Shown here piece by piece: positions 1 to 60,360 of a stretch of 60,360 bases of DNA. Made by a program: the position numbers and the translations under genes. The DNA comes from a virus. Under the pieces are notes generated by a model. That model was not told the DNA's origin and ran no database searches. It saw only the letters and a list, made by a program, of their open reading frames with translations. Location of the stretch: IMG/VR virus record IMGVR_UViG_3300050821_009973, positions 1-60,360 of that record; one strand, 5' to 3'. Position 1 is the first letter of the stretch; each line of letters starts with the position of its first letter.

Positions 1-197
1 CGACCGTGGCTTTCACTCAGACACAGACCGGAATGCCGATTGCCGGCAGTGGTGCTGGGGTGGGATGTTGGGACCCAGTCGAAGCTTACCCAGACTGGAT
101 CATACTGAAAGTCGATAACTTCACAATCGCGGGAACAGGGCCTGCGGCAGCCACCTCGAACCTGCAGGCAACGACTTATCTCTACACGCTGGTGAAT
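1..197. repeat. Terminal direct repeat (left copy) marking a circular unit
   Basis: These 197 bases match 60164-60360 except for one base, A at 99 against G at 60262, which changes Ile to Val in the gene that spans the junction. The reading frame from 58300 continues through the repeat into the frame ending at 1520, so the two ends are the same place on a circular or circularly permuted molecule. A true terminal repeat of this length is possible but is not separable from assembly overlap by reading alone. Confidence 0.93.
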
Positions 198-1520
198 GAT
201 CTGGGCGAGGAATCCGGGCCGTCGCCGGCCATGGTGAACACGGACGGCAGCAACACGATCACGCGTCAGATCGGCCAGGCTGTCTCCGTCGTGTTGCCAG
301 GCACGCTCGCGGGTGCGGGTGTGGACATCACCTACTTCCAAGCTTCGCCGGCTGCCTCGTGGACCACGGCCAGCAGCACTTTCATTCCCCCGACCCAGCT
401 TGATGGGTTAACCCCCAACCCATCGATGAACCTGTATCGCGCGGTCACTGGGTCGACGGGGTCCTCGTTCCTGCTGGTCAAAGCCAACATCGCCTTTTCT
501 GGCACGGGCAGCACAGTTTATGTCGATCAGTTGCCCGATACGGCGCTGTCGCAGGTTCTGCAGAGCCTGCTGTGGTATCCGCCGCCGACCAACATGCTGG
601 GGATCCTGGCGCTACCTAATGGCATCTACGCGGGTTATGAGCGCAACAACCTGTGCCTGTCAGCTCAGGGCGTCCCTCACGCGTGGCCCCTGGCCTTCCA
701 ATTGACATTCGACTACGACATCGTGGGGATCGGTGCGATCGACTCCACCGTCGTGGTGATGACCAAGCGTCACCCATACCTATGCGCTGGCAACACCCCA
801 GACAACTATAGTCAGACCAAAGCGAGCTACCCGTACCGGTGTGCCTCCAAGCGCAGCATTCAGTACCTGAAGAACATCGGGGTGGTGTTTGCCACTTTCG
901 AGGGATTGATTGCTATTGCGGGTCCAGGCAGTGAGCGGTTGCTTACCGAGGGCCTCTTCACTAAGCGGGAGTGGCAGGCGCTGAATCCGCCGTCGATGTA
1001 CGCGGCTGTGAACGACAACCGCTACTTCTGCTGGTTTACCCCGATCGGCGGGACGCAGGGCGGTTTCTATTTGGATCTGAATGAGTCTGGCTCGGGCAAG
1101 ATTTCGCTCGGGTGGCATGCCACTGCGCGTTACGCAGATCCATTGAGCGATAGCCTGTTCATCGTGCCGGACTACTTCGATCCGGCCATCCCGATCGGGG
1201 TGTCGCTCCAGTTCATCGCGACTTTCGATGCGAACCCGGCAGCCCCGTTGCCGTACGTGTGGAAGTCCAAGCAGTTCTACGTGCCCTATCCGACCGCGTT
1301 TCGTCTGGCTCGCGTAACCGCTGACGGTTACGCGAATACGACGCTGACTCTTTTTGCCGATGGTGTCCAGTACAGCACGATTCCGGTCACATCGCAGTAC
1401 GAGTTCAGCCTTCCGCAGCCACCCAATGGGGTGGTTGAGAAATTCTTTGAATTTCAGATCGCGGGGACCGACAAGGTTGACCGAGTTCAATTTGTTGAAG
1501 ATGCAGAGGAATTCGCCTAA
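1..1520 (+). CDS. Podovirus-type tail/virion protein, C-terminal part (gene begins at 58300)
   Basis: This is the 3' part of a gene that starts at 58300 and crosses the circular junction, about 1127 aa in total. A GTG at 6 would allow a shorter product, but the upstream frame is open with no stop. The segment resembles the C-terminal two thirds of a common podovirus structural protein: a stretch like TYLYTLVNDLGEESGPSP, then WYPPPTNMLGILALPNGI, then SKRSIQYLKNIGVVFA and LLTEGLFTKREWQALNP. In that family the N-terminal piece (here 58036-58299) belongs to the same chain, so the gene looks split. The stop overlaps the next start (TAATG). Role: probably tail or head-tail virion component. Confidence 0.8.
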   Translation, partial: TVAFTQTQTGMPIAGSGAGVGCWDPVEAYPDWIILKVDNFTIAGTGPAAATSNLQATTYLYTLVNDLGEESGPSPAMVNTDGSNTITRQIGQAVSVVLPGTLAGAGVDITYFQASPAASWTTASSTFIPPTQLDGLTPNPSMNLYRAVTGSTGSSFLLVKANIAFSGTGSTVYVDQLPDTALSQVLQSLLWYPPPTNMLGILALPNGIYAGYERNNLCLSAQGVPHAWPLAFQLTFDYDIVGIGAIDSTVVVMTKRHPYLCAGNTPDNYSQTKASYPYRCASKRSIQYLKNIGVVFATFEGLIAIAGPGSERLLTEGLFTKREWQALNPPSMYAAVNDNRYFCWFTPIGGTQGGFYLDLNESGSGKISLGWHATARYADPLSDSLFIVPDYFDPAIPIGVSLQFIATFDANPAAPLPYVWKSKQFYVPYPTAFRLARVTADGYANTTLTLFADGVQYSTIPVTSQYEFSLPQPPNGVVEKFFEFQIAGTDKVDRVQFVEDAEEFA

Positions 1521-2728
1521 TGACCGGCACGCTCGGGAAGCCGGCGGTGGTAACGCCCCGGACGGCAGCCCGCGACGTTCAGGACACGATCTCGCAGATC
1601 CGCCAGCGGCTCGAAGCACTGGAGGCTTCGATTGCCACGTCTGCGACGGTCAATGCTGCGATCAAGGCCCTGCAGGCGCAGATCACGGCAACCACCACGA
1701 CCACCACGCCAGTCACCGCTACGAGCTACATCTCCAGCGTGCCGATCAGTTCATTCGTCGCAGTGGGATTGGTCGCTCCTGGAGTCGTTGCTCCAGTGGA
1801 CCCGGCTGTTGCGGGGCACCAATTCGGTTGCATCGGGGTAACGACCGGGCTGGGGACTGGCGGTGGTTCCGTGGCTGTGGCCATCGCGGGCACTGTAATC
1901 AAAGTGATCGGGACGACCTTTACACCGTTCCTGCCGGTATTCGCTGGAGCGGGTGGCAGCCTGACTCAGACGGCCCCATCGGTATCGGCGATCATTCAGG
2001 TGGGGGTGGCGCTATCGGCAACGCTATTGTTGGTGGCGCCCGCCCCAACGCTGCTGGCTGGGCAAGCGTTGACCAGTGTGGTGGACGACTGGTTGCCGGT
2101 CAGCAGGCTGGGGGCGCTGACCGTCTGGCAGGCCAATGGAATTTTGGTAGGCATTCGTCGTACGGTCGATTTCGTCAATGGGGCTGGCCTGACCTTCAGT
2201 GGTACCGACGATCCTGCCAACAACCGGGTCATCATCACGATCGGCGTGACCTCGATTGGCGGGCTGGACATATCGCTGAGCACGATTTGTCTCTTTCCGG
2301 ATCAGAGCGAAGAGCCGGAAGACGAGGACTTTGGCTTTGTCGACTGGCAGTTCGACCAGCCTATCGATACGAACCTGGTGGTCAACACCTGGCCGGACGA
2401 GATCGAGGAGCCGGATCCGGAGGACTTCGGATTCCTGTTCACGCCGCCGGCTACGGCGCCAGCGATTCCAGATCGGCCGTTCGCATACTTCCCGGACGAG
2501 GCCGAGGAGCCGGAATTCGAAGACTTTGGCACGGCGGGCAGCTTCAGCATCGCTGGGCTGGAAGTGGCCATGATCTTCTGCGTGTTCCCAGATCAATCGG
2601 AGGAGGCGGAGGAGGAAGACTTTGGCTTTGTGCTGAACGCGCGCGATGCGGGCAGCGAGAACATCTTCGTGTCCTACCCAGATCAGTCCGAGGAGCCGGA
2701 GGAATCCCCGATTGATGGAAGCTTCTGA
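1520..2728 (+). CDS. Virion protein with C-terminal acidic PDxxEEPEDEDFGF repeats
   Basis: This 402-aa protein has three visible parts. A short coiled coil (about residues 18-55, with heptad-like QIRQRLEALEA) is followed by a Thr/Val-rich beta region to about 245. The C-terminal tail carries five copies of an acidic motif, such as FPDQSEEPEDEDFGF, spaced about 25-35 aa apart. The same motif fills the 1169-aa protein at 50002-53511. It sits directly behind the tail protein and overlaps the next gene by 14 bases. I do not recognise a characterised homologue; a fibre, adaptor or decoration role is inference from context. Confidence 0.85.
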   Translation: MTGTLGKPAVVTPRTAARDVQDTISQIRQRLEALEASIATSATVNAAIKALQAQITATTTTTTPVTATSYISSVPISSFVAVGLVAPGVVAPVDPAVAGHQFGCIGVTTGLGTGGGSVAVAIAGTVIKVIGTTFTPFLPVFAGAGGSLTQTAPSVSAIIQVGVALSATLLLVAPAPTLLAGQALTSVVDDWLPVSRLGALTVWQANGILVGIRRTVDFVNGAGLTFSGTDDPANNRVIITIGVTSIGGLDISLSTICLFPDQSEEPEDEDFGFVDWQFDQPIDTNLVVNTWPDEIEEPDPEDFGFLFTPPATAPAIPDRPFAYFPDEAEEPEFEDFGTAGSFSIAGLEVAMIFCVFPDQSEEAEEEDFGFVLNARDAGSENIFVSYPDQSEEPEESPIDGSF

Positions 2729-3119
2729 GCTTGAGCTGGTGCCGTGCGATCTGCGGCTGGTCTGGCCCCAGATCGAGGCCAAGCTTTTGCCGTGGCTGTT
2801 CAATGTCCCCGGAGGCGTGACTGAGTTGTTTCAGGAGATCGATGAGGGACGCACGACCTGCTGGCGTAGCTGCGACGCGGTGTTCGTCCTATCATTGGTG
2901 CCGGCGCCAGCCGGCCTGAGCCTATTCGTCCGAGCTATGGCGTCACCTGGGGTCACCACCACTGCGATTGGGGACCACATGCCAGCCCTGCACAAAATGG
3001 CCAGGGAACTGAAGGCCACCACAATCCGCTTCCGATCGCCACGGGCAGGCTGGCTTCGTGCGCTGCCCGAGGACTGGCGGGTCTCGCACGTCGAATATTT
3101 CGTAAAGGTTGAGCCATGA
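2715..3119 (+). CDS. Small virion-module protein, possibly GNAT-like fold
   Basis: The protein has 134 aa starting at ATG 2715, inside the end of the previous gene, which suggests translational coupling. The pattern ELELVPCDLRLVWPQIEAKL at the N-terminus and a later segment resembling LHKMARELKATTIRFRSP recall the short acetyltransferase-like proteins that precede internal virion proteins in podoviruses. The acetyl-CoA binding loop is not obvious, so enzymatic activity is doubtful. Its stop overlaps the ATG at 3116. Confidence 0.7.
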   Translation: MEASELELVPCDLRLVWPQIEAKLLPWLFNVPGGVTELFQEIDEGRTTCWRSCDAVFVLSLVPAPAGLSLFVRAMASPGVTTTAIGDHMPALHKMARELKATTIRFRSPRAGWLRALPEDWRVSHVEYFVKVEP

Positions 3120-3823
3120 GCCCCAGCGGCGGCACAGTCGCAGCTACGCCGCAAGAACGGGCGCTTGCCTCCAATGCGATGGCGTCCTTCAAGGACTACC
3201 AGACGCGCTGGTTGCCAGTGCAGGATCACCTGAGCAGTGTCGTATCCGACATGGCCAAGCCAGACTCCTGGCAGAAGCAGGAGGCCGAAGGCAAGGGCAA
3301 TGTGGACGTTGCGCAAGAGTTTTCGAAGATGAACGCGCAGCGTAACACCAGCCAGATGGCCAGCGGCATCAATGTTGGCTCGGCTCGCTTCAAGATGGGC
3401 ATTGCCAGTGGGGCTAGCGCTGAAGCTGAGGCCAGAGGCATGGCAGTTAACACGGGTGAGCAGGCGATCAACAAAGCCTATTTGGCTAATTTGGGTGCTA
3501 TTTCGCGCACGGGGCAGAGCCTGGCCACTTCGGCGACACAGGGGCAGGGCGCAGGTGGTGAGGTCGCGAGCCGTATCGCAGTCTCTGGCGCGCAGGAACA
3601 AAATGCTGTGAACGCTGGCAACGTGAGCATGGCCACACTTGGTATTGGTGCTATAGGTGGTGCGCTCAACAGTCCAGGAAGCCCCACCCCAAATACAAAT
3701 CCGACGATGACGATGGATCCAGCCGGGACAACTTATTCCGGAGGAGGCAATTATTCGCCGGGCCTTAACATCAATCCGGCCATCACGAGCAGCTACATGC
3801 CGAGTTTGAGCCCACAACAATGA
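3116..3823 (+). CDS. Putative internal virion protein, 235 aa
   Basis: It is rich in Ala, Gly, Ser and Gln, with long helical stretches (about residues 15-150) and a Gly/Pro/Asn-rich C-terminus. No enzymatic motif is visible. It is the first of five consecutive genes (3116-13584) with the ordering and composition of podovirus ejection or internal core proteins. It is coupled by overlaps to both neighbours (ATGAG at 3116 and TGACAATG near 3820). Confidence 0.75.
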   Translation: MSPSGGTVAATPQERALASNAMASFKDYQTRWLPVQDHLSSVVSDMAKPDSWQKQEAEGKGNVDVAQEFSKMNAQRNTSQMASGINVGSARFKMGIASGASAEAEARGMAVNTGEQAINKAYLANLGAISRTGQSLATSATQGQGAGGEVASRIAVSGAQEQNAVNAGNVSMATLGIGAIGGALNSPGSPTPNTNPTMTMDPAGTTYSGGGNYSPGLNINPAITSSYMPSLSPQQ

Positions 3824-4263
3824 CAATGTCGTCGATCCCGGGCATCGGGAATCTGAATCAGATCAGCCAGCAGATGGGCAATGCTCCGCAGGTGGGCGAT
3901 CCATCGCAGGCGCTTGGCGCCATCAGCGCATCGCAGTGGTCAACTTATATGCAGCACTTCATGCCGATGGAAAATCAGATGATCCAGTACGCCATGGATC
4001 CAGCGTTGGCTGGTAAGAATATGCAGACTGCACAGGGCTTGCAGGAGCAGCAGAACCAACAGTCGAGCGGGATTCAGACGCGCCAACTTCAGCAGTTTGA
4101 CACGGCATTGACGCCAGAGCAGCAAGCGGCATCCGCTAAGACCAAGGGGATTGGTGATGCCATGTCCAAGGTCACCGCTGCCAATCAGGCCAAGGACACC
4201 ACGGTGGCGAATCAGATGGGGATACTCGGGGCGCCGATGACTGGCGTTACAGGAGCACTCTGA
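3820..4263 (+). CDS. Putative internal virion protein, 147 aa
   Basis: This is a Gln/Met-rich, mostly helical protein (NLNQISQQMGNAPQ near the N-terminus) of unknown fold. It overlaps the previous stop by four bases and its own TGA shares a base with the next ATG (CTGATGG at 4261). Composition and position fit a small capsid-interior or ejection-associated protein; no family was recognised. Confidence 0.7.
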   Translation: MTMSSIPGIGNLNQISQQMGNAPQVGDPSQALGAISASQWSTYMQHFMPMENQMIQYAMDPALAGKNMQTAQGLQEQQNQQSSGIQTRQLQQFDTALTPEQQAASAKTKGIGDAMSKVTAANQAKDTTVANQMGILGAPMTGVTGAL

Positions 4264-4547
4264 TGGCTGGACTTGATATCAGTGATCCTCACCTAAGTGG
4301 TGGCGGCGGCCTTGAGGAAATGGGTTTGGGCGATGTGAAGCGCGCCAACCAGGGAATGGAGGCGGCAGCCTATTCGCAGAGCGAACGGGAGCAATACAAC
4401 GCCAGAGTCAAATCGTCGAATGTGACCGGCATTCAGGGCCTCGTTGCGGGAGCTGCAACGATTGTTGGCACTGTCTACGGGGGGCCTGTGGGTGGTGCGT
4501 TGGCCGGGTCCGCAGCCGGCATGGTGACCGGCCAGTTGATGAAGTGA
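4263..4547 (+). CDS. Small virion protein with C-terminal glycine-zipper segment
   Basis: The 94-aa protein ends in a hydrophobic small-residue helix (about residues 58-92) with repeated GxxxG-like spacing, as in GGPVGGALAGSAAG. This pattern is typical of glycine-zipper membrane-inserting segments. It lies within the internal-virion-protein cluster, so a role in forming or lining the DNA ejection channel is plausible but inferred. Confidence 0.7.
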   Translation: MAGLDISDPHLSGGGGLEEMGLGDVKRANQGMEAAAYSQSEREQYNARVKSSNVTGIQGLVAGAATIVGTVYGGPVGGALAGSAAGMVTGQLMK

Positions 4548-4554
4548 GGACGTT

Positions 4555-6687
4555 ATGTACGGCATGGGCGGCAGTTTTGGAGGCATGAACTACCAGAGCC
4601 CTGGTTCGGCCGCTCTGGCCGGCATTCAGGCCGGCTTCAACATGGTCATGCAAGGGCGTGAGCAGCAAAAGAAAGACGCCCAACAGGAGTTTGAAAACTC
4701 ACGGCAGTCCAGGCGGGACGCAATGGATGAGGCGCACGAAAGTTTTCTTGAGCGCCACATGGCCGATCAGGAGCAGCAGGAGCGGTACAAAAATGCTTAT
4801 CAGGCGCATAACCAGTGGGGCATGGATCTGGATCGCAATGCCGATCAGTTGAGGCAGAAGTGGACCAATCCGGATGGAAGTGTCAATTCAGCCGGGTGGG
4901 CCGCAGATCCCGACGTGCAGGCACACCAGAAAGAAGTTGGCAATTGGAATAAGGGTCGGGATGCGTTAATGGATTCTGCAATGGGGCCATTTCTAAAGGC
5001 ACAGCAAGAGCGAGCTACTACGTTCCAAACTGGGATGTCTAAACAGGACCCGAACTTTGATCCGAGCGATCCGAAGAATGCGCAGGACTTGCATCATTTC
5101 GTTTCGGCAACCACCAAACAGGATCCGGCCAACTTTTTGTTGGGTCCTAATGGGGAGCCATCGCCATTCCAGAATGCTCAAAAGTCTCTGCACGAAGGAT
5201 TTACCAATTCTGATGCGCAGCAGCTTTACACCGGAGCGCAGAGCATCTTCGGGAATCAATTTGAAGCGGGGCGATTGGGCACCATGGATCCGATGGGTGG
5301 TCGTATCACCAGCGCATCCCTTAATAAGGATAAGCCATTTGTCCCAACTCCGGATGGCAATGCAGTGCATCCAGTGCTGACGCTGGGTGGCGAGACGACA
5401 GATGGTGGTTTCACGACTCAACCGGCTGCTGCGCCCACTAAGACTGGATTCGATAGCCCAGATGCGGACTTGCATTCATTCACAGTGAAAGAGGCTCTCG
5501 ATCATGTAGGCGCGATGGGTTCAATGCAGTCGCTTTTATCGCACCCAGAAGTTCAAAAGAATTTGGCTGCGGCTGTGAAAAATCCGGATCAAGACAACAT
5601 TGATTTTGCTCATGCCTACACAGGCCGTGGCAACAAGCCGAGCTTGGGCGGTCTCCAAGTAAGCCAGACGAACGCAGACGGCAGCACAGATCATTTCTAT
5701 CGCCCGCACTTGGCTAACGGTGGTGTGGGTCCGGCTCAACTCATTGCGCATAGCGCAGCCCCGCAGCCGAAGAATGTGGACGAGTCGGGTGAGGGGGCAC
5801 TGAATCGGATGGTCGAGAGGGGTGACATTAATCCGGCTACGAAGCTACCATGGACGCAGCAGGATGCTGATGCAGTTCGGCTGCAGAAATTCCAGGGTGG
5901 TGGCACCCATAGTGCTGAGGATGCAAAGATCGCACAGATCGAGAAGATGCATCAATTGCCTCCGGGCACCCCGGGCGCTCTCAGCAATGATGAATACTCA
6001 GCCGCGCTCAAGGGCGCCGTGGGAATAGGGCCGCTTAAGCCGAGTGAAACAGAGGCTAAGACTGAGGCAGAGATCGCCGAAGCCCACGCGATGCGCGCCT
6101 TGAGCATTACTAAAGGCAAGGACGATATGGGTGTAGAGCGCTACACCTGGAGTGATGATTCGGCCAAGGGGACGCCCGCCGCACAGGCTCACAAAGCGGG
6201 CGATCCCGTGGGCCCGAGGGATATGGGCAAGCTGCAGGATGCGCAGCTCAAGGCTAGGGAGGAAGCCTATAGGACCTCTCGGGGCGGCGGACCGCCGTTA
6301 GATACTGCAGCGCCTGACCCGGAGAGGGAGCAAGTGCGAGATCTCCTGGGCGCTGCTACGAAGAAGTACGGCAATAAATACACATCGAAGCAATTGATCG
6401 ATGAGGAGATTCGGCTCGGTCATTTGATGCCAACCGCGACCCGCTTTTATCAAAGCCAAGGCGGCGGTCAACCCGGCGCTATTCCCGGTGGTGCGCCAGC
6501 CGGCGGTATCAACATTACGGGTGGAGGGGCGGCGCCCGCTAAGCCGGCCCCAGCGCCGACCCCTGCAGCCGCCAAGCCCGAGGAGCCCATCCTGAAGTCG
6601 GCGCCATTTTTGCCGAAGTCGGCCCGCGAGGCAATCAACAGGAAGGTCCCAGAGACGGCGGATTATCCTGGTATCGGAGGCGGGTGA
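4555..6687 (+). CDS. Large internal virion protein, 710 aa
   Basis: The N-terminal 130 residues are highly charged and helical (QEFENSRQSRRDAMDEAHES). The middle is Gln/Asn/Asp-rich, and the C-terminus has a Gly/Pro/Ala-rich linker (GGGAAPAKPAPAPTPAAAKP) followed by a short conserved-looking tail. No catalytic motif was seen. Codon use is less GC-biased between about 4900 and 5900 than in flanking genes. It sits just before the 2297-aa protein, in the place of podovirus ejection proteins. Confidence 0.8.
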   Translation: MYGMGGSFGGMNYQSPGSAALAGIQAGFNMVMQGREQQKKDAQQEFENSRQSRRDAMDEAHESFLERHMADQEQQERYKNAYQAHNQWGMDLDRNADQLRQKWTNPDGSVNSAGWAADPDVQAHQKEVGNWNKGRDALMDSAMGPFLKAQQERATTFQTGMSKQDPNFDPSDPKNAQDLHHFVSATTKQDPANFLLGPNGEPSPFQNAQKSLHEGFTNSDAQQLYTGAQSIFGNQFEAGRLGTMDPMGGRITSASLNKDKPFVPTPDGNAVHPVLTLGGETTDGGFTTQPAAAPTKTGFDSPDADLHSFTVKEALDHVGAMGSMQSLLSHPEVQKNLAAAVKNPDQDNIDFAHAYTGRGNKPSLGGLQVSQTNADGSTDHFYRPHLANGGVGPAQLIAHSAAPQPKNVDESGEGALNRMVERGDINPATKLPWTQQDADAVRLQKFQGGGTHSAEDAKIAQIEKMHQLPPGTPGALSNDEYSAALKGAVGIGPLKPSETEAKTEAEIAEAHAMRALSITKGKDDMGVERYTWSDDSAKGTPAAQAHKAGDPVGPRDMGKLQDAQLKAREEAYRTSRGGGPPLDTAAPDPEREQVRDLLGAATKKYGNKYTSKQLIDEEIRLGHLMPTATRFYQSQGGGQPGAIPGGAPAGGINITGGGAAPAKPAPAPTPAAAKPEEPILKSAPFLPKSAREAINRKVPETADYPGIGGG

Positions 6688-6690
6688 TAA

Positions 6691-9600
6691 GTGGGCGCGC
6701 CGCTCGAAGGCTACGTCAGCCCGTTTAACGATCGGCAGTCCGTACAGCCGACTGCGCACGGCGGTGGCCAGCCACTTGAGGGTTACGAGAGCCCTTGGGG
6801 CCAGGAGCGGGCGCCTGATGAAACGATGGGCATCGGTGAGACCGCCGGCCGTGAGGTCATGGGTGGTCTGGCCACTATGGGGCGCTTCAGCAGGAATGCA
6901 TTGGGCACGATCGCGGGCGTTGCCGATTACGTTCATAGCAGACTGACTGGCAAGGACGAGACGGGGATTCAGGACGCTGTCTTCCGTACGGCCGACTCCA
7001 TCATCAAGCCGATGGAGGAGATCGCGAACAAGCCTGGTGAGCGCTCACTTGCGGGAGAGATAGTTGGTGGTATAGCCAACATCCCATCCTTCATGCTGAG
7101 CTGGCCGCAGCACGCGATCGACACTGCTCAGGAAATGGTGGCGCGGGGGGCGACCACCTGGGAGGCTGTGAAGGTGGCCGGGCCCCAGGCGGTGCTGGAT
7201 GCTGCTCTGCAGATTCCTGCCGCAGGGCAGATTTACGGGGCTGGGGCGAGGGTAGCGACGCGCTTAGGCGCTCGCAAGTTGGTCAGCGGTGGTGCATCGC
7301 TTTTGTCGGGTGCCGCAACAGGCATTGGATTGGGCGTTGCGGGTCGCGCGGCGCAGAACGCGACGCTACCCGATCGGCCCGAGTTCGCCGACATGAAGCA
7401 GGACGCGATCGGCACGCCTGCTCAGTTGGCGCTCGATGCAGCGATGGGGTCGATTGCTGGTCACATGAGCGCAGCCCATGAGCGGGCCGCTGAGCAGATC
7501 CGCAAGATCGGTGCCGACAAGACAATGTCGACGGCCGACAAGCTGCGGGCTATCCAGGAGATCACTGGCAAGACGGTGCCGCCTCCGAAGGAGCCAGGCA
7601 AGCCAGGCGAGACGCCGCTGCCTGGTATCAATGAGCCAATCCCACCTTCGCCGAGCGGACCCAGAGTCCCGATTGAGCTGAATCCGGCTGAGCGCAAACA
7701 GCCGCTGCCGGAGATCAGCCCAGACATCAAAGGCATCAACATCAGCGATTACGGGGGTGGCCAGCCACCACCGCCGGCAGGGGGCGAGACTCCGTTGCCG
7801 CGCATCGAAGGCCAGCCAGCGCCAGCACCCGATGCGACCGCGGTGCCGCGTCTGCCAGAGGCAGCCCCACCACCACCGCCGAAGTCTGATCGTCAGGCCG
7901 AGCTGGAGCGGAACCTGGGCAACGCCGAGGAAGGGCCGACGCAGGCTCTCCTGAAGAAGGAGATCGCGGCTGAGGCAAAACGCACCAAGGATGCCTGGGA
8001 GGCCGAGCAAAAGCAGCGTGCCGATGACAAGACGGCAGCCGACATGCGTGCGCAGGCCCACGATACGACTGATCCGAAGATCGCTGCGAAGCTACTGGCC
8101 GAGGCCGAGAAGCTATCGCCCATGCCCGCAGAGCCGCCAGCGCCACGGGAACGTCCCGTGGGGACATCGGACCAACGCGTCGGGGCCCAGCTTCGCCATC
8201 GCATTGCCATCGAGGGGCACGAACCAGAGGGCCAGACCGACGTCATTCACACGATGGAGGCCGGCGGTGAGCAGCGCGCCGGCCTACCGCTTGCCGCGCC
8301 AGCGGAGGCTGCCCATGCCCCGGGCCAGCCAGCCCCTCCTCCAACCGCTGGCGCGGCGCCTGGAAAAAGTCCCCTGTTCCAGGCCCTGCACGACGATCTG
8401 GGTGGCATCCACCTGAATGAGCGCGACGGCGTAGGCATGGATGGCAAGCCTGGCAAAGGTACCATCCTGATGTCCGGCAAGAACCCCCAGGGCAAGATGC
8501 GCGGGCCTCTGTTCAACAAGCGCGGCGCCCTGATGGACAAGATCACCGACTGGATGCTGCAGAAGGGCTACATGTCACCGGATGACGCTCGGGCCGGGGA
8601 CGCGATCCTGCCAGGCGGTGGTGCCCACGAGATCGCGCGCGAGCTGATCCGCAAGGAGATCCGTGAGCCCGGATCAGTGAAGCCACTGGGTGAGGGCGAG
8701 CACGCCTGGGAATCGATCAAGGAGCACAAGCGCGGCCTGGCAATGCAGGACGAGGCGCAGCGCTTGGGCATCGACACCAAGGGCCGCACCACCGACGAGA
8801 TCGCCGACGACATCAATAAGGTCCATGACACCCGGCACCTGTCCGAGCATGGGCTTGAGCCGTTGCACGGAGAGGATGCGCGCGCGATACACGAACTGCG
8901 CGCTGCCGATCCAGCGCAGGCCGCTGCGATCGAGCAAGCGCATTGGGGTGATCCGGATCACACCGCCTTCATGGCAGACGTAAGGAGAGCACTCGATGCC
9001 CACACCGCAGCAGTTGATCGGGGCGGCCAACGCGATGAGCCCGGACCAGGTGGCCAGGTTCAAGAACCAGCAGTACGTGGCGAGCCTGCGCCAGGCGCCG
9101 AAGTTCCGGCAGGGCGGGACACCGTACGGGGTGAACAAGGCCCTGAGCCAGGTCAAGCCGGCGGACGTACTGAAGCCGGACCCGAGATTCAACCAGCCGG
9201 GGCCGAGCGCGGAGCTGAGACCCCAGCCGAAGCCGGAGAGCCTGTAAGCCCGATTGGGAATTTCAGCACGCCCAAGCTCGAAGCGATGGCTAAAGCCGTG
9301 CAGAAGCGCGTTGATGCAGCCGAAGCGAAATTCGGGGAAGCTGAAAAAGTAGATCGCCGAGGGATGCAATCCGGTAATGAGCCGCGGGAGAAGCAGGAAA
9401 GCTTGAGACGAGTCAAGGATGATCTGAAGCAAATCAACGATGAGCTTGCGCGCCGAGCGGAAACGGAAAAAACGCAAGAGCCCAATGCCGCGGCGAAAGA
9501 AAAGCCACAAGCCAGCCGTTCCCTTGAGGGGGCCAGGCGGGAGCGTGAGCGAGCTTGGGAACAGAAGAATCAAGAAGATTACTCAAAGGCAATATCAAAT

Positions 9601-12600
9601 CTCAACTCACACGTAGAGTTCATGAAGACTCAGCTTGACAATGCTGGGCTGAGTTGGCTACATGAGGGCATTGACTATAGAGTCAATGATGATCTTCCCA
9701 TGGGGGCTGATGCCAATGCCGGCTGGGAAAATGGGCAGTTCGTAATTGAAGTGCGCCCAGAAGCGGTTGCCGATCACCCGAATACAGTGGCTAAGCTGAT
9801 GTTGCACGAGCATGCACATCCATTGGATTGGGGGCGCCGAGGGCTTTACTCCACTGATCCGGTACTGCACGTTGAGGTACGCAATGGCAAGATTGAGCCA
9901 GTGGGCGAGGCTGCCAAGGAATTGTTTGCGTTGGCGAAAACCAATCCTATTTTGACCGATTTGCTCCGATATCCACTCGATCCGCGATTTGGTAGTCTGC
10001 ACGCGGACCCACGCGCATTCGAGGGCGAGTTGTTCGCCCAGGGCTTCGTGGCGCGAGCCCTGCCCGAACTCAGAGAGGTGCTGCAAAATGAAGCCCCGAC
10101 GTTCTGGAAGTTCATGGGGGACGTCCGCGCGCACGCGCGGGAACACGGCGAATTCCCGCAAGTCGGCACCGTGGGGGCAGCAGCCCTCAAAGACCTCCGG
10201 GACACCTTCCGAGAAGCCCGTGACGCCGGAGGACCTGTCGATGCCGGGGGATCCGATCGCGCCCTTTCAGAGTCCGCTGCTAGAGAGCCTGGCGCCGGAC
10301 CTGGGACACCAGGGGCCGAACGAGGAACCGAGCGTGCTGCCGCAGACGCCGAGCGAGCAGCCGATAACTCCGAACTCAGACTAAACGAACCACCGCAGGC
10401 CCACGCTACCCCACCGCCTCCCACCAACATCGAGGAGGCCAAGCCGCTGCTGGAGCGGGTGCGCGAGCAGCCACTGCTCAAGGGCGCCCGCGAGATCATG
10501 GGGGGTTTTGCCGATCAGGTTCTGAAGCACACCGCACCCATGGTGCTGGGCTCCAAGCGGGCCATGGCCATGGTGAAGGACTGGGCCAATGCCGATCGGC
10601 TGGCGCGGTGGCAGTGGCAGAAGTTCCACGAATTCATCATCAAGGGGCATACGCCTGAGCGTCGTACGGAAATGTATAACGCGGGCGAGGAAGAAAACCA
10701 GATGCGCCTGAAGGGTGAAGTCGACCCGAACCGTGGTCTAGGTCGCTTGACCGACGATGAGCGCGACACCATGAAGGTACTGCACGACTACGGCGATCAC
10801 CTGATGCTGCGCGCCAAAGAGGTCGGGATGATCGACCCTGAGAGCGGGGTGCCGTACTGGGTGCCTCACGCTGCAGCGATGATCGGGGATGACGGCATCG
10901 TCCGGCAAGTGCCTCGCAAGAGCCAGGCCGAGGGCAGCGAGGTCGGCACCAATCTGACCGTTACCGCGCCGTCAGCCAGGTTCCGCAAGTGGGGCACCAT
11001 CCAGGAAGCGGAGGCTGCGGGGCAGAAGCACTACGGCAAAGATTTCAAGATCGTGCGCGACATCGCCACCATGCCGATGGCCATGGGCCGGCTGGAGCGG
11101 GCCATAGCTGGGCGCGATTTAATCAATCACATCAAGGAGATCGGTGAGCGCACCGGCCAATCCCTGGTCCAACTGGATCCGAACGAGGCCACCCACTTCA
11201 CGATCAACCACCCGGCCTTCACCACCTACGAGTGGAAGAAGGGCTCGATCCCGATCAGTGAGGCACACGACCAGCAGCTATGGGATCAGTTGCACAAGGT
11301 GGCTGGAGCCCTGGGGGTCAAGCATGAGCGGCTGGCCCAACTGCGGCAGGGCGGCAATTCGACCTGGGGCGTGGCGCAGAAGGGCGGCGGGATCAAGACC
11401 CGGTTCGCTGGACCAGAGACGGTGCTCACGCACGAGCTGGGGCACCAGATCGATTTCAAGTACGGGCTGCAAAAGGAAATGCAGGGAACTCCTGGGGTGG
11501 CCCAGGAGCTGCGGGACCTGGCTGACCAGCGCTATGCCGGCAAGGACCCAGCCAACGTCAGCCAGTATTACAAGGACTATGTGCGCAAGGGCACAGAGCA
11601 GATGGCCAACCTGGTGCACGCCTATGTGCACGCACCGGAGCTGCTGGAGCGGGTGGCACCGAAGGCCAAGGCCCTGTTCGAAAAGTTCCTGGACAAGCAC
11701 CCGGAGATCGGCGAGCCCCTGCGCGAGGCCAAGCCCTCGGTAACGCTGGGCAGCCGCAGCCAGGACATCGGATTCAAGTTCCCGCAACGAGTTCCGCTGC
11801 ATGTGGCTAAGGAGTTCGAGGGGCCGCTGCGCTCGATCCTGAACGACGGGCCCAACAGTAAAGCCTACAACGGGCTGATGGGGATGAAGACTCTGGCGGT
11901 CGAGTCGATCATGTACTCGCCTGCGATCCACTTGTCGGTGGTGCTGGGCCGGATTCTGCCGGCGGCACCGGGCCGGTTGCTCAGCGGACGCCTCTACATG
12001 GATGGGGCCCGGGCTCTGGCCGATGAGGCGGGTGGCTACAAAGATATGCGCCGGGCCATCGGTACAGGGGGCATGGCCCCGATCGGCAAGTTCGGCGCTC
12101 GGCAGGACATCACTGGAGTCACATCGCACGTCTCGGAAGATCCACGTGAACAGACCTGGGCCCAGGCTCCAGTCACCAAGGTGGTGTCGGGGGCGCTGAG
12201 TGCTGTTGGGATGGAGAAGGCCAGCCTGGGAGCGGCCAAGGGTCTCTACAAGGCGGCCGACGTTTGGCATAACCAGATGCTGTGGAACCACGTGGCTAAG
12301 CTGCAGATGGGCCTGTACCTGCACGCCGAGGAACACTTCATAAAGAACAAGGGCTTGGATCCAGACAGCGCGGCTCGTGCTGCCGGCATCATGGCCAATC
12401 GCTACGCCGGCTCAGTGCCCAACGAGTCGACCTCCCCGCTGATGCGCAAGTTCTTGAACCTGGAGGAATTCTCCAGGCAGTTCACCACCGGCAACCTGGG
12501 GGCGGTGAAGGACGCAGCAGTCGGCATGGAGCAAGCTACCCGCGCTCAGATCGAGCGCGACGTTGGCCCCGAAATGGCCAACAAGGCGCAGCAGGTATTC

Positions 12601-13584
12601 CGGAACAAGTCGCGGATGATCTTTGCCCTGGACGTAGCGCTGATGTACGGTGGTGCCTCGACCCTGCAGGACTACTTCAAGCACAAGATCGATCCGAACG
12701 CACCAGAAGGAATTCCAGGTACTTTCAAGGGGTTGGCAACCGGAGACATGGAGCGGGTCAAGGAAGCAATGCGCGGCTACGATCGGCGCATGGCAGAGGT
12801 GGCCTCGCGTGTCCATGACAATCCGCTGCATTTGCTCAATCCATTCCAGTTGGCATCCGAGGTGGAGTCGACTGAAGACAACGAGCCTGGCAAGAAGCAG
12901 CGCATCCTGGTCGGGTATGGGGCGGACGGGTCGGCCAGGTACTACCGGTTCAGCCTAGGCAAGGTGGGGGAGGACTTCGTCGGGTGGCTGACGCACTTTC
13001 ACGACATGCTGGCCAACAAACAGTCGACCCTGGTGCGGCCGATGATTCAGATCATGGCCAACAACAAAGGGTTCAACGGCTCCGATCGGCAGGTCTGGGA
13101 CGAGAACGCGGTGAAGAACCTGGGGTTGCCGGTGGGGGCAGCCAAGATCGCTGGCCAGATCGCAGCTCACTTCATGTCAGCTCAGGTGCCGATGGATGCC
13201 CTGAAGGGAATACCGGCGCTGGCCCAGGGCAAGCTGGGCTGGGAGGACATGGATGCGGTCCATACAGTCGGTCCCCTGGCCGGGCTGCAGTTCTCCAAGG
13301 GCTTCCCGGGGGGGCCCGCGGTGGGCGAGGTCTCGATGGAGCGCAAGCGCTACGAGCAGGACATCGCCCGAGTCGGGCCGGATATCCGCGAAGCGCTGCA
13401 CAACGGGGACCGCGCTACGGCAACCAAGCTAATGAACGAGGTCCATATGCGGACGCCGGACCGCCAGATGTTCTTCCGATTGGCTACCCATCCAGGGCTG
13501 TCCGGTGGGGCTCTGAAGCGGTTCATGCAGACCGCTACTCCGGAGGAGCGCAGTGACCTCCAGCGGCTGCGGCACGGCGAGTAA
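6691..13584 (+). CDS. Giant polyvalent-type virion protein with two HExxH motifs, 2297 aa
   Basis: The start is GTG at 6691, three bases after the preceding TAA. Proline-rich disordered segments occur around residues 290-400, and Ala/Gly/Glu-rich linkers around 770-850 and 1170-1235; the last two contain nested reading frames. Two zincin-like sites are visible: HEHAH (H1039, H1043) in LHEHAHPLDWG, and HELGH (H1581, H1585) in LTHELGHQIDF. The second, with its downstream helical region, resembles the metallopeptidase domain of phage polyvalent proteins. The C-terminal 700 aa are helical and lack recognisable enzymes. The likely role is an internal virion protein injected with DNA; protease activity is inferred from motifs only. 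Confidence 0.85.
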   Translation: MGAPLEGYVSPFNDRQSVQPTAHGGGQPLEGYESPWGQERAPDETMGIGETAGREVMGGLATMGRFSRNALGTIAGVADYVHSRLTGKDETGIQDAVFRTADSIIKPMEEIANKPGERSLAGEIVGGIANIPSFMLSWPQHAIDTAQEMVARGATTWEAVKVAGPQAVLDAALQIPAAGQIYGAGARVATRLGARKLVSGGASLLSGAATGIGLGVAGRAAQNATLPDRPEFADMKQDAIGTPAQLALDAAMGSIAGHMSAAHERAAEQIRKIGADKTMSTADKLRAIQEITGKTVPPPKEPGKPGETPLPGINEPIPPSPSGPRVPIELNPAERKQPLPEISPDIKGINISDYGGGQPPPPAGGETPLPRIEGQPAPAPDATAVPRLPEAAPPPPPKSDRQAELERNLGNAEEGPTQALLKKEIAAEAKRTKDAWEAEQKQRADDKTAADMRAQAHDTTDPKIAAKLLAEAEKLSPMPAEPPAPRERPVGTSDQRVGAQLRHRIAIEGHEPEGQTDVIHTMEAGGEQRAGLPLAAPAEAAHAPGQPAPPPTAGAAPGKSPLFQALHDDLGGIHLNERDGVGMDGKPGKGTILMSGKNPQGKMRGPLFNKRGALMDKITDWMLQKGYMSPDDARAGDAILPGGGAHEIARELIRKEIREPGSVKPLGEGEHAWESIKEHKRGLAMQDEAQRLGIDTKGRTTDEIADDINKVHDTRHLSEHGLEPLHGEDARAIHELRAADPAQAAAIEQAHWGDPDHTAFMADVRRALDAHTAAVDRGGQRDEPGPGGQVQEPAVRGEPAPGAEVPAGRDTVRGEQGPEPGQAGGRTEAGPEIQPAGAERGAETPAEAGEPVSPIGNFSTPKLEAMAKAVQKRVDAAEAKFGEAEKVDRRGMQSGNEPREKQESLRRVKDDLKQINDELARRAETEKTQEPNAAAKEKPQASRSLEGARRERERAWEQKNQEDYSKAISNLNSHVEFMKTQLDNAGLSWLHEGIDYRVNDDLPMGADANAGWENGQFVIEVRPEAVADHPNTVAKLMLHEHAHPLDWGRRGLYSTDPVLHVEVRNGKIEPVGEAAKELFALAKTNPILTDLLRYPLDPRFGSLHADPRAFEGELFAQGFVARALPELREVLQNEAPTFWKFMGDVRAHAREHGEFPQVGTVGAAALKDLRDTFREARDAGGPVDAGGSDRALSESAAREPGAGPGTPGAERGTERAAADAERAADNSELRLNEPPQAHATPPPPTNIEEAKPLLERVREQPLLKGAREIMGGFADQVLKHTAPMVLGSKRAMAMVKDWANADRLARWQWQKFHEFIIKGHTPERRTEMYNAGEEENQMRLKGEVDPNRGLGRLTDDERDTMKVLHDYGDHLMLRAKEVGMIDPESGVPYWVPHAAAMIGDDGIVRQVPRKSQAEGSEVGTNLTVTAPSARFRKWGTIQEAEAAGQKHYGKDFKIVRDIATMPMAMGRLERAIAGRDLINHIKEIGERTGQSLVQLDPNEATHFTINHPAFTTYEWKKGSIPISEAHDQQLWDQLHKVAGALGVKHERLAQLRQGGNSTWGVAQKGGGIKTRFAGPETVLTHELGHQIDFKYGLQKEMQGTPGVAQELRDLADQRYAGKDPANVSQYYKDYVRKGTEQMANLVHAYVHAPELLERVAPKAKALFEKFLDKHPEIGEPLREAKPSVTLGSRSQDIGFKFPQRVPLHVAKEFEGPLRSILNDGPNSKAYNGLMGMKTLAVESIMYSPAIHLSVVLGRILPAAPGRLLSGRLYMDGARALADEAGGYKDMRRAIGTGGMAPIGKFGARQDITGVTSHVSEDPREQTWAQAPVTKVVSGALSAVGMEKASLGAAKGLYKAADVWHNQMLWNHVAKLQMGLYLHAEEHFIKNKGLDPDSAARAAGIMANRYAGSVPNESTSPLMRKFLNLEEFSRQFTTGNLGAVKDAAVGMEQATRAQIERDVGPEMANKAQQVFRNKSRMIFALDVALMYGGASTLQDYFKHKIDPNAPEGIPGTFKGLATGDMERVKEAMRGYDRRMAEVASRVHDNPLHLLNPFQLASEVESTEDNEPGKKQRILVGYGADGSARYYRFSLGKVGEDFVGWLTHFHDMLANKQSTLVRPMIQIMANNKGFNGSDRQVWDENAVKNLGLPVGAAKIAGQIAAHFMSAQVPMDALKGIPALAQGKLGWEDMDAVHTVGPLAGLQFSKGFPGGPAVGEVSMERKRYEQDIARVGPDIREALHNGDRATATKLMNEVHMRTPDRQMFFRLATHPGLSGGALKRFMQTATPEERSDLQRLRHGE
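8996..9247 (+). CDS. Nested 83-aa gene in the +1 frame of the giant virion gene
   Basis: The ATG at 8996 follows a strong ribosome binding site (AAGGAGAG, 7 bases upstream), and the frame stops at 9247. The product looks like an ordinary protein (QLIGAANAMSPDQVARFKNQ near its start). Over the same bases the host frame encodes only a low-complexity Gly/Pro/Ala/Glu linker. That contrast, plus the ribosome site, supports real translation. Function unknown. Confidence 0.5.
   Translation: MPTPQQLIGAANAMSPDQVARFKNQQYVASLRQAPKFRQGGTPYGVNKALSQVKPADVLKPDPRFNQPGPSAELRPQPKPESL
10241..10384 (+). CDS. Second nested gene in the giant virion gene, 47 aa
   Basis: An ATG at 10241 lies 7 bases after GGAGGA and opens a 47-aa frame rich in Pro, Gln and acidic residues (PGDPIAPFQSPLLESLAPD). 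The host frame here is again a low-complexity Ala/Gly/Arg/Glu linker. It uses the same relative frame (+1) and the same arrangement as the nested gene at 8996. The product may be disordered; function unknown. Confidence 0.4.
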   Translation: MPGDPIAPFQSPLLESLAPDLGHQGPNEEPSVLPQTPSEQPITPNSD

Positions 13585-13659
13585 CACCCCGACCGGCGGC
13601 CGTGGCCCCTGCAGCATCAGCAGTATGAGCAAAAAGCCCAGTTCATTCCCGTTCTGCAT
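13429..13659 (-). CDS. Possible antisense small membrane protein
   Basis: On the minus strand an ATG at 13659 lies 8 bases after the TAA of the gene at 13668-14096, with AAGGAAG overlapping that stop as ribosome site. The first 25 residues contain a short hydrophobic stretch (LGFLLILLMLQG). Most of the frame is antisense to the end of the giant virion gene, so only the 5' part may be meaningful. Weakly supported. Confidence 0.35.
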   Translation of the reverse strand: MQNGNELGFLLILLMLQGPRPPVGVLLAVPQPLEVTALLRSSGLHEPLQSPTGQPWMGSQSEEHLAVRRPHMDLVH

Positions 13660-13667
13660 TAGCTTCC

Positions 13668-14096
13668 TTAGCGTTTGCCCGACAACCACTTGCTGGTTCG
13701 TACGAGAAAGTCCTCGTTGTTTGCAAGGACCACCTGGCGGCGCTGCGCCTGCTCCAGCGTTTCGACGCGGTGCTTGACCTCATTGATCTCGGCATGCACG
13801 GTCGCCAGATCCTTGGTCGCATCGACCTGGGTGTACTGACCCTGCTTAATCTCAGCCGTAGTCCGGACGACGGTGTCCACCTTGTCGGCAAGGCCACCGA
13901 TCCAAATACCCACAAGCACGGTAGGCACCAGCATGGCTGCCACCATTGTGATCGGGACTGCGAAATTGGCTACGGAGCGCATACCCCAATTATGGTAGCC
14001 ATCACCCCACACCATTCCGCTTTGAAGGGATGGTTTCTCGGTAGAGTCTCCTCGATGCGATAGGAGGTTGATTTTGACCACGTTCGAGACAGCCAT
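13668..14096 (-). CDS. Membrane-anchored coiled-coil protein on the opposite strand
   Basis: The 142-aa product starts at ATG 14096 after GGAG. One clear transmembrane helix lies near residues 45-67 (VPITMVAAMLVPTVLVGIWI), followed by a charged helical region likely to form a coiled coil (about 75-128) and a basic tail. The architecture is like a spanin or other inner-membrane lysis accessory protein, but it is transcribed against the late genes. It overlaps the endolysin start by 23 bases head to head. Confidence 0.7.
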   Translation of the reverse strand: MAVSNVVKINLLSHRGDSTEKPSLQSGMVWGDGYHNWGMRSVANFAVPITMVAAMLVPTVLVGIWIGGLADKVDTVVRTTAEIKQGQYTQVDATKDLATVHAEINEVKHRVETLEQAQRRQVVLANNEDFLVRTSKWLSGKR

Positions 14097-14559
14097 GGCA
14101 CGGCTCCTGCCGCTGGAGGGCGGGTATGTGAATGATCCGCAGGACGCTGGCGGGGAGACGAAATACGGTATTTCGAAGCACGCATACCCGGACGTTGACA
14201 TCGCAAATCTGACGATCGATCAGGCCCTGGCTATATATAAACGGGACTTCTGGGACAAGATCCATGGCGATGAGCTGCCTTTGGTCATCGCCAATCAGTT
14301 GCTGGACTTTGCGGTCAACGCGGGGTTACAGACCTCGATCCGTAAAGGCCAGGACGCTCTTGGGGTGGCTGACGACGGTCACTGGGGGTCTGTTACACAG
14401 GCTGCCATGGCTTCAGCCACCCCAGGACCATTTACCGCCAAGTTCGCGGCACTGAAGATCCGACACTACACGAGGCTGACCGGGTTTGCGCACGATGGCT
14501 CCGGTTGGATGAACCGCATCGCGGCTGATCTGGACTACGCTGCCGTCGACATGAAGTGA
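14074..14559 (+). CDS. Endolysin, glycoside hydrolase family 108 N-acetylmuramidase
   Basis: The 161-aa lysozyme-like enzyme should cut the glycan strands of peptidoglycan at the end of infection. The diagnostic N-terminal signature LEGGYVNDPQDAGGETKYGI is present, with Glu15 as the expected catalytic acid. The C-terminal part matches the small peptidoglycan-binding helical domain usual in this family. The start chosen is TTG 14074, six bases after TAGGAGG; the TTG at 14068 would abut that site. No signal peptide is visible, so export depends on a holin, of which candidates follow directly. Confidence 0.92.
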   Translation: MTTFETAMARLLPLEGGYVNDPQDAGGETKYGISKHAYPDVDIANLTIDQALAIYKRDFWDKIHGDELPLVIANQLLDFAVNAGLQTSIRKGQDALGVADDGHWGSVTQAAMASATPGPFTAKFAALKIRHYTRLTGFAHDGSGWMNRIAADLDYAAVDMK

Positions 14560-14579
14560 CCACACCAAGGAGAAGGCAA

Positions 14580-14732
14580 ATGGAAACGATGAACCCGTAC
14601 CTGGCAGTTCTGATCGGATTTGTGATTGGGGCCGTGCTTGGGTCTGTCTTCGATGCCTTCTGGGGCCGCAAGCATCCGAAGCTGGTGTCGATCGCTGCGG
14701 CAGCGGCTGAACAGCTCAAGACCAAGGTATGA
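14580..14732 (+). CDS. Small single-TM holin candidate, 50 aa
   Basis: AAGGAGAAGG precedes the ATG at 14580. The protein has one membrane helix (PYLAVLIGFVIGAVLGSVF) and a short basic then helical C-terminus. It lies between the endolysin and a larger membrane protein and overlaps the latter by four bases (ATGA). Position and shape fit a class of small phage holins, but other lysis-region membrane proteins are equally possible. Confidence 0.75.
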   Translation: METMNPYLAVLIGFVIGAVLGSVFDAFWGRKHPKLVSIAAAAAEQLKTKV

Positions 14733-15283
14733 GCACTCCTGCCTGGCTGGCCTTTATCGAGAAGATGGCGCCCACGGTGGCCTCGGCCATCGGTACGCCC
14801 GTGGCCGGCATGGCTGTGTCGGCAATCGAGTCCGCGCTCGGGATCACTGGGGTGGAGGCGGCCACGATCGACGACAAGACCAGCGCAATTGCGGCTGCCA
14901 TCCAGGCTGGCCAGCTAACGCCCGAGCAGATCGGTGCGCTGAAGAGGGCCGACCAGGACTTCCAGGTTCAGATGAAGAAGCTGGATATTGACCTAGATCA
15001 AATGCAGCTTGCCGACGTCGAGGGGGCGCGGCAGATGCAGGTCGCCAAGCCCTCCCCGGTGCCAGCGGCGCTGTCGATCATCATCACGATCGGCTTTCTG
15101 GGGATCCTGATCTCCATGCTGGGGGGCGTGAACGTCAAGGAGAACGAAGCGTTCCTGATCCTGATCGGCGCACTCGGGGCCGGCTGGACCCAGGTGCTGA
15201 ACTTCTGGCTGGGCAGCACCCGGCACAGCCAGACGACTGCAAGCATCAATGCCCAAGCTGTGGCGACCGCGGCGGCTAAATGA
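14729..15283 (+). CDS. Holin-like membrane protein, 184 aa (3TM-type family)
   Basis: The N-terminal half is Ala-rich and helical with a charged segment containing LKRADQDFQVQMKKLDIDLD. Two transmembrane helices follow at about residues 112-132 and 138-160 (ALSIIITIGFLGILISML; AFLILIGALGAGWTQVLNFW). This arrangement matches the 3TM holin-like family often found beside phage muramidases. It is likely an inner-membrane protein contributing to lysis. It is translationally coupled to both neighbours. Confidence 0.78.
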   Translation: MSTPAWLAFIEKMAPTVASAIGTPVAGMAVSAIESALGITGVEAATIDDKTSAIAAAIQAGQLTPEQIGALKRADQDFQVQMKKLDIDLDQMQLADVEGARQMQVAKPSPVPAALSIIITIGFLGILISMLGGVNVKENEAFLILIGALGAGWTQVLNFWLGSTRHSQTTASINAQAVATAAAK

Positions 15284-15480
15284 GCCTGAGCCTGCAGTTC
15301 ATCCTTGATTGGATCAGGATCGCTGCGATCCTAATGGCGGCCTGCGCCACCATCCTGGCGGGACTGATCGGCGTGGTCTGGCTGTGTACCAAGCAGCTCG
15401 GCAAAGGCCCTGAACGAATTGTGGACGTAGATAATCGCGGTCACACCAGGATCAGGATGCCGGACGGTTCGATTAGATAG
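15280..15480 (+). CDS. Small membrane protein of the lysis region, 66 aa
   Basis: One strong transmembrane helix spans about residues 10-36 (IRIAAILMAACATILAGLIG), followed by a polar tail containing VDVDNRGHTRIRMPDG. The start overlaps the preceding stop (ATGA). No family was recognised. It could be an antiholin or an unrelated envelope protein. The stop codon is immediately followed by a parS-like palindrome. Confidence 0.7.
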   Translation: MSLSLQFILDWIRIAAILMAACATILAGLIGVVWLCTKQLGKGPERIVDVDNRGHTRIRMPDGSIR

Positions 15481-15494
15481 GTTCCACGTGGAAC
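15481..15494. promoter_or_regulatory. parS-like ParB-binding palindrome
   Basis: GTTCCACGTGGAAC is a perfect 14-base palindrome and the flank continues as GTTCCACGTGGAACA. It equals the core of chromosomal parS in many proteobacteria (for example the Pseudomonas form TGTTCCACGTGGAACA). It lies exactly between two small lysis-region genes. No ParB gene is visible in the phage, so host ParB would be the expected ligand. Confidence 0.75.
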
Positions 15495-15518
15495 ATTTAG
15501 CCTGAAAGGGGATAAACC

Positions 15519-15665
15519 ATGGTCGTCGTCACCCTTGCGCTTTTGATCGCAGCCTTCGTCCTGTTCATCCTGGCAGCCCTGAGCGTTTCTATGCCCCGCG
15601 TAGTGCTGGGGTGGGCGGGCCTAGCCTGCTGGGTGCTCAAAGAAATCCTGGAGCGGATCCGCTAG
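15519..15665 (+). CDS. Tiny membrane protein, 48 aa
   Basis: The ATG at 15519 follows GAAAGGGG. The N-terminal half is one hydrophobic helix (VVVTLALLIAAFVLFILAAL) and the rest is amphipathic, ending in a basic helix. Last gene of the rightward late block; its stop overlaps the stop of the convergent gene at 15662. Function unknown; a lysis accessory role is suggested only by position. Confidence 0.65.
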   Translation: MVVVTLALLIAAFVLFILAALSVSMPRVVLGWAGLACWVLKEILERIR

Positions 15666-15820
15666 CGTTTCTTGATGCGTCGCGGCAATTTGCCAGGCAT
15701 ATCGCCCTTGGCAAACTCCTTGCCGACCTTTTTCGGGATCCCGAGGGTCGACTTGCCGGCTGCGGCTGAGTACATGGCCCCACGCTGGGCCTGGGATTCT
15801 GGTTTTGGGAATGGAGGCAT
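15662..15820 (-). CDS. Small basic protein, 52 aa
   Basis: Starts at ATG 15820 after AAAGGA and ends in a Lys/Arg-rich tail (KLPRRIKKR). Its stop overlaps the stop of the plus-strand gene at 15665, so the two transcription units converge here without a visible terminator. No family recognised; the basic character would suit nucleic-acid binding. Confidence 0.6.
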   Translation of the reverse strand: MPPFPKPESQAQRGAMYSAAAGKSTLGIPKKVGKEFAKGDMPGKLPRRIKKR

Positions 15821-15822
15821 GG

Positions 15823-16011
15823 TCAGTCCTTTCCGAGAACCTTGTTAGCCCGAGCGTCAATCTTCTTCTTCAGCTCAGGGCCAGCATGTTGGGCTGCCCG
15901 GGCCTTGGCATTACGGGCGTGGGCTTTGTCTTCGACTGGGTAGCTGCGGCCGGGCCCAGCGAAGGCTGAGTCCGGTAAGGCGTTTCTCGCCTTGGTGGTG
16001 AGCTTGGCCAT
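15823..16011 (-). CDS. Short basic phage protein (KARNALPxSxFAGPGRxYPxEDKAHARNA type)
   Basis: The 62-aa protein contains the recurrent phage and prophage motif FAGPGRSYPVEDKAHARNAK near residues 17-36, usually preceded by KLTTKAR as here. Members of this family are common and mostly uncharacterised. The gene is separated by two bases from the next downstream gene. Function unknown. Confidence 0.8.
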   Translation of the reverse strand: MAKLTTKARNALPDSAFAGPGRSYPVEDKAHARNAKARAAQHAGPELKKKIDARANKVLGKD

Positions 16012-16053
16012 GAGACCCCCTCCAGGGATGTCATGGCCAATTATGATACCGGT

Positions 16054-17148
16054 TTATGGCCTCGTTTTGTCCAGCACGCTCTCGTAGGCCGACATATACG
16101 CCACGATTCCGTAGTCGCCACTCGTGTCGTCGGGTACGCAGCCCGCGCCGGTTCCCTTAATGGCGCCATTCAAGTCGGACTGCCATTGCCCGTCGAAGAT
16201 CGGGCTGGCGACGTACTTGGTTATGTTGTCGACTAGCCACGCGACACTGGAGCCGATCTGATCGCCGACGCTCGGGAAATAGGCATTGATAAAGTTGTTC
16301 ACGACAGTGCCCACGGTGTATCCGGCCCCCCAGGCTGCGGCTAGGTACATTCCGGCGTAGATGCTCGTCTCAGCTAGCGCGGCCCCGACGCTCATGGCGC
16401 CCGTGGGCATCGTGCGGTAGTTCAAATAGGTTTCGTAGAGAGTGAAGTCCGGATTCACACCGCCGGCCGCTACCACTGTATTCAAGGATGCTGGCATTGC
16501 GATGGATGAAGCTACGGCTGGCCGCGGCGACCGCATGAATGCGAGCGCGACGGTGGGCCTTGCGTAGGTTTTAACGGCCGCCGCGGTTGCCTCTTGCCCG
16601 AAGGCAGCGGCCACACGCTGCAAGTCGTTGCTGCCCAACTGGGAAGCTAGGATCTTGAGCAGCGGCGCCGTGGTGCCGGCAGTGCGCTCGTAGAGGAAGG
16701 CCAGTTTTGCCAGCTCGTCCGGTCCCAGGTTGCGAACGTGGAAGGCGCCGTTCGTGCTCATGGCATGATCCATGAAGGCCGGGAATGAGGCGTCGATCTG
16801 TGCCGGCGTGGTCCCGAAGATGGCCGGCGGACTCGTTGCCGCATTAGCGCGCGATGTTGCGAACAGGGTAAGGCATACTGCCATTAGCACCCATCCTACG
16901 GTCCTGAGCGTCATTGCGACCGGAGACAAGGGCGGTACTTTCCCCTGCTTGAACGCCTGGAAGACTTCGGTTATCGGCTTGCTGGCCAGAAAACCTCGGC
17001 CACTCAAGAACTCCGAAAGAACTAGCAATCCAAGCGCGCTAAGAAAGACCGTTGTCTGCACGCTCCCACCGTGCAGCGCGTTGTAGATAGGGATTGCGAT
17101 CCAGGAACCTACGACAAAGATTGCCCCAACCTTTCTGCCCCAACTCAT
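16054..17148 (-). CDS. Large multi-pass membrane protein, 364 aa, unknown
   Basis: Three hydrophobic helices lie in the N-terminal third (about residues 7-25, 32-49 and 84-101), the third resembling a secretion signal ending in ANA. A long helical domain rich in Ala, Thr and Ser follows, with further weakly hydrophobic segments near 255-290 (AGMYLAAAWGAGYTVG). No family recognised. It is the largest unknown in the leftward block and might act in the envelope during infection or exclusion; that is speculation. Confidence 0.75.
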   Translation of the reverse strand: MSWGRKVGAIFVVGSWIAIPIYNALHGGSVQTTVFLSALGLLVLSEFLSGRGFLASKPITEVFQAFKQGKVPPLSPVAMTLRTVGWVLMAVCLTLFATSRANAATSPPAIFGTTPAQIDASFPAFMDHAMSTNGAFHVRNLGPDELAKLAFLYERTAGTTAPLLKILASQLGSNDLQRVAAAFGQEATAAAVKTYARPTVALAFMRSPRPAVASSIAMPASLNTVVAAGGVNPDFTLYETYLNYRTMPTGAMSVGAALAETSIYAGMYLAAAWGAGYTVGTVVNNFINAYFPSVGDQIGSSVAWLVDNITKYVASPIFDGQWQSDLNGAIKGTGAGCVPDDTSGDYGIVAYMSAYESVLDKTRP

Positions 17149-17165
17149 AACACCCCCTACTAATT

Positions 17166-17189
17166 GAGGGCTGATGACCGGCAGCCCTC
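17166..17189 (-). terminator. Stem-loop between two minus-strand genes
   Basis: GAGGGCTG pairs with CAGCCCTC around an eight-base loop, just after the stop of the gene at 17198-17866. No long U-run follows on the minus strand, so it may attenuate or stabilise rather than terminate. Confidence 0.45.
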
Positions 17190-17197
17190 GTACCGGA

Positions 17198-17866
17198 TTA
17201 TTTGGCGACCCTGACGGTGACCCGATGCCCCTTCAAGGTCAGAGCCAGTGAGCCTTCTTCTTCATTGATCTCAATTCCAATGTCACCCGATTCTTGGTGG
17301 GGCTGGGGCTTACTCATTTTCTTTGGATGTTGGGCACCGTTCGCCTTTGGTAGTTTTGGCAGTTGTGGGTGTGTGGTGTATCCCATGTGGACGCCATCCT
17401 CCTTTACCGCGCGCAGTAGTCCCTTTTGGCGCATACGCCAGATAAGCTGCTCAAAACTCTTAAAGGGAAACTTTGCGGCCTCCGGCAACTTTGCCAGTTG
17501 CGGTCCCGATACGGGGCCCGGCGCAAGCCCTAGAGTTTCGATGATCTTGGCGCGCAACTTGTCTGTCCGACTGCGAGCTATACGCATTGATCCCTTCCCC
17601 CTCTTCTGCGGGGGTTTTCGCTTAGCGTCGCCCTTTGTCCAGATTGCAGGTGTGTGTCCATCGGAGGCAGAGGTACGGGCGATAAGATTATCTCGCCTCA
17701 TCCGCTGTAACAGCGCTGAGAAATGCTTTAAGTCCACCCCGCTGGGCACCGCCGTGTGCAAATCGATGGTGTTCCTGGGCTCACCGTCCGCTAAGACTTC
17801 AAGGATCTTGACCTTGGATCGTGCGGCACGGGCGCGTCGCTCCGTAATCTCTTGTGTGGTTGCCAT
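17198..17866 (-). CDS. Double winged-helix DNA-binding protein
   Basis: Two similar segments, residues about 15-75 and 98-170, each show the helix-helix-beta-hairpin layout of winged helix domains (KIIETLGLAPGPVSGPQLAK; LRRMRRDNLIAR-like ends). A basic linker (KRKPPQKRGKGSMRIARSR) joins them, and the C-terminus is acidic and then beta-like. This suggests a phage DNA-binding or regulatory protein. Its start touches the stop of the upstream gene. Confidence 0.65.
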   Translation of the reverse strand: MATTQEITERRARAARSKVKILEVLADGEPRNTIDLHTAVPSGVDLKHFSALLQRMRRDNLIARTSASDGHTPAIWTKGDAKRKPPQKRGKGSMRIARSRTDKLRAKIIETLGLAPGPVSGPQLAKLPEAAKFPFKSFEQLIWRMRQKGLLRAVKEDGVHMGYTTHPQLPKLPKANGAQHPKKMSKPQPHQESGDIGIEINEEEGSLALTLKGHRVTVRVAK

Positions 17867-18162
17867 TATTTGCTCTTCTTATGGGAGGGCAATGGGTACT
17901 TCGTCATGTCCCGCTTGTAAACGCATTTGTGTCCAGTCGGGGTCCTGGTGTAGACCCCATATGGCAGTGCCGTATTGGTAGGATCCAGGATCTCGGCCAC
18001 GGTGGCGTTGTATTCATCAAGCGCCAGGTGCATCACGGCATGCGCAAGGGCCCGTATTGGGTGCTTAGCGTACGTCGTCTTGAGTGGTTCCCGCTTACCG
18101 TTGTAGTACACGGTACGCACGGGCCAGTCAACTCGCTTGCCGTTCTTGGCACTCATTGTCAT
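17866..18162 (-). CDS. Hypothetical protein, 98 aa
   Basis: A mixed alpha/beta protein with a basic C-terminus (KYPLPSHKKSK). Start is ATG 18162; a second ATG at 18156 has better spacing from GGAG. The segment PIRALAHAVMHLALDEYNAT recalls small phage proteins that act on DNA, but no family is assigned. It is coupled to the downstream winged-helix gene by a shared base. Confidence 0.65.
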   Translation of the reverse strand: MTMSAKNGKRVDWPVRTVYYNGKREPLKTTYAKHPIRALAHAVMHLALDEYNATVAEILDPTNTALPYGVYTRTPTGHKCVYKRDMTKYPLPSHKKSK

Positions 18163-18219
18163 TAGCTCCGTAAAACCATTTTTGAAAGTTTAGCGAAATT
18201 GGGGACGCAAGTCCAGGTT

Positions 18220-18963
18220 TCAAGACTTTTGCGCATCCCGCGTTTGCGGCGTCGACCAAATTTTTGGCACAGTTCCGGCCGAGCCGGTAGTCGTTGGAAC
18301 GATTTGGACATTGACTGCTTTCACATCCCACGCCCCATCCTTCTTGAGTGAGCCGTCCTCTTGGATATTGCCTCCCAAGTCAGCGACGCTTTGGCCGGTG
18401 ACGCGCATATTCCCGACGCTGGCTGACATGCTGGCGCTCATCCCGCGAATTCCGGCCGCACTCTTGACGTAGCCGGCCGCGTTTTGCATGGGGATTCCGT
18501 ACTTCTGAGCCTCGGCGAACGCATCGACATCGGCGCCCAGATAGATAAACGCCCACTTGCCGCTGTCCTGCCGAGCTTTAATCATTTCCTTGATCTTGGC
18601 TGTGGTGTACTCCTTCGAGGAATTTTCCTGGCCATCGGTCACGATCACCACGATGGCGCGCTCCGGATTTTCCTTAGCCCAATCCAGATCCAGTTGGGCC
18701 AGGGTCTGGCCAACTGCATCGAGCAGGGGCGTGCCGCCGCGCGGCAGATACTCATCGTGCGTAAGCCAATCGACCTCGCCCAGTGGCTTCATTTCCCGAA
18801 AGCGCTCGATCGCTTCAGTGTCGAAGCGCACGAAGGCAATCGAGGCCGGCTGCTTGAGCTTCTTTTGTTCGGTCAGGAAGGTATTGACGCCGCCAATCAC
18901 ATCCTCTTGCCGTCCATCCATCGAGCCGCTACGGTCCAGGATCACACAGATCATTGTCTTCAT
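18220..18963 (-). CDS. VWA-domain protein with intact MIDAS motif
   Basis: The 247-aa protein has a von Willebrand A domain over about residues 1-190. The metal-ion-dependent adhesion site is complete: D10xS12xS14 (LDRSGSM), a Thr in RGGTPLLDAV, and the Asp of VTDGQ. The C-terminal 60 residues are Ser/Gly-rich and may be flexible. The start overlaps the stop of the RecA-like ATPase by four bases, so the two are made together. VWA proteins often work with AAA-type ATPases in assembly or remodelling; the phage role is unknown. A second VWA gene is at 24726. Confidence 0.88.
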   Translation of the reverse strand: MKTMICVILDRSGSMDGRQEDVIGGVNTFLTEQKKLKQPASIAFVRFDTEAIERFREMKPLGEVDWLTHDEYLPRGGTPLLDAVGQTLAQLDLDWAKENPERAIVVIVTDGQENSSKEYTTAKIKEMIKARQDSGKWAFIYLGADVDAFAEAQKYGIPMQNAAGYVKSAAGIRGMSASMSASVGNMRVTGQSVADLGGNIQEDGSLKKDGAWDVKAVNVQIVPTTTGSAGTVPKIWSTPQTRDAQKS

Positions 18964-20090
18964 TCTTCAACCCTTTCCATGGTGGAAATTTCTTCAAGGA
19001 CTTCTTCGGGCAATGCTTCTCCGTGGACCAAATTGGGTGGTGGCGCATCACCATAGGGATGGCCGCGAGATTCGATCCACAGCTTGTTACGAGCCTCCTG
19101 CAGCCGTTCGAGCGACAGGTTTTCGACCTTGGTCCAGGATCGAGTCAGGAATAGTTTCTCGATCAGGTCGCCCTTGGCCTTCTTGTCCTCAGTCGTGTGA
19201 GTCGGATACAGCCTGACGATCTCTTCCTGAAGCTCCTCCAGCACGATCGTCTTGTCGGTGCGCAGCGTGCTGTAGTTCTCACCCGGTGCCAGGTTGCGCG
19301 AGGAGGTCTGGCCGGCGACGGGACCCTCTGGAGCATCGATCAGGAACTTGACGAACGGCTCGAAGTCAGCGTAGGTCGGCTGGATAAATATCTTGCCGTC
19401 GATCTCGCCGGACCGATCCTTCATCACCTGGGCCTCGCGCCAGACCTTCAGCCCATCGGGGCCGATCTCCTGCTGCTGCTCCATCCAGACGTTCAGATCC
19501 GGCTCGAAAGAGGTCTCGCTGGCTAGCTTGAATTTGACGCCCGACTTAATGAACTGGCCCTTCTTGACCTTGCCGGTGGCCTCGTCCTTGACGTCTTCTT
19601 CCTTCTCGTAGCTGAAGCCACCACGCCCGGTGAATACCACACTGCCCTGGGCTGAGACGAAGGTGTCGGAGAAGCTCTCCTGCCAGGCTGGCAAGAGCTT
19701 GCCCCAGTCCATCAGCTCCATGAAGGCGCGCTTGTTCTTTTGCTTGTATTCGCGCACGTAGCGGTACCACACCTTGGTGAGCGAATCGATGAAAAGGAAA
19801 TCGACTTGACCGTCGCGCAGCAATTCGAAGGCGGTCAGTACATCGTCCAGGCTGGTCGTGTCCTTGACGACCACCTTCAGGCCGGCGTTGCGGAATAGCG
19901 GAATCAGGAAGCGGCTGCCCTTCTCATTGTCGATCACCAGGATGGGCTTGGTGTACTCCAGAGCCTTGTAGGCTCCGATCACAAATTCTGTTGCAGTGCG
20001 GCTCTTGCCGGCGCCCGCGAAGCCCCCGAAGGCAGCCTTGACAAATCGATTGCTGGCCGCCAGATCGGTTGCAAAATCCAACAGTTTCAT
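18960..20090 (-). CDS. RecA-fold P-loop ATPase, Sak4-like recombination/DNA metabolism protein
   Basis: The Walker A motif GFAGAGKS is at residues 23-30, and a Walker B-like FLFIDSL lies near residue 100. The rest has the order of phage nucleotide-binding proteins of the Sak4 type: ILVIDNEKGSRFLIP, then VVFTGRGGFSYE, then EPDLNVWMEQQ. The C-terminal 130 aa are helical and acidic. In such phages this protein assists single-strand annealing or recombination with an SSB. A good promoter lies upstream, and the nuclease genes at 20574-20960 and 20163 are neighbours. Confidence 0.82.
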   Translation of the reverse strand: MKLLDFATDLAASNRFVKAAFGGFAGAGKSRTATEFVIGAYKALEYTKPILVIDNEKGSRFLIPLFRNAGLKVVVKDTTSLDDVLTAFELLRDGQVDFLFIDSLTKVWYRYVREYKQKNKRAFMELMDWGKLLPAWQESFSDTFVSAQGSVVFTGRGGFSYEKEEDVKDEATGKVKKGQFIKSGVKFKLASETSFEPDLNVWMEQQQEIGPDGLKVWREAQVMKDRSGEIDGKIFIQPTYADFEPFVKFLIDAPEGPVAGQTSSRNLAPGENYSTLRTDKTIVLEELQEEIVRLYPTHTTEDKKAKGDLIEKLFLTRSWTKVENLSLERLQEARNKLWIESRGHPYGDAPPPNLVHGEALPEEVLEEISTMERVEE

Positions 20091-20118
20091 ATTTACCCCT
20101 TCCTAACCTCGGGAACCT

Positions 20119-20147
20119 AGTCTAAGATCCTTGTCCAAAGAAGTCAA
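20119..20147 (-). promoter_or_regulatory. Sigma70-type promoter for the ATPase-VWA operon
   Basis: On the minus strand TTGACT (20147-20142) and TAGACT (20124-20119) are 17 bases apart. The predicted transcript starts about 20 bases before the ATG at 20090. Confidence 0.65.
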
Positions 20148-20162
20148 TTAACCTGGACTTGA

Positions 20163-20495
20163 ATGCAAAAGCAGCCTATTTTCCGCAGCGAGCGCCTACG
20201 CAAGGCAGTGGCGGCAGCCCCGTGTGCGTGCTGCGGAATCTGGGGCTACTCCCAGGCCGCTCACATCGGGGGGCTGGCGGAGGGCAAGGGAGGCAAGCTG
20301 AAGGTGCCGGACTCGCACATCGCTGCGCTCTGTACGGTGCATCCGACCGCCAATAAGGGAGAGGGCGCCACTCAGTACATGGTCCCGGGGTGTCACGAAG
20401 ACTTCGACCAGCACCGCATCCCGGCTGAGCGAGGCTGGGAGTTCATTGCCAAGACTTACATCTGGCTGACAGAGAATGGGCGCCTTCAGGGTTGA
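20163..20495 (+). CDS. HNH-like zinc-binding nuclease domain protein, 110 aa
   Basis: A CxxC pair (CACCG, about residues 22-25) precedes AAHIGG, then ALC, H and GCHEDFDQHR. This is the zinc-ribbon plus His pattern of phage HNH-fold proteins such as the DUF968 and NinG-related group. The canonical Asn/His catalytic pair is not certain, so it may be a recombination nuclease or a structural zinc protein. It is the only plus-strand gene inside a leftward block and is followed by an intrinsic terminator. Confidence 0.7.
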   Translation: MQKQPIFRSERLRKAVAAAPCACCGIWGYSQAAHIGGLAEGKGGKLKVPDSHIAALCTVHPTANKGEGATQYMVPGCHEDFDQHRIPAERGWEFIAKTYIWLTENGRLQG

Positions 20496-20548
20496 AAATG
20501 AGCGATTGGAGGGGTAAGCTATAAGCGTCATAGCTCTATCTTCTCCTC

Positions 20549-20573
20549 AGCCCGGCGCCCTGCCGGGCTTTTT
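20549..20573 (+). terminator. Intrinsic terminator after the HNH-like gene
   Basis: AGCCCGGC and GCCGGGCT form an 8-bp stem around a short loop, followed by seven T residues on the plus strand. The convergent nuclease gene ends inside the T run. Confidence 0.88.
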
Positions 20574-20960
20574 TTACGTCTCCCGAATCCGAATGCCGTA
20601 ACGCTGCAGCATCAGCTTGCGCTTGATAGGCCAGGAGGCAATTTTTCTGGTGGCATCAGACTTCACATCCTCGACGACGGCCTCCCAGAAAGCTGGACCT
20701 TGGCCGTAAGCCACCAGCTCCTCGTAGCAGAAGTCGGCGATGTAGACCACGCTGCGCTCGCCTTCCTGCTTCGGTACCAGCTCGAAGTGAACCTGGCGCC
20801 GCAGGTTGCGCACTACATTGGCCTTGACCGCTAACTCCAGCTCCTGCGCGCGTCGTGCTTCCTTGGTACTGGCGTAGCCGTCCTTGCCCTGATTGCGATA
20901 CTTCGGTGGCTTCTTCTTAATCGCTGCTGCCTGCAGCGTACGAAATTCAGCGACCTTCAC
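20574..20960 (-). CDS. DUF1064-type phage nuclease (PD-(D/E)xK-like)
   Basis: The 128-aa protein starts with the conserved KYRNQGKDGYASTKEARRA block, where Lys/Arg and Glu are characteristic, followed by FELVPKQ, YIADFCY, VVEDVKS and WPIKRKLMLQRYGI. The D...EDVK arrangement matches the restriction-endonuclease-like fold of DUF1064 phage proteins, thought to be Holliday-junction or recombination nucleases. Its start overlaps the stop of the upstream gene. Confidence 0.88.
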   Translation of the reverse strand: MKVAEFRTLQAAAIKKKPPKYRNQGKDGYASTKEARRAQELELAVKANVVRNLRRQVHFELVPKQEGERSVVYIADFCYEELVAYGQGPAFWEAVVEDVKSDATRKIASWPIKRKLMLQRYGIRIRET

Positions 20961-21247
20961 GCTGCCTTCTTCATCGCTTCGGGCTCAACAAAGTTTGCCG
21001 GGCCGTACTTCTTGGTCATTGCTCGGACTCGCTTCCAGTCTGGTGCCCGCTGGCACCCGGGTTCAATCTGCTCTAGAGTGCGACCTCGGATGAAACCGTA
21101 AGCGATGTGCGTGTGTCGAGCTTCATCGCGCACGTCGAGTGCTCGGTGTCGTCGAAGCTCATCACGTATTCGCCCCCAACTTCGCCGCTCGGCCAGCTTG
21201 ATGATGCGGGCTTCGGCAGCCAGCGATTTCACCTTGACCTTCAACAA
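20957..21247 (-). CDS. Conserved phage protein of the AxRIIKxAERRSWGRxRxEL type
   Basis: The body (KSLAAEARIIKLAERRS, then DVRDEARHTHIAYGFIRGR) matches an uncharacterised family common beside recombination nucleases in siphoviruses and podoviruses. The only standard start in frame is TTG 21247, but the frame upstream still reads TTIIDRREL, the usual beginning of the family, and lacks ATG or GTG. Initiation at ATT or ACG, or coupling to a 15-aa leader starting at ATG 21288, would explain this. Function unknown. Confidence 0.75.
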   Translation of the reverse strand: MLKVKVKSLAAEARIIKLAERRSWGRIRDELRRHRALDVRDEARHTHIAYGFIRGRTLEQIEPGCQRAPDWKRVRAMTKKYGPANFVEPEAMKKAA

Positions 21248-21371
21248 TTCACGCCGATCGATAATCGTAGTCTGTCCTTCGCGTACATTGCAGTCCTTTC
21301 CAGGTTAGAAGGGTTCATTGCGGAAAGGAACTGCTCGGCGGTCCTCTGCATTCACGTCATCTTCAGTCTCC

Positions 21372-21442
21372 TGGAGTGCCCGGACGGAATCGAACCGTCA
21401 CTGCCTGGGATTGAAAGCCCTTGGTCCTGCCAAGGCGGGCAC
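21372..21442 (-). tRNA. Shortened tRNA, probable anticodon UUC (Glu)
   Basis: The acceptor arms (GTGCCCG and CGGGCAC) pair perfectly, the T arm GACGG-TTCGATT-CCGTC is perfect, and the transcript ends TCCA with encoded CCA. The loop CTTTCAA gives anticodon UUC. The molecule is only 71 bases with CCA; the D arm is tiny and the anticodon stem supports only about three pairs. It may be a degenerate or specialised tRNA. A strong promoter lies 8-40 bases upstream. Confidence 0.65.
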
Positions 21443-21456
21443 AATTTTCGACGTCC

Positions 21457-21485
21457 ATAATACTGGACCGAAACGCTGCGGTCAA
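21457..21485 (-). promoter_or_regulatory. Sigma70-type promoter reading leftward into the tRNA
   Basis: TTGACC (21485-21480) and TATTAT (21462-21457) are 17 bases apart on the minus strand, with predicted start near 21450, just before the tRNA 5' end at 21442. Confidence 0.75.
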
Positions 21486-21496
21486 GCCAGCTTGAC
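21481..21496. promoter_or_regulatory. Palindromic operator between divergent -35 boxes
   Basis: GTCAAGCCAGCTTGAC has perfect 6-bp arms and covers the two outward-facing -35 elements. A regulator bound here would control both directions. The YdaS/Cro-like protein encoded at 21530 is the obvious candidate. Confidence 0.55.
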
Positions 21497-21520
21497 TAGG
21501 TGGCTGTCGTTCCGTAAAAT
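21492..21520 (+). promoter_or_regulatory. Sigma70-type promoter reading rightward, giving a nearly leaderless mRNA
   Basis: TTGACT (21492-21497), 17-base spacer, TAAAAT (21515-21520). The expected start is near 21527, two or three bases before the ATG at 21530, and no ribosome site precedes that ATG. Confidence 0.78.
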
Positions 21521-21529
21521 ATTTCTCCG

Positions 21530-21853
21530 ATGACGCCGAACAAAGCAATCCGACTCGCGGGCGGCCAGCAGAACGATCTGCTGCAGATATTCCTGCGCGG
21601 TCGGTTCCCCCTGTCCAAGCAGAGCGTAAGTCTATGGGCCAAGACTGGCAAGATGCCGGCCGTGCGTGTATGGCAACTTCGTAGCTTAAGACCCCAGTGG
21701 TTCAACGGAGAGAATATGGCTGGCAAAATCAAGCAGTACCCGAAGCCGAAGCGGCCCACTCCGAAGCAGGAGCAGGCGCGCAAGCGTGGCGGCAAGACTC
21801 AGGGCCCTCCCTTTAGGCCAGGGCAAGGTGGGACCCCAGATACGGCGATCTGA
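21530..21853 (+). CDS. YdaS/Cro-like helix-turn-helix regulator
   Basis: The first 60 residues follow the YdaS/Cro pattern: NKAIRLAGGQQ, then LSKQSVSLWAKTGKMPAVRV with the recognition helix at about residues 28-44. The C-terminal half is basic and Pro-rich (KPKRPTPKQEQARKRGGK) and might bind nucleic acid nonspecifically. An internal ATG at 21716 has its own GGAGAG and could give a separate 45-aa basic protein. First gene of the rightward regulatory and replication operon; the mRNA appears nearly leaderless. Confidence 0.75.
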   Translation: MTPNKAIRLAGGQQNDLLQIFLRGRFPLSKQSVSLWAKTGKMPAVRVWQLRSLRPQWFNGENMAGKIKQYPKPKRPTPKQEQARKRGGKTQGPPFRPGQGGTPDTAI

Positions 21854-21857
21854 ATCC

Positions 21858-22232
21858 ATGCTCACCGAAGAAGAACTGAGCACCGTACCGATGACCACCG
21901 AGCTGGTGCCCGTGGTCGACCCGAAGGATCCCGACGTCTTCGGGGTGTTGTTCCGATTTCCAACAGGGCGCAATCAGGTGTGGCACCTGACGGCCCCTAA
22001 GACGCCGATCGATGAGGCGTGGATCAAGGCGGCCATTGCAGCGGTGCTAAAGCAGATCATGGGGGACCTGCGTTACGGCTGGTCCGAGCCCAAGTGGAAG
22101 CGGGATACCGCAGCCTTTGCCAAGACGAATTGGGAGTCGGTGACCGGGGCGTTGCACCGCCTGCTCAGCGAGTGGGCCAAGACGCGCACGGCACACTACC
22201 GCGCCATGGCATCACCGGAGGCCAGACAGTGA
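21858..22232 (+). CDS. Hypothetical protein upstream of TerS, 124 aa
   Basis: Starts at ATG 21858 and ends four bases into the TerS gene (GTGA overlap). The N-terminal half is beta-like (LVPVVDPKDPDVFGVLFRFP), the C-terminal half amphipathic helical with several Trp. No family recognised. Coupling to TerS suggests a packaging or DNA-related role. Confidence 0.72.
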   Translation: MLTEEELSTVPMTTELVPVVDPKDPDVFGVLFRFPTGRNQVWHLTAPKTPIDEAWIKAAIAAVLKQIMGDLRYGWSEPKWKRDTAAFAKTNWESVTGALHRLLSEWAKTRTAHYRAMASPEARQ

Positions 22233-22852
22233 CACAGAACATCGATGAGATCGTCCCCATCGACGAGGGCATCAGGCGTGCGGCCAGGCCGTTCGGGCTG
22301 ACCCATCGGGAGCTGGACTTTGTCGATCACTACCTGCGGCACGGCAATTTGACGAAGGCTGCGCGGGACGCTGGTTATTCTGACAAGGTGGCCAATAAGA
22401 GAGCCGCCTACATATTGCGGCGCCCCCGGGTTGCGACCTTCATCAAGCAGCAGCTAGAGCAGCGCTGGAAGCTCGATGCCATGGGGGTCGATGAGATTCA
22501 GGCCCGACTGGCGTGGCTGGCCCGTATGGATCCGGCCAAAATCAAGAATGAAGATGGCAGCTACAAAGAGTTCCATGAGATCGATGAGGCTACCCGCTTT
22601 TGCATCCGGAGCTGGAAGGATGAGCTGAAGTTCGATGCCGATGGGGCCCCGCCCACTGCCATTCGTGAAGTGAAGATGACCGATCCCATGCCAGCGCTGC
22701 GCACGCTGGCACAGATCAACCAACTGCTGGCACCGGATGTGCATCAGCTTAACGTGTTCCTGGAGCTGGATGAGCGGGCCGATGCTGCCCGCAAGCGGGT
22801 GCTGGAGCTGCGTAAGAGTCAGGAAGAAGCCAAGGTCGTTAGCAATCAGTAG
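22229..22852 (+). CDS. terS: Terminase small subunit (TerS)
   Basis: The 207-aa protein contains the Terminase_2-type helix-turn-helix: LTHRELDFVDHYLRHGNLTK then AARDAGYSDKVANKRAAYIL, followed by a helical oligomerisation region. The GTG start at 22229 overlaps the previous stop. TerS recognises the packaging site and hands DNA to TerL. Unusually, it lies in the regulatory and replication operon, about 20 kb from TerL at 43287. Confidence 0.85.
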   Translation: MTQNIDEIVPIDEGIRRAARPFGLTHRELDFVDHYLRHGNLTKAARDAGYSDKVANKRAAYILRRPRVATFIKQQLEQRWKLDAMGVDEIQARLAWLARMDPAKIKNEDGSYKEFHEIDEATRFCIRSWKDELKFDADGAPPTAIREVKMTDPMPALRTLAQINQLLAPDVHQLNVFLELDERADAARKRVLELRKSQEEAKVVSNQ

Positions 22853-22941
22853 GCTTCATTGATGGAGCGCCAAGGTCGCGCGGGTCGGGTCAACGGTTCC
22901 CTGCCCAAGCGGCCGCTGCCTAGCCAGCAGCCGCTCCTTCA

Positions 22942-23157
22942 ATGAGGCTGGTAGTGACTGACGAGGACTTGCGCCAACTGATGCACGATCTGGTGCGTCG
23001 GACCGGCCAGTACGGGGACATGTACTGGGTGGCCTATCTGGCGCGTTTTGGCAAGGTGTCGATCTATTGCGGGCCGCGTTCTCGCACCCGCACCATGACC
23101 AGGGAGCAGGCGCTCGTTGAGTGCGAGCAGTTAATCAAGCAAGGAGGGGCGATATGA
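22942..23157 (+). CDS. Hypothetical protein, 71 aa
   Basis: A small mixed alpha/beta protein starting at ATG 22942 and overlapping the zinc-finger gene by four bases (ATGA). The segment VSIYCGPRSRTRTMTREQAL has no recognised family. The 90 bases before it hold only a weak 27-codon frame. Confidence 0.65.
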   Translation: MRLVVTDEDLRQLMHDLVRRTGQYGDMYWVAYLARFGKVSIYCGPRSRTRTMTREQALVECEQLIKQGGAI

Positions 23158-23603
23158 AGGCTGAGGTTTTACTGCAGCGGCTGCAGGGGGTGCAGGGCCG
23201 CGGTCCACGCTGGCGCGCGATCTGCCCAGTGCATGTGAGCAAGCACGGCAGCCGCACGCTGGCCGTGTTCGAGACAGTCGAGGGGCGAGTGCTGTTCAAA
23301 TGCTTCGCCGGCTGCGGTGTCGAATCCATCTGTGAAGCGATCGGCGTGAAGCTGGAGGACCTGTTCCCGGCTTCGACCTACCTGACCGACGAGGACCGGC
23401 CGCCCAGGATCCTGAAGCCGTGGTCCCCGCGTGAGATCAGTCAGGCCCTGGAGGTGCCGCTCACGATGGCCTGGATGATGCTGGTGAAGGTGGGCGGCGG
23501 GGCCAAGCTGAGCAAAGCCGAGCGAGCCGCGTGCATCGAAGCCTCCGAGGTCTGTGCCAGCCTGATCCGCGAGCTGGCAGAAAGTAACTATGTTGGACAT
23601 TGA
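23154..23603 (+). CDS. Primase-type zinc-binding domain protein
   Basis: The pattern RWRAICPVH then RVLFKCFAGC then VESICEAIGV is the zinc finger found at the N-terminus of phage and plasmid primase/Toprim proteins (C-x2-H ... C-x4-C). At 149 aa it lacks the Toprim or polymerase part, so it is either a free DNA-binding finger or part of a split primase. AAGGAGG precedes the ATG. It shares an operon with the helicase at 25625. Confidence 0.78.
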   Translation: MKAEVLLQRLQGVQGRGPRWRAICPVHVSKHGSRTLAVFETVEGRVLFKCFAGCGVESICEAIGVKLEDLFPASTYLTDEDRPPRILKPWSPREISQALEVPLTMAWMMLVKVGGGAKLSKAERAACIEASEVCASLIRELAESNYVGH

Positions 23604-23946
23604 TCTGGAGCAGTACAACACGCTCGGAGTAATCGCCGATCTGCAGTGGGATGGCCTGCAACGAGAACAGTTGCGAAAGGCCCTGGGCCCGTGGGATATA
23701 GCCCTTATGGTCTCAGAGGATTTGGGCCGGCGCTTCATGCTGGTCGCTGGGGATGTCAGAGAGCTGTCGCCGCTGGTTGGCAACTGCAACACCGAGGCAG
23801 AAGTCTTGACCATGATGGCGATCATGCAGCAGAAGGTGGGCACTACAAGCCTGCCAGACGGTGGCATCACGCCATGGGTCCTGATGGTAGGCCCCGAGTT
23901 CCGCGAGCGCCTGCAGGCCGATCCTATAGCCCTGGTGAGGCACTGA
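23590..23946 (+). CDS. Hypothetical protein, 118 aa
   Basis: Starts inside the end of the zinc-finger gene (ATG 23590) and shares a base with the next start (TGATG). Mostly helical with Met-rich MMAIMQQKVG; nothing catalytic visible. Function unknown. Confidence 0.65.
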   Translation: MLDIDLEQYNTLGVIADLQWDGLQREQLRKALGPWDIALMVSEDLGRRFMLVAGDVRELSPLVGNCNTEAEVLTMMAIMQQKVGTTSLPDGGITPWVLMVGPEFRERLQADPIALVRH

Positions 23947-24185
23947 TGGTGCAGATCAGGTTTTTTGATTCGCTACCCGCCGATCACCCATTGGTGCGCG
24001 ACTGTGTGCCCTGTTTTTTCTGTAACAAAGCTTTTCTTAAGGGCGACATCACCTGTCTGGTGCCAGCTCAGGAGCTGGACCCAGCAGGGCCAGCATACCA
24101 GGTTTTGGAAGCCAAGGTAGTCCATGCTGCGTGCATGCTGGCCAAGGAGGTCCGCGATGGCACGAACTCCGCCGGCCCGCAGTGA
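23946..24185 (+). CDS. Small zinc-binding protein, 79 aa
   Basis: CVPCFFC near residues 20-26, with later His and Cys (VVHAAC), suggests a treble-clef or zinc-ribbon fold. It overlaps the XRE regulator by 29 bases. Function unknown. Confidence 0.68.
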   Translation: MVQIRFFDSLPADHPLVRDCVPCFFCNKAFLKGDITCLVPAQELDPAGPAYQVLEAKVVHAACMLAKEVRDGTNSAGPQ

Positions 24186-24519
24186 GGCGGCCATTGCGGT
24201 GCTCAAGGGCGTGCAGTTGGCGCAGTGCCCGCGGTGCCATGGGACGGGCAAAATTCCCCAGATGGAGGTGGGGTTGGGAGATCGGATCAGAACGCTTCGA
24301 CTGACCGCGCAGAAGACCCAGGCTGATCTGGCCACCGCTCTGGGGGTCTCGCGCGTGCAGATAAACAACATCGAGCAGGGTCGCAACAGAGGCAGTCTGA
24401 CTCTGCTAACGCGTGTATGTGATCTGTTCGATGTGTCGCTCGATTATTTACTGGGTCGCTCCGATGCGCGCGTGGCCGCAACGACTGTGACTTGGCGCAA
24501 AAACGGAGGTAGCCAATGA
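24157..24519 (+). CDS. XRE-family regulator with an N-terminal zinc-knuckle
   Basis: Residues about 43-100 are a canonical XRE helix-turn-helix: RIRTLRLTAQKTQADLATAL, then GVSRVQINNIEQG, then the usual LFDVSLDYLLGR ending. The preceding 40 residues carry CPRCHGTGKI, like a DnaJ zinc-knuckle repeat, probably binding metal with too few cysteines for a full site. The ATG at 24157 follows AAGGAGG. It is likely a repressor or operon regulator. Confidence 0.85.
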   Translation: MARTPPARSEAAIAVLKGVQLAQCPRCHGTGKIPQMEVGLGDRIRTLRLTAQKTQADLATALGVSRVQINNIEQGRNRGSLTLLTRVCDLFDVSLDYLLGRSDARVAATTVTWRKNGGSQ

Positions 24520-24659
24520 AGGTGTCCGAAATCTACGAACTGGCCCGGCAGATGGTGGCCAAGCTGCGCAACGGGTTTATGCGGGCCATCCATTACCTAA
24601 AATCGCTGAACTTTTCACCCGAGGTCGCCTGCTGGGTGCTGCGGGGACTGAAAAAGTAG
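24516..24659 (+). CDS. Small helical protein, 47 aa
   Basis: Overlaps the XRE gene by four bases; AACGGAGG precedes the ATG. Two amphipathic helices with basic residues (RQMVAKLRNGFMRAIHYLK). Unknown function. Confidence 0.6.
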   Translation: MKVSEIYELARQMVAKLRNGFMRAIHYLKSLNFSPEVACWVLRGLKK

Positions 24660-24725
24660 TGCTCTGACTGGCAGTGTCCGCCACCAGTCGAACCCATCCA
24701 ACCCGCGGACGAAGGGGCAAAGGCC

Positions 24726-25391
24726 ATGAGTCTGGAACTGAAAAAAGGCGACCACATCATCTTTGCGATCGACAAGTCCGGTTCAATGAACGAAACAGAC
24801 CCGAAGTGCAGCAATCTGCGCAAGTGGGTCTGGATGGAAGAAACCATGCTGTCGTACGTCAAGGTGGCCGAGACGTTCGATCCAACCGGAGTGTCGATTC
24901 ACTTCTTCGCCGACCATGTAGAGCCGTATACCAGCATCACGGATCCGGCCAAGGTCAAGCAGCTTTTCGAAGCACATTACCCGGGCGGCAACACCCATAC
25001 CGAGCGCGTCATTCAGTCAGCCTGGGACGAGCACGTACGGGTGGCCCGGCCCACGTACCTCATGGTATGGACCGATGGGGATGCCACCGACCGAGCGGGC
25101 CTGTTCGCGGTGATTGTCGCCATCACCAAGCAGATGAAGGATCCCGAGGAGTTCCGCATCGCCTTCCTGCCGATCGGCACACCAACGCTTGAGCTGGCCT
25201 CCTTCCTGGACGAGCTGGACGAGGGCATGGAAAAGCACGGCGCCCTGGAGGACATCGTGGCTGTCATTGACCCGGCTACGGTCGACTTTGAAACGGCAGT
25301 GGCCGAGGCCATCGGCAGCACCACTTCAGCGGCCGATGTGGCTGAAGGGCATGGGGCCGCGGGTAAAGTCACGCCGCATATGAACCCGTAA
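24726..25391 (+). CDS. Second VWA-domain protein, 221 aa
   Basis: The VWA domain fills the protein. The MIDAS is intact: D16xS18xS20 in FAIDKSGSM, Thr in GGNTHTERV, Asp in VWTDGDATD. Compared with the VWA at 18220 it lacks the Ser/Gly-rich tail and is diverged, so the two are probably separate acquisitions rather than a recent duplication. No ATPase partner is adjacent, although the DnaB-like helicase is two genes downstream. Confidence 0.87.
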   Translation: MSLELKKGDHIIFAIDKSGSMNETDPKCSNLRKWVWMEETMLSYVKVAETFDPTGVSIHFFADHVEPYTSITDPAKVKQLFEAHYPGGNTHTERVIQSAWDEHVRVARPTYLMVWTDGDATDRAGLFAVIVAITKQMKDPEEFRIAFLPIGTPTLELASFLDELDEGMEKHGALEDIVAVIDPATVDFETAVAEAIGSTTSAADVAEGHGAAGKVTPHMNP

Positions 25392-25402
25392 GGGAGATCC
25401 TG

Positions 25403-25543
25403 ATGGCAGCGCTCATGGAATTGATCTGTTCCCTAATATTCCTCATCCTGCTATTCCTGATCGCCGATGGCATGGGCGCTTTTGGAGGAAAGTGGCGCGC
25501 ACGCAACTTTTTGATGAACTGGTTCAATAGTACCGAGACTTGA
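25403..25543 (+). CDS. Tiny membrane protein, 46 aa
   Basis: AGGGAGATCCTG precedes the ATG at 25403. One transmembrane helix (LICSLIFLILLFLIADGM) with a basic C-terminal part. Unknown function. Confidence 0.6.
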   Translation: MAALMELICSLIFLILLFLIADGMGAFGGKWRARNFLMNWFNSTET

Positions 25544-25604
25544 GTACCTGTTTAGCGATACGCCCGCACAGGGTCAGAGTTCAAATAATTTTTCCTCTCA
25601 AAGG

Positions 25605-25647
25605 CCGGCGCCAGAGTTACGATTGTGACTGGCGCCGGTTTCATTTT
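25605..25647 (+). terminator. Strong 10-bp hairpin, terminator-like, at the helicase start
   Basis: CCGGCGCCAG (25605-25614) and CTGGCGCCGG (25629-25638) pair perfectly and are followed by TTTCATTTT. The 14-base loop contains the GTG that opens the helicase frame. It may terminate or attenuate transcription from the operon, or occlude that start. Confidence 0.65.
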
Positions 25648-26647
25648 CATCCTCCTAATCACTCAAGTAATTGAATTGACTAGCAGCGCGCGTCTGCGCG
25701 AGGTAGCCAATCAGGTTGCGGCGGAGCATCGCATCATTCGCGATGCGCGCAAGGTCGATGTGAACAAGTGGGGCGTGCCTGATGATGCCCATTTGTTACG
25801 CGCGCCGGCCGCCTTTCTCGATGATGTCCAAGCTCTGTTCGTCGATCACGGCTGCAAGGGTGATCTGATGCCCGCCACCAAGACGCGTGAACTGCTGCAG
25901 TTTCGCCCCGGGGAGGTCACCATCTGGGCCGGCTACAAGGAGTCCTACAAGTCGACCTTCTGCAATGAGCTGTTCACCTATTGGGCTGCCAGTGGCATCC
26001 AGGTGGCGATCTCCTCGCTGGAAATGCCGGCGGCCATGCTGCTGCAGACCACCATCAAGCAGGCCCTGGCCACGGATGAGCCCACCCCAGCTCAGATCGA
26101 GCGGGCCCTGGAGCGGTTATCCGAAACGATGACCATCTACGACGTGGTGGGGCGGCTGCCGTTGCGCCACATGCTGGCCGTGATGATGTACTGCGCCAAG
26201 GAATTGGAGTGTAAGCACTTCCTTCTGGACAATCTGTCGATCCTGCTGTCGATCGACAATGATCGGCAGGGTGAGCACCAGCAGTTCATTGCGGACACGC
26301 TGACGGTGGCCAAGAGCACGGGGATGCATGTGCACCTGGTGGCTCACCTGACCAAGCCGGAGGGGGGTGACGAGTCCAAATTTCCCAATGGGTATGCGAT
26401 CCGTGGCACTGGGACGGCGCCGGATTTGGTTCACAACATCCTGCTGATCTGGCGCAATAAGCCCAAGGAGAATAAGCTCGATGGCAACGGCCCGGTAGAC
26501 GAGGCGGTGCGGCGTCAGCCTGATCTACAGCTCCGGGTCGACAAACAGCGCTACTGGGACTATCGCGGCACCATGGGCTTCTGGATTAACCGGCGATGTC
26601 TACGATTCCAAGAGTTCGGCTTCACCGAGTGCGCGCCTTTCCTGTGA
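25625..26647 (+). CDS. DnaB/Twinkle-like RecA-fold helicase
   Basis: The body matches phage replicative helicase C-terminal domains in order: GEVTIWAGY, SSLEMP, FLLDNLSILL (Walker B region), HLVAHLTKP, then IRGTGTAPDLVHNILLIWRNK. The P-loop reads AGYKESYKST, so the usual last Gly of GxxxxGK[ST] is Tyr. The frame opens at GTG 25625 inside a hairpin and its first 17 residues are hydrophobic, so a later start (for example TTG 25676) is likely. It probably unwinds DNA at the fork with the initiator at 37258 and host polymerase. Confidence 0.78.
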   Translation: MTGAGFIFILLITQVIELTSSARLREVANQVAAEHRIIRDARKVDVNKWGVPDDAHLLRAPAAFLDDVQALFVDHGCKGDLMPATKTRELLQFRPGEVTIWAGYKESYKSTFCNELFTYWAASGIQVAISSLEMPAAMLLQTTIKQALATDEPTPAQIERALERLSETMTIYDVVGRLPLRHMLAVMMYCAKELECKHFLLDNLSILLSIDNDRQGEHQQFIADTLTVAKSTGMHVHLVAHLTKPEGGDESKFPNGYAIRGTGTAPDLVHNILLIWRNKPKENKLDGNGPVDEAVRRQPDLQLRVDKQRYWDYRGTMGFWINRRCLRFQEFGFTECAPFL

Positions 26648-26658
26648 GCCTGGAGGCG

Positions 26659-26952
26659 CTACGGGTCAGTAAACTCCAGGGCACGTCGTATCCCCAGGGA
26701 ATGGTTGCCGTTTCCCATACGACTGGCGCGGGCCCAAGTTATATCATTGAGGAACACAGTGCGCTTGCGGCCATCGACGGGGTCAGCGGGACGGCCACGT
26801 GGGCGAAACTTCCCCTTGCCGGCCGTCCCGATCTTCTTCCAGTACAGGCCGGCGTCACGGCGAGCCCGGATGGTGCCGTCCTTGCCGATCCGGTAGTTGC
26901 CGACTCCGTACTCAGCCCGAAGCTGGCGCCGTAGGTCGTTTAGGGCTGTCAT
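26659..26952 (-). CDS. Hypothetical basic protein, 97 aa
   Basis: Highly basic throughout (LRRQLRAEYGVGNYRIGKDG, then RARR and RPRGRP), which suits nucleic-acid binding; the NYRIGKDGTIRAR stretch resembles small DNA-binding beta domains. It is the last gene of the long leftward accessory block and ends 12 bases from the convergent helicase. Confidence 0.65.
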   Translation of the reverse strand: MTALNDLRRQLRAEYGVGNYRIGKDGTIRARRDAGLYWKKIGTAGKGKFRPRGRPADPVDGRKRTVFLNDITWARASRMGNGNHSLGIRRALEFTDP

Positions 26953-26959
26953 GGCCCCA

Positions 26960-27118
26960 TCACCACCACCGGGTTCCGACCCACGTCCACGTCGAAGGGT
27001 TCTCTCGTTGCCGCTTACGGCGTTGAATGTCGCGCACTTCGAGCAACAGCAGGACCACCAGAATCAATATGAGTGATACCAGCACTGCGATGCCGCCTCG
27101 ATCCCAATCGATACCCAT
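26960..27118 (-). CDS. Small single-TM protein, 52 aa
   Basis: GGAGGT precedes the ATG at 27118. A long hydrophobic helix (IAVLVSLILILVVLLLLEV) is followed by an Arg-rich cytosolic-type tail ending in Trp residues. Seven bases separate it from the next gene. Unknown function. Confidence 0.68.
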   Translation of the reverse strand: MGIDWDRGGIAVLVSLILILVVLLLLEVRDIQRRKRQRENPSTWTWVGTRWW

Positions 27119-27140
27119 CAGAACCTCCCTTGATTGAGAC

Positions 27141-27165
27141 GGCCCCCGCAGGGGCCTTTCTGTTT
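27141..27165 (+). terminator. Intrinsic terminator facing right
   Basis: GGCCCC-CGCA-GGGGCC is followed by TTTCTGTTT on the plus strand, in a spot where plus-strand transcription from the helicase operon would otherwise run into minus-strand genes. Confidence 0.7.
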
Positions 27166-27550
27166 ACAGAGTCCGCTCGGCCCAGCTAGCAATTTCGAGG
27201 AAAGACATGCCGCTGTCATTCATCCTAATGGCGGTATTGGTATAGTCCTTCCCGATCAATTGGACTGCAGATGCCATGTTGGCCACTATGTGCTGCAACA
27301 GTCCGATCGCACAGAAGGTCCGTGGTCCCATCCTGAGCGCTCCACGGCATTGTTCGTACCCGCCGAAGCGCAGAGCTTCAATCCACGCTCGTTTCAGAAT
27401 CGGGTCCATTTTTATAATGGCCGGCTCTTGAGCTGGGATTCCTGGAGCCGTTATGGTGACAGGGACTGCTACCCAGAAAGCCTGCGTTGTTGCAGGAGGG
27501 GCGGGCGGCATCAGGACCTTGAATAGGTCAGGTTCAAACATCATTGCCAT
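27164..27550 (-). CDS. Phage protein of the LRxGxYxQxxGALR type, 128 aa
   Basis: Residues about 53-128 (WIEALRFGGYEQCRGALRMG, then FCAIGLL, then MNDSGMSFLEIA) follow a pattern seen in many uncharacterised phage proteins, where the second block usually reads FCCLGVLC. The N-terminal 45 residues are Pro/Ala-rich. ATG 27550 is chosen because GGAGGAAATC precedes it. Function unknown. Confidence 0.75.
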   Translation of the reverse strand: MAMMFEPDLFKVLMPPAPPATTQAFWVAVPVTITAPGIPAQEPAIIKMDPILKRAWIEALRFGGYEQCRGALRMGPRTFCAIGLLQHIVANMASAVQLIGKDYTNTAIRMNDSGMSFLEIASWAERTL

Positions 27551-27618
27551 GATTTCCTCCGGTATCGGGCATGGTGCCCGCACAGGACCCCGGTGGCTGC
27601 CAGGGGCCTGCACTGGTA

Positions 27619-27879
27619 TCAGTCCAGGTGGGGAGGGTCGCCCACAATCTCGGCTCGACCTTTGCCTTCCTTGGGTTTGAATGGCACCCGAGGGTTAAGG
27701 TGCTCATTCAGACCATCGACAGCCTCCTTGCGGGTCTTGAATCCCACGGACTCGGCCGAAAAATGCCAGCCAGTGCTATTGCGCCAGACCCAGCCGATGA
27801 CCTCCTCCCCATCCAGAACCTGATACTCGACCCGACCGGCGTCGTCGTGCATCGTCTTGACTTTGAAGCTTGGTGGCAT
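27619..27879 (-). CDS. Hypothetical protein, 86 aa
   Basis: Beta-rich first half (VEYQVLDGEEVIGWVWRNS) with a pattern like small WGR/KTG-type folds, then a helix with KTRKEAVDGLNEHL. Resembles short phage proteins that carry one alpha-beta sandwich. Unknown. Confidence 0.65.
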   Translation of the reverse strand: MPPSFKVKTMHDDAGRVEYQVLDGEEVIGWVWRNSTGWHFSAESVGFKTRKEAVDGLNEHLNPRVPFKPKEGKGRAEIVGDPPHLD

Positions 27880-27882
27880 AAC

Positions 27883-29169
27883 TTACCCTTTCAATTTTGA
27901 TCCCGTTGGATGGGAGGGATCTGACCCGTGCTCGGAGCGTTCTCTTATCATGCGAGCAGCTTGGCGAAGCCTGCTTCCAGGCCCGCTGATGAGCCCGGCC
28001 CCTTGTTCTCTCATTTCGGCTATCTTGTCGCAGATCAGGGCCGATTGCTCAATGGCCTCCCTCACCAACCTGTTAACCCCTTCGTGCTGCACCTTCAAAC
28101 GATCTACCAAGCGCACCGCTCTATGTGGTGCATCACCTCCGGCCCTTTCCCACTCGTCCATGTAGAGGCAAGCTAACTTGTGCTGTTCCTCGAACGTACT
28201 CAGCCGGTCTAACAGCCGCTCGTGGATCTCGCGGGGGATGGCGTCGGCATACTTTGTGACCTCGAAGTCCATTTCGGTTTCGCAAGACGGGCAGCGAAAG
28301 TGGATGTCCTGCGGTAGATCGATCTTGCCGGCTGGCGGTTGAGGGGCGGCAGATTCATGTGGTTCGCAGCCCAAATGATAGGTTTTTCCACCAGCCCAAA
28401 TGAACGTCTGCGCGTAGTGAAACTGTGCTGCCCCTACGCATCCGGTCTTGGTAAATGTCTCGCACGGTTTTCCACACGTTGGGCAGATGGGCCACTCTAA
28501 AGCTGAGGCCACCGGCTTCTCCTCCTTGATCTGTGCCAGCGCGCGCTCGGCTTCCAGTGCGCGATCTTTCCATAGCACTGGCTTGTCGTTGGGCGCTTCG
28601 CGATGAGATTCGGCCAAATGATGCCAGTGCTCTATCTCCGCCTCGGCTGCTTCGATGCGTTCCAAGGCGTCAGCAAGTTCCTCACCCGCGCTAGACATAC
28701 GCGTGCGTAGCCGCTCAACCTCGCGTCCGGCTGCTTCGGCGCGCTCTTGTGCAATTTGCAACGAATGTTCGAACGCTTTCCAAGCTTCAGGCTCGATGTG
28801 CGTGCGCTCTAGATAATCGATACGGGCTTCGTTCTCTGCGATCAGCGCGCCGGGAGGGGCGAGGTAGAGCTTAGTTCCGACAGGAAGCGAATAGCGCGGT
28901 ATATAAGGCGCCCCCTCTCCCGGTAGGACTTGGGTCACTGGCTCCGGCTGCTGCGCGATCAGCGCGGCGGCGGAGGGAGAGGCGAGACAAAATCTCTCTG
29001 TTCCACCGCAAGCGAATGCTGCGCCATCGTCGTGTTCTACTACCGGCTCCGGCTGCTGCGCGAGGGCGACATTAACCTTCTGTATCCACAAGCCCCATAG
29101 ATGCCCGTAAGTCCGACCTTTGAGAATGTCGAGCGCCTCCCGCAGCAGTTCGCGCAATGGGTCAGTCAT
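27883..29169 (-). CDS. Long coiled-coil and zinc-ribbon accessory protein, 428 aa
   Basis: Mosaic composition: an N-terminal helix (LRELLREALDILKG), repeated AQQPEPV boxes near residues 37 and 73, a coiled coil at about 120-210, and cysteine pairs (CPTCGKPC near 228, CPSCETEMDF near 295) typical of zinc ribbons. A second helical region (320-400) follows. The box repeats and YLAPPGALIAENEARI-like segment are typical of mosaic phage accessory proteins of unknown role. Confidence 0.7.
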   Translation of the reverse strand: MTDPLRELLREALDILKGRTYGHLWGLWIQKVNVALAQQPEPVVEHDDGAAFACGGTERFCLASPSAAALIAQQPEPVTQVLPGEGAPYIPRYSLPVGTKLYLAPPGALIAENEARIDYLERTHIEPEAWKAFEHSLQIAQERAEAAGREVERLRTRMSSAGEELADALERIEAAEAEIEHWHHLAESHREAPNDKPVLWKDRALEAERALAQIKEEKPVASALEWPICPTCGKPCETFTKTGCVGAAQFHYAQTFIWAGGKTYHLGCEPHESAAPQPPAGKIDLPQDIHFRCPSCETEMDFEVTKYADAIPREIHERLLDRLSTFEEQHKLACLYMDEWERAGGDAPHRAVRLVDRLKVQHEGVNRLVREAIEQSALICDKIAEMREQGAGLISGPGSRLRQAARMIRERSEHGSDPSHPTGSKLKG

Positions 29170-29254
29170 GACTCAATCCCTCCACCTGTGCTTTATCGAT
29201 ACGATCAAAAAAGGCCAGGATCAGGCGCCACGATCGTTTCAGGTAGGCTTTCAT
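29162..29254 (-). CDS. Micro-ORF, 30 aa
   Basis: AAGGAGA precedes the ATG at 29254; its start overlaps the upstream stop and its stop overlaps the next start (ATGACTGA). The peptide is basic then hydrophobic (YLKRSWRLILAFF). The tight coupling argues for translation. Unknown. Confidence 0.5.
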   Translation of the reverse strand: MKAYLKRSWRLILAFFDRIDKAQVEGLSHD

Positions 29255-29472
29255 GGCTTCTCCTTCCATTGGTCAAAGGTGCCATCCCCATCGGCTACCT
29301 CAATGGCGGTGCCAACGGGGGCAGTCAGGAACATGCTGATACGTTTGTCGCCCTTGGAGACTCCGACCCAAATGGAGTTTTTGTCCATCCGCTCAATGTG
29401 CACATCGCACCCAGAGACGACCAGCTCATCCAGGCCCCATTCATCGGTCTCAAGGCGGTCTTCTCCCACCAT
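29251..29472 (-). CDS. Hypothetical acidic protein, 73 aa
   Basis: Mostly beta-strand pattern (LVVSGCDVHIERMDKNSIWV), acidic, no recognised family. Its stop overlaps the micro-ORF start and its start is three bases from the gene at 29476. Confidence 0.62.
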   Translation of the reverse strand: MVGEDRLETDEWGLDELVVSGCDVHIERMDKNSIWVGVSKGDKRISMFLTAPVGTAIEVADGDGTFDQWKEKP

Positions 29473-29475
29473 AAC

Positions 29476-30096
29476 TCAGCCCTCCAGTAGATCCATGAAC
29501 TCCCCGCCTGGCGACCCCATCTGCACCAGGATCTTGGCCACCGCATTGGCAAGGGCGATGATTTCCTTGCGATTGGCATAGTTAAAGATCACCATGAAAG
29601 CATCGAGGAGGTCGCCGGCAAACTCAGCAGGAGTCTCGTCGTCGCCCACCTCCTGCAATTTGCGTTCAAAAGCTACCAGGTACTCCGCCCGATCCTTGTG
29701 CTTACCGATAAACTTTCGCGCCGCCGGTACCAGCCGCTTGAGGAACTTGAGGTCGCTCAGGGTATTGGAGCCAAGCTGCGCAATGGCAATCCGACGTAGC
29801 CCCTCGGCCCTGGCCTGGGCATCGTTCTCATTACCATACTCATCATGGGTTTCCCAGGCATCGTGATCGTTCAGGGCAATTTTCAGGTACCGCACTGACT
29901 CCGCAACACAGGGGGGATCATCCGAGTGCGGCAGGCCCATCGCATAGCACACCGCGGCTTCTATGCACATATAGCCGGGTCTTTCTTCTCCCATCCCACG
30001 ACTGAGCCCCGCATCGACCACCTTGAGCACACGCGCCGCTAGGCTGCGATTGACGGTCAGGTGCTTCCTTGTCGGTTTCTTCACTTCCTTTGCCAT
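29476..30096 (-). CDS. Hypothetical helical protein, 206 aa
   Basis: ATG 30096 is chosen because CCGGAGA stands seven bases upstream; the longer form from 30117 ignores that site. The block MCIEAAVCYAMGLPHSDDPP near residue 45 looks like a conserved phage pattern, and the C-terminal half is a helical bundle. A leader hairpin with loop AUGGC precedes it. Function unknown. Confidence 0.68.
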   Translation of the reverse strand: MAKEVKKPTRKHLTVNRSLAARVLKVVDAGLSRGMGEERPGYMCIEAAVCYAMGLPHSDDPPCVAESVRYLKIALNDHDAWETHDEYGNENDAQARAEGLRRIAIAQLGSNTLSDLKFLKRLVPAARKFIGKHKDRAEYLVAFERKLQEVGDDETPAEFAGDLLDAFMVIFNYANRKEIIALANAVAKILVQMGSPGGEFMDLLEG

Positions 30097-30113
30097 TTCC
30101 ATTCTCCGGTTGT

Positions 30114-30132
30114 GCACACCGCCATGGTGCGC
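30114..30132 (-). promoter_or_regulatory. Leader hairpin 1 of 4, loop AUGGC
   Basis: On the minus strand GCGCACC-ATGGC-GGTGTGC forms a 7-bp stem (one G-U) and is followed by ACAACCGGAGA and the gene at 30096. A GC-rich upstream stem-loop (30135-30172) separates it from the previous gene. See the three related elements. Confidence 0.55.
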
Positions 30133-30181
30133 GGGGTTGCCCCCTCATATGGACAGGGGCAAACCCTCGCTCAGTGGCTGA

Positions 30182-30643
30182 TTAGGCCGCTTCGTTCATC
30201 TGCGACAGAAGCGCCGCCAGAGGATCGCCGTCGGTGCTGTCATCGCGCTCGGCATCGATAACCTGCCGCAGGGAAACCAACTGCTTCGGAGTCACGATCA
30301 GGTGATCCACGAACTGGATGCCAGCGGCGTCCAGTCCATCGCTCACTTGTTGCGTGAATTCCCGATAGTCCGAGCCTTCGTCCAGATCCAGCCGGTTGGT
30401 CGGATCGTTGTGCACTAAGAACGCCCGGACGGCTGCGACCTTCTTGCCGGCATCGACCATCAATTGCACCGTGCTGTCGATGTCCCCTTCGGGCGGCGGC
30501 AGAAGGGTCGTCCCGATCACATGGGCATCCCCATCCGTCCAGATCGCGGTCATCGTCTCCGCGGCTCCCCGAAAGATCCTGGCATACGCCAGAGCATGCT
30601 TCGGGCTGTCGAGCACCGCTACATTTCTCATTGCTGCTGTCAT
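30182..30643 (-). CDS. RadC/JAB-like protein with degenerate metal site, 153 aa
   Basis: The fold order of RadC is visible: SPKHALAYARIFRG, a strand region, AVRAFLVHNDPTN at the position of the HNHPSG motif, an Asp-rich loop, then DAAGIQFVDHLIVTP and a final LVSLRQ. The second His of HxH is replaced by Asp (HND), so zinc-dependent activity may be lost or altered. It lies directly upstream, in operon order, of the 30096 gene and beside two other RadC-like genes. Confidence 0.65.
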   Translation of the reverse strand: MTAAMRNVAVLDSPKHALAYARIFRGAAETMTAIWTDGDAHVIGTTLLPPPEGDIDSTVQLMVDAGKKVAAVRAFLVHNDPTNRLDLDEGSDYREFTQQVSDGLDAAGIQFVDHLIVTPKQLVSLRQVIDAERDDSTDGDPLAALLSQMNEAA

Positions 30644-30665
30644 TTTTTAGTTCCCTTTACGGTTA

Positions 30666-30689
30666 CCGTGCATCGCCATTGACGCACGG
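30666..30689 (-). promoter_or_regulatory. Leader hairpin 2 of 4, loop AAUGGC
   Basis: Minus-strand CCGTGCGTC-AATGGC-GATGCACGG forms nine pairs. It is followed by TAACCGTAAAGGGA and the RadC-like gene at 30643, and preceded by a second GC-rich stem-loop (30690-30715). Confidence 0.58.
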
Positions 30690-30722
30690 GGTAGCCGGCT
30701 GGACCCGGCTAACCCTCGCGCC

Positions 30723-30833
30723 CTACTCGGTCCGAACTGCCTCATCGGGATCGGGCTCATCCAGCATCGGAGGAGCCCCATCGTCGTCGAAGCGTTCGTT
30801 CTCGATAATCAACTGCCGGTCTTGCTCATCCAT
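30723..30833 (-). CDS. Small acidic protein, 36 aa
   Basis: ATG 30833 follows TTGGAGATTTGG. Very acidic (ENERFDDDGAPPMLDEPDPD), disordered-looking; could be a DNA mimic or partner-binding peptide, but that is a guess. Confidence 0.55.
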   Translation of the reverse strand: MDEQDRQLIIENERFDDDGAPPMLDEPDPDEAVRTE

Positions 30834-30854
30834 TCCAAATCTCCAACGGTTGCC

Positions 30855-30874
30855 GCGTACCGCCATTGGTGCGC
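30855..30874 (-). promoter_or_regulatory. Leader hairpin 3 of 4, loop AAUGGC
   Basis: Minus-strand GCGCACC-AATGGC-GGTACGC pairs at six of seven positions, followed by GGCAACCGTTGGAG and the gene at 30833. Upstream AGCTGTCGG and CCGACAGCT (about 30888-30940) form a wider stem. Confidence 0.55.
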
Positions 30875-30952
30875 GTGATAGCTGTCGGTTGCTGAGCCCA
30901 TGTTGCAACGACCGGATGGGTCCAGGCGACTACCCGACAGCTAAAGCTCGCA

Positions 30953-31726
30953 TCAATTCATCTGACTGGGATCGACCTTGCCGTCCTTGTCTTTGGGTAG
31001 ATCCTTGGCCAGATCGCGTTTCTCAATGATCTGCCGAGCCTCCTTCACCTTTTCAATCACCGCCTTGGCAATGGCCAGATCCTCGTCGTCCAGATTGGTT
31101 GGCAGGTTCTCGCCCATCTTCACCAGGCGGCCCAGCAATATCCCAGTGAGCGCCAGCACAATGTGCGGCGGCATGACCCCCACCACCTTGGTAATGCTGT
31201 CCTCGTCCTCGATGGTGTGAACGTCACCGGCTGACTCCATGGCCTCTTTACTCCCGGCCTGCTTCTCTTTCTTGAGATAGTCGCCCATTGAGGCTGCCTT
31301 GGCGCCCTTGACGATGATGTGATCCAGCACCTTCACATCGATGTACCGCAGCGCGTTGCTCATGGTCTTGGTCATCACCAGGTCTTCCTCCGAAGGCTTT
31401 GGCGGCCACGCCTCATCGCTGCCAGGGTGGTTGTGGCACAGCACCACGCCCCACGCATTGGCTGCAATGGCCTCGCGCATGACCTCGCGCGGGAACACGG
31501 CCGTGGTTTCCAGCGTACCCCGGAACATTTCCTTGGTCGAAATCAAGCGGTGATCGCTGTCCAGGAACAGGCACGACATCTGCTCATAGGGCAGCTCCCC
31601 GTACTTGAGCGTGCAATACTGCATCGCGTCCGCCTTGTTCTCCAGCAACGGACCGTCCTTCTTCAGCCGGGCCTCCAGAATGCCCACTGCACTGGCGATC
31701 ACGGCATCGCCTTCCCTTGCGGTCAT
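30953..31726 (-). CDS. RadC-family JAMM-domain protein with C-terminal extension, 257 aa
   Basis: Residues about 1-150 match the RadC JAB/MPN domain: LFLDSDHRLI, EMFRGTLETTAVFPREVMRE, then VVLCHNHPG, ending DHIIVKGAKA. The HxH is intact but the loop to SxxD is longer than usual (11 instead of 7 residues). The last 110 aa are helical and charged and not part of RadC. The N-terminal HhH domain of chromosomal RadC is absent. The start at ATG 31726 is set by GAAAGGG. Cellular function of RadC proteins remains unclear; on plasmids and phages they cluster with anti-restriction genes. Confidence 0.85.
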   Translation of the reverse strand: MTAREGDAVIASAVGILEARLKKDGPLLENKADAMQYCTLKYGELPYEQMSCLFLDSDHRLISTKEMFRGTLETTAVFPREVMREAIAANAWGVVLCHNHPGSDEAWPPKPSEEDLVMTKTMSNALRYIDVKVLDHIIVKGAKAASMGDYLKKEKQAGSKEAMESAGDVHTIEDEDSITKVVGVMPPHIVLALTGILLGRLVKMGENLPTNLDDEDLAIAKAVIEKVKEARQIIEKRDLAKDLPKDKDGKVDPSQMN

Positions 31727-31750
31727 AATCAAGCCCTTTCTCGGTTGTCG

Positions 31751-31767
31751 AATGCCGCCATGGCACC
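31751..31767 (-). promoter_or_regulatory. Leader hairpin 4 of 4, loop AUGGC
   Basis: Minus-strand GGTGCC-ATGGC-GGCATT forms four Watson-Crick and two G-U pairs, followed by CGACAACCGAGAAAGGG and the RadC gene at 31726. GGATGGG and CCCATCC (31771-31789) form the upstream stem-loop. Confidence 0.5.
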
Positions 31768-31912
31768 CGCGGATGGGGCTGTCCCATCCGTGGGGGTCAT
31801 TAATACCAAGTAATCGCACAACTTCGGTGGAACAGTGTCCACTGGATGAAAGTCCTGCGCCACTGAAAGCGAAACGCGCGAATATCCCGGTAGTTGGTGC
31901 AATGCCAATTCA

Positions 31913-32188
31913 TCACCTCACCCTCCAGATCCTGAAACCACCCTCAAGCTTGCGAATCGTAAAGGTTCGCCCCTCTCCGCCCTCCTGCCCGTGTGTCCGG
32001 TAGTAAGATTGAACGATCCCGGTTGCCTGGTTGTAGGTGGCCCCCTCCATAAAAAAGCTCTCGCCTACTTCCAGTTGGGCGAGCGGGTACTTTGTGGTCC
32101 TAACCCTCATCCTCCTTCTTGGAAGCGGAATTGCCTTATCAATCTTGACCAGAACACTCTCCTCTGGTGGATCAATGCGTCGTCTCAT
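31913..32188 (-). CDS. Hypothetical protein, 91 aa
   Basis: Basic N-terminus, then KYPLAQLEVGESFFMEGATY, a pattern frequent in short phage proteins that have a beta fold (often written YPF..M.VGDSF), and a C-terminal strand region with RTFTIRKLEGG. The 112 bases downstream contain no gene. Function unknown. Confidence 0.72.
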   Translation of the reverse strand: MRRRIDPPEESVLVKIDKAIPLPRRRMRVRTTKYPLAQLEVGESFFMEGATYNQATGIVQSYYRTHGQEGGEGRTFTIRKLEGGFRIWRVR

Positions 32189-32191
32189 GGC

Positions 32192-32383
32192 TCAATCCTC
32201 ATCCAAACTGGCATCGCCATAGGCGGCCTCAATTTCAAGCAGGATTTCAAGCAGGTACCGGGCATATTCCGTAATCAGCACGGTCCCATCGAAGACGAAC
32301 GATGGCTGATTCTGGTCCCGGGCTTGCTGGTACGCAGTCCTGAGTCGGCTCACTTTGGCTCGGTCGAACATCGTTCGGGACAT
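32192..32383 (-). CDS. Hypothetical protein, 63 aa
   Basis: Starts at ATG 32383 after TTTGGAGACG. Helix (RAKVSRLRTAYQQARDQ) then strand and an acidic helix. Resembles small phage proteins with the FVFDGTVLITEYARYLLE layout. It overlaps the frame of a membrane protein starting at 32540. Confidence 0.65.
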   Translation of the reverse strand: MSRTMFDRAKVSRLRTAYQQARDQNQPSFVFDGTVLITEYARYLLEILLEIEAAYGDASLDED

Positions 32384-32540
32384 CAGCGTCTCCAAAGAGG
32401 TAAAACATGGCCAGAATGAACAGCCCCACCCCAACCAACTGCGCCAGCATCACAATCCCCACAATCTGGCGCCCGCTGTACTGCCGTTGCAAGGGCCGCA
32501 CAATCAAGCGGCGCCGACTGGCAAAGATCAGCCGGCTCAT
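32247..32540 (-). CDS. Small membrane protein overlapping the next gene
   Basis: ATG 32540 overlaps the upstream stop. Residues 1-22 are Arg-rich, followed by one transmembrane helix (VGIVMLAQLVGVGLFILAMF). The frame continues to 32247 over the whole first two thirds of the gene at 32192-32383, so either both frames are used or the true end is uncertain because of a sequence error. Only the first 50 residues are convincing. Confidence 0.5.
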   Translation of the reverse strand: MSRLIFASRRRLIVRPLQRQYSGRQIVGIVMLAQLVGVGLFILAMFYLFGDADVPNDVRPSQSEPTQDCVPASPGPESAIVRLRWDRADYGICPVPA

Positions 32541-32773
32541 GAGTCGCACCCCAATGGGAGGGTATCGTCCTCGACCACATAGCCGCTGCCATCCTTGCGG
32601 TGCATGCCCACCACGGTGCTCACCTGCCCCATCACACCCGGATGGCTCACCAGCGCATGGACTCGGCCGTCGCCCACATCCACGATGGCGGCACACGGGT
32701 ACATCCGCAGCACCGTATCCGTCCACTCGGTGTAGTCGATGAAGGTCCAGCTCTCACTATTCGTGATAGCCAT
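32537..32773 (-). CDS. Hypothetical protein, 78 aa
   Basis: Beta-rich with Val/Asp repeats (CAAIVDVGDGRVHALVSHPG). ATGA overlap with the following membrane-protein gene and 17-base overlap with the gene upstream. Unknown. Confidence 0.62.
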   Translation of the reverse strand: MAITNSESWTFIDYTEWTDTVLRMYPCAAIVDVGDGRVHALVSHPGVMGQVSTVVGMHRKDGSGYVVEDDTLPLGCDS

Positions 32774-32948
32774 GGTCCCCTCCTTCCTGAGCCGGCTGAA
32801 TCACATCGCCTTCGATCAGGCTGGCCGCAAACCCAATGTCCTGCAGCTTGTCCTTGCGGCGCTCATTACCACGCCGCTCCCGGACCAGGCGCTTTTGCTG
32901 CGCTCGCTCGTATTGATCCATGTCGATACTGCCTGCACTCTTGGTCAT
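32757..32948 (-). CDS. Small charged helical protein, 63 aa
   Basis: ATG 32948 is preferred because AACCGGAGATTTGG precedes it. Strongly basic helix (RAQQKRLVRERRGNERRKDK). A GGGGCC/GGCCCC stem-loop lies between it and the gene at 32996. Unknown. Confidence 0.62.
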   Translation of the reverse strand: MTKSAGSIDMDQYERAQQKRLVRERRGNERRKDKLQDIGFAASLIEGDVIQPAQEGGDHGYHE

Positions 32949-32995
32949 TTCCAAATCTCCGGTTTGAGTCGGGGCCAGCCAAGGCCCCTTCTCGG

Positions 32996-33223
32996 TTAGC
33001 GCCAGTTCAGGACGATCTCTTGCGTGTCAAGCTGGGTGAAACGGTGTTCCCCTTTGGATGGCGGGCGCCCCAGGATGCGATTGCACTGATCCAGCTCCAC
33101 GCCATCGGCTACGGTGTACCGCGCGTTGTATGTCACGTCTTTGACGTGCGCGTCAGTGGCGGGCTTGCCGTACCTCAGCTCAAACTGCTCCTTGCCGTCC
33201 CGATCCATAATATGCAATGCCAT
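32996..33223 (-). CDS. Hypothetical protein, 75 aa
   Basis: AAAACCGGAGACG precedes the ATG. Mixed alpha/beta (MDRDGKEQFELRYGK then YTVADGVELDQCNRILGR). No family recognised. Confidence 0.62.
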   Translation of the reverse strand: MALHIMDRDGKEQFELRYGKPATDAHVKDVTYNARYTVADGVELDQCNRILGRPPSKGEHRFTQLDTQEIVLNWR

Positions 33224-33259
33224 AGCTCGTCTCCGGTTTTAGCGATAGCCTGTTGTGTG

Positions 33260-33679
33260 TCAGCCAAGACCGAGAATCAAGTCCAGGGGTGATGCTTCCA
33301 CCATAGGGGTCTCCAGTGCAGCGCACTGCCGGATGTCCTCCAGCGCATCGTCCTGCCGGGCATGAAAGTCTGGCGCCTCCATCCCCGGTCTGGACTTCTC
33401 GTAGATCAACCGACCCGCTTCGTCCGGGCCCAATCGCTGCTCCAGTAACATACCCTCTGGTCCGGCCAGCACGATGGCCCAGCCGGCGCGACAGTGAGCG
33501 GTGCCGCAGCTTCTTTCGGGGACTAAACTGCTTACGCTATGGACGTAGTGGGACTCGCCGCGGCTGTCAACCCAGCTATGCCAGTAATCCATGTCAAACG
33601 CTTTGGGATCGGCCTCAATGGCAGCCAGAATCTTGGAGTCGATGTTGGGAACGAACGGGATGTCATCATCGTAGATCAT
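33260..33679 (-). CDS. HCRAGW-type phage protein, copy 1 (139 aa)
   Basis: Contains the recurrent phage motif SCGTAHCRAGWAIVLAG (about residues 57-73), with Cys and His residues that may bind metal, after a WHS.VD segment. It is a paralogue of the next gene upstream: NIDSKILAAIE, GTAHCRAGWAIVLAG and AGRLIYEKSR are shared. Start ATG 33679 is set by AAACCGGAGAGTGAGC. Function of the family is unknown. Confidence 0.75.
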   Translation of the reverse strand: MIYDDDIPFVPNIDSKILAAIEADPKAFDMDYWHSWVDSRGESHYVHSVSSLVPERSCGTAHCRAGWAIVLAGPEGMLLEQRLGPDEAGRLIYEKSRPGMEAPDFHARQDDALEDIRQCAALETPMVEASPLDLILGLG

Positions 33680-33715
33680 GCTCACTCTCCGGTTTGAGGT
33701 TCAGCCCAGTCTTGC

Positions 33716-34261
33716 TCAGACCACCAGCTCAAGATCCCGAGCGGCGGTCTGCAATGCCTCCTTGGCCAGCTCCTTGGCCTTGGCTCGCAATTGCCGCCGC
33801 GCCAGATTGCGCGCCATGCGATTGCGCTCCTTGGTGCGCTGCTTGGTGCGCTGCTTGTCTTCTTGGGCCGCCTCGTCGTACTCTTGCTCATGGGCCGCAC
33901 AGGCACGCATGTCTGTCAATGCCTGACTGTCGGTGTCGTGAATGAATTCTGGAGCCGGCATCCAGCATCTGGATTTCCGGTAGATCAAGGTGCCCGCCGT
34001 CTGTGAACCCACCTTTCCCTCAAGAGCCCTGCCCGCCTCTCCGGCCAGGACAATGGCCCAGCCAGCCCGACAATGAGCCGTACCGCATGAATCGCTGTAA
34101 TGGTAACCATCCCTGTCCACGGTGGAATGCCAGTGCTTCATACTGAAGTTTTCGCGATCGGGCTCAATTGCAGCCAGGATGGCTGAGTCGATGTTGTGGA
34201 TCACTGGAATTTCACTCTGAAGGATGAACTTCTTGCATCCGTGTGCGTCCTTAACTCTCAT
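33716..34261 (-). CDS. HCRAGW-type phage protein, copy 2 with basic tail (181 aa)
   Basis: Shares NIDSAILAAIEPD, SCGTAHCRAGWAIVLAGE and LIYRKSR with the 139-aa paralogue downstream, showing tandem duplication and divergence. It adds a C-terminal helix of about 60 residues rich in Lys/Arg/Gln (DKQRTKQRTKERNRMARN). ATG 34261 follows GAGGGAATC. Unknown function. Confidence 0.75.
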   Translation of the reverse strand: MRVKDAHGCKKFILQSEIPVIHNIDSAILAAIEPDRENFSMKHWHSTVDRDGYHYSDSCGTAHCRAGWAIVLAGEAGRALEGKVGSQTAGTLIYRKSRCWMPAPEFIHDTDSQALTDMRACAAHEQEYDEAAQEDKQRTKQRTKERNRMARNLARRQLRAKAKELAKEALQTAARDLELVV

Positions 34262-34284
34262 TTTGATTCCCTCTTTCAAACGAT

Positions 34285-34716
34285 TTAAGTCAATGCCAGC
34301 CCGCCCGGGCCAGCTCCAATTACCACCACCAACATCACACCCAACAACACCTCTGGCAAATACAGCAGATCATCACACCAGTCCGCCCAGTCAATCGGCG
34401 CCCAGTCTTTGATCCGCTCCACTCCATCCAAGCACGTGGCCACCATGCAAATGGCAACCAGAAAGAACGCGCACATCGGGGCATACAACCCCATCGCCAC
34501 GGCTGAGCCGGCCGTCAGTTCCACGATGGGCACAAACCACTGATTGATCCGTACAAGGGGCACGCCATCCTTGTTCAAGGTACTCACCAGGGCTTCGTGG
34601 CGCGCACGATTGAAAACCTTGTGGTACCCACTGAAGGCAAAAAAGACCCCGACTGCCGCTCGATTGACAGTCAGGGCGACCCCAGCCAATCCAAATCCAT
34701 GGGTCAAGGCGTCCAT
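34285..34716 (-). CDS. DoxX-like four-helix membrane protein, 143 aa
   Basis: Four hydrophobic helices and the DoxX-type N-terminal pattern RAAVGVFFAFSGYHKVF, then FVPIVELTAGSAVAMGLYAP and FFLVAICMVAT. DoxX relatives are bacterial inner-membrane proteins linked to redox or thiosulfate metabolism; a phage copy is unusual. It stands at the end of a run of small membrane-protein genes. Confidence 0.7.
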   Translation of the reverse strand: MDALTHGFGLAGVALTVNRAAVGVFFAFSGYHKVFNRARHEALVSTLNKDGVPLVRINQWFVPIVELTAGSAVAMGLYAPMCAFFLVAICMVATCLDGVERIKDWAPIDWADWCDDLLYLPEVLLGVMLVVVIGAGPGGLALT

Positions 34717-34719
34717 GGC

Positions 34720-34917
34720 TCAGCTCATGAAAAGGGCCAGTATCCAAAGGATCCCGTAGCGCAACGCGATCCCCAGATACTCACTGACCAGCCCGATGGC
34801 AATGCCTTGGAGCAATTCCATGCTGATAAACCCACCCTCCTTGCCTTCTTGCAGTGGCAAGTGACGGTTGGCCAATCGGGCAAGCCGCGCCCGCACTTTG
34901 TCTGATGTGGCTCGCAT
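34720..34917 (-). CDS. Small membrane-associated protein, 65 aa
   Basis: ATG 34917 lies seven bases from GGGA in the AACCGTTGGGAAAGG leader. The same frame could start at 35022, which would overlap the preceding stop as ATGA and add 35 residues; the added part looks less protein-like. C-terminal helix LRYGILWILALFMS is hydrophobic. Unknown. Confidence 0.58.
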   Translation of the reverse strand: MRATSDKVRARLARLANRHLPLQEGKEGGFISMELLQGIAIGLVSEYLGIALRYGILWILALFMS

Positions 34918-35018
34918 CATCCTTTCCCAACGGTTAACGGTTAGCAACCAGTCGGCCGACTGCCTGCCGGGCCCAGCCAGTGCCCGCCTGTGCCCTCCCA
35001 AGCACAGACTGAAACTGG

Positions 35019-35105
35019 TCATCGCGTCAGCACCCAAAAGAAGGCCACCAGTCCCGCTACGACTGCAATGATTGCAACCGCATCGGGCCATGTCAGGTGT
35101 TCCAT
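35019..35105 (-). CDS. Tiny membrane protein, 28 aa
   Basis: AAGGGG precedes the ATG, which shares a base with the previous stop (TGATG). Almost the whole peptide is one helix (DAVAIIAVVAGLVAFFWVL). Unknown. Confidence 0.5.
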   Translation of the reverse strand: MEHLTWPDAVAIIAVVAGLVAFFWVLTR

Positions 35106-35260
35106 CACGGCAGCCCCTTGTATCGACGTTGTGCATACGTGAGGCCCACGCCCAACAAATTGGCAATCAGCAACGGCTGAACGTGCATCCCGAACACAAT
35201 GACCATGGAGATATCAAAGAAGGCGATGAAGCAAAGGAACTTGAATAGGTCCCAGCTCAT
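35105..35260 (-). CDS. Tiny membrane protein, 51 aa
   Basis: GGAAAGGCG precedes the ATG at 35260. Two short hydrophobic stretches (FLCFIAFFDISMVIVFGM, then LLIANLLGVGLTY) and a basic end. Overlaps both neighbours by one to four bases. Confidence 0.55.
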   Translation of the reverse strand: MSWDLFKFLCFIAFFDISMVIVFGMHVQPLLIANLLGVGLTYAQRRYKGLP

Positions 35261-35421
35261 CGCCTTTCCTTCAAAATGTCGAGCACAATGTCAATCAGCA
35301 GCAGCACGGATCCCACAGCCCATGCAACCCCACACGCATAGACCAAATACACGTACGGGGGATGACACAGTTGAACGACCTCCGGCCAGCCCAATGCGTG
35401 CCATATCTGGTTGAGCGTCAT
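35257..35421 (-). CDS. Tiny membrane protein, 54 aa
   Basis: GGAGGAGGAG precedes the ATG at 35421. One helix (VYACGVAWAVGSVLLLIDIV) and a charged tail. ATGA overlap with the next gene. Confidence 0.55.
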   Translation of the reverse strand: MTLNQIWHALGWPEVVQLCHPPYVYLVYACGVAWAVGSVLLLIDIVLDILKERR

Positions 35422-35480
35422 AGCTCCTCCTCCCGGTACTCCCAGTCCTCGCCATCCGGATCAGGGGTGATATTGACCAT
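35418..35480 (-). CDS. Micro-ORF encoding a 20-aa acidic peptide
   Basis: Lies exactly between two coupled genes: its start touches the upstream stop (TGATGG) and its stop overlaps the next start (ATGA). Sequence is acidic (PDPDGEDWEYREEEL). It carries the ribosome site of the next gene in its last codons, so translational coupling may be its role. Confidence 0.45.
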   Translation of the reverse strand: MVNITPDPDGEDWEYREEEL

Positions 35481-35611
35481 CAGTGGCACCATCCAAGGGT
35501 GAAAGCCTTGTAGGTGGCCCACGCTGCCAGCACCGTGCCCATTACCATGAGAAAAGATGCACAAGTGCCGGCTATCCAAAGAAACAGGTCATCGCCATCA
35601 GGCAGATTCAT
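35480..35611 (-). CDS. Tiny membrane protein, 43 aa
   Basis: GGAGGGGG precedes the ATG at 35611. One helix (LFLWIAGTCASFLMVMGTVL). Coupled to both neighbours by overlap. Confidence 0.55.
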   Translation of the reverse strand: MNLPDGDDLFLWIAGTCASFLMVMGTVLAAWATYKAFTLGWCH

Positions 35612-35826
35612 ACCCCCTCCGATTCGGCCACCAACCGTGCAAAGTCCAGCCACAGATACCGTGCGCCCTGGCGCGTCTCACCCTGCTTGAACTCAGCGAA
35701 TTGATCCATCGATGAGCAGTCCACGCCAAGCTCAACCAAAGGCACCCAATCGGGCTCAATGCCCTTTGGCACCAGGTGCACATTGGCTGCTCGCCACAGA
35801 ATGTCGCTGAGCTTGAGCTTCCTCAT
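35608..35826 (-). CDS. Hypothetical protein, 72 aa
   Basis: Soluble, mixed composition ([20 protein letters not shown]), no family recognised. ATGA overlaps with the RadC-like gene upstream and the membrane peptide downstream. Confidence 0.62.
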
Positions 35827-36323
35827 AGCAGTCCCTTCTCAGCAAACGAAGTGGAGGTGCCGCCTGCGGTAACGATGTGATCGAGCACATGCACATCGAC
35901 CATCTTCAAGGCGGCTTTCAGTTCTCGGGTCAGAGACTGGTCGGCATGGCTGACCTCCGGGTTGCCAGAGGGATGGTTATGGGTCAGGATCACGCCAGCG
36001 GCATTGCGTGCTAACGCACCCTTGACGACCTCGCGCGGATACACCGAGGTCTGCGTCAATGTCCCTCGAAACAGCTCCTCGACCTCGATCAAGTGATTGT
36101 CAGCGCTCACATACAGGATCGTGAACACCTCATGTTCCAGGTTGGCAAAGCGGACGGCCAGGTAGTCGCGAACGGCTCCCGGACTGGCCAGAACCGGCCC
36201 AGAGGCGACGCGACGCTGGAGAATGGCCAGAGCAGCGGCGATCGTGATGTCATCGTCTGAGAGCGCTTTAGCCGCGTACGGGGCCACATCTTGCGTGCGG
36301 ACGGCGCGTGCTTTGCGAGTCAT
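35823..36323 (-). CDS. RadC-family JAMM-domain protein, canonical metal motif, 166 aa
   Basis: A RadC-type MPN domain without the HhH region: [38 protein letters not shown], then [15 protein letters not shown], which is a complete HxHx7SxxD zinc site, ending LDHIVTAGG. The conserved Glu (EELFRG) is present. ATG 36323 follows GGGAGCCGC; a longer form from 36383 is possible. With 30182 and 30953 it makes three family members in the accessory block. Confidence 0.87.
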
Positions 36324-36469
36324 TTGCGGCTCCCAGGGATCTTTACCGGGATCAGGACCTTTGGGGTGGTCAAGCCCGTGCATCGGGCCAGCCATTTATC
36401 GGTGGCAGCTTTCAGCGCCAGCGTCTCTTGCATACGGCTGCCAGGGGTCTGCTTCTGAGTGGTGGTCAT
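36320..36469 (-). CDS. Small basic protein, 49 aa
   Basis: ATG 36469, stop overlapping the RadC start (ATGA). Gln/Thr-rich N-terminus, then a basic segment ([15 protein letters not shown]). Unknown. Confidence 0.5.
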
Positions 36470-36471
36470 GG

Positions 36472-36765
36472 TCAGTCCCCGAAATAGTGAGTGCCCTCGG
36501 GAAGCTCCGAGCGGCTGTCAGGGGTCTGTTCACGCTGGCTGGCTGCCTGCTCCTGGCGCCAGTAGTCCGCATGGTCCTGGATGGTGGTCACAAGCCCGTC
36601 AAAGTCCTCTATCGGCCCGAGCAGGGACGCTGCCAGGATTACGTTCTTGTACGGGACGCCATACTCGACTGCCAGGGACTTCAAATAGGCCACGCGGTTG
36701 GCGTGCCCGTTGTCTGTGTAGATGCTCATGTCCGTAACTACCTGCTCGGCCGTCGTCTGATCCAT
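36472..36765 (-). CDS. Hypothetical protein, 97 aa
   Basis: TTTGGAGATACGG precedes the ATG. The stretch NGHANRVAYLKSLAVEYGVP then VILAASLLGPIEDFDGLV is typical of short phage proteins of unknown role. First gene after a strong terminator, so it may have its own promoter or depend on read-through. Confidence 0.68.
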   Translation of the reverse strand: MDQTTAEQVVTDMSIYTDNGHANRVAYLKSLAVEYGVPYKNVILAASLLGPIEDFDGLVTTIQDHADYWRQEQAASQREQTPDSRSELPEGTHYFGD

Positions 36766-36790
36766 GTCCGTATCTCCAAAGGGAAAGGGT

Positions 36791-36823
36791 AAAAAAAAGG
36801 GGGGCGGACCTCAGCCCCCCCCC
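36791..36823 (-). terminator. Strong intrinsic terminator on the minus strand
   Basis: On the minus strand a GC-only stem (GGGGGGGC with GCCCCCC) is followed by eight T residues. It lies after the gene at 36830-37078 and separates it from the long accessory operon. Confidence 0.85.
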
Positions 36824-36829
36824 TGCCGA

Positions 36830-37078
36830 TCACCCGCGCCGCATCGCTTTCTGTGCGGCCTTCAGAGCCACTTCCTCTGGCGTCGGGACATAGGCCGGAT
36901 CGGGAACGTACGCATTCAGATTCAGGGAACACGGCATGGCAGGAGTGCCGACTTGCATGGCCCCGTGAGTGGTAGCCACAAGGAAAGACTTGCGAGACTG
37001 GGACAAAGACCCCTTCTTGGAAAGGTCGATCGTAATTGTCAGGATGGTCCCGGTCATCTTGGTCGTCATGTTGTCCAT
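36830..37078 (-). CDS. Hypothetical protein next to the replication control region, 82 aa
   Basis: Transcribed away from the initiator gene at 37258. N-terminal half is beta-like and basic (TGTILTITIDLSKKGSLSQS), the end is helical and Ala/Lys-rich. Its own terminator and the divergent position suggest separate regulation. Unknown. Confidence 0.68.
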   Translation of the reverse strand: MDNMTTKMTGTILTITIDLSKKGSLSQSRKSFLVATTHGAMQVGTPAMPCSLNLNAYVPDPAYVPTPEEVALKAAQKAMRRG

Positions 37079-37090
37079 TTTTTCGCTTTC

Positions 37091-37269
37091 AAATCAACGG
37101 TTTGCGCCGCAGCGACCGCTACGGCTATCCGTACTTTGGGCGCTTAGGAAGCTTGTCAATATCCCGCATTCGCGTTACGACGTTAAAAATCAACGACTTG
37201 CGCGAATACCGCGAGCGCGCTAGCCGTACACGCTATTTTTAAAGGCGAGGAAAATCAATGACTTACGAT
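37091..37269. promoter_or_regulatory. Divergent control region with three imperfect 18-base repeats
   Basis: AAATCAACGGTTTGCGCC (37091), AAATCAACGACTTGCGCG (37187) and AAATCAATGACTTACGAT (37252) are similar; the last covers the start codon of the initiator gene. They could be binding sites for an autoregulator. A palindromic TTGTCAA at about 37154-37160 gives -35-like hexamers in both directions, but -10 boxes are poor, so promoters are not assigned. Confidence 0.45.
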
Positions 37270-38091
37270 AGACTGCTCAGATGGTCCTTGTCCGAGTCGA
37301 ACCGCTTCGTCGGACTACACGACGACTCGCACCGACTCCTGTTCATCGCCCTACTCTGGCGAGCTAACGATTTCGGTTGCCTCGAATGCGACACTGAGTC
37401 AATGACCCGTTGGGTATCAACCTTCACCCAGATCAAAACCCCCCTCGCATTCCTCGCCGCTATCACGGCTTTAGCCGACTGCGACCTAGTCCGCCGTTAC
37501 GAGGCCGAGGAAAGAACCTTCCTTTTCATCCCCAGATTCCGCAGCGCACGAAGCTACACAACTAGGGCCGGCATACCACCAAGCCCTTGGTGTAAACCCA
37601 ACGCACCCACAGGCAGAATCAGAGTCCTTGCTAAGCCATTCGTCCAAGGCAAACCATTGACAAATGACATGGTTAGCGCAACCTTGCGACAACCTAGTGC
37701 TAACCCAATGTCAGTTAGCGCTAACAAACATGAGGAAATGGCGGATCTGTTCGCTGAACAGCCAAAAGTTAGCGGTCAGTTAGCGGGAGGGGTTGGGGAA
37801 AAGAAAGAGAAAAAAGATGCGCGTTCCGCTGGTCGCGGAACCCGCCTCCCAGATGGTTGGACAATTCCGCCCGGTTGGACGGACTGGACGATTGCGCACG
37901 CTGCGGGCCGTTCGGTCGCAGTGAGCGCAGAGGACGTGCGACGACTGAGCGAGCAATTCCGCGACTGGGCGCTATCGATTGGCACCGTACGGAAAGACTG
38001 GCTCGCCACATGGCGGACATGGGTTCGAAGGGAAAACCTGCAAAAATGGGCGACGAAAGCGCAGGACGATGATTTGAACCGTTGGACCTAG
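37258..38091 (+). CDS. Replication initiator / helicase-loader-like protein, 277 aa
   Basis: The N-terminal 110 residues have the layout of a winged-helix phage replication protein (HRLLFIALLWRANDFGCLEC, then LADCDLVRRYEAEERTFLFI). A disordered middle (about 125-195) holds iteron-like DNA repeats in its coding sequence. The C-terminal 60 residues resemble the DnaT/O-type domain (RRLSEQFRDWALSIG, RKDWLATWRTWVRREN). Probably binds the origin and recruits a helicase, either the phage enzyme at 25625 or host DnaB. Confidence 0.78.
   Translation: MTYDRLLRWSLSESNRFVGLHDDSHRLLFIALLWRANDFGCLECDTESMTRWVSTFTQIKTPLAFLAAITALADCDLVRRYEAEERTFLFIPRFRSARSYTTRAGIPPSPWCKPNAPTGRIRVLAKPFVQGKPLTNDMVSATLRQPSANPMSVSANKHEEMADLFAEQPKVSGQLAGGVGEKKEKKDARSAGRGTRLPDGWTIPPGWTDWTIAHAAGRSVAVSAEDVRRLSEQFRDWALSIGTVRKDWLATWRTWVRRENLQKWATKAQDDDLNRWT
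37672..37786. promoter_or_regulatory. Candidate replication origin with GTTAGCG iterons inside the initiator gene
   Basis: Five GTTAGC copies occur within 115 bases: 37672 (+), 37697-37704 (inverted, one mismatch), 37714-37725 as the palindrome GTTAGCGCTAAC, and direct copies at 37768 and 37779. A purine-rich, A-rich stretch (37787-37820) follows, as in lambda, where the origin lies in gene O. Assigned by analogy. Confidence 0.6.
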
Positions 38092-38740
38092 CTCAAAAAT
38101 GCCCGCAAACGCCATTAAATCGAACGCAGGAACGTGACCCTAATTAAGCTGACGTGCAGATAGCCAACGACATCGAAAAATCGAACCTGAGCGATTCTAG
38201 TTCGTTGGCCCTAATTTCGTTCGCGCTTATCGCATTGCATACATCTTGAAAGAACCGATCAGGTAACAGACTTGACAAAGCCTAGACAGCCGAGCAGTAC
38301 CGCACGGTTCACATAACTGCACATACTACGTAGCACCCATTAGAATCAATGAGTTAGCAAAGCTAGACAAAGGTTGGACAAGCGGCCTGCGCTCCCCTTG
38401 CCTGACCACCCCTGACCATCCCCTAGGCTAGGCTCCAGCCGAATCCTAATCCTCCCTCTGGCCCAGGACCCAAATCCCAGGGCTGAGAGGCCCTCTACCC
38501 GTCAATATCAGCTCATCCCCCCAACTTTTGTCTCGAATTTCAGGATTTTGGTTATATATTAGGGGCAGGTCCAGAGGTTAGGACTTTTTCAGCCGGTCCA
38601 GCAACCTTGACTTTTGGCCTTTTTGCTGCAAAGCAAGGTCCAATTTCTACCGCGTCGCACCATAAGCCCGAAAATGGGTGGTTAGTGGTTACAAACATTA
38701 CTGAATTGGGGGTTTAAAAACCGAGTAGGGTAGTCGGGAT
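38092..38740. other. 649-base region without a credible gene
   Basis: No frame with good start and composition is seen on either strand. The region contains short direct repeats (CCTGACCA and CTGACCA near 38401-38420; CTAGGCTAGGCT near 38422), several TAGACA/TTGACA hexamers (38272-38364), an imperfect hairpin near 38460-38492, and TTTTGGTTATATATTAG (38546-38562), a promoter-like -10 region upstream of the genes at 38741 onward. It could belong to the origin or encode an RNA. Confidence 0.5.
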
Positions 38741-38983
38741 ATGAAGCTGATTACTGTATTTTTGGGGTGGTTGGACCGGCGGTGGTGGGATTGTCCACGT
38801 TGTCTGAGTGTGATTCCTTACAAGGCAGGGGAGGTTTGGAGGCCATGGACGTGCAGGGGGCGGATGGGGGACCACTCGGACGGGCGCAAGATCCTCAGTG
38901 TGTGGGAGGTGGAGCGGCAGAAGGCGTATTTGGAGAAGGTGGGTGCGATGGGTGCCGGTTTGAGCCGCGGGGGCGGGCGTTAG
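38741..38983 (+). CDS. Small protein with one CxxC, 80 aa
   Basis: Start ATG 38741. WWDCPRCLSVIPYKAGEVWR suggests half of a zinc ribbon with Cys in WTCRG completing it. The C-terminal part is charged and then Gly-rich. First gene after the noncoding region. Confidence 0.6.
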   Translation: MKLITVFLGWLDRRWWDCPRCLSVIPYKAGEVWRPWTCRGRMGDHSDGRKILSVWEVERQKAYLEKVGAMGAGLSRGGGR

Positions 38984-38997
38984 CGCACTCGATTGCG

Positions 38998-39126
38998 ATG
39001 GCAGAGGCGGCGGCGGTAGCGGGGCAATTTTGGGCTCTGATGCATAAGCAGCGGCAGGAGTGGGAGGATCACGACTCGCACGTAGGGGTTTGGAGGCGAT
39101 TGCACACTCACGTTTTAGTCCTGTAG
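38998..39126 (+). CDS. Possible small helical protein, 42 aa
   Basis: The frame MAEAAAVAGQFWALMHKQRQ with later HVGVWRRLHTHVLVL looks protein-like, although no clear ribosome site precedes ATG 38998. The frame is open further upstream with poor composition. Confidence 0.35.
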   Translation: MAEAAAVAGQFWALMHKQRQEWEDHDSHVGVWRRLHTHVLVL

Positions 39127-39293
39127 TATGGACTTTGCGGGTGAGGTGCAAACGGCTGGAAGCTGCGGCTGAAGGCGTCCGGCACACTTAAAGGGCAAGG
39201 GCCTGCCCGCACGGGATTCGAGCGTGAGGACGTAAGGTTGGATACAAGCCGGATCGACCCATGTGGTGAGAGGTTCCCCGCGGCGGTAGAGCC

Positions 39294-39584
39294 GTGCCAC
39301 GCAACTTGGAACCGGGTTTACGCGCCTCTGTCGCAATGCCAGCTAATCGCTCGAACTTTACTGGAGGGTGGGTGAGTGAGGAGCGGGCCAAGACGGTCAC
39401 GACGATTTGTGAGTTGTTGAGGCGGCCGATACCGCAGGTGGTGCTCAAGGGTGATGTGATGGTGGTGCAGCGGTACAAGGCGGCTTTGGAGGAAGCGTTC
39501 AAGGCGATAGGGCGTTCACGCGCGACGCATATGTCTTTGCAGGATGTGTTGAGTAAACTTGAATCGTTTTATCAGGAAAGCTAG
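39294..39584 (+). CDS. Hypothetical protein, up to 96 aa
   Basis: The convincing part is from about 39336 (ATG) onward: VSEERAKTVTTICELLRRPI, then LKGDVMVVQRYKAALEEAF and a C-terminal helix. GTG 39294 gives the longest form. Neither start has a strong ribosome site. Unknown function. About 165 bases before it hold no gene. Confidence 0.6.
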   Translation: MPRNLEPGLRASVAMPANRSNFTGGWVSEERAKTVTTICELLRRPIPQVVLKGDVMVVQRYKAALEEAFKAIGRSRATHMSLQDVLSKLESFYQES

Positions 39585-39746
39585 ATGTGGACATACCTGC
39601 CGATGCATGTGGTTTCGTACGGGTATCGGTATTACTGGCTTGGGGTTGGGTTAGCCTACTCGGAGCTGGGGGCGCAGGCGTTGCGTAAACGGGCGTTGGC
39701 GGTGGTGGGGTGGAGTGGCGAGCATCTTGAAGTTGATTTCCCATGA
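39585..39746 (+). CDS. Small aromatic-rich protein, 53 aa
   Basis: CAGGAAAG precedes the ATG. Tyr/Trp-rich (VVSYGYRYYWLGVGLAYSEL), possibly membrane associated. ATGA overlap with the next gene. Confidence 0.58.
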   Translation: MWTYLPMHVVSYGYRYYWLGVGLAYSELGAQALRKRALAVVGWSGEHLEVDFP

Positions 39747-39952
39747 CCACTGCCCTTGATGCCTTACCGATCGATCATCGGTTGCGCAATTTGCCGTTGT
39801 GTGAGATTCAGGCGCAGTATCAGTGGAGGGGGACGAAGCAGCCAGATGACTGGTATTTGGTCAAGCGCAGTTTCAGGGTTGCGATGAACACGTACAACGA
39901 TTTGGGTGCGGGGTGGATGGCGTACCGGTTCAGGGTGAAGGAGGATGAATGA
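39743..39952 (+). CDS. Hypothetical protein, 69 aa
   Basis: Contains LCEIQAQYQWRGTKQPDDWY and RFRVKEDE; soluble, mixed. Coupled to both neighbours through ATGA overlaps. Unknown. Confidence 0.6.
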   Translation: MTTALDALPIDHRLRNLPLCEIQAQYQWRGTKQPDDWYLVKRSFRVAMNTYNDLGAGWMAYRFRVKEDE

Positions 39953-40245
39953 CGACGCGCCGATCATTTTTCAAGCTACTGGGCGGGGTGGGGGCGCTGT
40001 TTGGAGCCAGTGTCTCTGGGCAGACGAGGACCGCCGCCCTGCCGGTGGCCACGTTTGGGAATCTGCAGGCGCCCGATGTTCCGACCTTGAATCCTTGTCC
40101 GCCGGTTGGCTCGTGTGAGTGGCAGCGGTGGCAGGATGAGCTGATGCAGCAGCGGGCCACGATTGCGGGGCAGAAGGCCAGGATTGCGTTGCTGGAAGCG
40201 CAGGTTCAGAAGCAGCGCTCGGCGCTGGACGGCAACTATCTATGA
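39949..40245 (+). CDS. Protein with Tat-like signal peptide and C-terminal coiled coil, 98 aa
   Basis: The N-terminus TTRRSFFKLLGGVGALFGAS matches the twin-arginine consensus (S/T-R-R-x-F-x-K/L) with a moderately hydrophobic segment and a possible cleavage near SVSGQT. Residues 60-95 form a charged helix (ATIAGQKARIALLEAQVQKQ). Export of a phage-encoded helical protein would place it in the periplasm, as for a spanin-like factor, but this is inference. Confidence 0.62.
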   Translation: MTTRRSFFKLLGGVGALFGASVSGQTRTAALPVATFGNLQAPDVPTLNPCPPVGSCEWQRWQDELMQQRATIAGQKARIALLEAQVQKQRSALDGNYL

Positions 40246-40400
40246 GTCACCCGCGCGGGACCAGACCGCGGTTGCAGGACTCAATTTCCAAGCATCGGCA
40301 GGCGTGGTTGCGGGTAGGGTTGGATCCGTATCCGGAGTTGCGCAAGCAGGTGAACATGCCGCAGGTGCAGAAGTTGCCGGTGGCGCCTGAGAAGAAATGA
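40242..40400 (+). CDS. Small basic protein, 52 aa
   Basis: ATGA overlaps on both sides. Basic N-terminus, Pro-containing, KHRQAWLRVGLDPYPELRKQ in the middle. Unknown. Confidence 0.55.
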   Translation: MSHPRGTRPRLQDSISKHRQAWLRVGLDPYPELRKQVNMPQVQKLPVAPEKK

Positions 40401-40561
40401 CCAAGCATGGGCTGCACATTCCGCAGCATGCGCGGGTGCTTTGTCAGTGTGTGATTTGCAAGGCGATAGTTGAGTATCGAATGTATGCGGTGCCCAGGGA
40501 CGGGCCTATCTGTACGGTCTGTCTGGGGCCGATGGTGGTGGTGCGGGTCAAGGGCAAATGA
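40397..40561 (+). CDS. Small zinc-ribbon protein, 54 aa
   Basis: Two CxxC pairs (CQCVIC and CTVC) about 20 residues apart form a probable zinc ribbon. ATGA overlaps on both sides. Such mini zinc ribbons often bind nucleic acids or RNA polymerase; no specific evidence here. Confidence 0.62.
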   Translation: MTKHGLHIPQHARVLCQCVICKAIVEYRMYAVPRDGPICTVCLGPMVVVRVKGK

Positions 40562-40737
40562 TTCTGATGATGCGGCAGGAGTTGCTTGATCTGTTGTTGC
40601 AGATTCGATGCGAGCTGCTGGCGCATGCGAGCGACTATCACCATGTGACCTCCAACGAGCTGCTGGAGCGCTTGGATGAGGCCATTATTCAAGGGCAGCG
40701 ACCCCCCTGGCGCGGTCCCGACTCGATTCCGAAATGA
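40558..40737 (+). CDS. Small helical protein, 59 aa
   Basis: Leu-rich helices (MMRQELLDLLLQIRCELLAH, then LLERLDEAIIQG) followed by a Pro-rich tail. Coupled to both neighbours. Unknown. Confidence 0.58.
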   Translation: MILMMRQELLDLLLQIRCELLAHASDYHHVTSNELLERLDEAIIQGQRPPWRGPDSIPK

Positions 40738-41009
40738 CGCCTGCGCACTGGCATGGGTTGTTGTGCAAGAAGTGTCGGCAGGTCGTGATGAAAGCCACGA
40801 TAGGGGATCATGTTCAACGCTGGTGTAGCTGCACCTTTCATGCTGCAGATCACGGCCAAGCATTTCGTAGCTGGCATCAGCCCGAAGGTGCGCTCGGCCC
40901 CGATTCTGTACTGGATGATCTTGCGGCAATGGGACGAGGCTCAGATCCGCACCTACTGCCAGTACCATGGGTGGACGGTGGCCAAGGTCGATGGCCCACC
41001 CGCAGGTGA
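40734..41009 (+). CDS. Zinc-ribbon frame overlapping another gene
   Basis: ATGA-coupled start at 40734. The first 35 residues (LLCKKCRQVVMKATIGDHVQ then WCSC) look like a complete zinc ribbon, but the remainder reads like an out-of-frame translation of the gene at 40810. Either the two frames overlap for 200 bases or they are joined by a frameshift or a sequence error. Confidence 0.4.
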   Translation: MTPAHWHGLLCKKCRQVVMKATIGDHVQRWCSCTFHAADHGQAFRSWHQPEGALGPDSVLDDLAAMGRGSDPHLLPVPWVDGGQGRWPTRR

Positions 41010-41049
41010 GGCGGCTCAAATCTACAGCCGTCGTTATAACCTGAAGTGA
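40810..41049 (+). CDS. Hypothetical protein, up to 79 aa
   Basis: Convincing protein-like sequence from about 40840 (MLQITAKHFVAGISPKVRSA, then LRQWDEAQIRTYCQYHGW). Resembles short phage proteins of unknown role. It lies in the +1 frame relative to the zinc-ribbon start at 40734, so it could be the second half of one chain. Confidence 0.6.
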   Translation: MFNAGVAAPFMLQITAKHFVAGISPKVRSAPILYWMILRQWDEAQIRTYCQYHGWTVAKVDGPPAGEAAQIYSRRYNLK

Positions 41050-41098
41050 GGCGCTTTTTACGGGTTTAAGGTATGCGTGCCGGCGGTAGGCTTACCGC

Positions 41099-41371
41099 AT
41101 GGACGCCAAACATCTGGAACCCATTTTTGCCTGGATCGGGGGCTTTGTAGTCAGCTTCCTGGGGGTGGCGATTTTTTGCTATTTCCTGGCGATGCTGGTG
41201 GATGTGGTGTATTTGCAGCGACGTCGCAAGCGGCCCGCCTGCAAGGCGGTGGCGCAGGCCACGCAATATCGCATGACTCGGTTTGGGGAAGCTGAGGAGG
41301 AGGCGTTGGTGGCGGTGGAGCGGCGCATTGCGCAGGCGGTGCAGCAGACGTTGTTGCGACGGGTGAGCTGA
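41099..41371 (+). CDS. Membrane protein, 90 aa
   Basis: One or two helices (IGGFVVSFLGVAIFCYFLAM, then LVDVVYL), a basic segment (QRRRKRPACK) and an amphipathic C-terminal helix. Its stop codon overlaps the 5' end of the tRNA by two bases. Unknown. Confidence 0.65.
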   Translation: MDAKHLEPIFAWIGGFVVSFLGVAIFCYFLAMLVDVVYLQRRRKRPACKAVAQATQYRMTRFGEAEEEALVAVERRIAQAVQQTLLRRVS

Positions 41372-41442
41372 ACCGTTCATCCAGTGGCCCAGGATTCCGC
41401 CCTTTCACGGCGGCAACACGGGTTCGAATCCCGTACGGTTCG
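41370..41442 (+). tRNA. tRNA-Glu (anticodon UUC)
   Basis: GAACCGT pairs with ACGGTTC to make the acceptor stem. The anticodon arm CCGCC-CTTTCAC-GGCGG gives UUC and the T arm ACGGG-TTCGAAT-CCCGT is perfect. CCA is not encoded (CCC follows G73). The tRNA is squeezed between two genes: it overlaps the upstream stop by two bases and an ATG follows four bases later. Confidence 0.92.
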
Positions 41443-41445
41443 CCC

Positions 41446-41625
41446 ATGAGCTTCATCTTCGCCTTGCGCGGTGACAAGTTCCCTCGCCAGTGTGACTGGT
41501 GCCAGACCATGCTCACCGAAGACACCGCCATTCCGATCTCGGGCGGCGAGTGGGTCTGTGCGCCCTGCCTGGGCATCATTCTGAGCGGCGAAATCATCAA
41601 GAGGCTGGACAAGCCTCGGTCTTGA
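41446..41625 (+). CDS. Zinc-ribbon protein directly after the tRNA, 59 aa
   Basis: CDWC (residues about 16-19) and CAPC (about 41-44) form a probable zinc ribbon in a 59-aa protein. There is no room for a usual ribosome site between the tRNA 3' end and the ATG, so tRNA processing would leave a nearly leaderless message, or translation starts before processing. Confidence 0.6.
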   Translation: MSFIFALRGDKFPRQCDWCQTMLTEDTAIPISGGEWVCAPCLGIILSGEIIKRLDKPRS

Positions 41626-41745
41626 CCTAGACAATCCCCAGAAAGTGGGGATACACTAGCCGTCCAACGCGCCTAGCGCGCCGCACGGCCCTTCCGTTCG
41701 GCCCTCCTTCCGGAACCACGGGAACCTGCTCTTAGGAGCATTCCC
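41626..41745 (+). promoter_or_regulatory. Leader and possible promoter of the structural module
   Basis: TAGACA (41628-41633) and TACACT (41652-41657) are 18 bases apart, a fair sigma70 match. Between them ATCCCCA and TGGGGAT form a 7-bp hairpin. The 120-base leader ends with CTTAGGAGCATTCCC before ATG 41746. No other gene is seen in it. Confidence 0.4.
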
Positions 41746-42621
41746 ATGGCTGGTATCGCACCTCCCGTAGCCACGATCCCTGGCGTAGCCAGTGGCACGA
41801 TTGATTCATCCCCGAGCATCTGCACCGACACCCCGGCCTACTGCTCGACCAACATTCCGATCATGGTGGGCAATTCGGGCACTGTCTTAGCCTCGGCCAC
41901 GCTCGGAAACCTGACCCTTGGCACGGCTCTGGACGCCATTTACGGGCCGACCAACAACAACTGTCCGGGCATCTGGGTCAACATGCCCTCCACGGCCCTG
42001 GCGGCGCCGAACAATGTAGCTGGGGTGTATTGGTGTGTGATGACCTCCACCACGGTGGGCACCGTTTACACGGCGCAGCCGGCCAATGCGGGGGTAGCGC
42101 AGGTTTTCATCGCGGCCTCCCAAAGCGGGGCCGCTGGGGCGGTGGCGCAGGTGCAGGTGGTCTCTCCCCTGACTCCGCCCACCGGCACTTTGACGATCGC
42201 CACCGGCACGGGCTCAGGCTACACGGCGGCCATCACCGCGCTTCCCGCCATCGCCTTTGCCTGCCAGGGCGGCACCGTGCAGCCCACCGGGGCCATCAGT
42301 TTTACCGGCGTGCACTCGGCCTTTAACAGCGCCGGGGCTAAGACTCTGCGTGGCGTGGTGTCGGCGGCGGCCTTGCTCACGACCCCTGCGGTGGTTGCCT
42401 CCTCGGCCCTAACCACCGGGGTCTCGGCGGTGATGACGGCAGTGTCAGCTCTGTGGTTAGGCGCCTCGAACTCGTGGCGCTTTGTCACGGCCGGGTCGGT
42501 GCCGACCTTCTCGGTTCTGGATGCCTCTGGGACGCTCTACATCGGGGCCACGCAGCAGGTAGCGGTGGCCACCGATTGGGACATCATGCATTCCTTCCAA
42601 GCCACCATTAACCAGTTCTGA
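41746..42621 (+). CDS. Beta-rich virion protein, 291 aa
   Basis: Thr/Ala/Ser/Val-rich with repeated beta strands and few charges, as in phage decoration or fibre proteins. Segments such as PANAGVAQVFIAASQSG and TLYIGATQQVAVATDWD fit jelly-roll-like virion domains. A long leader and strong ribosome site suggest high expression. Exact role unknown. Confidence 0.75.
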   Translation: MAGIAPPVATIPGVASGTIDSSPSICTDTPAYCSTNIPIMVGNSGTVLASATLGNLTLGTALDAIYGPTNNNCPGIWVNMPSTALAAPNNVAGVYWCVMTSTTVGTVYTAQPANAGVAQVFIAASQSGAAGAVAQVQVVSPLTPPTGTLTIATGTGSGYTAAITALPAIAFACQGGTVQPTGAISFTGVHSAFNSAGAKTLRGVVSAAALLTTPAVVASSALTTGVSAVMTAVSALWLGASNSWRFVTAGSVPTFSVLDASGTLYIGATQQVAVATDWDIMHSFQATINQF

Positions 42622-42626
42622 GCCGC

Positions 42627-42872
42627 ATGGCAGCCATTGTGCGGATTCACGCCGAATCGGATCAACCGATCCTGGTGACGGTCGCTGGGGACAGTAAACC
42701 GTCCCACGTGGTTGAGCTAGCCCCTGGGGGCTCGGATGTGGCGTTGCCGTTAGCCACGGGCGACTTCATCACGATTGCGGAGCAAGCCACTACGACGTCC
42801 AGGTCGTCGACGGCTGATCCTCCGGTTCTCACGGACCTGTTCACGCCCACGCCTGACGTCAAGGAGAGCTGA
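42627..42872 (+). CDS. Small virion-module protein, 81 aa
   Basis: Begins five bases after the previous stop and shares its last base with the next ATG. Beta-rich with VVELAPGGSDVALPLATGDF. Probably a minor structural or assembly protein; no family recognised. Confidence 0.65.
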   Translation: MAAIVRIHAESDQPILVTVAGDSKPSHVVELAPGGSDVALPLATGDFITIAEQATTTSRSSTADPPVLTDLFTPTPDVKES

Positions 42873-43282
42873 TGGATTACTCCAAGCAAGGCGGCGGCAC
42901 CCGGATCCTGGATCAGCTCAAGGCCAGGACCTTGGCCACTGGGCAAGGTCAGAGTCTAACTGGGGCCAGGGCAACCGGTTCGCACCGAGTCGAGCAGGTA
43001 GCGCAGGCGATCAAGCCTGGGCAGATGTGCTCGGACCCTGGTCTTTGCCAGGTACGCGATAAGAAGACGGCCGACATGAAGGCGGGCATGGTGGGTTTGG
43101 ATCCGGTCAACAATGGTCAGAGTCCGGTTGAAAATCGCTGGCCGCTCGAATCCGGGTCCAAGTCGCATGCCCATGCCAATGGGATGTTCTTGCACGAGCA
43201 TCCTTCGGATCAAGGTGAGCAGAGCCGGGTTGCCACGACGGGACAGAAGAGCAAGTCGATTTTCCAGCGCGGCTTGAAGTAG
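42872..43282 (+). CDS. Hypothetical protein before TerL, 136 aa
   Basis: Gly/Gln/Lys-rich and probably flexible (SKQGGGTRILDQLKARTLAT), with HAHANGMFLHEHPSD near residue 100 that could bind metal. Located immediately before the terminase gene. Unknown. Confidence 0.65.
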   Translation: MDYSKQGGGTRILDQLKARTLATGQGQSLTGARATGSHRVEQVAQAIKPGQMCSDPGLCQVRDKKTADMKAGMVGLDPVNNGQSPVENRWPLESGSKSHAHANGMFLHEHPSDQGEQSRVATTGQKSKSIFQRGLK

Positions 43283-43286
43283 GGCC

Positions 43287-44852
43287 GTGGGCATCGCGCA
43301 TGAGGCCGGCAACCCGCACGCCTTCAAGGGGCTGCCGGCTGCACTGCGCAAAAACACCCCTGGGTACAACGCGGTCGATCTGATTCTGGAGGAAGCGGCC
43401 GAGTTTCAGGACGATCCGCTCGGTTTTGCGATTTGGAACTACCCGTGGGGGGCGGAGAACTCGCCGCTGCACAAGTTTCCTGGGCCCGACACCTGGCAGA
43501 CGGACACGCTAGGGGAGATTGGCAATGCCCTGCAGGCGGGAGCTGAGAACGGGTGCCTGATTCAGAAGGCCATTCGCAGCGGTCACGGCACCGGCAAATC
43601 GGCTCTGGTGGGCATGTTGTGCGATTGGGCCATGGCCACGATGGCTCGGACTCGGGGTGTGGTCACGGCGATGACGGAGCCGCAGCTTCGCACCAAGACC
43701 TGGTCGGAGATTGCCAAATGGCATGGCATGTCGCTCACCCAGCATCTTTTCGAGGTCCAGGGTCGATCCATTATTGCGAAGGGTGTGGACAAGTCTGGCC
43801 AGGCGCTTTCACGTATTTGGAGGATCGATGCCGTCCCCTGGTCTGTGCACGCGCCCTCGGCCTTTGCCGGCTTGCACAACTTGGGGCGCCGGATCCTGCT
43901 GATCTTCGACGAGGCCAGCGAAATTGACGATGAGATTTGGCGCGTCAGCCGCGGGGCTTTGACCGACGCCAACACCCAGATTCTGTGGCTGGTGATGGGG
44001 CAGCCGACTCAGACCTCGGGCCAGTTCTACAACTGCTTTTCCTCCAAGGAGTGGACCTGTCGCACGGTGGACGCGCGGCAGTCGCGCTTTTCGAACAAGA
44101 AGCTCTTGCAGCAATGGATCGAAGACTATGGTGAGGATTCCGACTTCGTACGGGTGCGTGTGCGAGGGCTTCCCCCCCGGGCAGGCATCTCCAATTTTAT
44201 TTCTGTTGATGCCGTACAGGCCGCCCGGCACCGGGATATGGACCGCACCCTATGGCTGCAGATGCCCAAGCGCATGTCGATTGATCCGGCCCGGTTCGGC
44301 GATGACTCAAGCGTTATCACTCTGCGACAGGGCCAGAAACTCATCAAGCAGTGGAAGTACAGCGGATTGGACGGACCCGATCTAGCCTCCCGCGCCGTGC
44401 TGGAGGTGTGGCAGAACCATCGCGATATCACGGGCTGTGCCGTGGACGCCATTGGAATTGGCGCCTCGTGTTGCGATGCCTTAAAGCGCGTGCAGGGCTT
44501 TCCTCTGCTTGAGGTGAACGTCGCGGCTCCCGCGACCGATGATACCACATACACCAACCTTCGTGCCGAACTATGGGACCGCATGCGCAAATGGATGCAA
44601 ACCGCAGAAATCCCGGACGATCAAGAGCTGGAAAACCAGTTGTGTTCCCTGAAGTACGGGTTCGACGGCAAGAGTCGGATTCAGATGCAGTCGAAGAAGG
44701 ATCTGGAGGCGGAGGGATACCCCTCCCCCGACCTGGCCGACTCTCTGTCCTTGTCCTTTTTCGAGGACGTCGTGATTCGCAAGGCCGCTCTTAAAGCGCC
44801 GCATTTGCCAAGTCGCACGCGCCTGGGGCTGGTATGGAATCGGCGTCGGTAA
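43287..44852 (+). CDS. terL: Terminase large subunit (TerL)
   Basis: This 521-aa packaging motor has an N-terminal ATPase and a C-terminal nuclease. The P-loop GHGTGKS begins at about residue 99, and Walker B ILLIFDEAS has Asp208/Glu209. The coupling segment VMGQPTQTSGQFYN follows. Nuclease acidic residues appear in MSIDPARFGDDSSV (Asp333), AVDAIGIG and SPDLADSLSLSF. The start is GTG 43287, close behind the previous stop. It overlaps the next gene by 19 bases. TerS is remote, at 22229. Confidence 0.93.
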   Translation: MGIAHEAGNPHAFKGLPAALRKNTPGYNAVDLILEEAAEFQDDPLGFAIWNYPWGAENSPLHKFPGPDTWQTDTLGEIGNALQAGAENGCLIQKAIRSGHGTGKSALVGMLCDWAMATMARTRGVVTAMTEPQLRTKTWSEIAKWHGMSLTQHLFEVQGRSIIAKGVDKSGQALSRIWRIDAVPWSVHAPSAFAGLHNLGRRILLIFDEASEIDDEIWRVSRGALTDANTQILWLVMGQPTQTSGQFYNCFSSKEWTCRTVDARQSRFSNKKLLQQWIEDYGEDSDFVRVRVRGLPPRAGISNFISVDAVQAARHRDMDRTLWLQMPKRMSIDPARFGDDSSVITLRQGQKLIKQWKYSGLDGPDLASRAVLEVWQNHRDITGCAVDAIGIGASCCDALKRVQGFPLLEVNVAAPATDDTTYTNLRAELWDRMRKWMQTAEIPDDQELENQLCSLKYGFDGKSRIQMQSKKDLEAEGYPSPDLADSLSLSFFEDVVIRKAALKAPHLPSRTRLGLVWNRRR

Positions 44853-45064
44853 GTGTTCAGCGTCTGGTTGAGATTGACGTGGTCGATCACGAGCATGTGG
44901 TCACGCGCATCTATGGCGATGGGACCTACGAGAGCATGTCGCTACTGGTTTGTGATTTTGTGCGGCACATTGCGTTGATGTGGAAGGTTCCGGAGGACGC
45001 GGTGTGGCTCTGGGTCGATAAAGAGCGCTACAACCACACCACCGACGCGCAGGAGGTGCATTAA
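44834..45064 (+). CDS. Hypothetical protein, 76 aa
   Basis: Starts within the TerL end. VDVVDHEHVVTRIYGDGTYE is beta-like and KVPEDAVWLWVDKERYN is helical. Unknown; ends exactly one base before the next start. Confidence 0.65.
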   Translation: MESASVSVQRLVEIDVVDHEHVVTRIYGDGTYESMSLLVCDFVRHIALMWKVPEDAVWLWVDKERYNHTTDAQEVH

Positions 45065-45352
45065 ATGGACGCCTTCAACTACACCCACATCACGGCCAAC
45101 ACCACCAAGGTCATCATTGCAGCGCTGGGGGCAGGAGTGCCCCCGGTCGGCATTCTGGGCGGTATTACGGTGAACAACCCAGGCACCTCGTGGGTCATCA
45201 CGATCTACGACAACGGGGCGGCCTCCGGCAATGTGATAGCGGCGTTCACCGCGGCCAATGGTTATGTATTTGGTCCGCCGATCCGGCTTAGCGCGGGGTT
45301 GACCTTTTCGGCCAGCGGCACTCCGGGCGACCTTTTGATCGCATGGCTCTGA
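45065..45352 (+). CDS. Small beta-sandwich virion protein, 95 aa
   Basis: Pattern ITANTTKVIIAALGAGVPPV, VNNPGTSWVITIYDNGAASG and a hydrophobic end matches the small beta-domain proteins found near portals in many phages, probably decoration or adaptor elements. Overlaps the next gene by ten bases. Confidence 0.7.
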   Translation: MDAFNYTHITANTTKVIIAALGAGVPPVGILGGITVNNPGTSWVITIYDNGAASGNVIAAFTAANGYVFGPPIRLSAGLTFSASGTPGDLLIAWL

Positions 45353-45534
45353 CCTATTCCTACGATGCGAGCGCCGATGTGATGACGATCGAGGGGGTCA
45401 AGTACAGCGGGGCGCTGCTGCGCAAGCTGGGCGTGATCCCGGTTGGCAAGCTGATCCGGGTGATTGCGCGCACCGATGGGGTGTTAACGCTGCGTGTGGT
45501 GCTGGATGAAGCGGAACTGAAGGATAAGAGTTGA
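45343..45534 (+). CDS. Hypothetical protein, 63 aa
   Basis: Short alpha/beta protein (YSYDASADVMTIEGVKYSGA), ending in a TTGA overlap with the portal gene. Unknown role in the head module. Confidence 0.65.
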   Translation: MALTYSYDASADVMTIEGVKYSGALLRKLGVIPVGKLIRVIARTDGVLTLRVVLDEAELKDKS

Positions 45535-47837
45535 GTTACACCGGTTCTGGCTCGCAGTCCACCGGTCTACAGATCGCGCCTCTGGTCGTCTACAAAAAGG
45601 CGATGGATCCGGAGACGACGCCGGCCGAGCAGAACGTTTATCCCACGATTCAGACCGAGAATATCTTAGCTGGCCACATCCGTGTGTGCTGGGAGCGCAA
45701 CAAGATTTTCAAGGAGAAGATTCAGCTAGAGCTGTTGCAGTGTTTGCGGGCCAAGAACAATCAGTATTCACAGGCCGAGCTTGCCACGATGCAGCAGCAG
45801 GGCGGAGCCAACTTTGTTTGGATCCCCATCACCGAGACCAAAACCCGTGCCTGTTCGGCCTGGGTTCGGGAAATTTTGCTGCCGGTCGGGGATCGAGCCT
45901 GGCAGTTGACCCCCAGTGCCATACCCGAAATGCCCAAGGAGTTCAAGGAAGCGCTGCTCAAACAGGCCACCGAGAAGGCGTCGCAGGCGATGCAGGAGCA
46001 GAGCCAGGGCGCCGGGATGCTGATGAGTCGCGAGGAATACCGCGAGCTGACTTGGGAAATTCACAACCAGATGCACGATGACGTCCTGAAGCGAGCTATG
46101 AAGCTGGCTAAGGAGTGCGCCGCTCGCATGGAAGACCGTGTCGAGACGTTGCTCCAGACAGGCGGTTACTACAAGGCGATGGATGAGTTCATCGAAGACT
46201 TTAGTGTCTTCAAGGCCGCCATATTGTGTGGACCAATCTGGGAGCGCCGGCACACACTGGAGTGGTTGCCAGGTTGGAAGCTCGGGGTCAAGAACGAAAA
46301 GCACATGGTATGGCGCCGCATCGATCCATTCGACGCCTTCCCAGCGCCGTATGCGACTGATTGTCAGAAGGGCGATTTCATCGTCCGCATCCGTTATCGG
46401 CGCGACGAACTGTTCGACATGATTGGGATCCCGGGCTTCCGCGAGGACATGATTCGCGAGTGCCTGCGCGCTTATTCGAACGGCCATCTTGAAGCTTGGC
46501 TGTGGACCGAAGCGGAACGGCAGCGGCTCCAGAACGAAACGATGTATACGTTTTTGAGCCCCTGGGGAATCATCGATTGCCTGTGGTACTGGGGTTCGGT
46601 GCCCGGCTGGAAGATCATGTCGTGGGGCATAGAAGGGTCCGAGAACATGGACCCTGTCAAAGACTATGAAGTCGAGGCTCAACTGATCGGCCCCTATGTG
46701 ATCTCGTGCCGTATTAATCCCGATCCCATGCGACGCCGTCCGTTCTGGAAGGCTTGCTATTCAGCAAAACCGGGAGCCTTCTGGGGGCATGGAGTTCCTG
46801 AATTGGCCGAGACCAGTCAGAAGATGTGCAATGCAGCAGCTTCAGCACTTGCTGACAATATGGGCATGTCGTCAGGCCCGATGGTGTGGGTTCACACCGA
46901 TAGGCTGGCAGATGGAGAGTCTTCGGTTGATGTTTTTCCATGGCGTGTGTGGCAGTTAAAGTCTGATCCTACTCAAGGTGTTAATCCAGGGGTTGGGTTC
47001 TTCCAGGCCGACAATAACTCAGTCGCATTACAGGGAATCATCGACAAATACGATTTAAGGGCGGACGACGATACAGGCATTCCCCGCTACACCTACGGCA
47101 ACGATCAGCAGGTCGGTGGTGCCGCGGACACGTACGCGGGCTTATCCATGTTGATGAACAACGCGGCCAAGGGCATGCGCCGTGGCATTTCGAACATCGA
47201 TGTCAATGTGATTGAGCCCACTTTGCAGATGACGTACGAGTTCGAAATGTTATGGGGGAAGGATCAAACCGTCAAGGGCGATTCGCACATTGAGGCGCGC
47301 GGGGCTGCGGCCATTTTGGTTAAGGAGTCGCAACGGCAGGGCCGTATGCAAGCGCTCACGGTCATTGGACAGAATCCGATGGCGATGCAGATCGTGGGTC
47401 TGACTGGCTACGCCAAGCTGTTGCAGAACGCGTTGCGCTCGATGGATGGAGCGGACGACTCGGTGGTGCCGAACGATAAGGATGTGCAGAAGATGCAGGA
47501 CGAGCAGAGTCAGCAGCAGGCCGAGCAGCTTCAGCAGCAGCAGGCGGCGGCGGCGCAGCAGGTCCAGTGGCAGGCCGATCAGAACGACAAGGATCGGCAG
47601 AACAAGGTCGATGTGGCCAACATCCAGGCCGACAGCAAGAAGACGGTCGAGGGGGCTCGGATTGGCCTTAAGAAGGCAGAAATGGACAGCCAGCCCAAGG
47701 GCATCCGTTTCGAGCATGACGAGCAGGGTCGCATTGTCAGTGCCATTCCGACCACTGGAGAGGGGGGCACTACCAAGGGTGCCGGCACGACCACGGGGGC
47801 CGGCAAGTCGTCTAAACCGAGCGGGGGTGGTAAGTGA
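45531..47837 (+). CDS. Portal protein, 768 aa
   Basis: Length, position after TerL and overall layout fit a podovirus portal, the dodecameric ring through which DNA is packaged. Features include an N-terminal helical clip, ATKxR-like acidic wing segments with GDFIVRIRYRRDELFDMIG, and PFWKACYSAKPGAFWGHGVP in the conserved core. The C-terminal 120 residues form a Gln-rich helical barrel-like tail (QSQQQAEQLQQQQAAAAQQ). Start is TTG 45531, overlapping the previous stop. Confidence 0.85.
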   Translation: MSYTGSGSQSTGLQIAPLVVYKKAMDPETTPAEQNVYPTIQTENILAGHIRVCWERNKIFKEKIQLELLQCLRAKNNQYSQAELATMQQQGGANFVWIPITETKTRACSAWVREILLPVGDRAWQLTPSAIPEMPKEFKEALLKQATEKASQAMQEQSQGAGMLMSREEYRELTWEIHNQMHDDVLKRAMKLAKECAARMEDRVETLLQTGGYYKAMDEFIEDFSVFKAAILCGPIWERRHTLEWLPGWKLGVKNEKHMVWRRIDPFDAFPAPYATDCQKGDFIVRIRYRRDELFDMIGIPGFREDMIRECLRAYSNGHLEAWLWTEAERQRLQNETMYTFLSPWGIIDCLWYWGSVPGWKIMSWGIEGSENMDPVKDYEVEAQLIGPYVISCRINPDPMRRRPFWKACYSAKPGAFWGHGVPELAETSQKMCNAAASALADNMGMSSGPMVWVHTDRLADGESSVDVFPWRVWQLKSDPTQGVNPGVGFFQADNNSVALQGIIDKYDLRADDDTGIPRYTYGNDQQVGGAADTYAGLSMLMNNAAKGMRRGISNIDVNVIEPTLQMTYEFEMLWGKDQTVKGDSHIEARGAAAILVKESQRQGRMQALTVIGQNPMAMQIVGLTGYAKLLQNALRSMDGADDSVVPNDKDVQKMQDEQSQQQAEQLQQQQAAAAQQVQWQADQNDKDRQNKVDVANIQADSKKTVEGARIGLKKAEMDSQPKGIRFEHDEQGRIVSAIPTTGEGGTTKGAGTTTGAGKSSKPSGGGK

Positions 47838-48184
47838 ACGACATCCTGATTCCGCAGTATCCCAGCGCTTCGTACGGCGACTGGGTGGCGATCGAGCGCA
47901 TCCTGCCCAACGGCTACCAGATGGTGGCCTGTGTGGAGCGGCCGGATGGAACGATGTACGACCTCGGGGTCAATGCCGAGGGGCAGCACCGACTGTTTCG
48001 GCGCCGCACGGGTGAGTTCGAAAACTCGCACCTGACGCACGGCGAGCCGCTGTCGGATATTGATCTTGCGGGCTTCGGACTGGACCGGGCGCACTGCCCG
48101 TATCTGCCTGGGGACTTCGAGAATGAGGGTGACTACGCCGATGTGGTCAGCCCGATGATGAAAACCCTTCTTAAAGGAGCTTGA
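47834..48184 (+). CDS. Hypothetical head-module protein, 116 aa
   Basis: GTG start overlapping the portal stop. ADVVSPMMKTLLKGA at the end and DGTMYDLGVNAEGQHRLFRR in the middle; mixed, soluble. Unknown structural or assembly role. Confidence 0.68.
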   Translation: MNDILIPQYPSASYGDWVAIERILPNGYQMVACVERPDGTMYDLGVNAEGQHRLFRRRTGEFENSHLTHGEPLSDIDLAGFGLDRAHCPYLPGDFENEGDYADVVSPMMKTLLKGA

Positions 48185-48186
48185 AA

Positions 48187-48651
48187 ATGGCCGTCTTCAC
48201 GTACCGCCGGGCCGGGGCCGCAGTTGCGACGGACACCGCGACTGTCACCACCCTGAGTTTTCTCGCGGCTACCACGCGCGCGATCCGCTTTATCGAGATT
48301 TCCGCGTCCGGACTTGGGACCGCTACGGCGGCCAACGAGTTTCAGGTCGCCCCTGGCAATGCGGGCACCGGGGCCCTGACCTCGATTCCCTCGTTCCCGA
48401 TCAACCCGCTGTCGACTGCGGCCTCGGGCTTCACGTCCGGCACCACGTATGCCACGGCGATCCCGACCGTGAACGCGCAGGCTGGTATCGCCTTTGGGGT
48501 TAACGCCAACGGCGGCACGTACCGTTGGCTGGCCAAGACGAACTTTGAGCTTTTTGCCTCGCAGGCGACCGCCGGATACCAGTCGCTCAACTGGAAGACG
48601 ATCAGTGGCTCCGGGACGATCGCTGGGCACGTGATCGTCGAAGAACTGTAA
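48187..48651 (+). CDS. Beta-rich virion protein, 154 aa
   Basis: ATG 48187 follows AAAGGAGCTTG. Ala/Thr/Ser-rich beta pattern with AIRFIEISASGLGTATAANE, similar to phage decoration or head-fibre proteins that have an RxxxI-type strand start. A stable hairpin follows the gene. Probably an abundant virion component. Confidence 0.7.
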   Translation: MAVFTYRRAGAAVATDTATVTTLSFLAATTRAIRFIEISASGLGTATAANEFQVAPGNAGTGALTSIPSFPINPLSTAASGFTSGTTYATAIPTVNAQAGIAFGVNANGGTYRWLAKTNFELFASQATAGYQSLNWKTISGSGTIAGHVIVEEL

Positions 48652-48671
48652 GCTGGCCGTGAGGTAAGGAC

Positions 48672-48690
48672 CGGGGGCCTTCGGCCCCCG
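48672..48690 (+). terminator. GC-rich hairpin after a structural gene
   Basis: CGGGGGCC-TTC-GGCCCCCG is very stable, but no T-run follows on the plus strand. It may stabilise the 3' end of the upstream message or cause partial termination. Confidence 0.5.
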
Positions 48691-48708
48691 TTGCGCTCGA
48701 CCAAAAAA

Positions 48709-49404
48709 ATGGCGTACCTACAGGACGGCAGGAACGCAAATACCAACTTAGCGACGATCACCGTCACGCTGACTGGGGTCGCAGCGGGTTCAACGCTCGT
48801 TGCCTTCTTCGTCGTAGAGCAGATTGGCCTGACCAACTCGTGCTCCGACAGCGTAAACGGAGCATTTACTCAAAACGTCCATTTTTCAGATGGTGCTTCG
48901 ACATCTGATATCTACGCGTTCACGTTGCCAAATGTTTCATCGGGCAGTCACACGATTACAGGTACCACCAGCACTGGCACCTTAAATAATTTAATTCTCT
49001 ACGTTTGCGAGCTATCAGCGCCAGCATCTTTAGTTGTTGACGGGACCCCGACCGGACTGGAGAGAATCGATCCTGGCACTTTGACTGATCAGATCACGGC
49101 CGGATCAGTTACGACGAGTGTCAACAATTCAGTTGTGCTTTCCTTCTGCTGGGACATCATAGGACACGCGACCTTTGTTCCAGGCACCGGATTTACTAAC
49201 TCAACCAGTGGAGCGGGAGTCGATACTGCTGGTGGTCGCTTTAACGTAGAGCACAAAACACAGGCTACAGCCGGCGCTGTTATAGCTACCTGGACGGACG
49301 CCACAAATGGCTCATTGGATACCTACGAAGTCATTGAGATCGCAATCAAGGCGCCAACTGGTGGTCCGACCGGTCCTGATGGTGAGTTCTGCTTTGTGAT
49401 GTAA
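48709..49404 (+). CDS. Beta-sandwich virion protein, 231 aa
   Basis: Fold pattern ATITVTLTGVAAGSTLVAFF, then SGSHTITGTTS, then VTTSVNNSVVLSFCWD is that of a repeated phage immunoglobulin-like or jelly-roll domain. The N-terminal domain of the 1169-aa protein at 50002 has the same strand order. ATG 48709 is chosen, although no clear ribosome site precedes it; TTG 48691 is the alternative. Likely exposed on the virion. Confidence 0.72.
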   Translation: MAYLQDGRNANTNLATITVTLTGVAAGSTLVAFFVVEQIGLTNSCSDSVNGAFTQNVHFSDGASTSDIYAFTLPNVSSGSHTITGTTSTGTLNNLILYVCELSAPASLVVDGTPTGLERIDPGTLTDQITAGSVTTSVNNSVVLSFCWDIIGHATFVPGTGFTNSTSGAGVDTAGGRFNVEHKTQATAGAVIATWTDATNGSLDTYEVIEIAIKAPTGGPTGPDGEFCFVM

Positions 49405-49420
49405 CTCAAGGAGATCAAAC

Positions 49421-49969
49421 ATGCTCTCTCCGTATGTAGGTCCGATTGCTTGGGCGGTTGGCGATGGTACGGCGGTTGCAGCAAGCGCAGCGCAAACCTC
49501 GCTTTTGACCTCAACCGCCGCTACCGGCAAGTGGGCGATGCCAGGTGGCTTCTTTACATATCCTGGACAAATGTTGCGGCTCAGGGCTGCCGGCAGGGTC
49601 AGCACGCCGGCCGCCACTCAAGGCAACATTTCTTTTCAGTTCCTCATCGGGGCCGTCATCGTAGCCGGCTCGCAGGTGTTCACATCGCTGGCCAACTTGA
49701 CGAATACGACCTGGACCCTGGATTGGGTACTCACGCTGCGCGCTGTCGGGGACGGGACTCTCGCCAACTTCATGCACACCGGCAACTTTATCTCGGACGT
49801 CGTCTCGCTGACCGCCGAAAATAATCTGATTCCGGATACGGCGCCAGCGGTTGGGACCGGCTTCCCAAGCTCAACCGCTGCCACGGTTGACCTGGCGGTT
49901 ACGTGGAGCAATGCAACAGCGGGCAATACGATTCAACTACACCAGTATTTCCTTGAATCTCTGAACTAA
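49421..49969 (+). CDS. Beta-rich virion protein, 182 aa
   Basis: CAAGGAGATC precedes the ATG. Strand-rich, low charge (GGFFTYPGQMLRLRAAGRVS; NISFQFLIGAVIVAGSQVFT). It resembles phage fibre or decoration proteins of the type that end in QLHQYFLESLN. No enzymatic motif. Confidence 0.72.
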   Translation: MLSPYVGPIAWAVGDGTAVAASAAQTSLLTSTAATGKWAMPGGFFTYPGQMLRLRAAGRVSTPAATQGNISFQFLIGAVIVAGSQVFTSLANLTNTTWTLDWVLTLRAVGDGTLANFMHTGNFISDVVSLTAENNLIPDTAPAVGTGFPSSTAATVDLAVTWSNATAGNTIQLHQYFLESLN

Positions 49970-50001
49970 AAGACCGCTCAACTTACGCCACCGGGTAAGC
50001 T

Positions 50002-53000
50002 ATGGCGTATGTAAATTCGGTATTTGCTGCCTTCGCATCAGCCTCGCCTGTAACAACAGGCATCGTTGACATGGCGACGGGCGGCGCCAACTGTCTGTTG
50101 ATCGCCCTCCTGGGCAATAACTCTAATACCACTACCGCCATATCCGTAACCGACAGCAGCGGAAATGCTTATCAACAGCTTTACAGCAAGAAGTTGAGCA
50201 CCGATGACAACATAGCAGTCTTCATCTGTACCAACCCGACTGTCACAACCACCATGACAGCCACGGCGACGTTCACCAATGTCACCGGATCTGCGGTTGC
50301 GTTTATTGGTTTTAGTGGCCGCTCACTGACGCCAGTTGACACGTCAGGATCAATGCTTGGTCCCAACCAAGCAGTGCACACGTTAACGACACTTTATCCG
50401 TCCATCACCGGATGCGACGGTATTGCGTTCGGTGTTGGAACCACAACAACCGCTACGACTACTTGGACCGCCACCGGGGTGTGGACCATTCGGAGCGCGG
50501 CGAGCGGTAACGATTTTGTCTGCCTGACCGTAAATAACATTGCCACGGCCAGTGTGCAGGATACGTTTAATACGGGTGCCACCAGGGGCATAGCCGATTT
50601 TGTAATTGCACTGGCACCAGCCGGATACGGACCTGTTGCGGCGACGCCGCCTGCGGCCGGGCCTCCACTTATTCTGCGCGGGCACCCGCACAATGCCCGA
50701 TTGCATCTTCGGCCGTTGGGCAATGCTGCTCCCCCGCTCGTTATCACGGACCAGATTTATTGCATTTACCCGGACGAGCCTACTGATGAGGATGATGAGG
50801 CTTTTGGCGCGTACGGCTTCTTCTGCGGCAACGAAGTTGACCAGGTCACCTTCTATTACCAGGACGACGCCGATCTTGATGATTTGACCGACGACTCTCC
50901 GTACGACTTCAATGGACAGACCATCGTGGTTGGTCCAGAGGTCGTGGTGGTAACCGGGATAGCGTACATCGACCAGCCAGAGCTTGAGGCGATCGACGAT
51001 TACGAGGAGGTCTACCCGGACTACAACTCAACCGGGCCGCCGCCTCCCGACAATGACGTTTCGTTCGATATTCAGGATGCGTTCCCCGATCCTGAAGAAG
51101 CCGAGGACGAACCATTCGGCTTTGAGTTTGTCCAGCAAGACGATGACCAGCAGCAAGGTGCGATCGTCTACCTTGACGATGCGGACGGCGAACCCGATGA
51201 GGACTTCGGGTTCGAAGATCACCAGCTTCCGCCAGACAACGAAGTCTCTTTTGACACCCGCGGTTGGATCACAGATCAAACCGCGGATCCCCCTGATGGC
51301 GAGGACTATGGCTTCCAGCTTGGCTTGGCCGGGCCTGAAGTTGACCTGATCGTCTGTGTTTTCCCGGATTTGGACGATGAGCCAGACGACGAGGCATTCG
51401 GGTTCGACGATAACTCCCAATTCGACGTTATCAATGCCACGGTCAATCAGATCGAGGCAGCCTACGTTGTCGACAACGATGAGGAACCAGACGACGAGGA
51501 CTTCGGTTTTGTTTACTCGCCTCCCGAGGACCAGTTCACTCCGCCGGTTGCGACCTATTCGCTCAATTTGCCGGATCAGGCGGACGAGCCAGAGGATGAA
51601 GATCTTAGCTTTGAGGACCACCAGCTTCCGCCCGATGTGGTGGTGGTCACCGATCAGCAGTCGATCGTATTGCTGGCGGACCCCGAGGAGTCCGAGGACG
51701 AGCCGTTCGGGTTCGAGTTCTGCCTTCAGGATGACGACCAGCAGGGCGCGGTCGCGCTTCCGGACGCCGAGGATCTTGACGATGAGGACTTCGCCGCCGC
51801 CGTTACGCCGGTTGGCACCGAGGTCGACCTCATCGTCAACGTCTTTCCGGACGACACCGACGAGCCGCCCGACGATGAAGCCTATGGCCATGTCGACTAC
51901 CAGGTGGGCCTGGAGGTTGACCAGGTCACGATTTACTACCCAGACACCGTCGAAACCGAGGAAGACGAGGACTTCGGCTTCGCGTTCACGCAGCAAGACG
52001 ATGATTTTCAACCGGAATCGGAGCAGGTAGGGGCCGACTGGCAGGACCAGCCCGAGGAGCCCGAGGACGAGGATTTCACCTTCGTCGACTGGCAGACCCC
52101 GCCCGACAACGAAGTTTCATTCGATACCCGCGGCTGGTGCACGGACCAGACCGAGGATCCCCCCGACGATGAGGATTACGGCTTCCAGGCCATTGCCGGC
52201 CTGGAGGTCGACCTGGTGGTGTGCCTCTGGCCGGATGAGGTCGACCCAGAGCCCGACGAGGACTTCGGTTTCGAAGACCACCAGGTACCGGCCGACTTTG
52301 CGCCAGATCAAATTTGGGCGCTGTACCCCGATCAGGCTGACGAACCGGAAGACGAGGACCATGGGTTCGCGCAGCCGCCGGGTGACGACATCGACCTCAT
52401 CGTCCCGGTCTTTCCGGACAGCGAGGAGCCGGAAGACGAGCCATTCGCGTTCCAGTTCACCCACATCGAGGAGGATTTTCAGCCAGAGGCCGAGCAGGTC
52501 GGAGCCGATTACCCGGCCGAGGCCGAGGAGCCAGAGGAGGAGCCCTACGGATTCACGGACGACCCGCGCGCCGCTGACAACGAGATCAGCCTGGATATTC
52601 AGGCGACCTTCCCGGACGGCGAGGAGCCGGAAGACGAGGACCACGGCTTCGGTGCGGTGCCGGCGCCGGCCGAGCAGCAGTTCACCCAGGACCAGTTCTA
52701 CCCGACTCTTGGCGATGACCTTCCGGAGGACGAGGAGGAGCCGTACGGTTTCGAAGATCACCAAGCGCCACCCGATTTCATTCCGCCCCCGGCACCGCCA
52801 GCGGTGCTCGACCCCACGCTTTTGCGGCCAAGCCGCCGCAATGTCAGGTTCAAGTGGGGCGTAACTGAGCCCAAACAGCCTCTGGAGGCCAGTAAGCCCC
52901 AAAAACAGGCCGCCAAACCCAGCGCTTTGCTGCAAAAGCTCATTCGCGCCATCGATTTTGGCGAAAAAGCCACAGGAATCGGCGAAGTTGCTGCACCCGC

Positions 53001-53511
53001 GGAGCCGGCACTTCGCGATGTTCCACGTGAAACATCACCTTCGCGTATCTCAGATACGAGAAAGTTGGAAAGGCCGGCGCCGGCCTTCTCGGCCGAGCGG
53101 CGCAAGTACCTGGCTGGCCAGCGCAAACAGGTGGCCGACCAGCTTGTCGCAGTCCGTGACCTGCTCGATCGGCTTGAAAAGGCTCATGCCGCGGCACTGC
53201 ACCGGCAGTTGGTGCTCGATCGGCGTCGCAATCGTCTCAAGGCCGTCGCAGATGGCAAGCAGCGACGCACAGCCCAGTGGGGTAGCAATGCAGCCCTACG
53301 ACGTCTTCTGGCCCGGGTGGAGCGCCTTGAGGACGATCTGCAGCAGACCATCCGCAAGCACGAAGTTTCCAAGCATCACGACGCCGAGGCAGCTCGCGCG
53401 GAGATCCGTCGACGTGAACAAAACCTGATCGCCATACACACGGCGATCCGCATGCTTCTGAGGGACAGTGATGATTCTATTGAGTTTCCTGACGAAGACG
53501 ATGCCAGCTAA
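50002..53511 (+). CDS. 1169-aa virion protein with about 20 acidic repeats
   Basis: Residues 1-210 form a beta-sandwich like the protein at 48709; a Pro/Gly linker follows. Residues about 255-920 contain roughly 20 copies of an acidic unit of about 28-35 aa built on (Y/F)PDxxEEPEDEDFGF, separated by hydrophobic strand-like segments (VDLIVxVFPD, VDQVTxYYPD). Residues about 1025-1166 are a basic coiled coil (LDRLEKAHAAALHRQLVLDR). The repeat is shared with 1520-2728. The extreme acidity suggests an extended fibre or a cation-dependent fold; I do not recognise a characterised homologue. A parS-like site lies in codons near 1006. Confidence 0.85.
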   Translation: MAYVNSVFAAFASASPVTTGIVDMATGGANCLLIALLGNNSNTTTAISVTDSSGNAYQQLYSKKLSTDDNIAVFICTNPTVTTTMTATATFTNVTGSAVAFIGFSGRSLTPVDTSGSMLGPNQAVHTLTTLYPSITGCDGIAFGVGTTTTATTTWTATGVWTIRSAASGNDFVCLTVNNIATASVQDTFNTGATRGIADFVIALAPAGYGPVAATPPAAGPPLILRGHPHNARLHLRPLGNAAPPLVITDQIYCIYPDEPTDEDDEAFGAYGFFCGNEVDQVTFYYQDDADLDDLTDDSPYDFNGQTIVVGPEVVVVTGIAYIDQPELEAIDDYEEVYPDYNSTGPPPPDNDVSFDIQDAFPDPEEAEDEPFGFEFVQQDDDQQQGAIVYLDDADGEPDEDFGFEDHQLPPDNEVSFDTRGWITDQTADPPDGEDYGFQLGLAGPEVDLIVCVFPDLDDEPDDEAFGFDDNSQFDVINATVNQIEAAYVVDNDEEPDDEDFGFVYSPPEDQFTPPVATYSLNLPDQADEPEDEDLSFEDHQLPPDVVVVTDQQSIVLLADPEESEDEPFGFEFCLQDDDQQGAVALPDAEDLDDEDFAAAVTPVGTEVDLIVNVFPDDTDEPPDDEAYGHVDYQVGLEVDQVTIYYPDTVETEEDEDFGFAFTQQDDDFQPESEQVGADWQDQPEEPEDEDFTFVDWQTPPDNEVSFDTRGWCTDQTEDPPDDEDYGFQAIAGLEVDLVVCLWPDEVDPEPDEDFGFEDHQVPADFAPDQIWALYPDQADEPEDEDHGFAQPPGDDIDLIVPVFPDSEEPEDEPFAFQFTHIEEDFQPEAEQVGADYPAEAEEPEEEPYGFTDDPRAADNEISLDIQATFPDGEEPEDEDHGFGAVPAPAEQQFTQDQFYPTLGDDLPEDEEEPYGFEDHQAPPDFIPPPAPPAVLDPTLLRPSRRNVRFKWGVTEPKQPLEASKPQKQAAKPSALLQKLIRAIDFGEKATGIGEVAAPAEPALRDVPRETSPSRISDTRKLERPAPAFSAERRKYLAGQRKQVADQLVAVRDLLDRLEKAHAAALHRQLVLDRRRNRLKAVADGKQRRTAQWGSNAALRRLLARVERLEDDLQQTIRKHEVSKHHDAEAARAEIRRREQNLIAIHTAIRMLLRDSDDSIEFPDEDDAS
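53019..53034. promoter_or_regulatory. parS-like ParB-binding palindrome inside a coding region
   Basis: TGTTCCACGTGAAACA, embedded in the near-perfect 20-base palindrome GATGTTCCACGTGAAACATC, combines the two common halves of chromosomal parS (TGTTCCACGTG and CACGTGAAACA). It is in frame within the linker before the coiled coil of the 1169-aa protein. Confidence 0.75.
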
Positions 53512-53514
53512 AGC

Positions 53515-53543
53515 TTGCTTGCCCTAGACAACGGCTGTACGAT
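53515..53543 (+). promoter_or_regulatory. Possible promoter of the scaffold-coat operon
   Basis: TTGCTT (53515-53520) and TACGAT (53538-53543) are 17 bases apart, immediately after the stop of the 1169-aa gene and 20 bases before the next start. Confidence 0.5.
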
Positions 53544-53563
53544 GCCTGCCCATCGGAGGTGCC

Positions 53564-53836
53564 TTGCTGACGCGGTTGACCCCGGAGGACCTGCAATTTC
53601 TCTCGCGCTTCGCCGCGAGCCCGGAATTTGCGCCTCTGAGATCGATTTTCAGCAGGGAGCTTGCGTCCACCGACGAGAAGCTCCGGGCCGTGGATGCCCC
53701 GGACGTCTATCGCTACCAAGGAGTCTCAGCGTGGTTGGTCGACTTCGCTGCCACGACCGAGGGTGCGAGAAACAAGCTGCAGAGCCTGGGACCGGTTCGT
53801 CGCCCCCAGGCCCGGTTTCAGGACGCGCCGGCATGA
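53564..53836 (+). CDS. Small head-module protein, 90 aa
   Basis: Starts at TTG 53564, five bases after GGAGGT. Helical (LTPEDLQFLSRFAASPEFAP, then STDEKLRAV). The pattern is like small proteins preceding the scaffold in podovirus head operons. Unknown function. Confidence 0.65.
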   Translation: MLTRLTPEDLQFLSRFAASPEFAPLRSIFSRELASTDEKLRAVDAPDVYRYQGVSAWLVDFAATTEGARNKLQSLGPVRRPQARFQDAPA

Positions 53837-53904
53837 AGCCGTCCTCTCCAAGATTCAGCCCCAATTCCTTTGACCGAGGGATCGGCTATCGAGGAACCCC
53901 GTGA
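53833..53904 (+). CDS. Micro-ORF in the capsid operon, 23 aa
   Basis: ATG 53833 overlaps the previous stop (ATGA) and its stop overlaps the scaffold GTG (GTGA). Basic, Ser/Pro-rich peptide. Its last codons contain the GAGGAACC ribosome site of the scaffold gene, so it may exist to couple translation. Confidence 0.45.
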   Translation: MKPSSPRFSPNSFDRGIGYRGTP

Positions 53905-54872
53905 ACGAGAACCCGAGCCTCGAAGGTAATGTGCGGCTCCCTCACCAGGTTACCCGCGCGGGCCAGAACGCGCGAGACCTGCTGAAAGCCGCCGAGTCTC
54001 CTCCCGAAACGAAGCCTCCGGAAAAACCTCCGGTAGCCGCTGTACCTGCGGCGTTCACTGTCGAGCAGCTTCTCAATGCCCCGGATTCAGAACGAGATGC
54101 TTCCCGAGACTACTGGTTCGCACGTTGCCAGAGTGTCGAGGGATGGCGCCGCGAGGACAACAAACGTACCTCGGCGCGTATCCAAGCTCTGGAGTCCGAC
54201 CTTGCCAAGCTGCGCGAAAAGAACACCGAGCTGGCCAAATCCCATCCAGCCACCGCCCCCGTCATCGATCTGAAAAAGCACTTCACCGAGGAGGAAATAG
54301 ACTCCATCGGGGAGGAGCGCGCCACGGCCATTCTGCGTGCGTCCCTACAAGCCGCTGACGCGGTGATACAGGAGCGCATCGATGCAGCGGTCAAACCGCT
54401 GTTGGACAAGCAGAATCAAAGGGCCGAGGAATCGGAGATCGAGCGACACCGCAAGTTTGTCCAGGGTCTGGACGACGGCTTTCCCACGTGGCAAGTCACC
54501 GACAAAGACCAACGCTGGCTTGCGTGGTTATCGGGTATCGATGATGCCTCTGGGTTGCAACGCCAGAAGCTCATCAACATCCATAAGGCGGACTACAACG
54601 CCGATGGCATCGTCAAGATGCTGCAGGCATTCGTAGTGTCGCTGGCACCGGCAGCTCTGCCGCCCTCACCACCCGAGACGCCGACGACATTGAACGGTAC
54701 GGGTGGGGACAATCCGCCCAACCCCGCACCAGGGAGTGACGGCAAGGTCCTGACGGCGATGGAGATCAAGGAAGGGTACAAGCGCAAGGCAATCGGCAAG
54801 ATGAGTAAGGAGGAGGCAGACCTGTTCGATGCGCGGGTTGCTGCGCAGATGAAGAGTGCCGGCCGCGGATAG
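53901..54872 (+). CDS. Scaffolding protein, 323 aa
   Basis: It lies directly before the coat gene, is highly charged and helical with a coiled coil (RIQALESDLAKLREKNTELA, about residues 92-111), and has flexible Pro-rich ends. The C-terminus (AIGKMSKEEADLFDARVAAQ) is a charged helix like the coat-binding helix-turn-helix of scaffolds. It should guide procapsid assembly and exit before packaging. GTG start. Confidence 0.82.
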   Translation: MNENPSLEGNVRLPHQVTRAGQNARDLLKAAESPPETKPPEKPPVAAVPAAFTVEQLLNAPDSERDASRDYWFARCQSVEGWRREDNKRTSARIQALESDLAKLREKNTELAKSHPATAPVIDLKKHFTEEEIDSIGEERATAILRASLQAADAVIQERIDAAVKPLLDKQNQRAEESEIERHRKFVQGLDDGFPTWQVTDKDQRWLAWLSGIDDASGLQRQKLINIHKADYNADGIVKMLQAFVVSLAPAALPPSPPETPTTLNGTGGDNPPNPAPGSDGKVLTAMEIKEGYKRKAIGKMSKEEADLFDARVAAQMKSAGRG

Positions 54873-54909
54873 CGTCCCCTCAACCTCTGCGCTCTGACCA
54901 GGAGGCCAC

Positions 54910-55866
54910 ATGGCTGGAGGTCCGGCGCGAACTGGTGGGTACCCACAATACGATCCCACCGGCACAGTTAACTTCAACCCCGTTGTTTATAGCGGCAAGT
55001 TGGTAGAAAAGTTCTACCGCACTACCGTTTTCGGGGAAATTGCAACGACCGATTACGAAGGGGACATTAGCGGATTCGGGGCACAGGTGGTCATTCGCAC
55101 GGTACCGGACATCACGGTATCGACGTATGTCATCGGTGCGGGTCTGACGCCGCAGTATCCGAGTCGCAACTCGGTCACGCTGAACATCAATCAGGCGCTC
55201 AGCTTCAACGTTGGCCTGAACATCGTTGACATTCGGCAATCCGACGTCGATCTATCCGACATTTTCGCCAATGACGGATCGATCCAACTGCGGATCTCGG
55301 CCGATGCGACGGTGCTGACCACAATCCCGACTCAGGTTGATGCTAGCAATACCGGCACTGCCGCGGGCCAGGACTCGGCCAACATCCCGTTAGGGTCGCT
55401 CGCCACGCCCCTGCAGATCATTCCGACCGGCACCACGACAACCAACGTCGATCAGGTGGTGGACCACATCACCTTCATGGGTCAAGCCCTGGACGAAAAC
55501 AACGTCTCGGACGAAGGCCGTTGGTTGGTAGCTCCCCCGTGGTACATCAACCTTATCAAGCGGTCTGATCTGCGGATCGCCAGCCTGGCGGGCGATGGTG
55601 TTTCGATTCTGCGCAATGGGAAGGTCGGGGTGGTTGATCGATTCAACATCTACCAGTCTCGAAACATTGCCAAGAACACGTCCGGGACCACGTCCTGGTC
55701 GATCATGTTTGGGCACTCGGCGGGACTGGCGTTCGCCGCGCAAATCGTGGAAGCGCAGATGATCGATAACCCGGCCGACTTCGGTTACCTGATTCGGGGG
55801 CTGATGGTGTTTGGGTTCCAGGTCATCGGTGCGACCTACCTGGGCACGTCGTACGCGCACCCATAA
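54910..55866 (+). CDS. Major capsid (coat) protein, 318 aa
   Basis: CAGGAGGCCAC precedes the ATG at 54910. The sequence has the order of an HK97-fold podovirus coat: N-arm FNPVVYSGKLVEKFYRTTVF, E-loop/strand region YEGDISGFGAQVVIRTVPDI, spine helix, and a P-domain-like RWLVAPPWYINLIKRSDLRI, ending with LIRGLMVFGFQVIGATYLGT. Immediate neighbours are scaffold and small head proteins. A terminator one gene downstream could give it higher expression. Confidence 0.88.
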   Translation: MAGGPARTGGYPQYDPTGTVNFNPVVYSGKLVEKFYRTTVFGEIATTDYEGDISGFGAQVVIRTVPDITVSTYVIGAGLTPQYPSRNSVTLNINQALSFNVGLNIVDIRQSDVDLSDIFANDGSIQLRISADATVLTTIPTQVDASNTGTAAGQDSANIPLGSLATPLQIIPTGTTTTNVDQVVDHITFMGQALDENNVSDEGRWLVAPPWYINLIKRSDLRIASLAGDGVSILRNGKVGVVDRFNIYQSRNIAKNTSGTTSWSIMFGHSAGLAFAAQIVEAQMIDNPADFGYLIRGLMVFGFQVIGATYLGTSYAHP

Positions 55867-55876
55867 GGAGTCTTGA

Positions 55877-56158
55877 ATGTCGAATGTACGCAAAGGTGGC
55901 GGCGGTGGTGGTGTTCCCTCGATCTACAAGGGGGAGGGTCATCCCGGCGAGTGCAAGTATCCGCCGGAGACGATTAAGCATGAGGTCAGTCACGCCAGCG
56001 GCAAGGCGAAGATGAACTTCAAGCATGAGCCACTGGGCCCGGAGCAGCACTATATCGATTCGGAAGAAGGTGGCAAGAAGATGGCGGGGGCCGAGGGCGA
56101 AGGCCCGAAGCATCGTTCAACCTCGGGCGTTCCTGGCCATACCCTTACGGGCAACTGA
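55877..56158 (+). CDS. Small Gly/Lys-rich virion protein, 93 aa
   Basis: Gly-rich start, then a hydrophilic, probably disordered chain (MNFKHEPLGPEQHYIDSEEG). Located between the coat gene and a terminator; might be a minor head protein. Unknown. Confidence 0.68.
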   Translation: MSNVRKGGGGGGVPSIYKGEGHPGECKYPPETIKHEVSHASGKAKMNFKHEPLGPEQHYIDSEEGGKKMAGAEGEGPKHRSTSGVPGHTLTGN

Positions 56159-56171
56159 GTTCGGCGGTGCC

Positions 56172-56219
56172 ACTGGGAGACAACCCGACCGGCCTTATCA
56201 CCCGGTCGGGCCCAGTTTT
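56172..56219 (+). terminator. Intrinsic (partial) terminator after the coat region
   Basis: CCCGACCGG (56184-56192) pairs with CCGGTCGGG (56202-56210); an outer CTGGG/CCCAG pair extends it, and TTTTG follows. The short T-run suggests partial termination inside the structural operon. Confidence 0.72.
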
Positions 56220-56233
56220 GATGGGAGCATCCG

Positions 56234-56644
56234 ATGCCAGACCAGAAGAAATTCGAAGTTGAGCCGACCTTCCCCTGCATCAGGGATGACGGCTACGTGT
56301 GCATGGGCAATAACGTTGCGATCGAGGCCAGCATGGGCAGGCTGCGGCCGTACCACGGCAAGATCGATGCGACGTTGCCGGAGCGCATGGCGTATCTGCA
56401 GGGGCTTGCGCGGATCTCGCCCACCTCCCCGAATCAGCTTGCGATCGAAATGGGTCTGCTGGACGTCGACAAGATGTCTCGTACGGATCTGATTCAGTAT
56501 GCGTGGGAGGAGTTCGGCATCAAGCTAATTCCGAAGACGTCGCTGGAGGAAGCGCGGCTGGCTGTGAAGGATGCGAAGATCGCCTCGCTCACGCCGCTGC
56601 CGACTGCGCATGGGATCGGTGCGATAGAGGAGGCGGAAGCGTAG
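56234..56644 (+). CDS. Head-module protein, 136 aa
   Basis: GGGAGCATCCG precedes the ATG. MGRLRPYHGKIDATLPERMA and SPTSPNQLAIEMGLLDVDKM resemble small proteins found between coat and connector genes. Mostly helical. Probable head completion or assembly role by position only. Confidence 0.68.
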   Translation: MPDQKKFEVEPTFPCIRDDGYVCMGNNVAIEASMGRLRPYHGKIDATLPERMAYLQGLARISPTSPNQLAIEMGLLDVDKMSRTDLIQYAWEEFGIKLIPKTSLEEARLAVKDAKIASLTPLPTAHGIGAIEEAEA

Positions 56645-56647
56645 GTC

Positions 56648-57295
56648 ATGGCTGTCGTTCTAGCGAGCGACGTCCTATTGTCGGCTCGTGACGTACTGCT
56701 GGACAACGGATCTGGTCCACAGACCTGGACCGATGCATCGCTGCTGCGCTGGCTTAATGAAGCTCTGGCCGCCGCAGTCACGCTGAAGCGTGACATCGCA
56801 CCTGCTGTCCTTAGCCTCGCGTTGGTACCCGGCAGTGTGCAGGGTTTGCCTGCTGGTGTGGTCCAGATTTTGGAGCCGTACTTCAACACAGTCAGTGGCA
56901 ACGCAGTCACCAAGGGCGGCATGACGTTGCTGAATCGGCGCTTTCCGACCTGGCGCTCTAATCCGGCCACGGTCGACGTGTCGGACGTCACGACAGACGA
57001 ACGTAGCCCGGTGATCTTTCACGTTTTCCCACCCAATACGGGGGGCGGCGCCATCACTGCTTTGTGTGGGACGCTGCCCACTTGCACTATCCTGGCCTCG
57101 CCGGTCGTGGTGCCAGACCATTACCGCAGTGCGCTGGTAGATGGCGTATGCGCCATGGCCATGGCAGCCAACACCAGGCGGCGCGATGTAACCAAGACCG
57201 CGTTTTTCTGGCAGCGGTTCGAGGCCGGGATTATGGGTGCCAAGATCGCCCAGCACGAGACTGCCCCGAAACTCAGTGACGCTGGGCAACAGTAA
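56648..57295 (+). CDS. Head-tail connector/adaptor protein (DUF6682-like), 215 aa
   Basis: The N-terminal helix pattern WTDASLLRWLNEALAAAVTL, then ALVPGSVQGLPAGVVQILEP, then TLLNRRFPTWRSNPATVDVS is the usual layout of the podovirus adaptor family, which forms a ring under the portal. C-terminal VPDHYRSALVDGVCAMAMAA completes it. Shares one base with the next gene. Confidence 0.8.
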   Translation: MAVVLASDVLLSARDVLLDNGSGPQTWTDASLLRWLNEALAAAVTLKRDIAPAVLSLALVPGSVQGLPAGVVQILEPYFNTVSGNAVTKGGMTLLNRRFPTWRSNPATVDVSDVTTDERSPVIFHVFPPNTGGGAITALCGTLPTCTILASPVVVPDHYRSALVDGVCAMAMAANTRRRDVTKTAFFWQRFEAGIMGAKIAQHETAPKLSDAGQQ

Positions 57296-58032
57296 TGTCC
57301 AGCGGCACTTTCTCTCTCGTCCCCGGACCGCCCAGTGTGGCGATCGATGCAGCCAGTTTTGCTGGGACTCAGATCGCCGGATTGCTGCCGCCGGGCTTTA
57401 CCTCGATTTCGCTGCTGTGTCTGGATGTGGCTGCGCGCGTGAAGGAGGCGCCCGTGCCGATCGTGCAGGCAGCGTACGCGCGCGCAGCGCGCGACCTTTG
57501 CAAAAGATCGATGTGGTTGAAGCGGAACATCACCAATCAGGTGCTCACGATCAATCAGCCGGCCTACAACTTTGGATCTGATCCGAACCTGGAGGTCATC
57601 GGCATTGAGGCCGGTCAGATCCAACAGCAGAATTTGACTTGGATCAATTTGCGTCCCGGAGACCCGGACAACTTCGATCCGAACATGAAGACGGATCTGC
57701 CGACTTACTACTCGTACGTGCCAGAGGGCTCGGTGCTCTTCTACCCGACTCCAAATGCAGCGTACCTGTCGGCGATGGAGCTGACGGTCCAGACGTCGCT
57801 GAACGCGACCGCGATCCCGAACGATCTGGTGAGCAAATTCAACATCTACATTGAAGAGGGCGCCATGTGGCACCTCTACATGATGGACAAGGAGGAGTGG
57901 GCCAATATGCCGTTGGCGATGGAGGCTAAGCAAAACTTCTTCGAGGGTGTCGGGATGGCGCGGTCCTGGAAGGATAAGGCCAATCAGCAGGGCAGCGTGC
58001 GCGCGACTCCGAGGCCGTTCATTGCGAGATAA
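57295..58032 (+). CDS. Head-tail connector / tail protein, 245 aa
   Basis: Follows the adaptor gene without a gap. The strand-rich centre (LTWINLRPGDPDNFDPNMKT; PTYYSYVPEGSVLFYPTPNA) and the helical end match a conserved podovirus connector that often pairs with the adaptor. Role: joining head and short tail. No enzymatic motif. Confidence 0.75.
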   Translation: MSSGTFSLVPGPPSVAIDAASFAGTQIAGLLPPGFTSISLLCLDVAARVKEAPVPIVQAAYARAARDLCKRSMWLKRNITNQVLTINQPAYNFGSDPNLEVIGIEAGQIQQQNLTWINLRPGDPDNFDPNMKTDLPTYYSYVPEGSVLFYPTPNAAYLSAMELTVQTSLNATAIPNDLVSKFNIYIEEGAMWHLYMMDKEEWANMPLAMEAKQNFFEGVGMARSWKDKANQQGSVRATPRPFIAR

Positions 58033-58035
58033 ACG

Positions 58036-58299
58036 GTGCCGATTGATGTCCAAGGATTCAAGGGCGAAGCCCCCCGCATAGCCCCTCACCTTCTGCCAAA
58101 TGCATTTGGGCAGAACTCGGAGAACGCACGCCTGCTCTCCGGCAACATTGAGTCCTGGAGCGGATTTGTCAATTCCACAACGCAGGCCATCACCTCTCAG
58201 CCCGTCACGATCTATTACCTGGACGACCAAGTCTGGCTGACTTGGAATCAGCCCACGACAGTGACAACGATCCCCGGCGGGGCGATGAAGGTGTTCTGA
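58036..58299 (+). CDS. N-terminal piece of the podovirus tail protein, 87 aa
   Basis: GTG start at 58036. The sequence VQGFKGEAPRIAPHLLPNAF, then ENARLLSGNIESWSGF, is the characteristic beginning of the same structural family whose C-terminal part is encoded at 1-1520. In relatives this continues in one chain; here TGA at 58297-58299 ends it and ATG follows at once. Either a genuine split with a second cistron carrying an inserted beta domain, or read-through of the TGA, would restore the whole. Confidence 0.75.
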   Translation: MPIDVQGFKGEAPRIAPHLLPNAFGQNSENARLLSGNIESWSGFVNSTTQAITSQPVTIYYLDDQVWLTWNQPTTVTTIPGGAMKVF

Positions 58300-60360
58300 A
58301 TGGCCATCGCGCAGGGCACGCCTTTCTACGACGTCACAACCAATCTCAGCCCGACTGCGACTGATCGGTTCCCGCTGATCTACAGCCTGACGTCGACCAC
58401 CATCACCACGATCGATTACAAGCCCCTGCAGACCTTCGGTGGTTCCTCGGGTGTAGCTCCCGCCGGCCCTCCGAGCGGTGATGGCAAAGCCTACCCGACT
58501 GCAATTCCGAGCGGAGCCCCTGGTGCGGCTACGACGGCGACCGCGGCTGAAAACGCTTACTGGGGCTCAATCTACGGCTTCGCCACAATCCCCAATATCT
58601 ATAACACCTACGGTTATCCAGGCCCGGGTGCGACGGCCGGGATTCCATACGGCGCCGGCATTGCGATGGTCTTGCAGCCCAGCGGTTACATCGTGGTGTG
58701 CGAGTTCCAGTTACCGAGCGTAGCCAATTCGATCTCCGGTGGTGTCTCAGCCGCCACATCGGGTACTCATGCTTGCATGTGGGTTCTGAACCCGGCCAAT
58801 TGCAGAGCGGTGTACGACGTGATCCCGGCCTTAAGCGGCAGTCCCGCTTATATCTGGGGCGCAATGCCATGTGCTGATGGGATTCACTTGGTTGTGCTCA
58901 CGGGTGCCAGTAGCAGTGCGGCCAATACGTGGCACGTACTGACGCTGTCGTCGGCCTCGGCTTCAGAGGTTGCGGTGGGGCCCTGGGCCAGTGGGCCTGA
59001 GTTAATGGGCGATCCGAATAATCTAACGAGCTTGAACAGCATTGCGCTGGGCTCATCGACTGTGCAGAACCGTGAGGCTTTAATCAACCAAACTGCCAGT
59101 ATCGTCGGCATGCTGGAGTCGGACCTAAATCATCTTTGGATCGTGTCCTCAAGCTCGGAGTGGTATCTGCTCAACCTTGTGGGTGGTATGACTTCGGCCA
59201 CAATTTTTCACGGATTAGGGGGGTTTTCCGGTACTACCCCATTTGTGAAGTGGCTCAACACGGGTGAGTTCAGCACCAACATCACGGTCTTCGCTGACAA
59301 CGGTGCAGCCGCCGGCATGGTGGCCAACTGGATGGCGTACTGGGTGCGGCAGACGTCAGTCACAGGTGCCGAGGAGGTCGACGTTGCCAAGGCGGCGATC
59401 TCGAACGATCAGAGCGTGCGGACGTATTTTTGCGGTCTGGATGTGCCGCGCTTCACCGATCTGGGCCTGTCGACCGGCCTGACCAGCGGTGGCAACCCAG
59501 TTACCGGCAGCTCCACGGTGGCCGCCAATGCCGGGCCGTACCCGATCTACTCGCGCAAGATCGGAGTGCCGAATCCGAGCGTCCCGGCCTCGGGCGCCGT
59601 GGTGCCGGCTGCAGCAGGGGCCAACAATGTGACGCTGATCGACACGTTCGATGCCCCCATCAACTGGAATCTACCGGGCAATACGACCACTACCGGGGCA
59701 TCCTTCTTGGTAGTGGGAGGCAATCCCGGGGCCTGCATGCAGATCCAATCGATCGGTGCCACGCAGGTCATCGCTTCGAAGAACTTCTCTATCGATCAGA
59801 CACAGCCCGTCACGCTGGATGTGGACTTTACTTTCATCCGGGCCTTTAACGCGCGGCTGACTCCGAGCAAGATGGACTTCTTCATCGGTCTGGACTCCAG
59901 CGTATCGGGTTCCGTGGTTCGGATCGAGAACACCGCTCTAGGTGTCACGCTGCATTTTGCTTCAGTCAGCAATGGAGTGATCGGCACGGACGTCGGCACG
60001 TACGTCATCCCATCAGGATCGATTCCCACTTGGCACGTCGACTTGGATCCGACCTTCACCGGCTTCATTCAGACCGGGCAGTGGTTCCATGCCACGCTTG
60101 CAGTCACGCCGGTCACGGGAGCCACGACCAGTGGCACGATCGTTTTTACCTGCAAGTTCGGCTCGACCGTGGCTTTCACTCAGACACAGACCGGAATGCC
60201 GATTGCCGGCAGTGGTGCTGGGGTGGGATGTTGGGACCCAGTCGAAGCTTACCCAGACTGGGTCATACTGAAAGTCGATAACTTCACAATCGCGGGAACA
60301 GGGCCTGCGGCAGCCACCTCGAACCTGCAGGCAACGACTTATCTCTACACGCTGGTGAAT
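58300..60360 (+). CDS. Tail protein with large inserted beta domain (continues at 1-1520)
   Basis: ATG 58300 directly follows the preceding TGA. About 620 residues of strand-rich, Thr/Ser/Gly-rich sequence (AIAQGTPFYDVTTNLSPTA; WHVLTLSSASASEVAVG) come first, then the conserved tail-protein part beginning near 60200 and continuing through the circular junction to 1520. Total about 1127 aa. The first 620 aa are not part of the usual family and may be a receptor-binding or decorative insertion. Ribosome site weak; translation is probably coupled to the 58036 gene. Confidence 0.8.
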   Translation, partial: MAIAQGTPFYDVTTNLSPTATDRFPLIYSLTSTTITTIDYKPLQTFGGSSGVAPAGPPSGDGKAYPTAIPSGAPGAATTATAAENAYWGSIYGFATIPNIYNTYGYPGPGATAGIPYGAGIAMVLQPSGYIVVCEFQLPSVANSISGGVSAATSGTHACMWVLNPANCRAVYDVIPALSGSPAYIWGAMPCADGIHLVVLTGASSSAANTWHVLTLSSASASEVAVGPWASGPELMGDPNNLTSLNSIALGSSTVQNREALINQTASIVGMLESDLNHLWIVSSSSEWYLLNLVGGMTSATIFHGLGGFSGTTPFVKWLNTGEFSTNITVFADNGAAAGMVANWMAYWVRQTSVTGAEEVDVAKAAISNDQSVRTYFCGLDVPRFTDLGLSTGLTSGGNPVTGSSTVAANAGPYPIYSRKIGVPNPSVPASGAVVPAAAGANNVTLIDTFDAPINWNLPGNTTTTGASFLVVGGNPGACMQIQSIGATQVIASKNFSIDQTQPVTLDVDFTFIRAFNARLTPSKMDFFIGLDSSVSGSVVRIENTALGVTLHFASVSNGVIGTDVGTYVIPSGSIPTWHVDLDPTFTGFIQTGQWFHATLAVTPVTGATTSGTIVFTCKFGSTVAFTQTQTGMPIAGSGAGVGCWDPVEAYPDWVILKVDNFTIAGTGPAAATSNLQATTYLYTLVN
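60164..60360. repeat. Terminal direct repeat (right copy)
   Basis: Same 197 bases as 1-197 with G instead of A at the position equivalent to 99 (60262). Confidence 0.93.

Follow-up and report, generated by a model that had tools for sequence, protein, structure and literature searches.

Four genes on the minus strand of the virus genome analysed here, starting at positions 30096, 30643, 30833 and 31726, are preceded by leaders of the same design, which raises the question of whether these leaders carry a common structured RNA element and, if so, what this element may do for the genes behind it. The window, that is, the whole stretch of DNA that was analysed, is 60,360 bases long and comes from a virus (IMG/VR record IMGVR_UViG_3300050821_009973). 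Because its first 30 bases (1-30) are found again at 60,164 onward, the record probably represents a complete genome with terminal redundancy. The terminase best matches that of Pseudomonas phage AF (43% identical), and the portal protein shows 31% identity to that of Rhizobium phage RHph_TM3_14A. The latter phage also has an ORF similar in size to a 2297-aa ORF of the window (6691-13584, plus strand), for which no Pfam or PHROG match was found. The leaders fall within a minus-strand gene block that extends from a DnaB-like helicase gene (25625-26647) to a replication initiation gene (37258-38091), and no DNA-level relative of the leader region was detected among 50,697 named phages.

As the initial annotation had described, all four leaders lie at the places that it gave and contain, in the same order, a GC-rich hairpin (hp1), a small hairpin (hp2), AACCG and a ribosome site followed by the ATG (Table 1); hp2 and AACCG are separated by 1-4 nt, the ribosome site is a Shine-Dalgarno sequence, and the hp2 loop is (A)AUGGC in every case. 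Leader 4 begins near 31799, a few bases beyond the end previously assigned to it. The statement that stem pairing is kept holds for leaders 1, 2 and 4. In leader 3, however, the stem given as GCGCACC/GGTACGC includes a C-A mismatch (6/7 pairs), and its extension to CGCGCACC/GGTACGCG yields 7/8 pairs. The leader 4 stem TGCC/GGCA is paired as proposed but was drawn too short, the actual stem being GGGTGCC/GGCATTC with 7 pairs, two of which are G-U. The four leader hairpins are real and beyond chance: a scan for an RTGGY loop closed by at least six pairs, with AACCG just after, found four matches in the window, whereas first-order Markov versions of it gave 0.13 on average, and these matches are exactly the four leaders, all on the minus strand.

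Table 1. Leader features in the window, in its relative G001 and in contig L305. Bit scores are those of model R2.
Feature	Location	Strand	Remarks
Leader 1 hp1	30134..30166	-	GGGTTTGCCCC/GGGGGCAACCC; 1.3% of random 40-mers from this genome equally stable
Leader 1 hp2	30114..30132	-	GCGCACC-AUGGC-GGUGUGC; 7/7 pairs, one G-U; 42.4 bits
Leader 1 AACCGGAG	30104..30111	-	conserved AACCG fused with Shine-Dalgarno
Gene behind leader 1	29476..30096	-	206 aa; no family
Leader 2 hp1	30691..30715	-	GGGUUAGCCGG/CCGGCUACCC
Leader 2 hp2	30666..30689	-	CCGUGCGUC-AAUGGC-GAUGCACGG; 9/9 pairs, one G-U; 37.0 bits
Leader 2 AACCG	30660..30664	-	followed by UAAAGGG Shine-Dalgarno
Gene behind leader 2	30182..30643	-	153 aa; divergent RadC-like JAB domain (Pfam RadC E 9.5e-9, weak)
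Leader 3 long upstream stem	30880..30942	-	AGCUGUCGGGU/ACCGACAGCU
Leader 3 hp2	30854..30875	-	CGCGCACC-AAUGGC-GGUACGCG; 7/8 pairs, one C-A mismatch; 38.6 bits
Leader 3 AACCG	30847..30851	-	followed by UUGGAG Shine-Dalgarno
Small ORF behind leader 3	30723..30833	-	36 aa, acidic; frame read directly
Leader 4 hp1	31770..31790	-	CGGAUGGG-ACAGC-CCCAUCCG
Leader 4 hp2	31750..31768	-	GGGUGCC-AUGGC-GGCAUUC; 7/7 pairs, two G-U; 40.6 bits
Leader 4 AACCG	31742..31746	-	followed by AGAAAGGG Shine-Dalgarno
Gene behind leader 4	30953..31726	-	257 aa; clearly RadC-like (Pfam RadC E 1.4e-33)
Possible fifth leader (L5)	27556..27611	-	before gene starting 27550; hp1 CAGGCCCC/GGGGUCCUG, hp2 CGGGC-ACCAU-GCCCG, ACCGGAGG
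Possible partial variant	32957..32988	-	before gene starting 32948; GGGGCC-UUGGCU-GGCCCC, then AACCGGAG
G001 gA	before 359-aa gene	-	GGGCGCC-AUGGU-GGCACCC
G001 gB	before 199-aa gene	-	GGGCGCCU-AUGGU-GGGCGACC
G001 gC	before 136-aa gene	-	GGGCGCCC-GUGGU-GGGCACCC
G001 gD	before 66-aa gene	-	GGCGCGGCCU-AUGGU-GGGCAGCGCC
L305 hairpin in radC leader	within 3190-3240 / 3750-3796	+	CGCGCCCC-UUGACCG-GGGGCGCG
L305 hairpin in leader of gene after radC	within 3190-3240 / 3750-3796	+	CGCGCCCA-UUGACCG-UGGGCGCG

Two of the four leader-bearing genes in the window are RadC-like, the one starting at 30643 weakly and the one starting at 31726 clearly. Together with a third gene (35823-36323), the early region holds three minus-strand genes with RadC-like JAB domains of differing divergence (the other two being 30182-30643 and 30953-31726). 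The 36-aa ORF behind leader 3 contains 14 acidic residues and is possibly a DNA-mimic-like small protein. A possible fifth leader and a possible partial variant are also present in the window (Table 1), and other early genes of the window (33693 and 33237) have AAACCGGAG without the hairpin. The possible fifth leader is the best window site outside the training set of covariance model R2, described below (27551-27583, 16.4 bits, E 0.17) and was also reached independently via ACCGGAG. Its ACCAU loop is exactly complementary to AUGGU and could form pairs with the loops of the other leaders; alternatively, it might suggest strand-independent recognition.

A terminase search identified a 56-kb relative, G001, whose structural genes are syntenic with those of the window. 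The terminase and portal proteins of the two phages are 75-77% identical, the DnaB proteins 55% and one RadC protein 54%. The minus-strand early block of G001 contains four leaders (gA to gD) with the same layout, order and spacing as in the window, all followed by AACCGGAG. Taken over all eight copies, the loop has the consensus RUGGY, and each copy has its hp2 base 17-22 nt upstream of the start codon. The leader-bearing genes of G001 and the window are non-homologous. The two phages share a RadC domain, which in G001 is encoded by a gene with no element directly before it. Since the genes behind the leader differ in this way between the two phages, the conservation belongs to the leader. 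Searches for relatives by the RadC and 206-aa proteins alone yielded none.

All eight copies are located on the early strand, and none precedes a late gene. Most genes in the early blocks of both phages abut or overlap their neighbours, and the elements fill real gaps of ~70-120 nt. One other gap of such size was seen in the window block, before 36765, where a terminator-like hairpin with a T run is present instead of the element; the sequence there, GGGGGGCTGAGGTCCGCCCCCCTTTTTTTT (36785-36825, minus strand), resembles a strong intrinsic terminator within the early block. At the leaders themselves, neither intrinsic terminators nor sigma-70-like promoters were found, and no promoter-like pair before any start was better than 8/12. 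The block has two further features on the minus strand: three similar stretches of approximately AARYCRTTGATTT near its head (37095-37270), which are possible regulatory repeats, and a gene for a DoxX-like membrane protein (34285-34716, Pfam E 4.8e-11).

In a model-based alignment of the eight copies, 85.7% of the stem cells pair, versus 74.5% when partners are shuffled, and only 1 of 500 shuffles reached as high a value. Sliding the alignment by 1-3 columns reduced the paired cells to 29-49%, and four of the seven pairs are changed on both sides. Because this alignment is fitted to the structure, the arms were also registered by hand, counting outward from the loop. With this registration, 51 of the 56 cells pair, compared with a mean of 40.8 over all permutations of the 3' arms, and 36 of the 40,320 permutations reach at least this number of pairs. 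Five of the eight stems contain one A mismatch on the 3' arm; it is a C-A or G-A mismatch at position 4 from the loop in four copies and a G-A mismatch at position 5 in gB. The three C-A mismatches against six G-U pairs do not clearly separate RNA recognition from DNA recognition. These results support the view that the leaders contain a structured RNA whose stem pairing is kept by covariation in two genomes. The initial annotation had read the leaders as a structured RNA element, and this reading is strengthened by the four additional copies, which precede non-homologous genes in the relative and whose stems covary. The copies, their layout, the covariation and the sharing of the element between non-homologous genes of two phages are direct observations.

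Two covariance models were used, R3 built from the four window copies only and R2 from all eight. R3 scored its own copies at 41-47 bits, the next window site being a 22.6-bit match inside a coding sequence. When applied out of sample to G001, it detected gA (28.3 bits, E ~1e-4), placed gC (17.0 bits) and gB (14.3 bits) among a few weak chance matches and missed gD. The members of R2 score 22.7-43.9 bits, gD fitting poorly at 22.7 bits. The initial annotation had named a model without further copies as the outcome that would count against the element; the search instead spoke in its favour within the lineage, in G001, but nothing convincing was found outside it. R3 detected nothing else convincing over 548 kb of phage sequence, including several other phage records, and there were likewise no convincing further copies among the named phages. 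No copies were found in 1,587 proteobacterial genomes (order-wide around four genomes, with ~16 candidates scored per genome). Another relative, G010 (36 kb), was rejected as a carrier, its early block being absent and its model match sitting in a coding region. Among the matches listed, the pattern CCAATGGCGG..AACCG returned G001 plus coding or chance matches, as did GCCATGGYGGC..AACCGGAG in genomes; the pattern CGCC..ATGGTGG..AACCGGAG also returned G001 plus coding or chance matches. None of the covariance models of Rfam 15 families matched the leaders. Judging from these searches, the element is most likely lineage-specific and carried by two related genomes only.

A RadC search led to an otherwise different phage contig, L305, in which the leaders of radC and of the following gene each contain a hairpin with the loop UUGACCG. 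The loop is fixed, one pair is changed from C-G to A-U, and each hairpin is followed by GAGGGTT and ATG. AGGGTT is also present before other starts of this contig (1967, 2170 and 2826), and the hairpin pattern was found in no other viral contig. These two copies in a single contig tentatively suggest that the hairpin-leader design may have arisen, or diverged, more than once.

Folding of the whole window leaders placed hp2 in the predicted minimum for leaders 2 and 4 but not for leaders 1 and 3. The pair probability of hp2 in whole leaders is high in leader 2 (0.95), leader 4 (0.92) and gD (within 0.92-0.95), intermediate in gC (0.67) and low in gA (0.27), leader 1 (0.14), and leader 3 and gB (both about 0); in four of the eight whole leaders, the predicted minimum is clearly a structure other than hp2. 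The hp1 stems of leader 1, L5, gA, gB and gC are among the most stable 2% of 40-mers, and those of leader 3 and gD are weak within the 40 nt tested. Two tertiary arrangements were considered and rejected. An H-type pseudoknot between the UGG of the loop and AACCG cannot cross the groove, because the linker from stem to CC keeps a length of 3-5 nt even though stem length ranges between 7 and 10 pairs. Kissing between the hp1 and hp2 loops would use CCA(U), which is located in or near the hp1 loop of leader 1, leader 2 and gA but is absent from leader 4, gB and gC. In gD, ACCAUC is located in an extra hairpin.

What these leaders do can be proposed from their arrangement. We consider the chances about even that they represent a cis-acting RNA element through which translation initiation is controlled at early genes, joining these genes in an early-gene regulon. 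A polycistronic minus-strand early message would bear the element in most gene gaps of ~70-120 nt, each copy comprising the hp1 stem, hp2 with its fixed loop, AACCG(GAG), which includes the Shine-Dalgarno sequence or runs into it, and the start codon. The base of hp2 would fall at the upstream limit of the 30S footprint, leaving the ribosome site free and marked. A trans-acting factor, which could be a protein of the phage or of the host or else the ribosome, may then read the loop and AACCG, and this reading would switch or boost the translation of all marked genes together. We infer that the RNA folds in this way, acts on translation and is bound by a factor. Such a factor is suggested because the loop and the spacing are fixed, whereas the stem changes freely but stays paired; a fixed loop and tail combined with a turning-over stem are the usual mark of a hairpin recognised by a protein or by the ribosome. 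Because the Shine-Dalgarno sequence is free and hp2 lies at the edge of the ribosome footprint, hp2 alone should not block translation, and a factor bound at hp2 could either collide with the 30S subunit or direct it. The shared protein-binding or translational control site put forward in the initial annotation is, as a putative function, plausible. The early regions of the window and of G001 yielded no candidate for such a factor that is conserved between them. A more specific version, which we offer only tentatively, is that one phage-encoded or hijacked RNA-binding factor reads RUGGY and AACCG and sets the translation of exchangeable early genes, some of them RadC-like, so that any gene gaining the leader would join the regulon, and that L305 applies this design with a loop and a factor of its own.

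Several other explanations need to be weighed against control by a factor. The hairpins may be a structural insulator or stability element that acts without a specific factor, with hp1 and hp2 keeping the ribosome site clear of GC-rich upstream structure and perhaps shielding processed messages at their 5' end in the manner of RNase III sites in T7. The position of hp2 just outside the 30S footprint, the high stability of hp1 in the five leaders named above and the marking of gene gaps by the elements are all in line with this explanation, in which the loop would be fixed by descent or loop stability. It leaves unexplained, however, why the loop and AACCG stay constant when stems turn over and the genes behind them are exchanged, and hp1 is weak in leader 3 and gD; we regard it as rather unlikely. 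Alternatively, the loop RUG might start mini-ORFs serving as leader peptides, as the initial annotation had raised. Every one of the eight copies has AUG or GUG as its loop core, and two window frames (MAMHGNRKGN and MAAFDNRERA) stop just before the gene start. However, the frames of the leaders do not match one another in length or register, with leader 1 having one base fewer between loop and AACCG than the other leaders; the frames from the G001 loop codons, one of which lies in a GUGGU loop, end at unrelated places; the peptides are unconserved; and no Shine-Dalgarno sequence precedes the loop codons. We therefore abandoned this idea as highly improbable.

The alternative pairings found in folding would fit a two-state RNA switch, in which the 5' arm of hp2 has two alternative partners, the 3' arm of the same hairpin and sequence located before hp1, and a ligand, a protein or the translating ribosome selects between them. 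Indeed, an extended hp1 outcompetes hp2 in leader 1, gA and gB (-53.3 versus -42.6 kcal/mol in gB), and in leader 3 a CCAAUGG/CCGUUGG pairing competes and covers AACCG. Nevertheless, the competing structure varies by leader, being weaker or missing in leaders 2 and 4, gC and gD, and such pairings are likely to occur by chance in GC-rich palindromic sequence; we judge a conserved switch quite improbable. The element might also function as DNA: a DNA-binding protein could recognise it as an inverted repeat, or it could be a hairpin promoter of the phage N4 type placed before early genes. This explanation, which we judge improbable though less so than a switch, would account for the position before genes and for the complementary loop of the possible fifth leader, and the nearest formal analogue, the extended start-associated sequences (ESAS) of mycobacteriophages, were judged to be DNA sites and later found to contain SigA-like promoters (PMC3203893, PMC11373665). 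However, pairing rather than stem sequence is kept across the copies, the distance to the Shine-Dalgarno sequence is fixed, no sigma-70-like promoter is present in the leaders, and no virion RNA polymerase was recognised, the 2297-aa, 710-aa and 1169-aa ORFs having no Pfam or PHROG match.

The leaders can be compared with several known systems. Phage translational operators, such as the coat hairpins of MS2 and PP7 and the operator of T4 gp43, are short hairpins by the ribosome site with a fixed loop, a variable stem and often an unpaired A, and each serves one gene and a known protein. A conserved hairpin beside the ribosome site is likewise found here in eight copies, with the spacing given above; in contrast to those operators, the leaders precede four or more genes. 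The Rfam radC RNA (RF01754) is, similarly, a structured leader tied to radC genes, but neither the window nor G001 matches it at E <= 10, nor did a permissive cmscan of the window and L147 detect it.

The closest precedents are the SAS and ESAS of cluster K mycobacteriophages and the translational control of T4. SAS are short conserved sequences that contain a Shine-Dalgarno motif and precede many non-structural genes in one phage lineage, occur mainly in gaps of >50 bp and are common to different gene families; a subset, ESAS, have an inverted repeat just upstream (PMC3203893). The leaders of the window likewise combine a Shine-Dalgarno motif with an inverted repeat upstream of it, in gaps that precede non-structural genes. 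The sequences differ, however: the cluster K SAS is GGGATAGGAGCCC, located 3-9 bp before starts, whereas the leaders of the window and G001 have AACCG(GAG). The 17-bp inverted repeats of ESAS conserve sequence, and the authors found little support for RNA pairing (PMC3203893); they also contain SigA-like promoters (PMC11373665), in contrast to the present leaders, in which stems vary, pairing is kept and no promoter was seen. The role of SAS and ESAS was still termed unverified in 2025 (PMC12699233). In T4, the RegB nuclease and the RegA repressor act on many early genes through a common control signal at the translation initiation region, resembling the leaders in that many early genes share a signal at the ribosome site; GGAG is part of the RegB signal, which needs an unpaired GGA and no fixed hairpin (PMC3014915).

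The start-associated sites of cluster K have been a puzzle since 2011, and the RNA pairing that is missing there is visible in the leaders described here. Because this pairing is visible, loop mutants and compensatory stem mutants give a direct test of the proposed control of translation. If this proposal is true, this group of phages would equip its exchangeable early genes with a shared RNA handle at the ribosome site, and the control signal would be separated from the gene.
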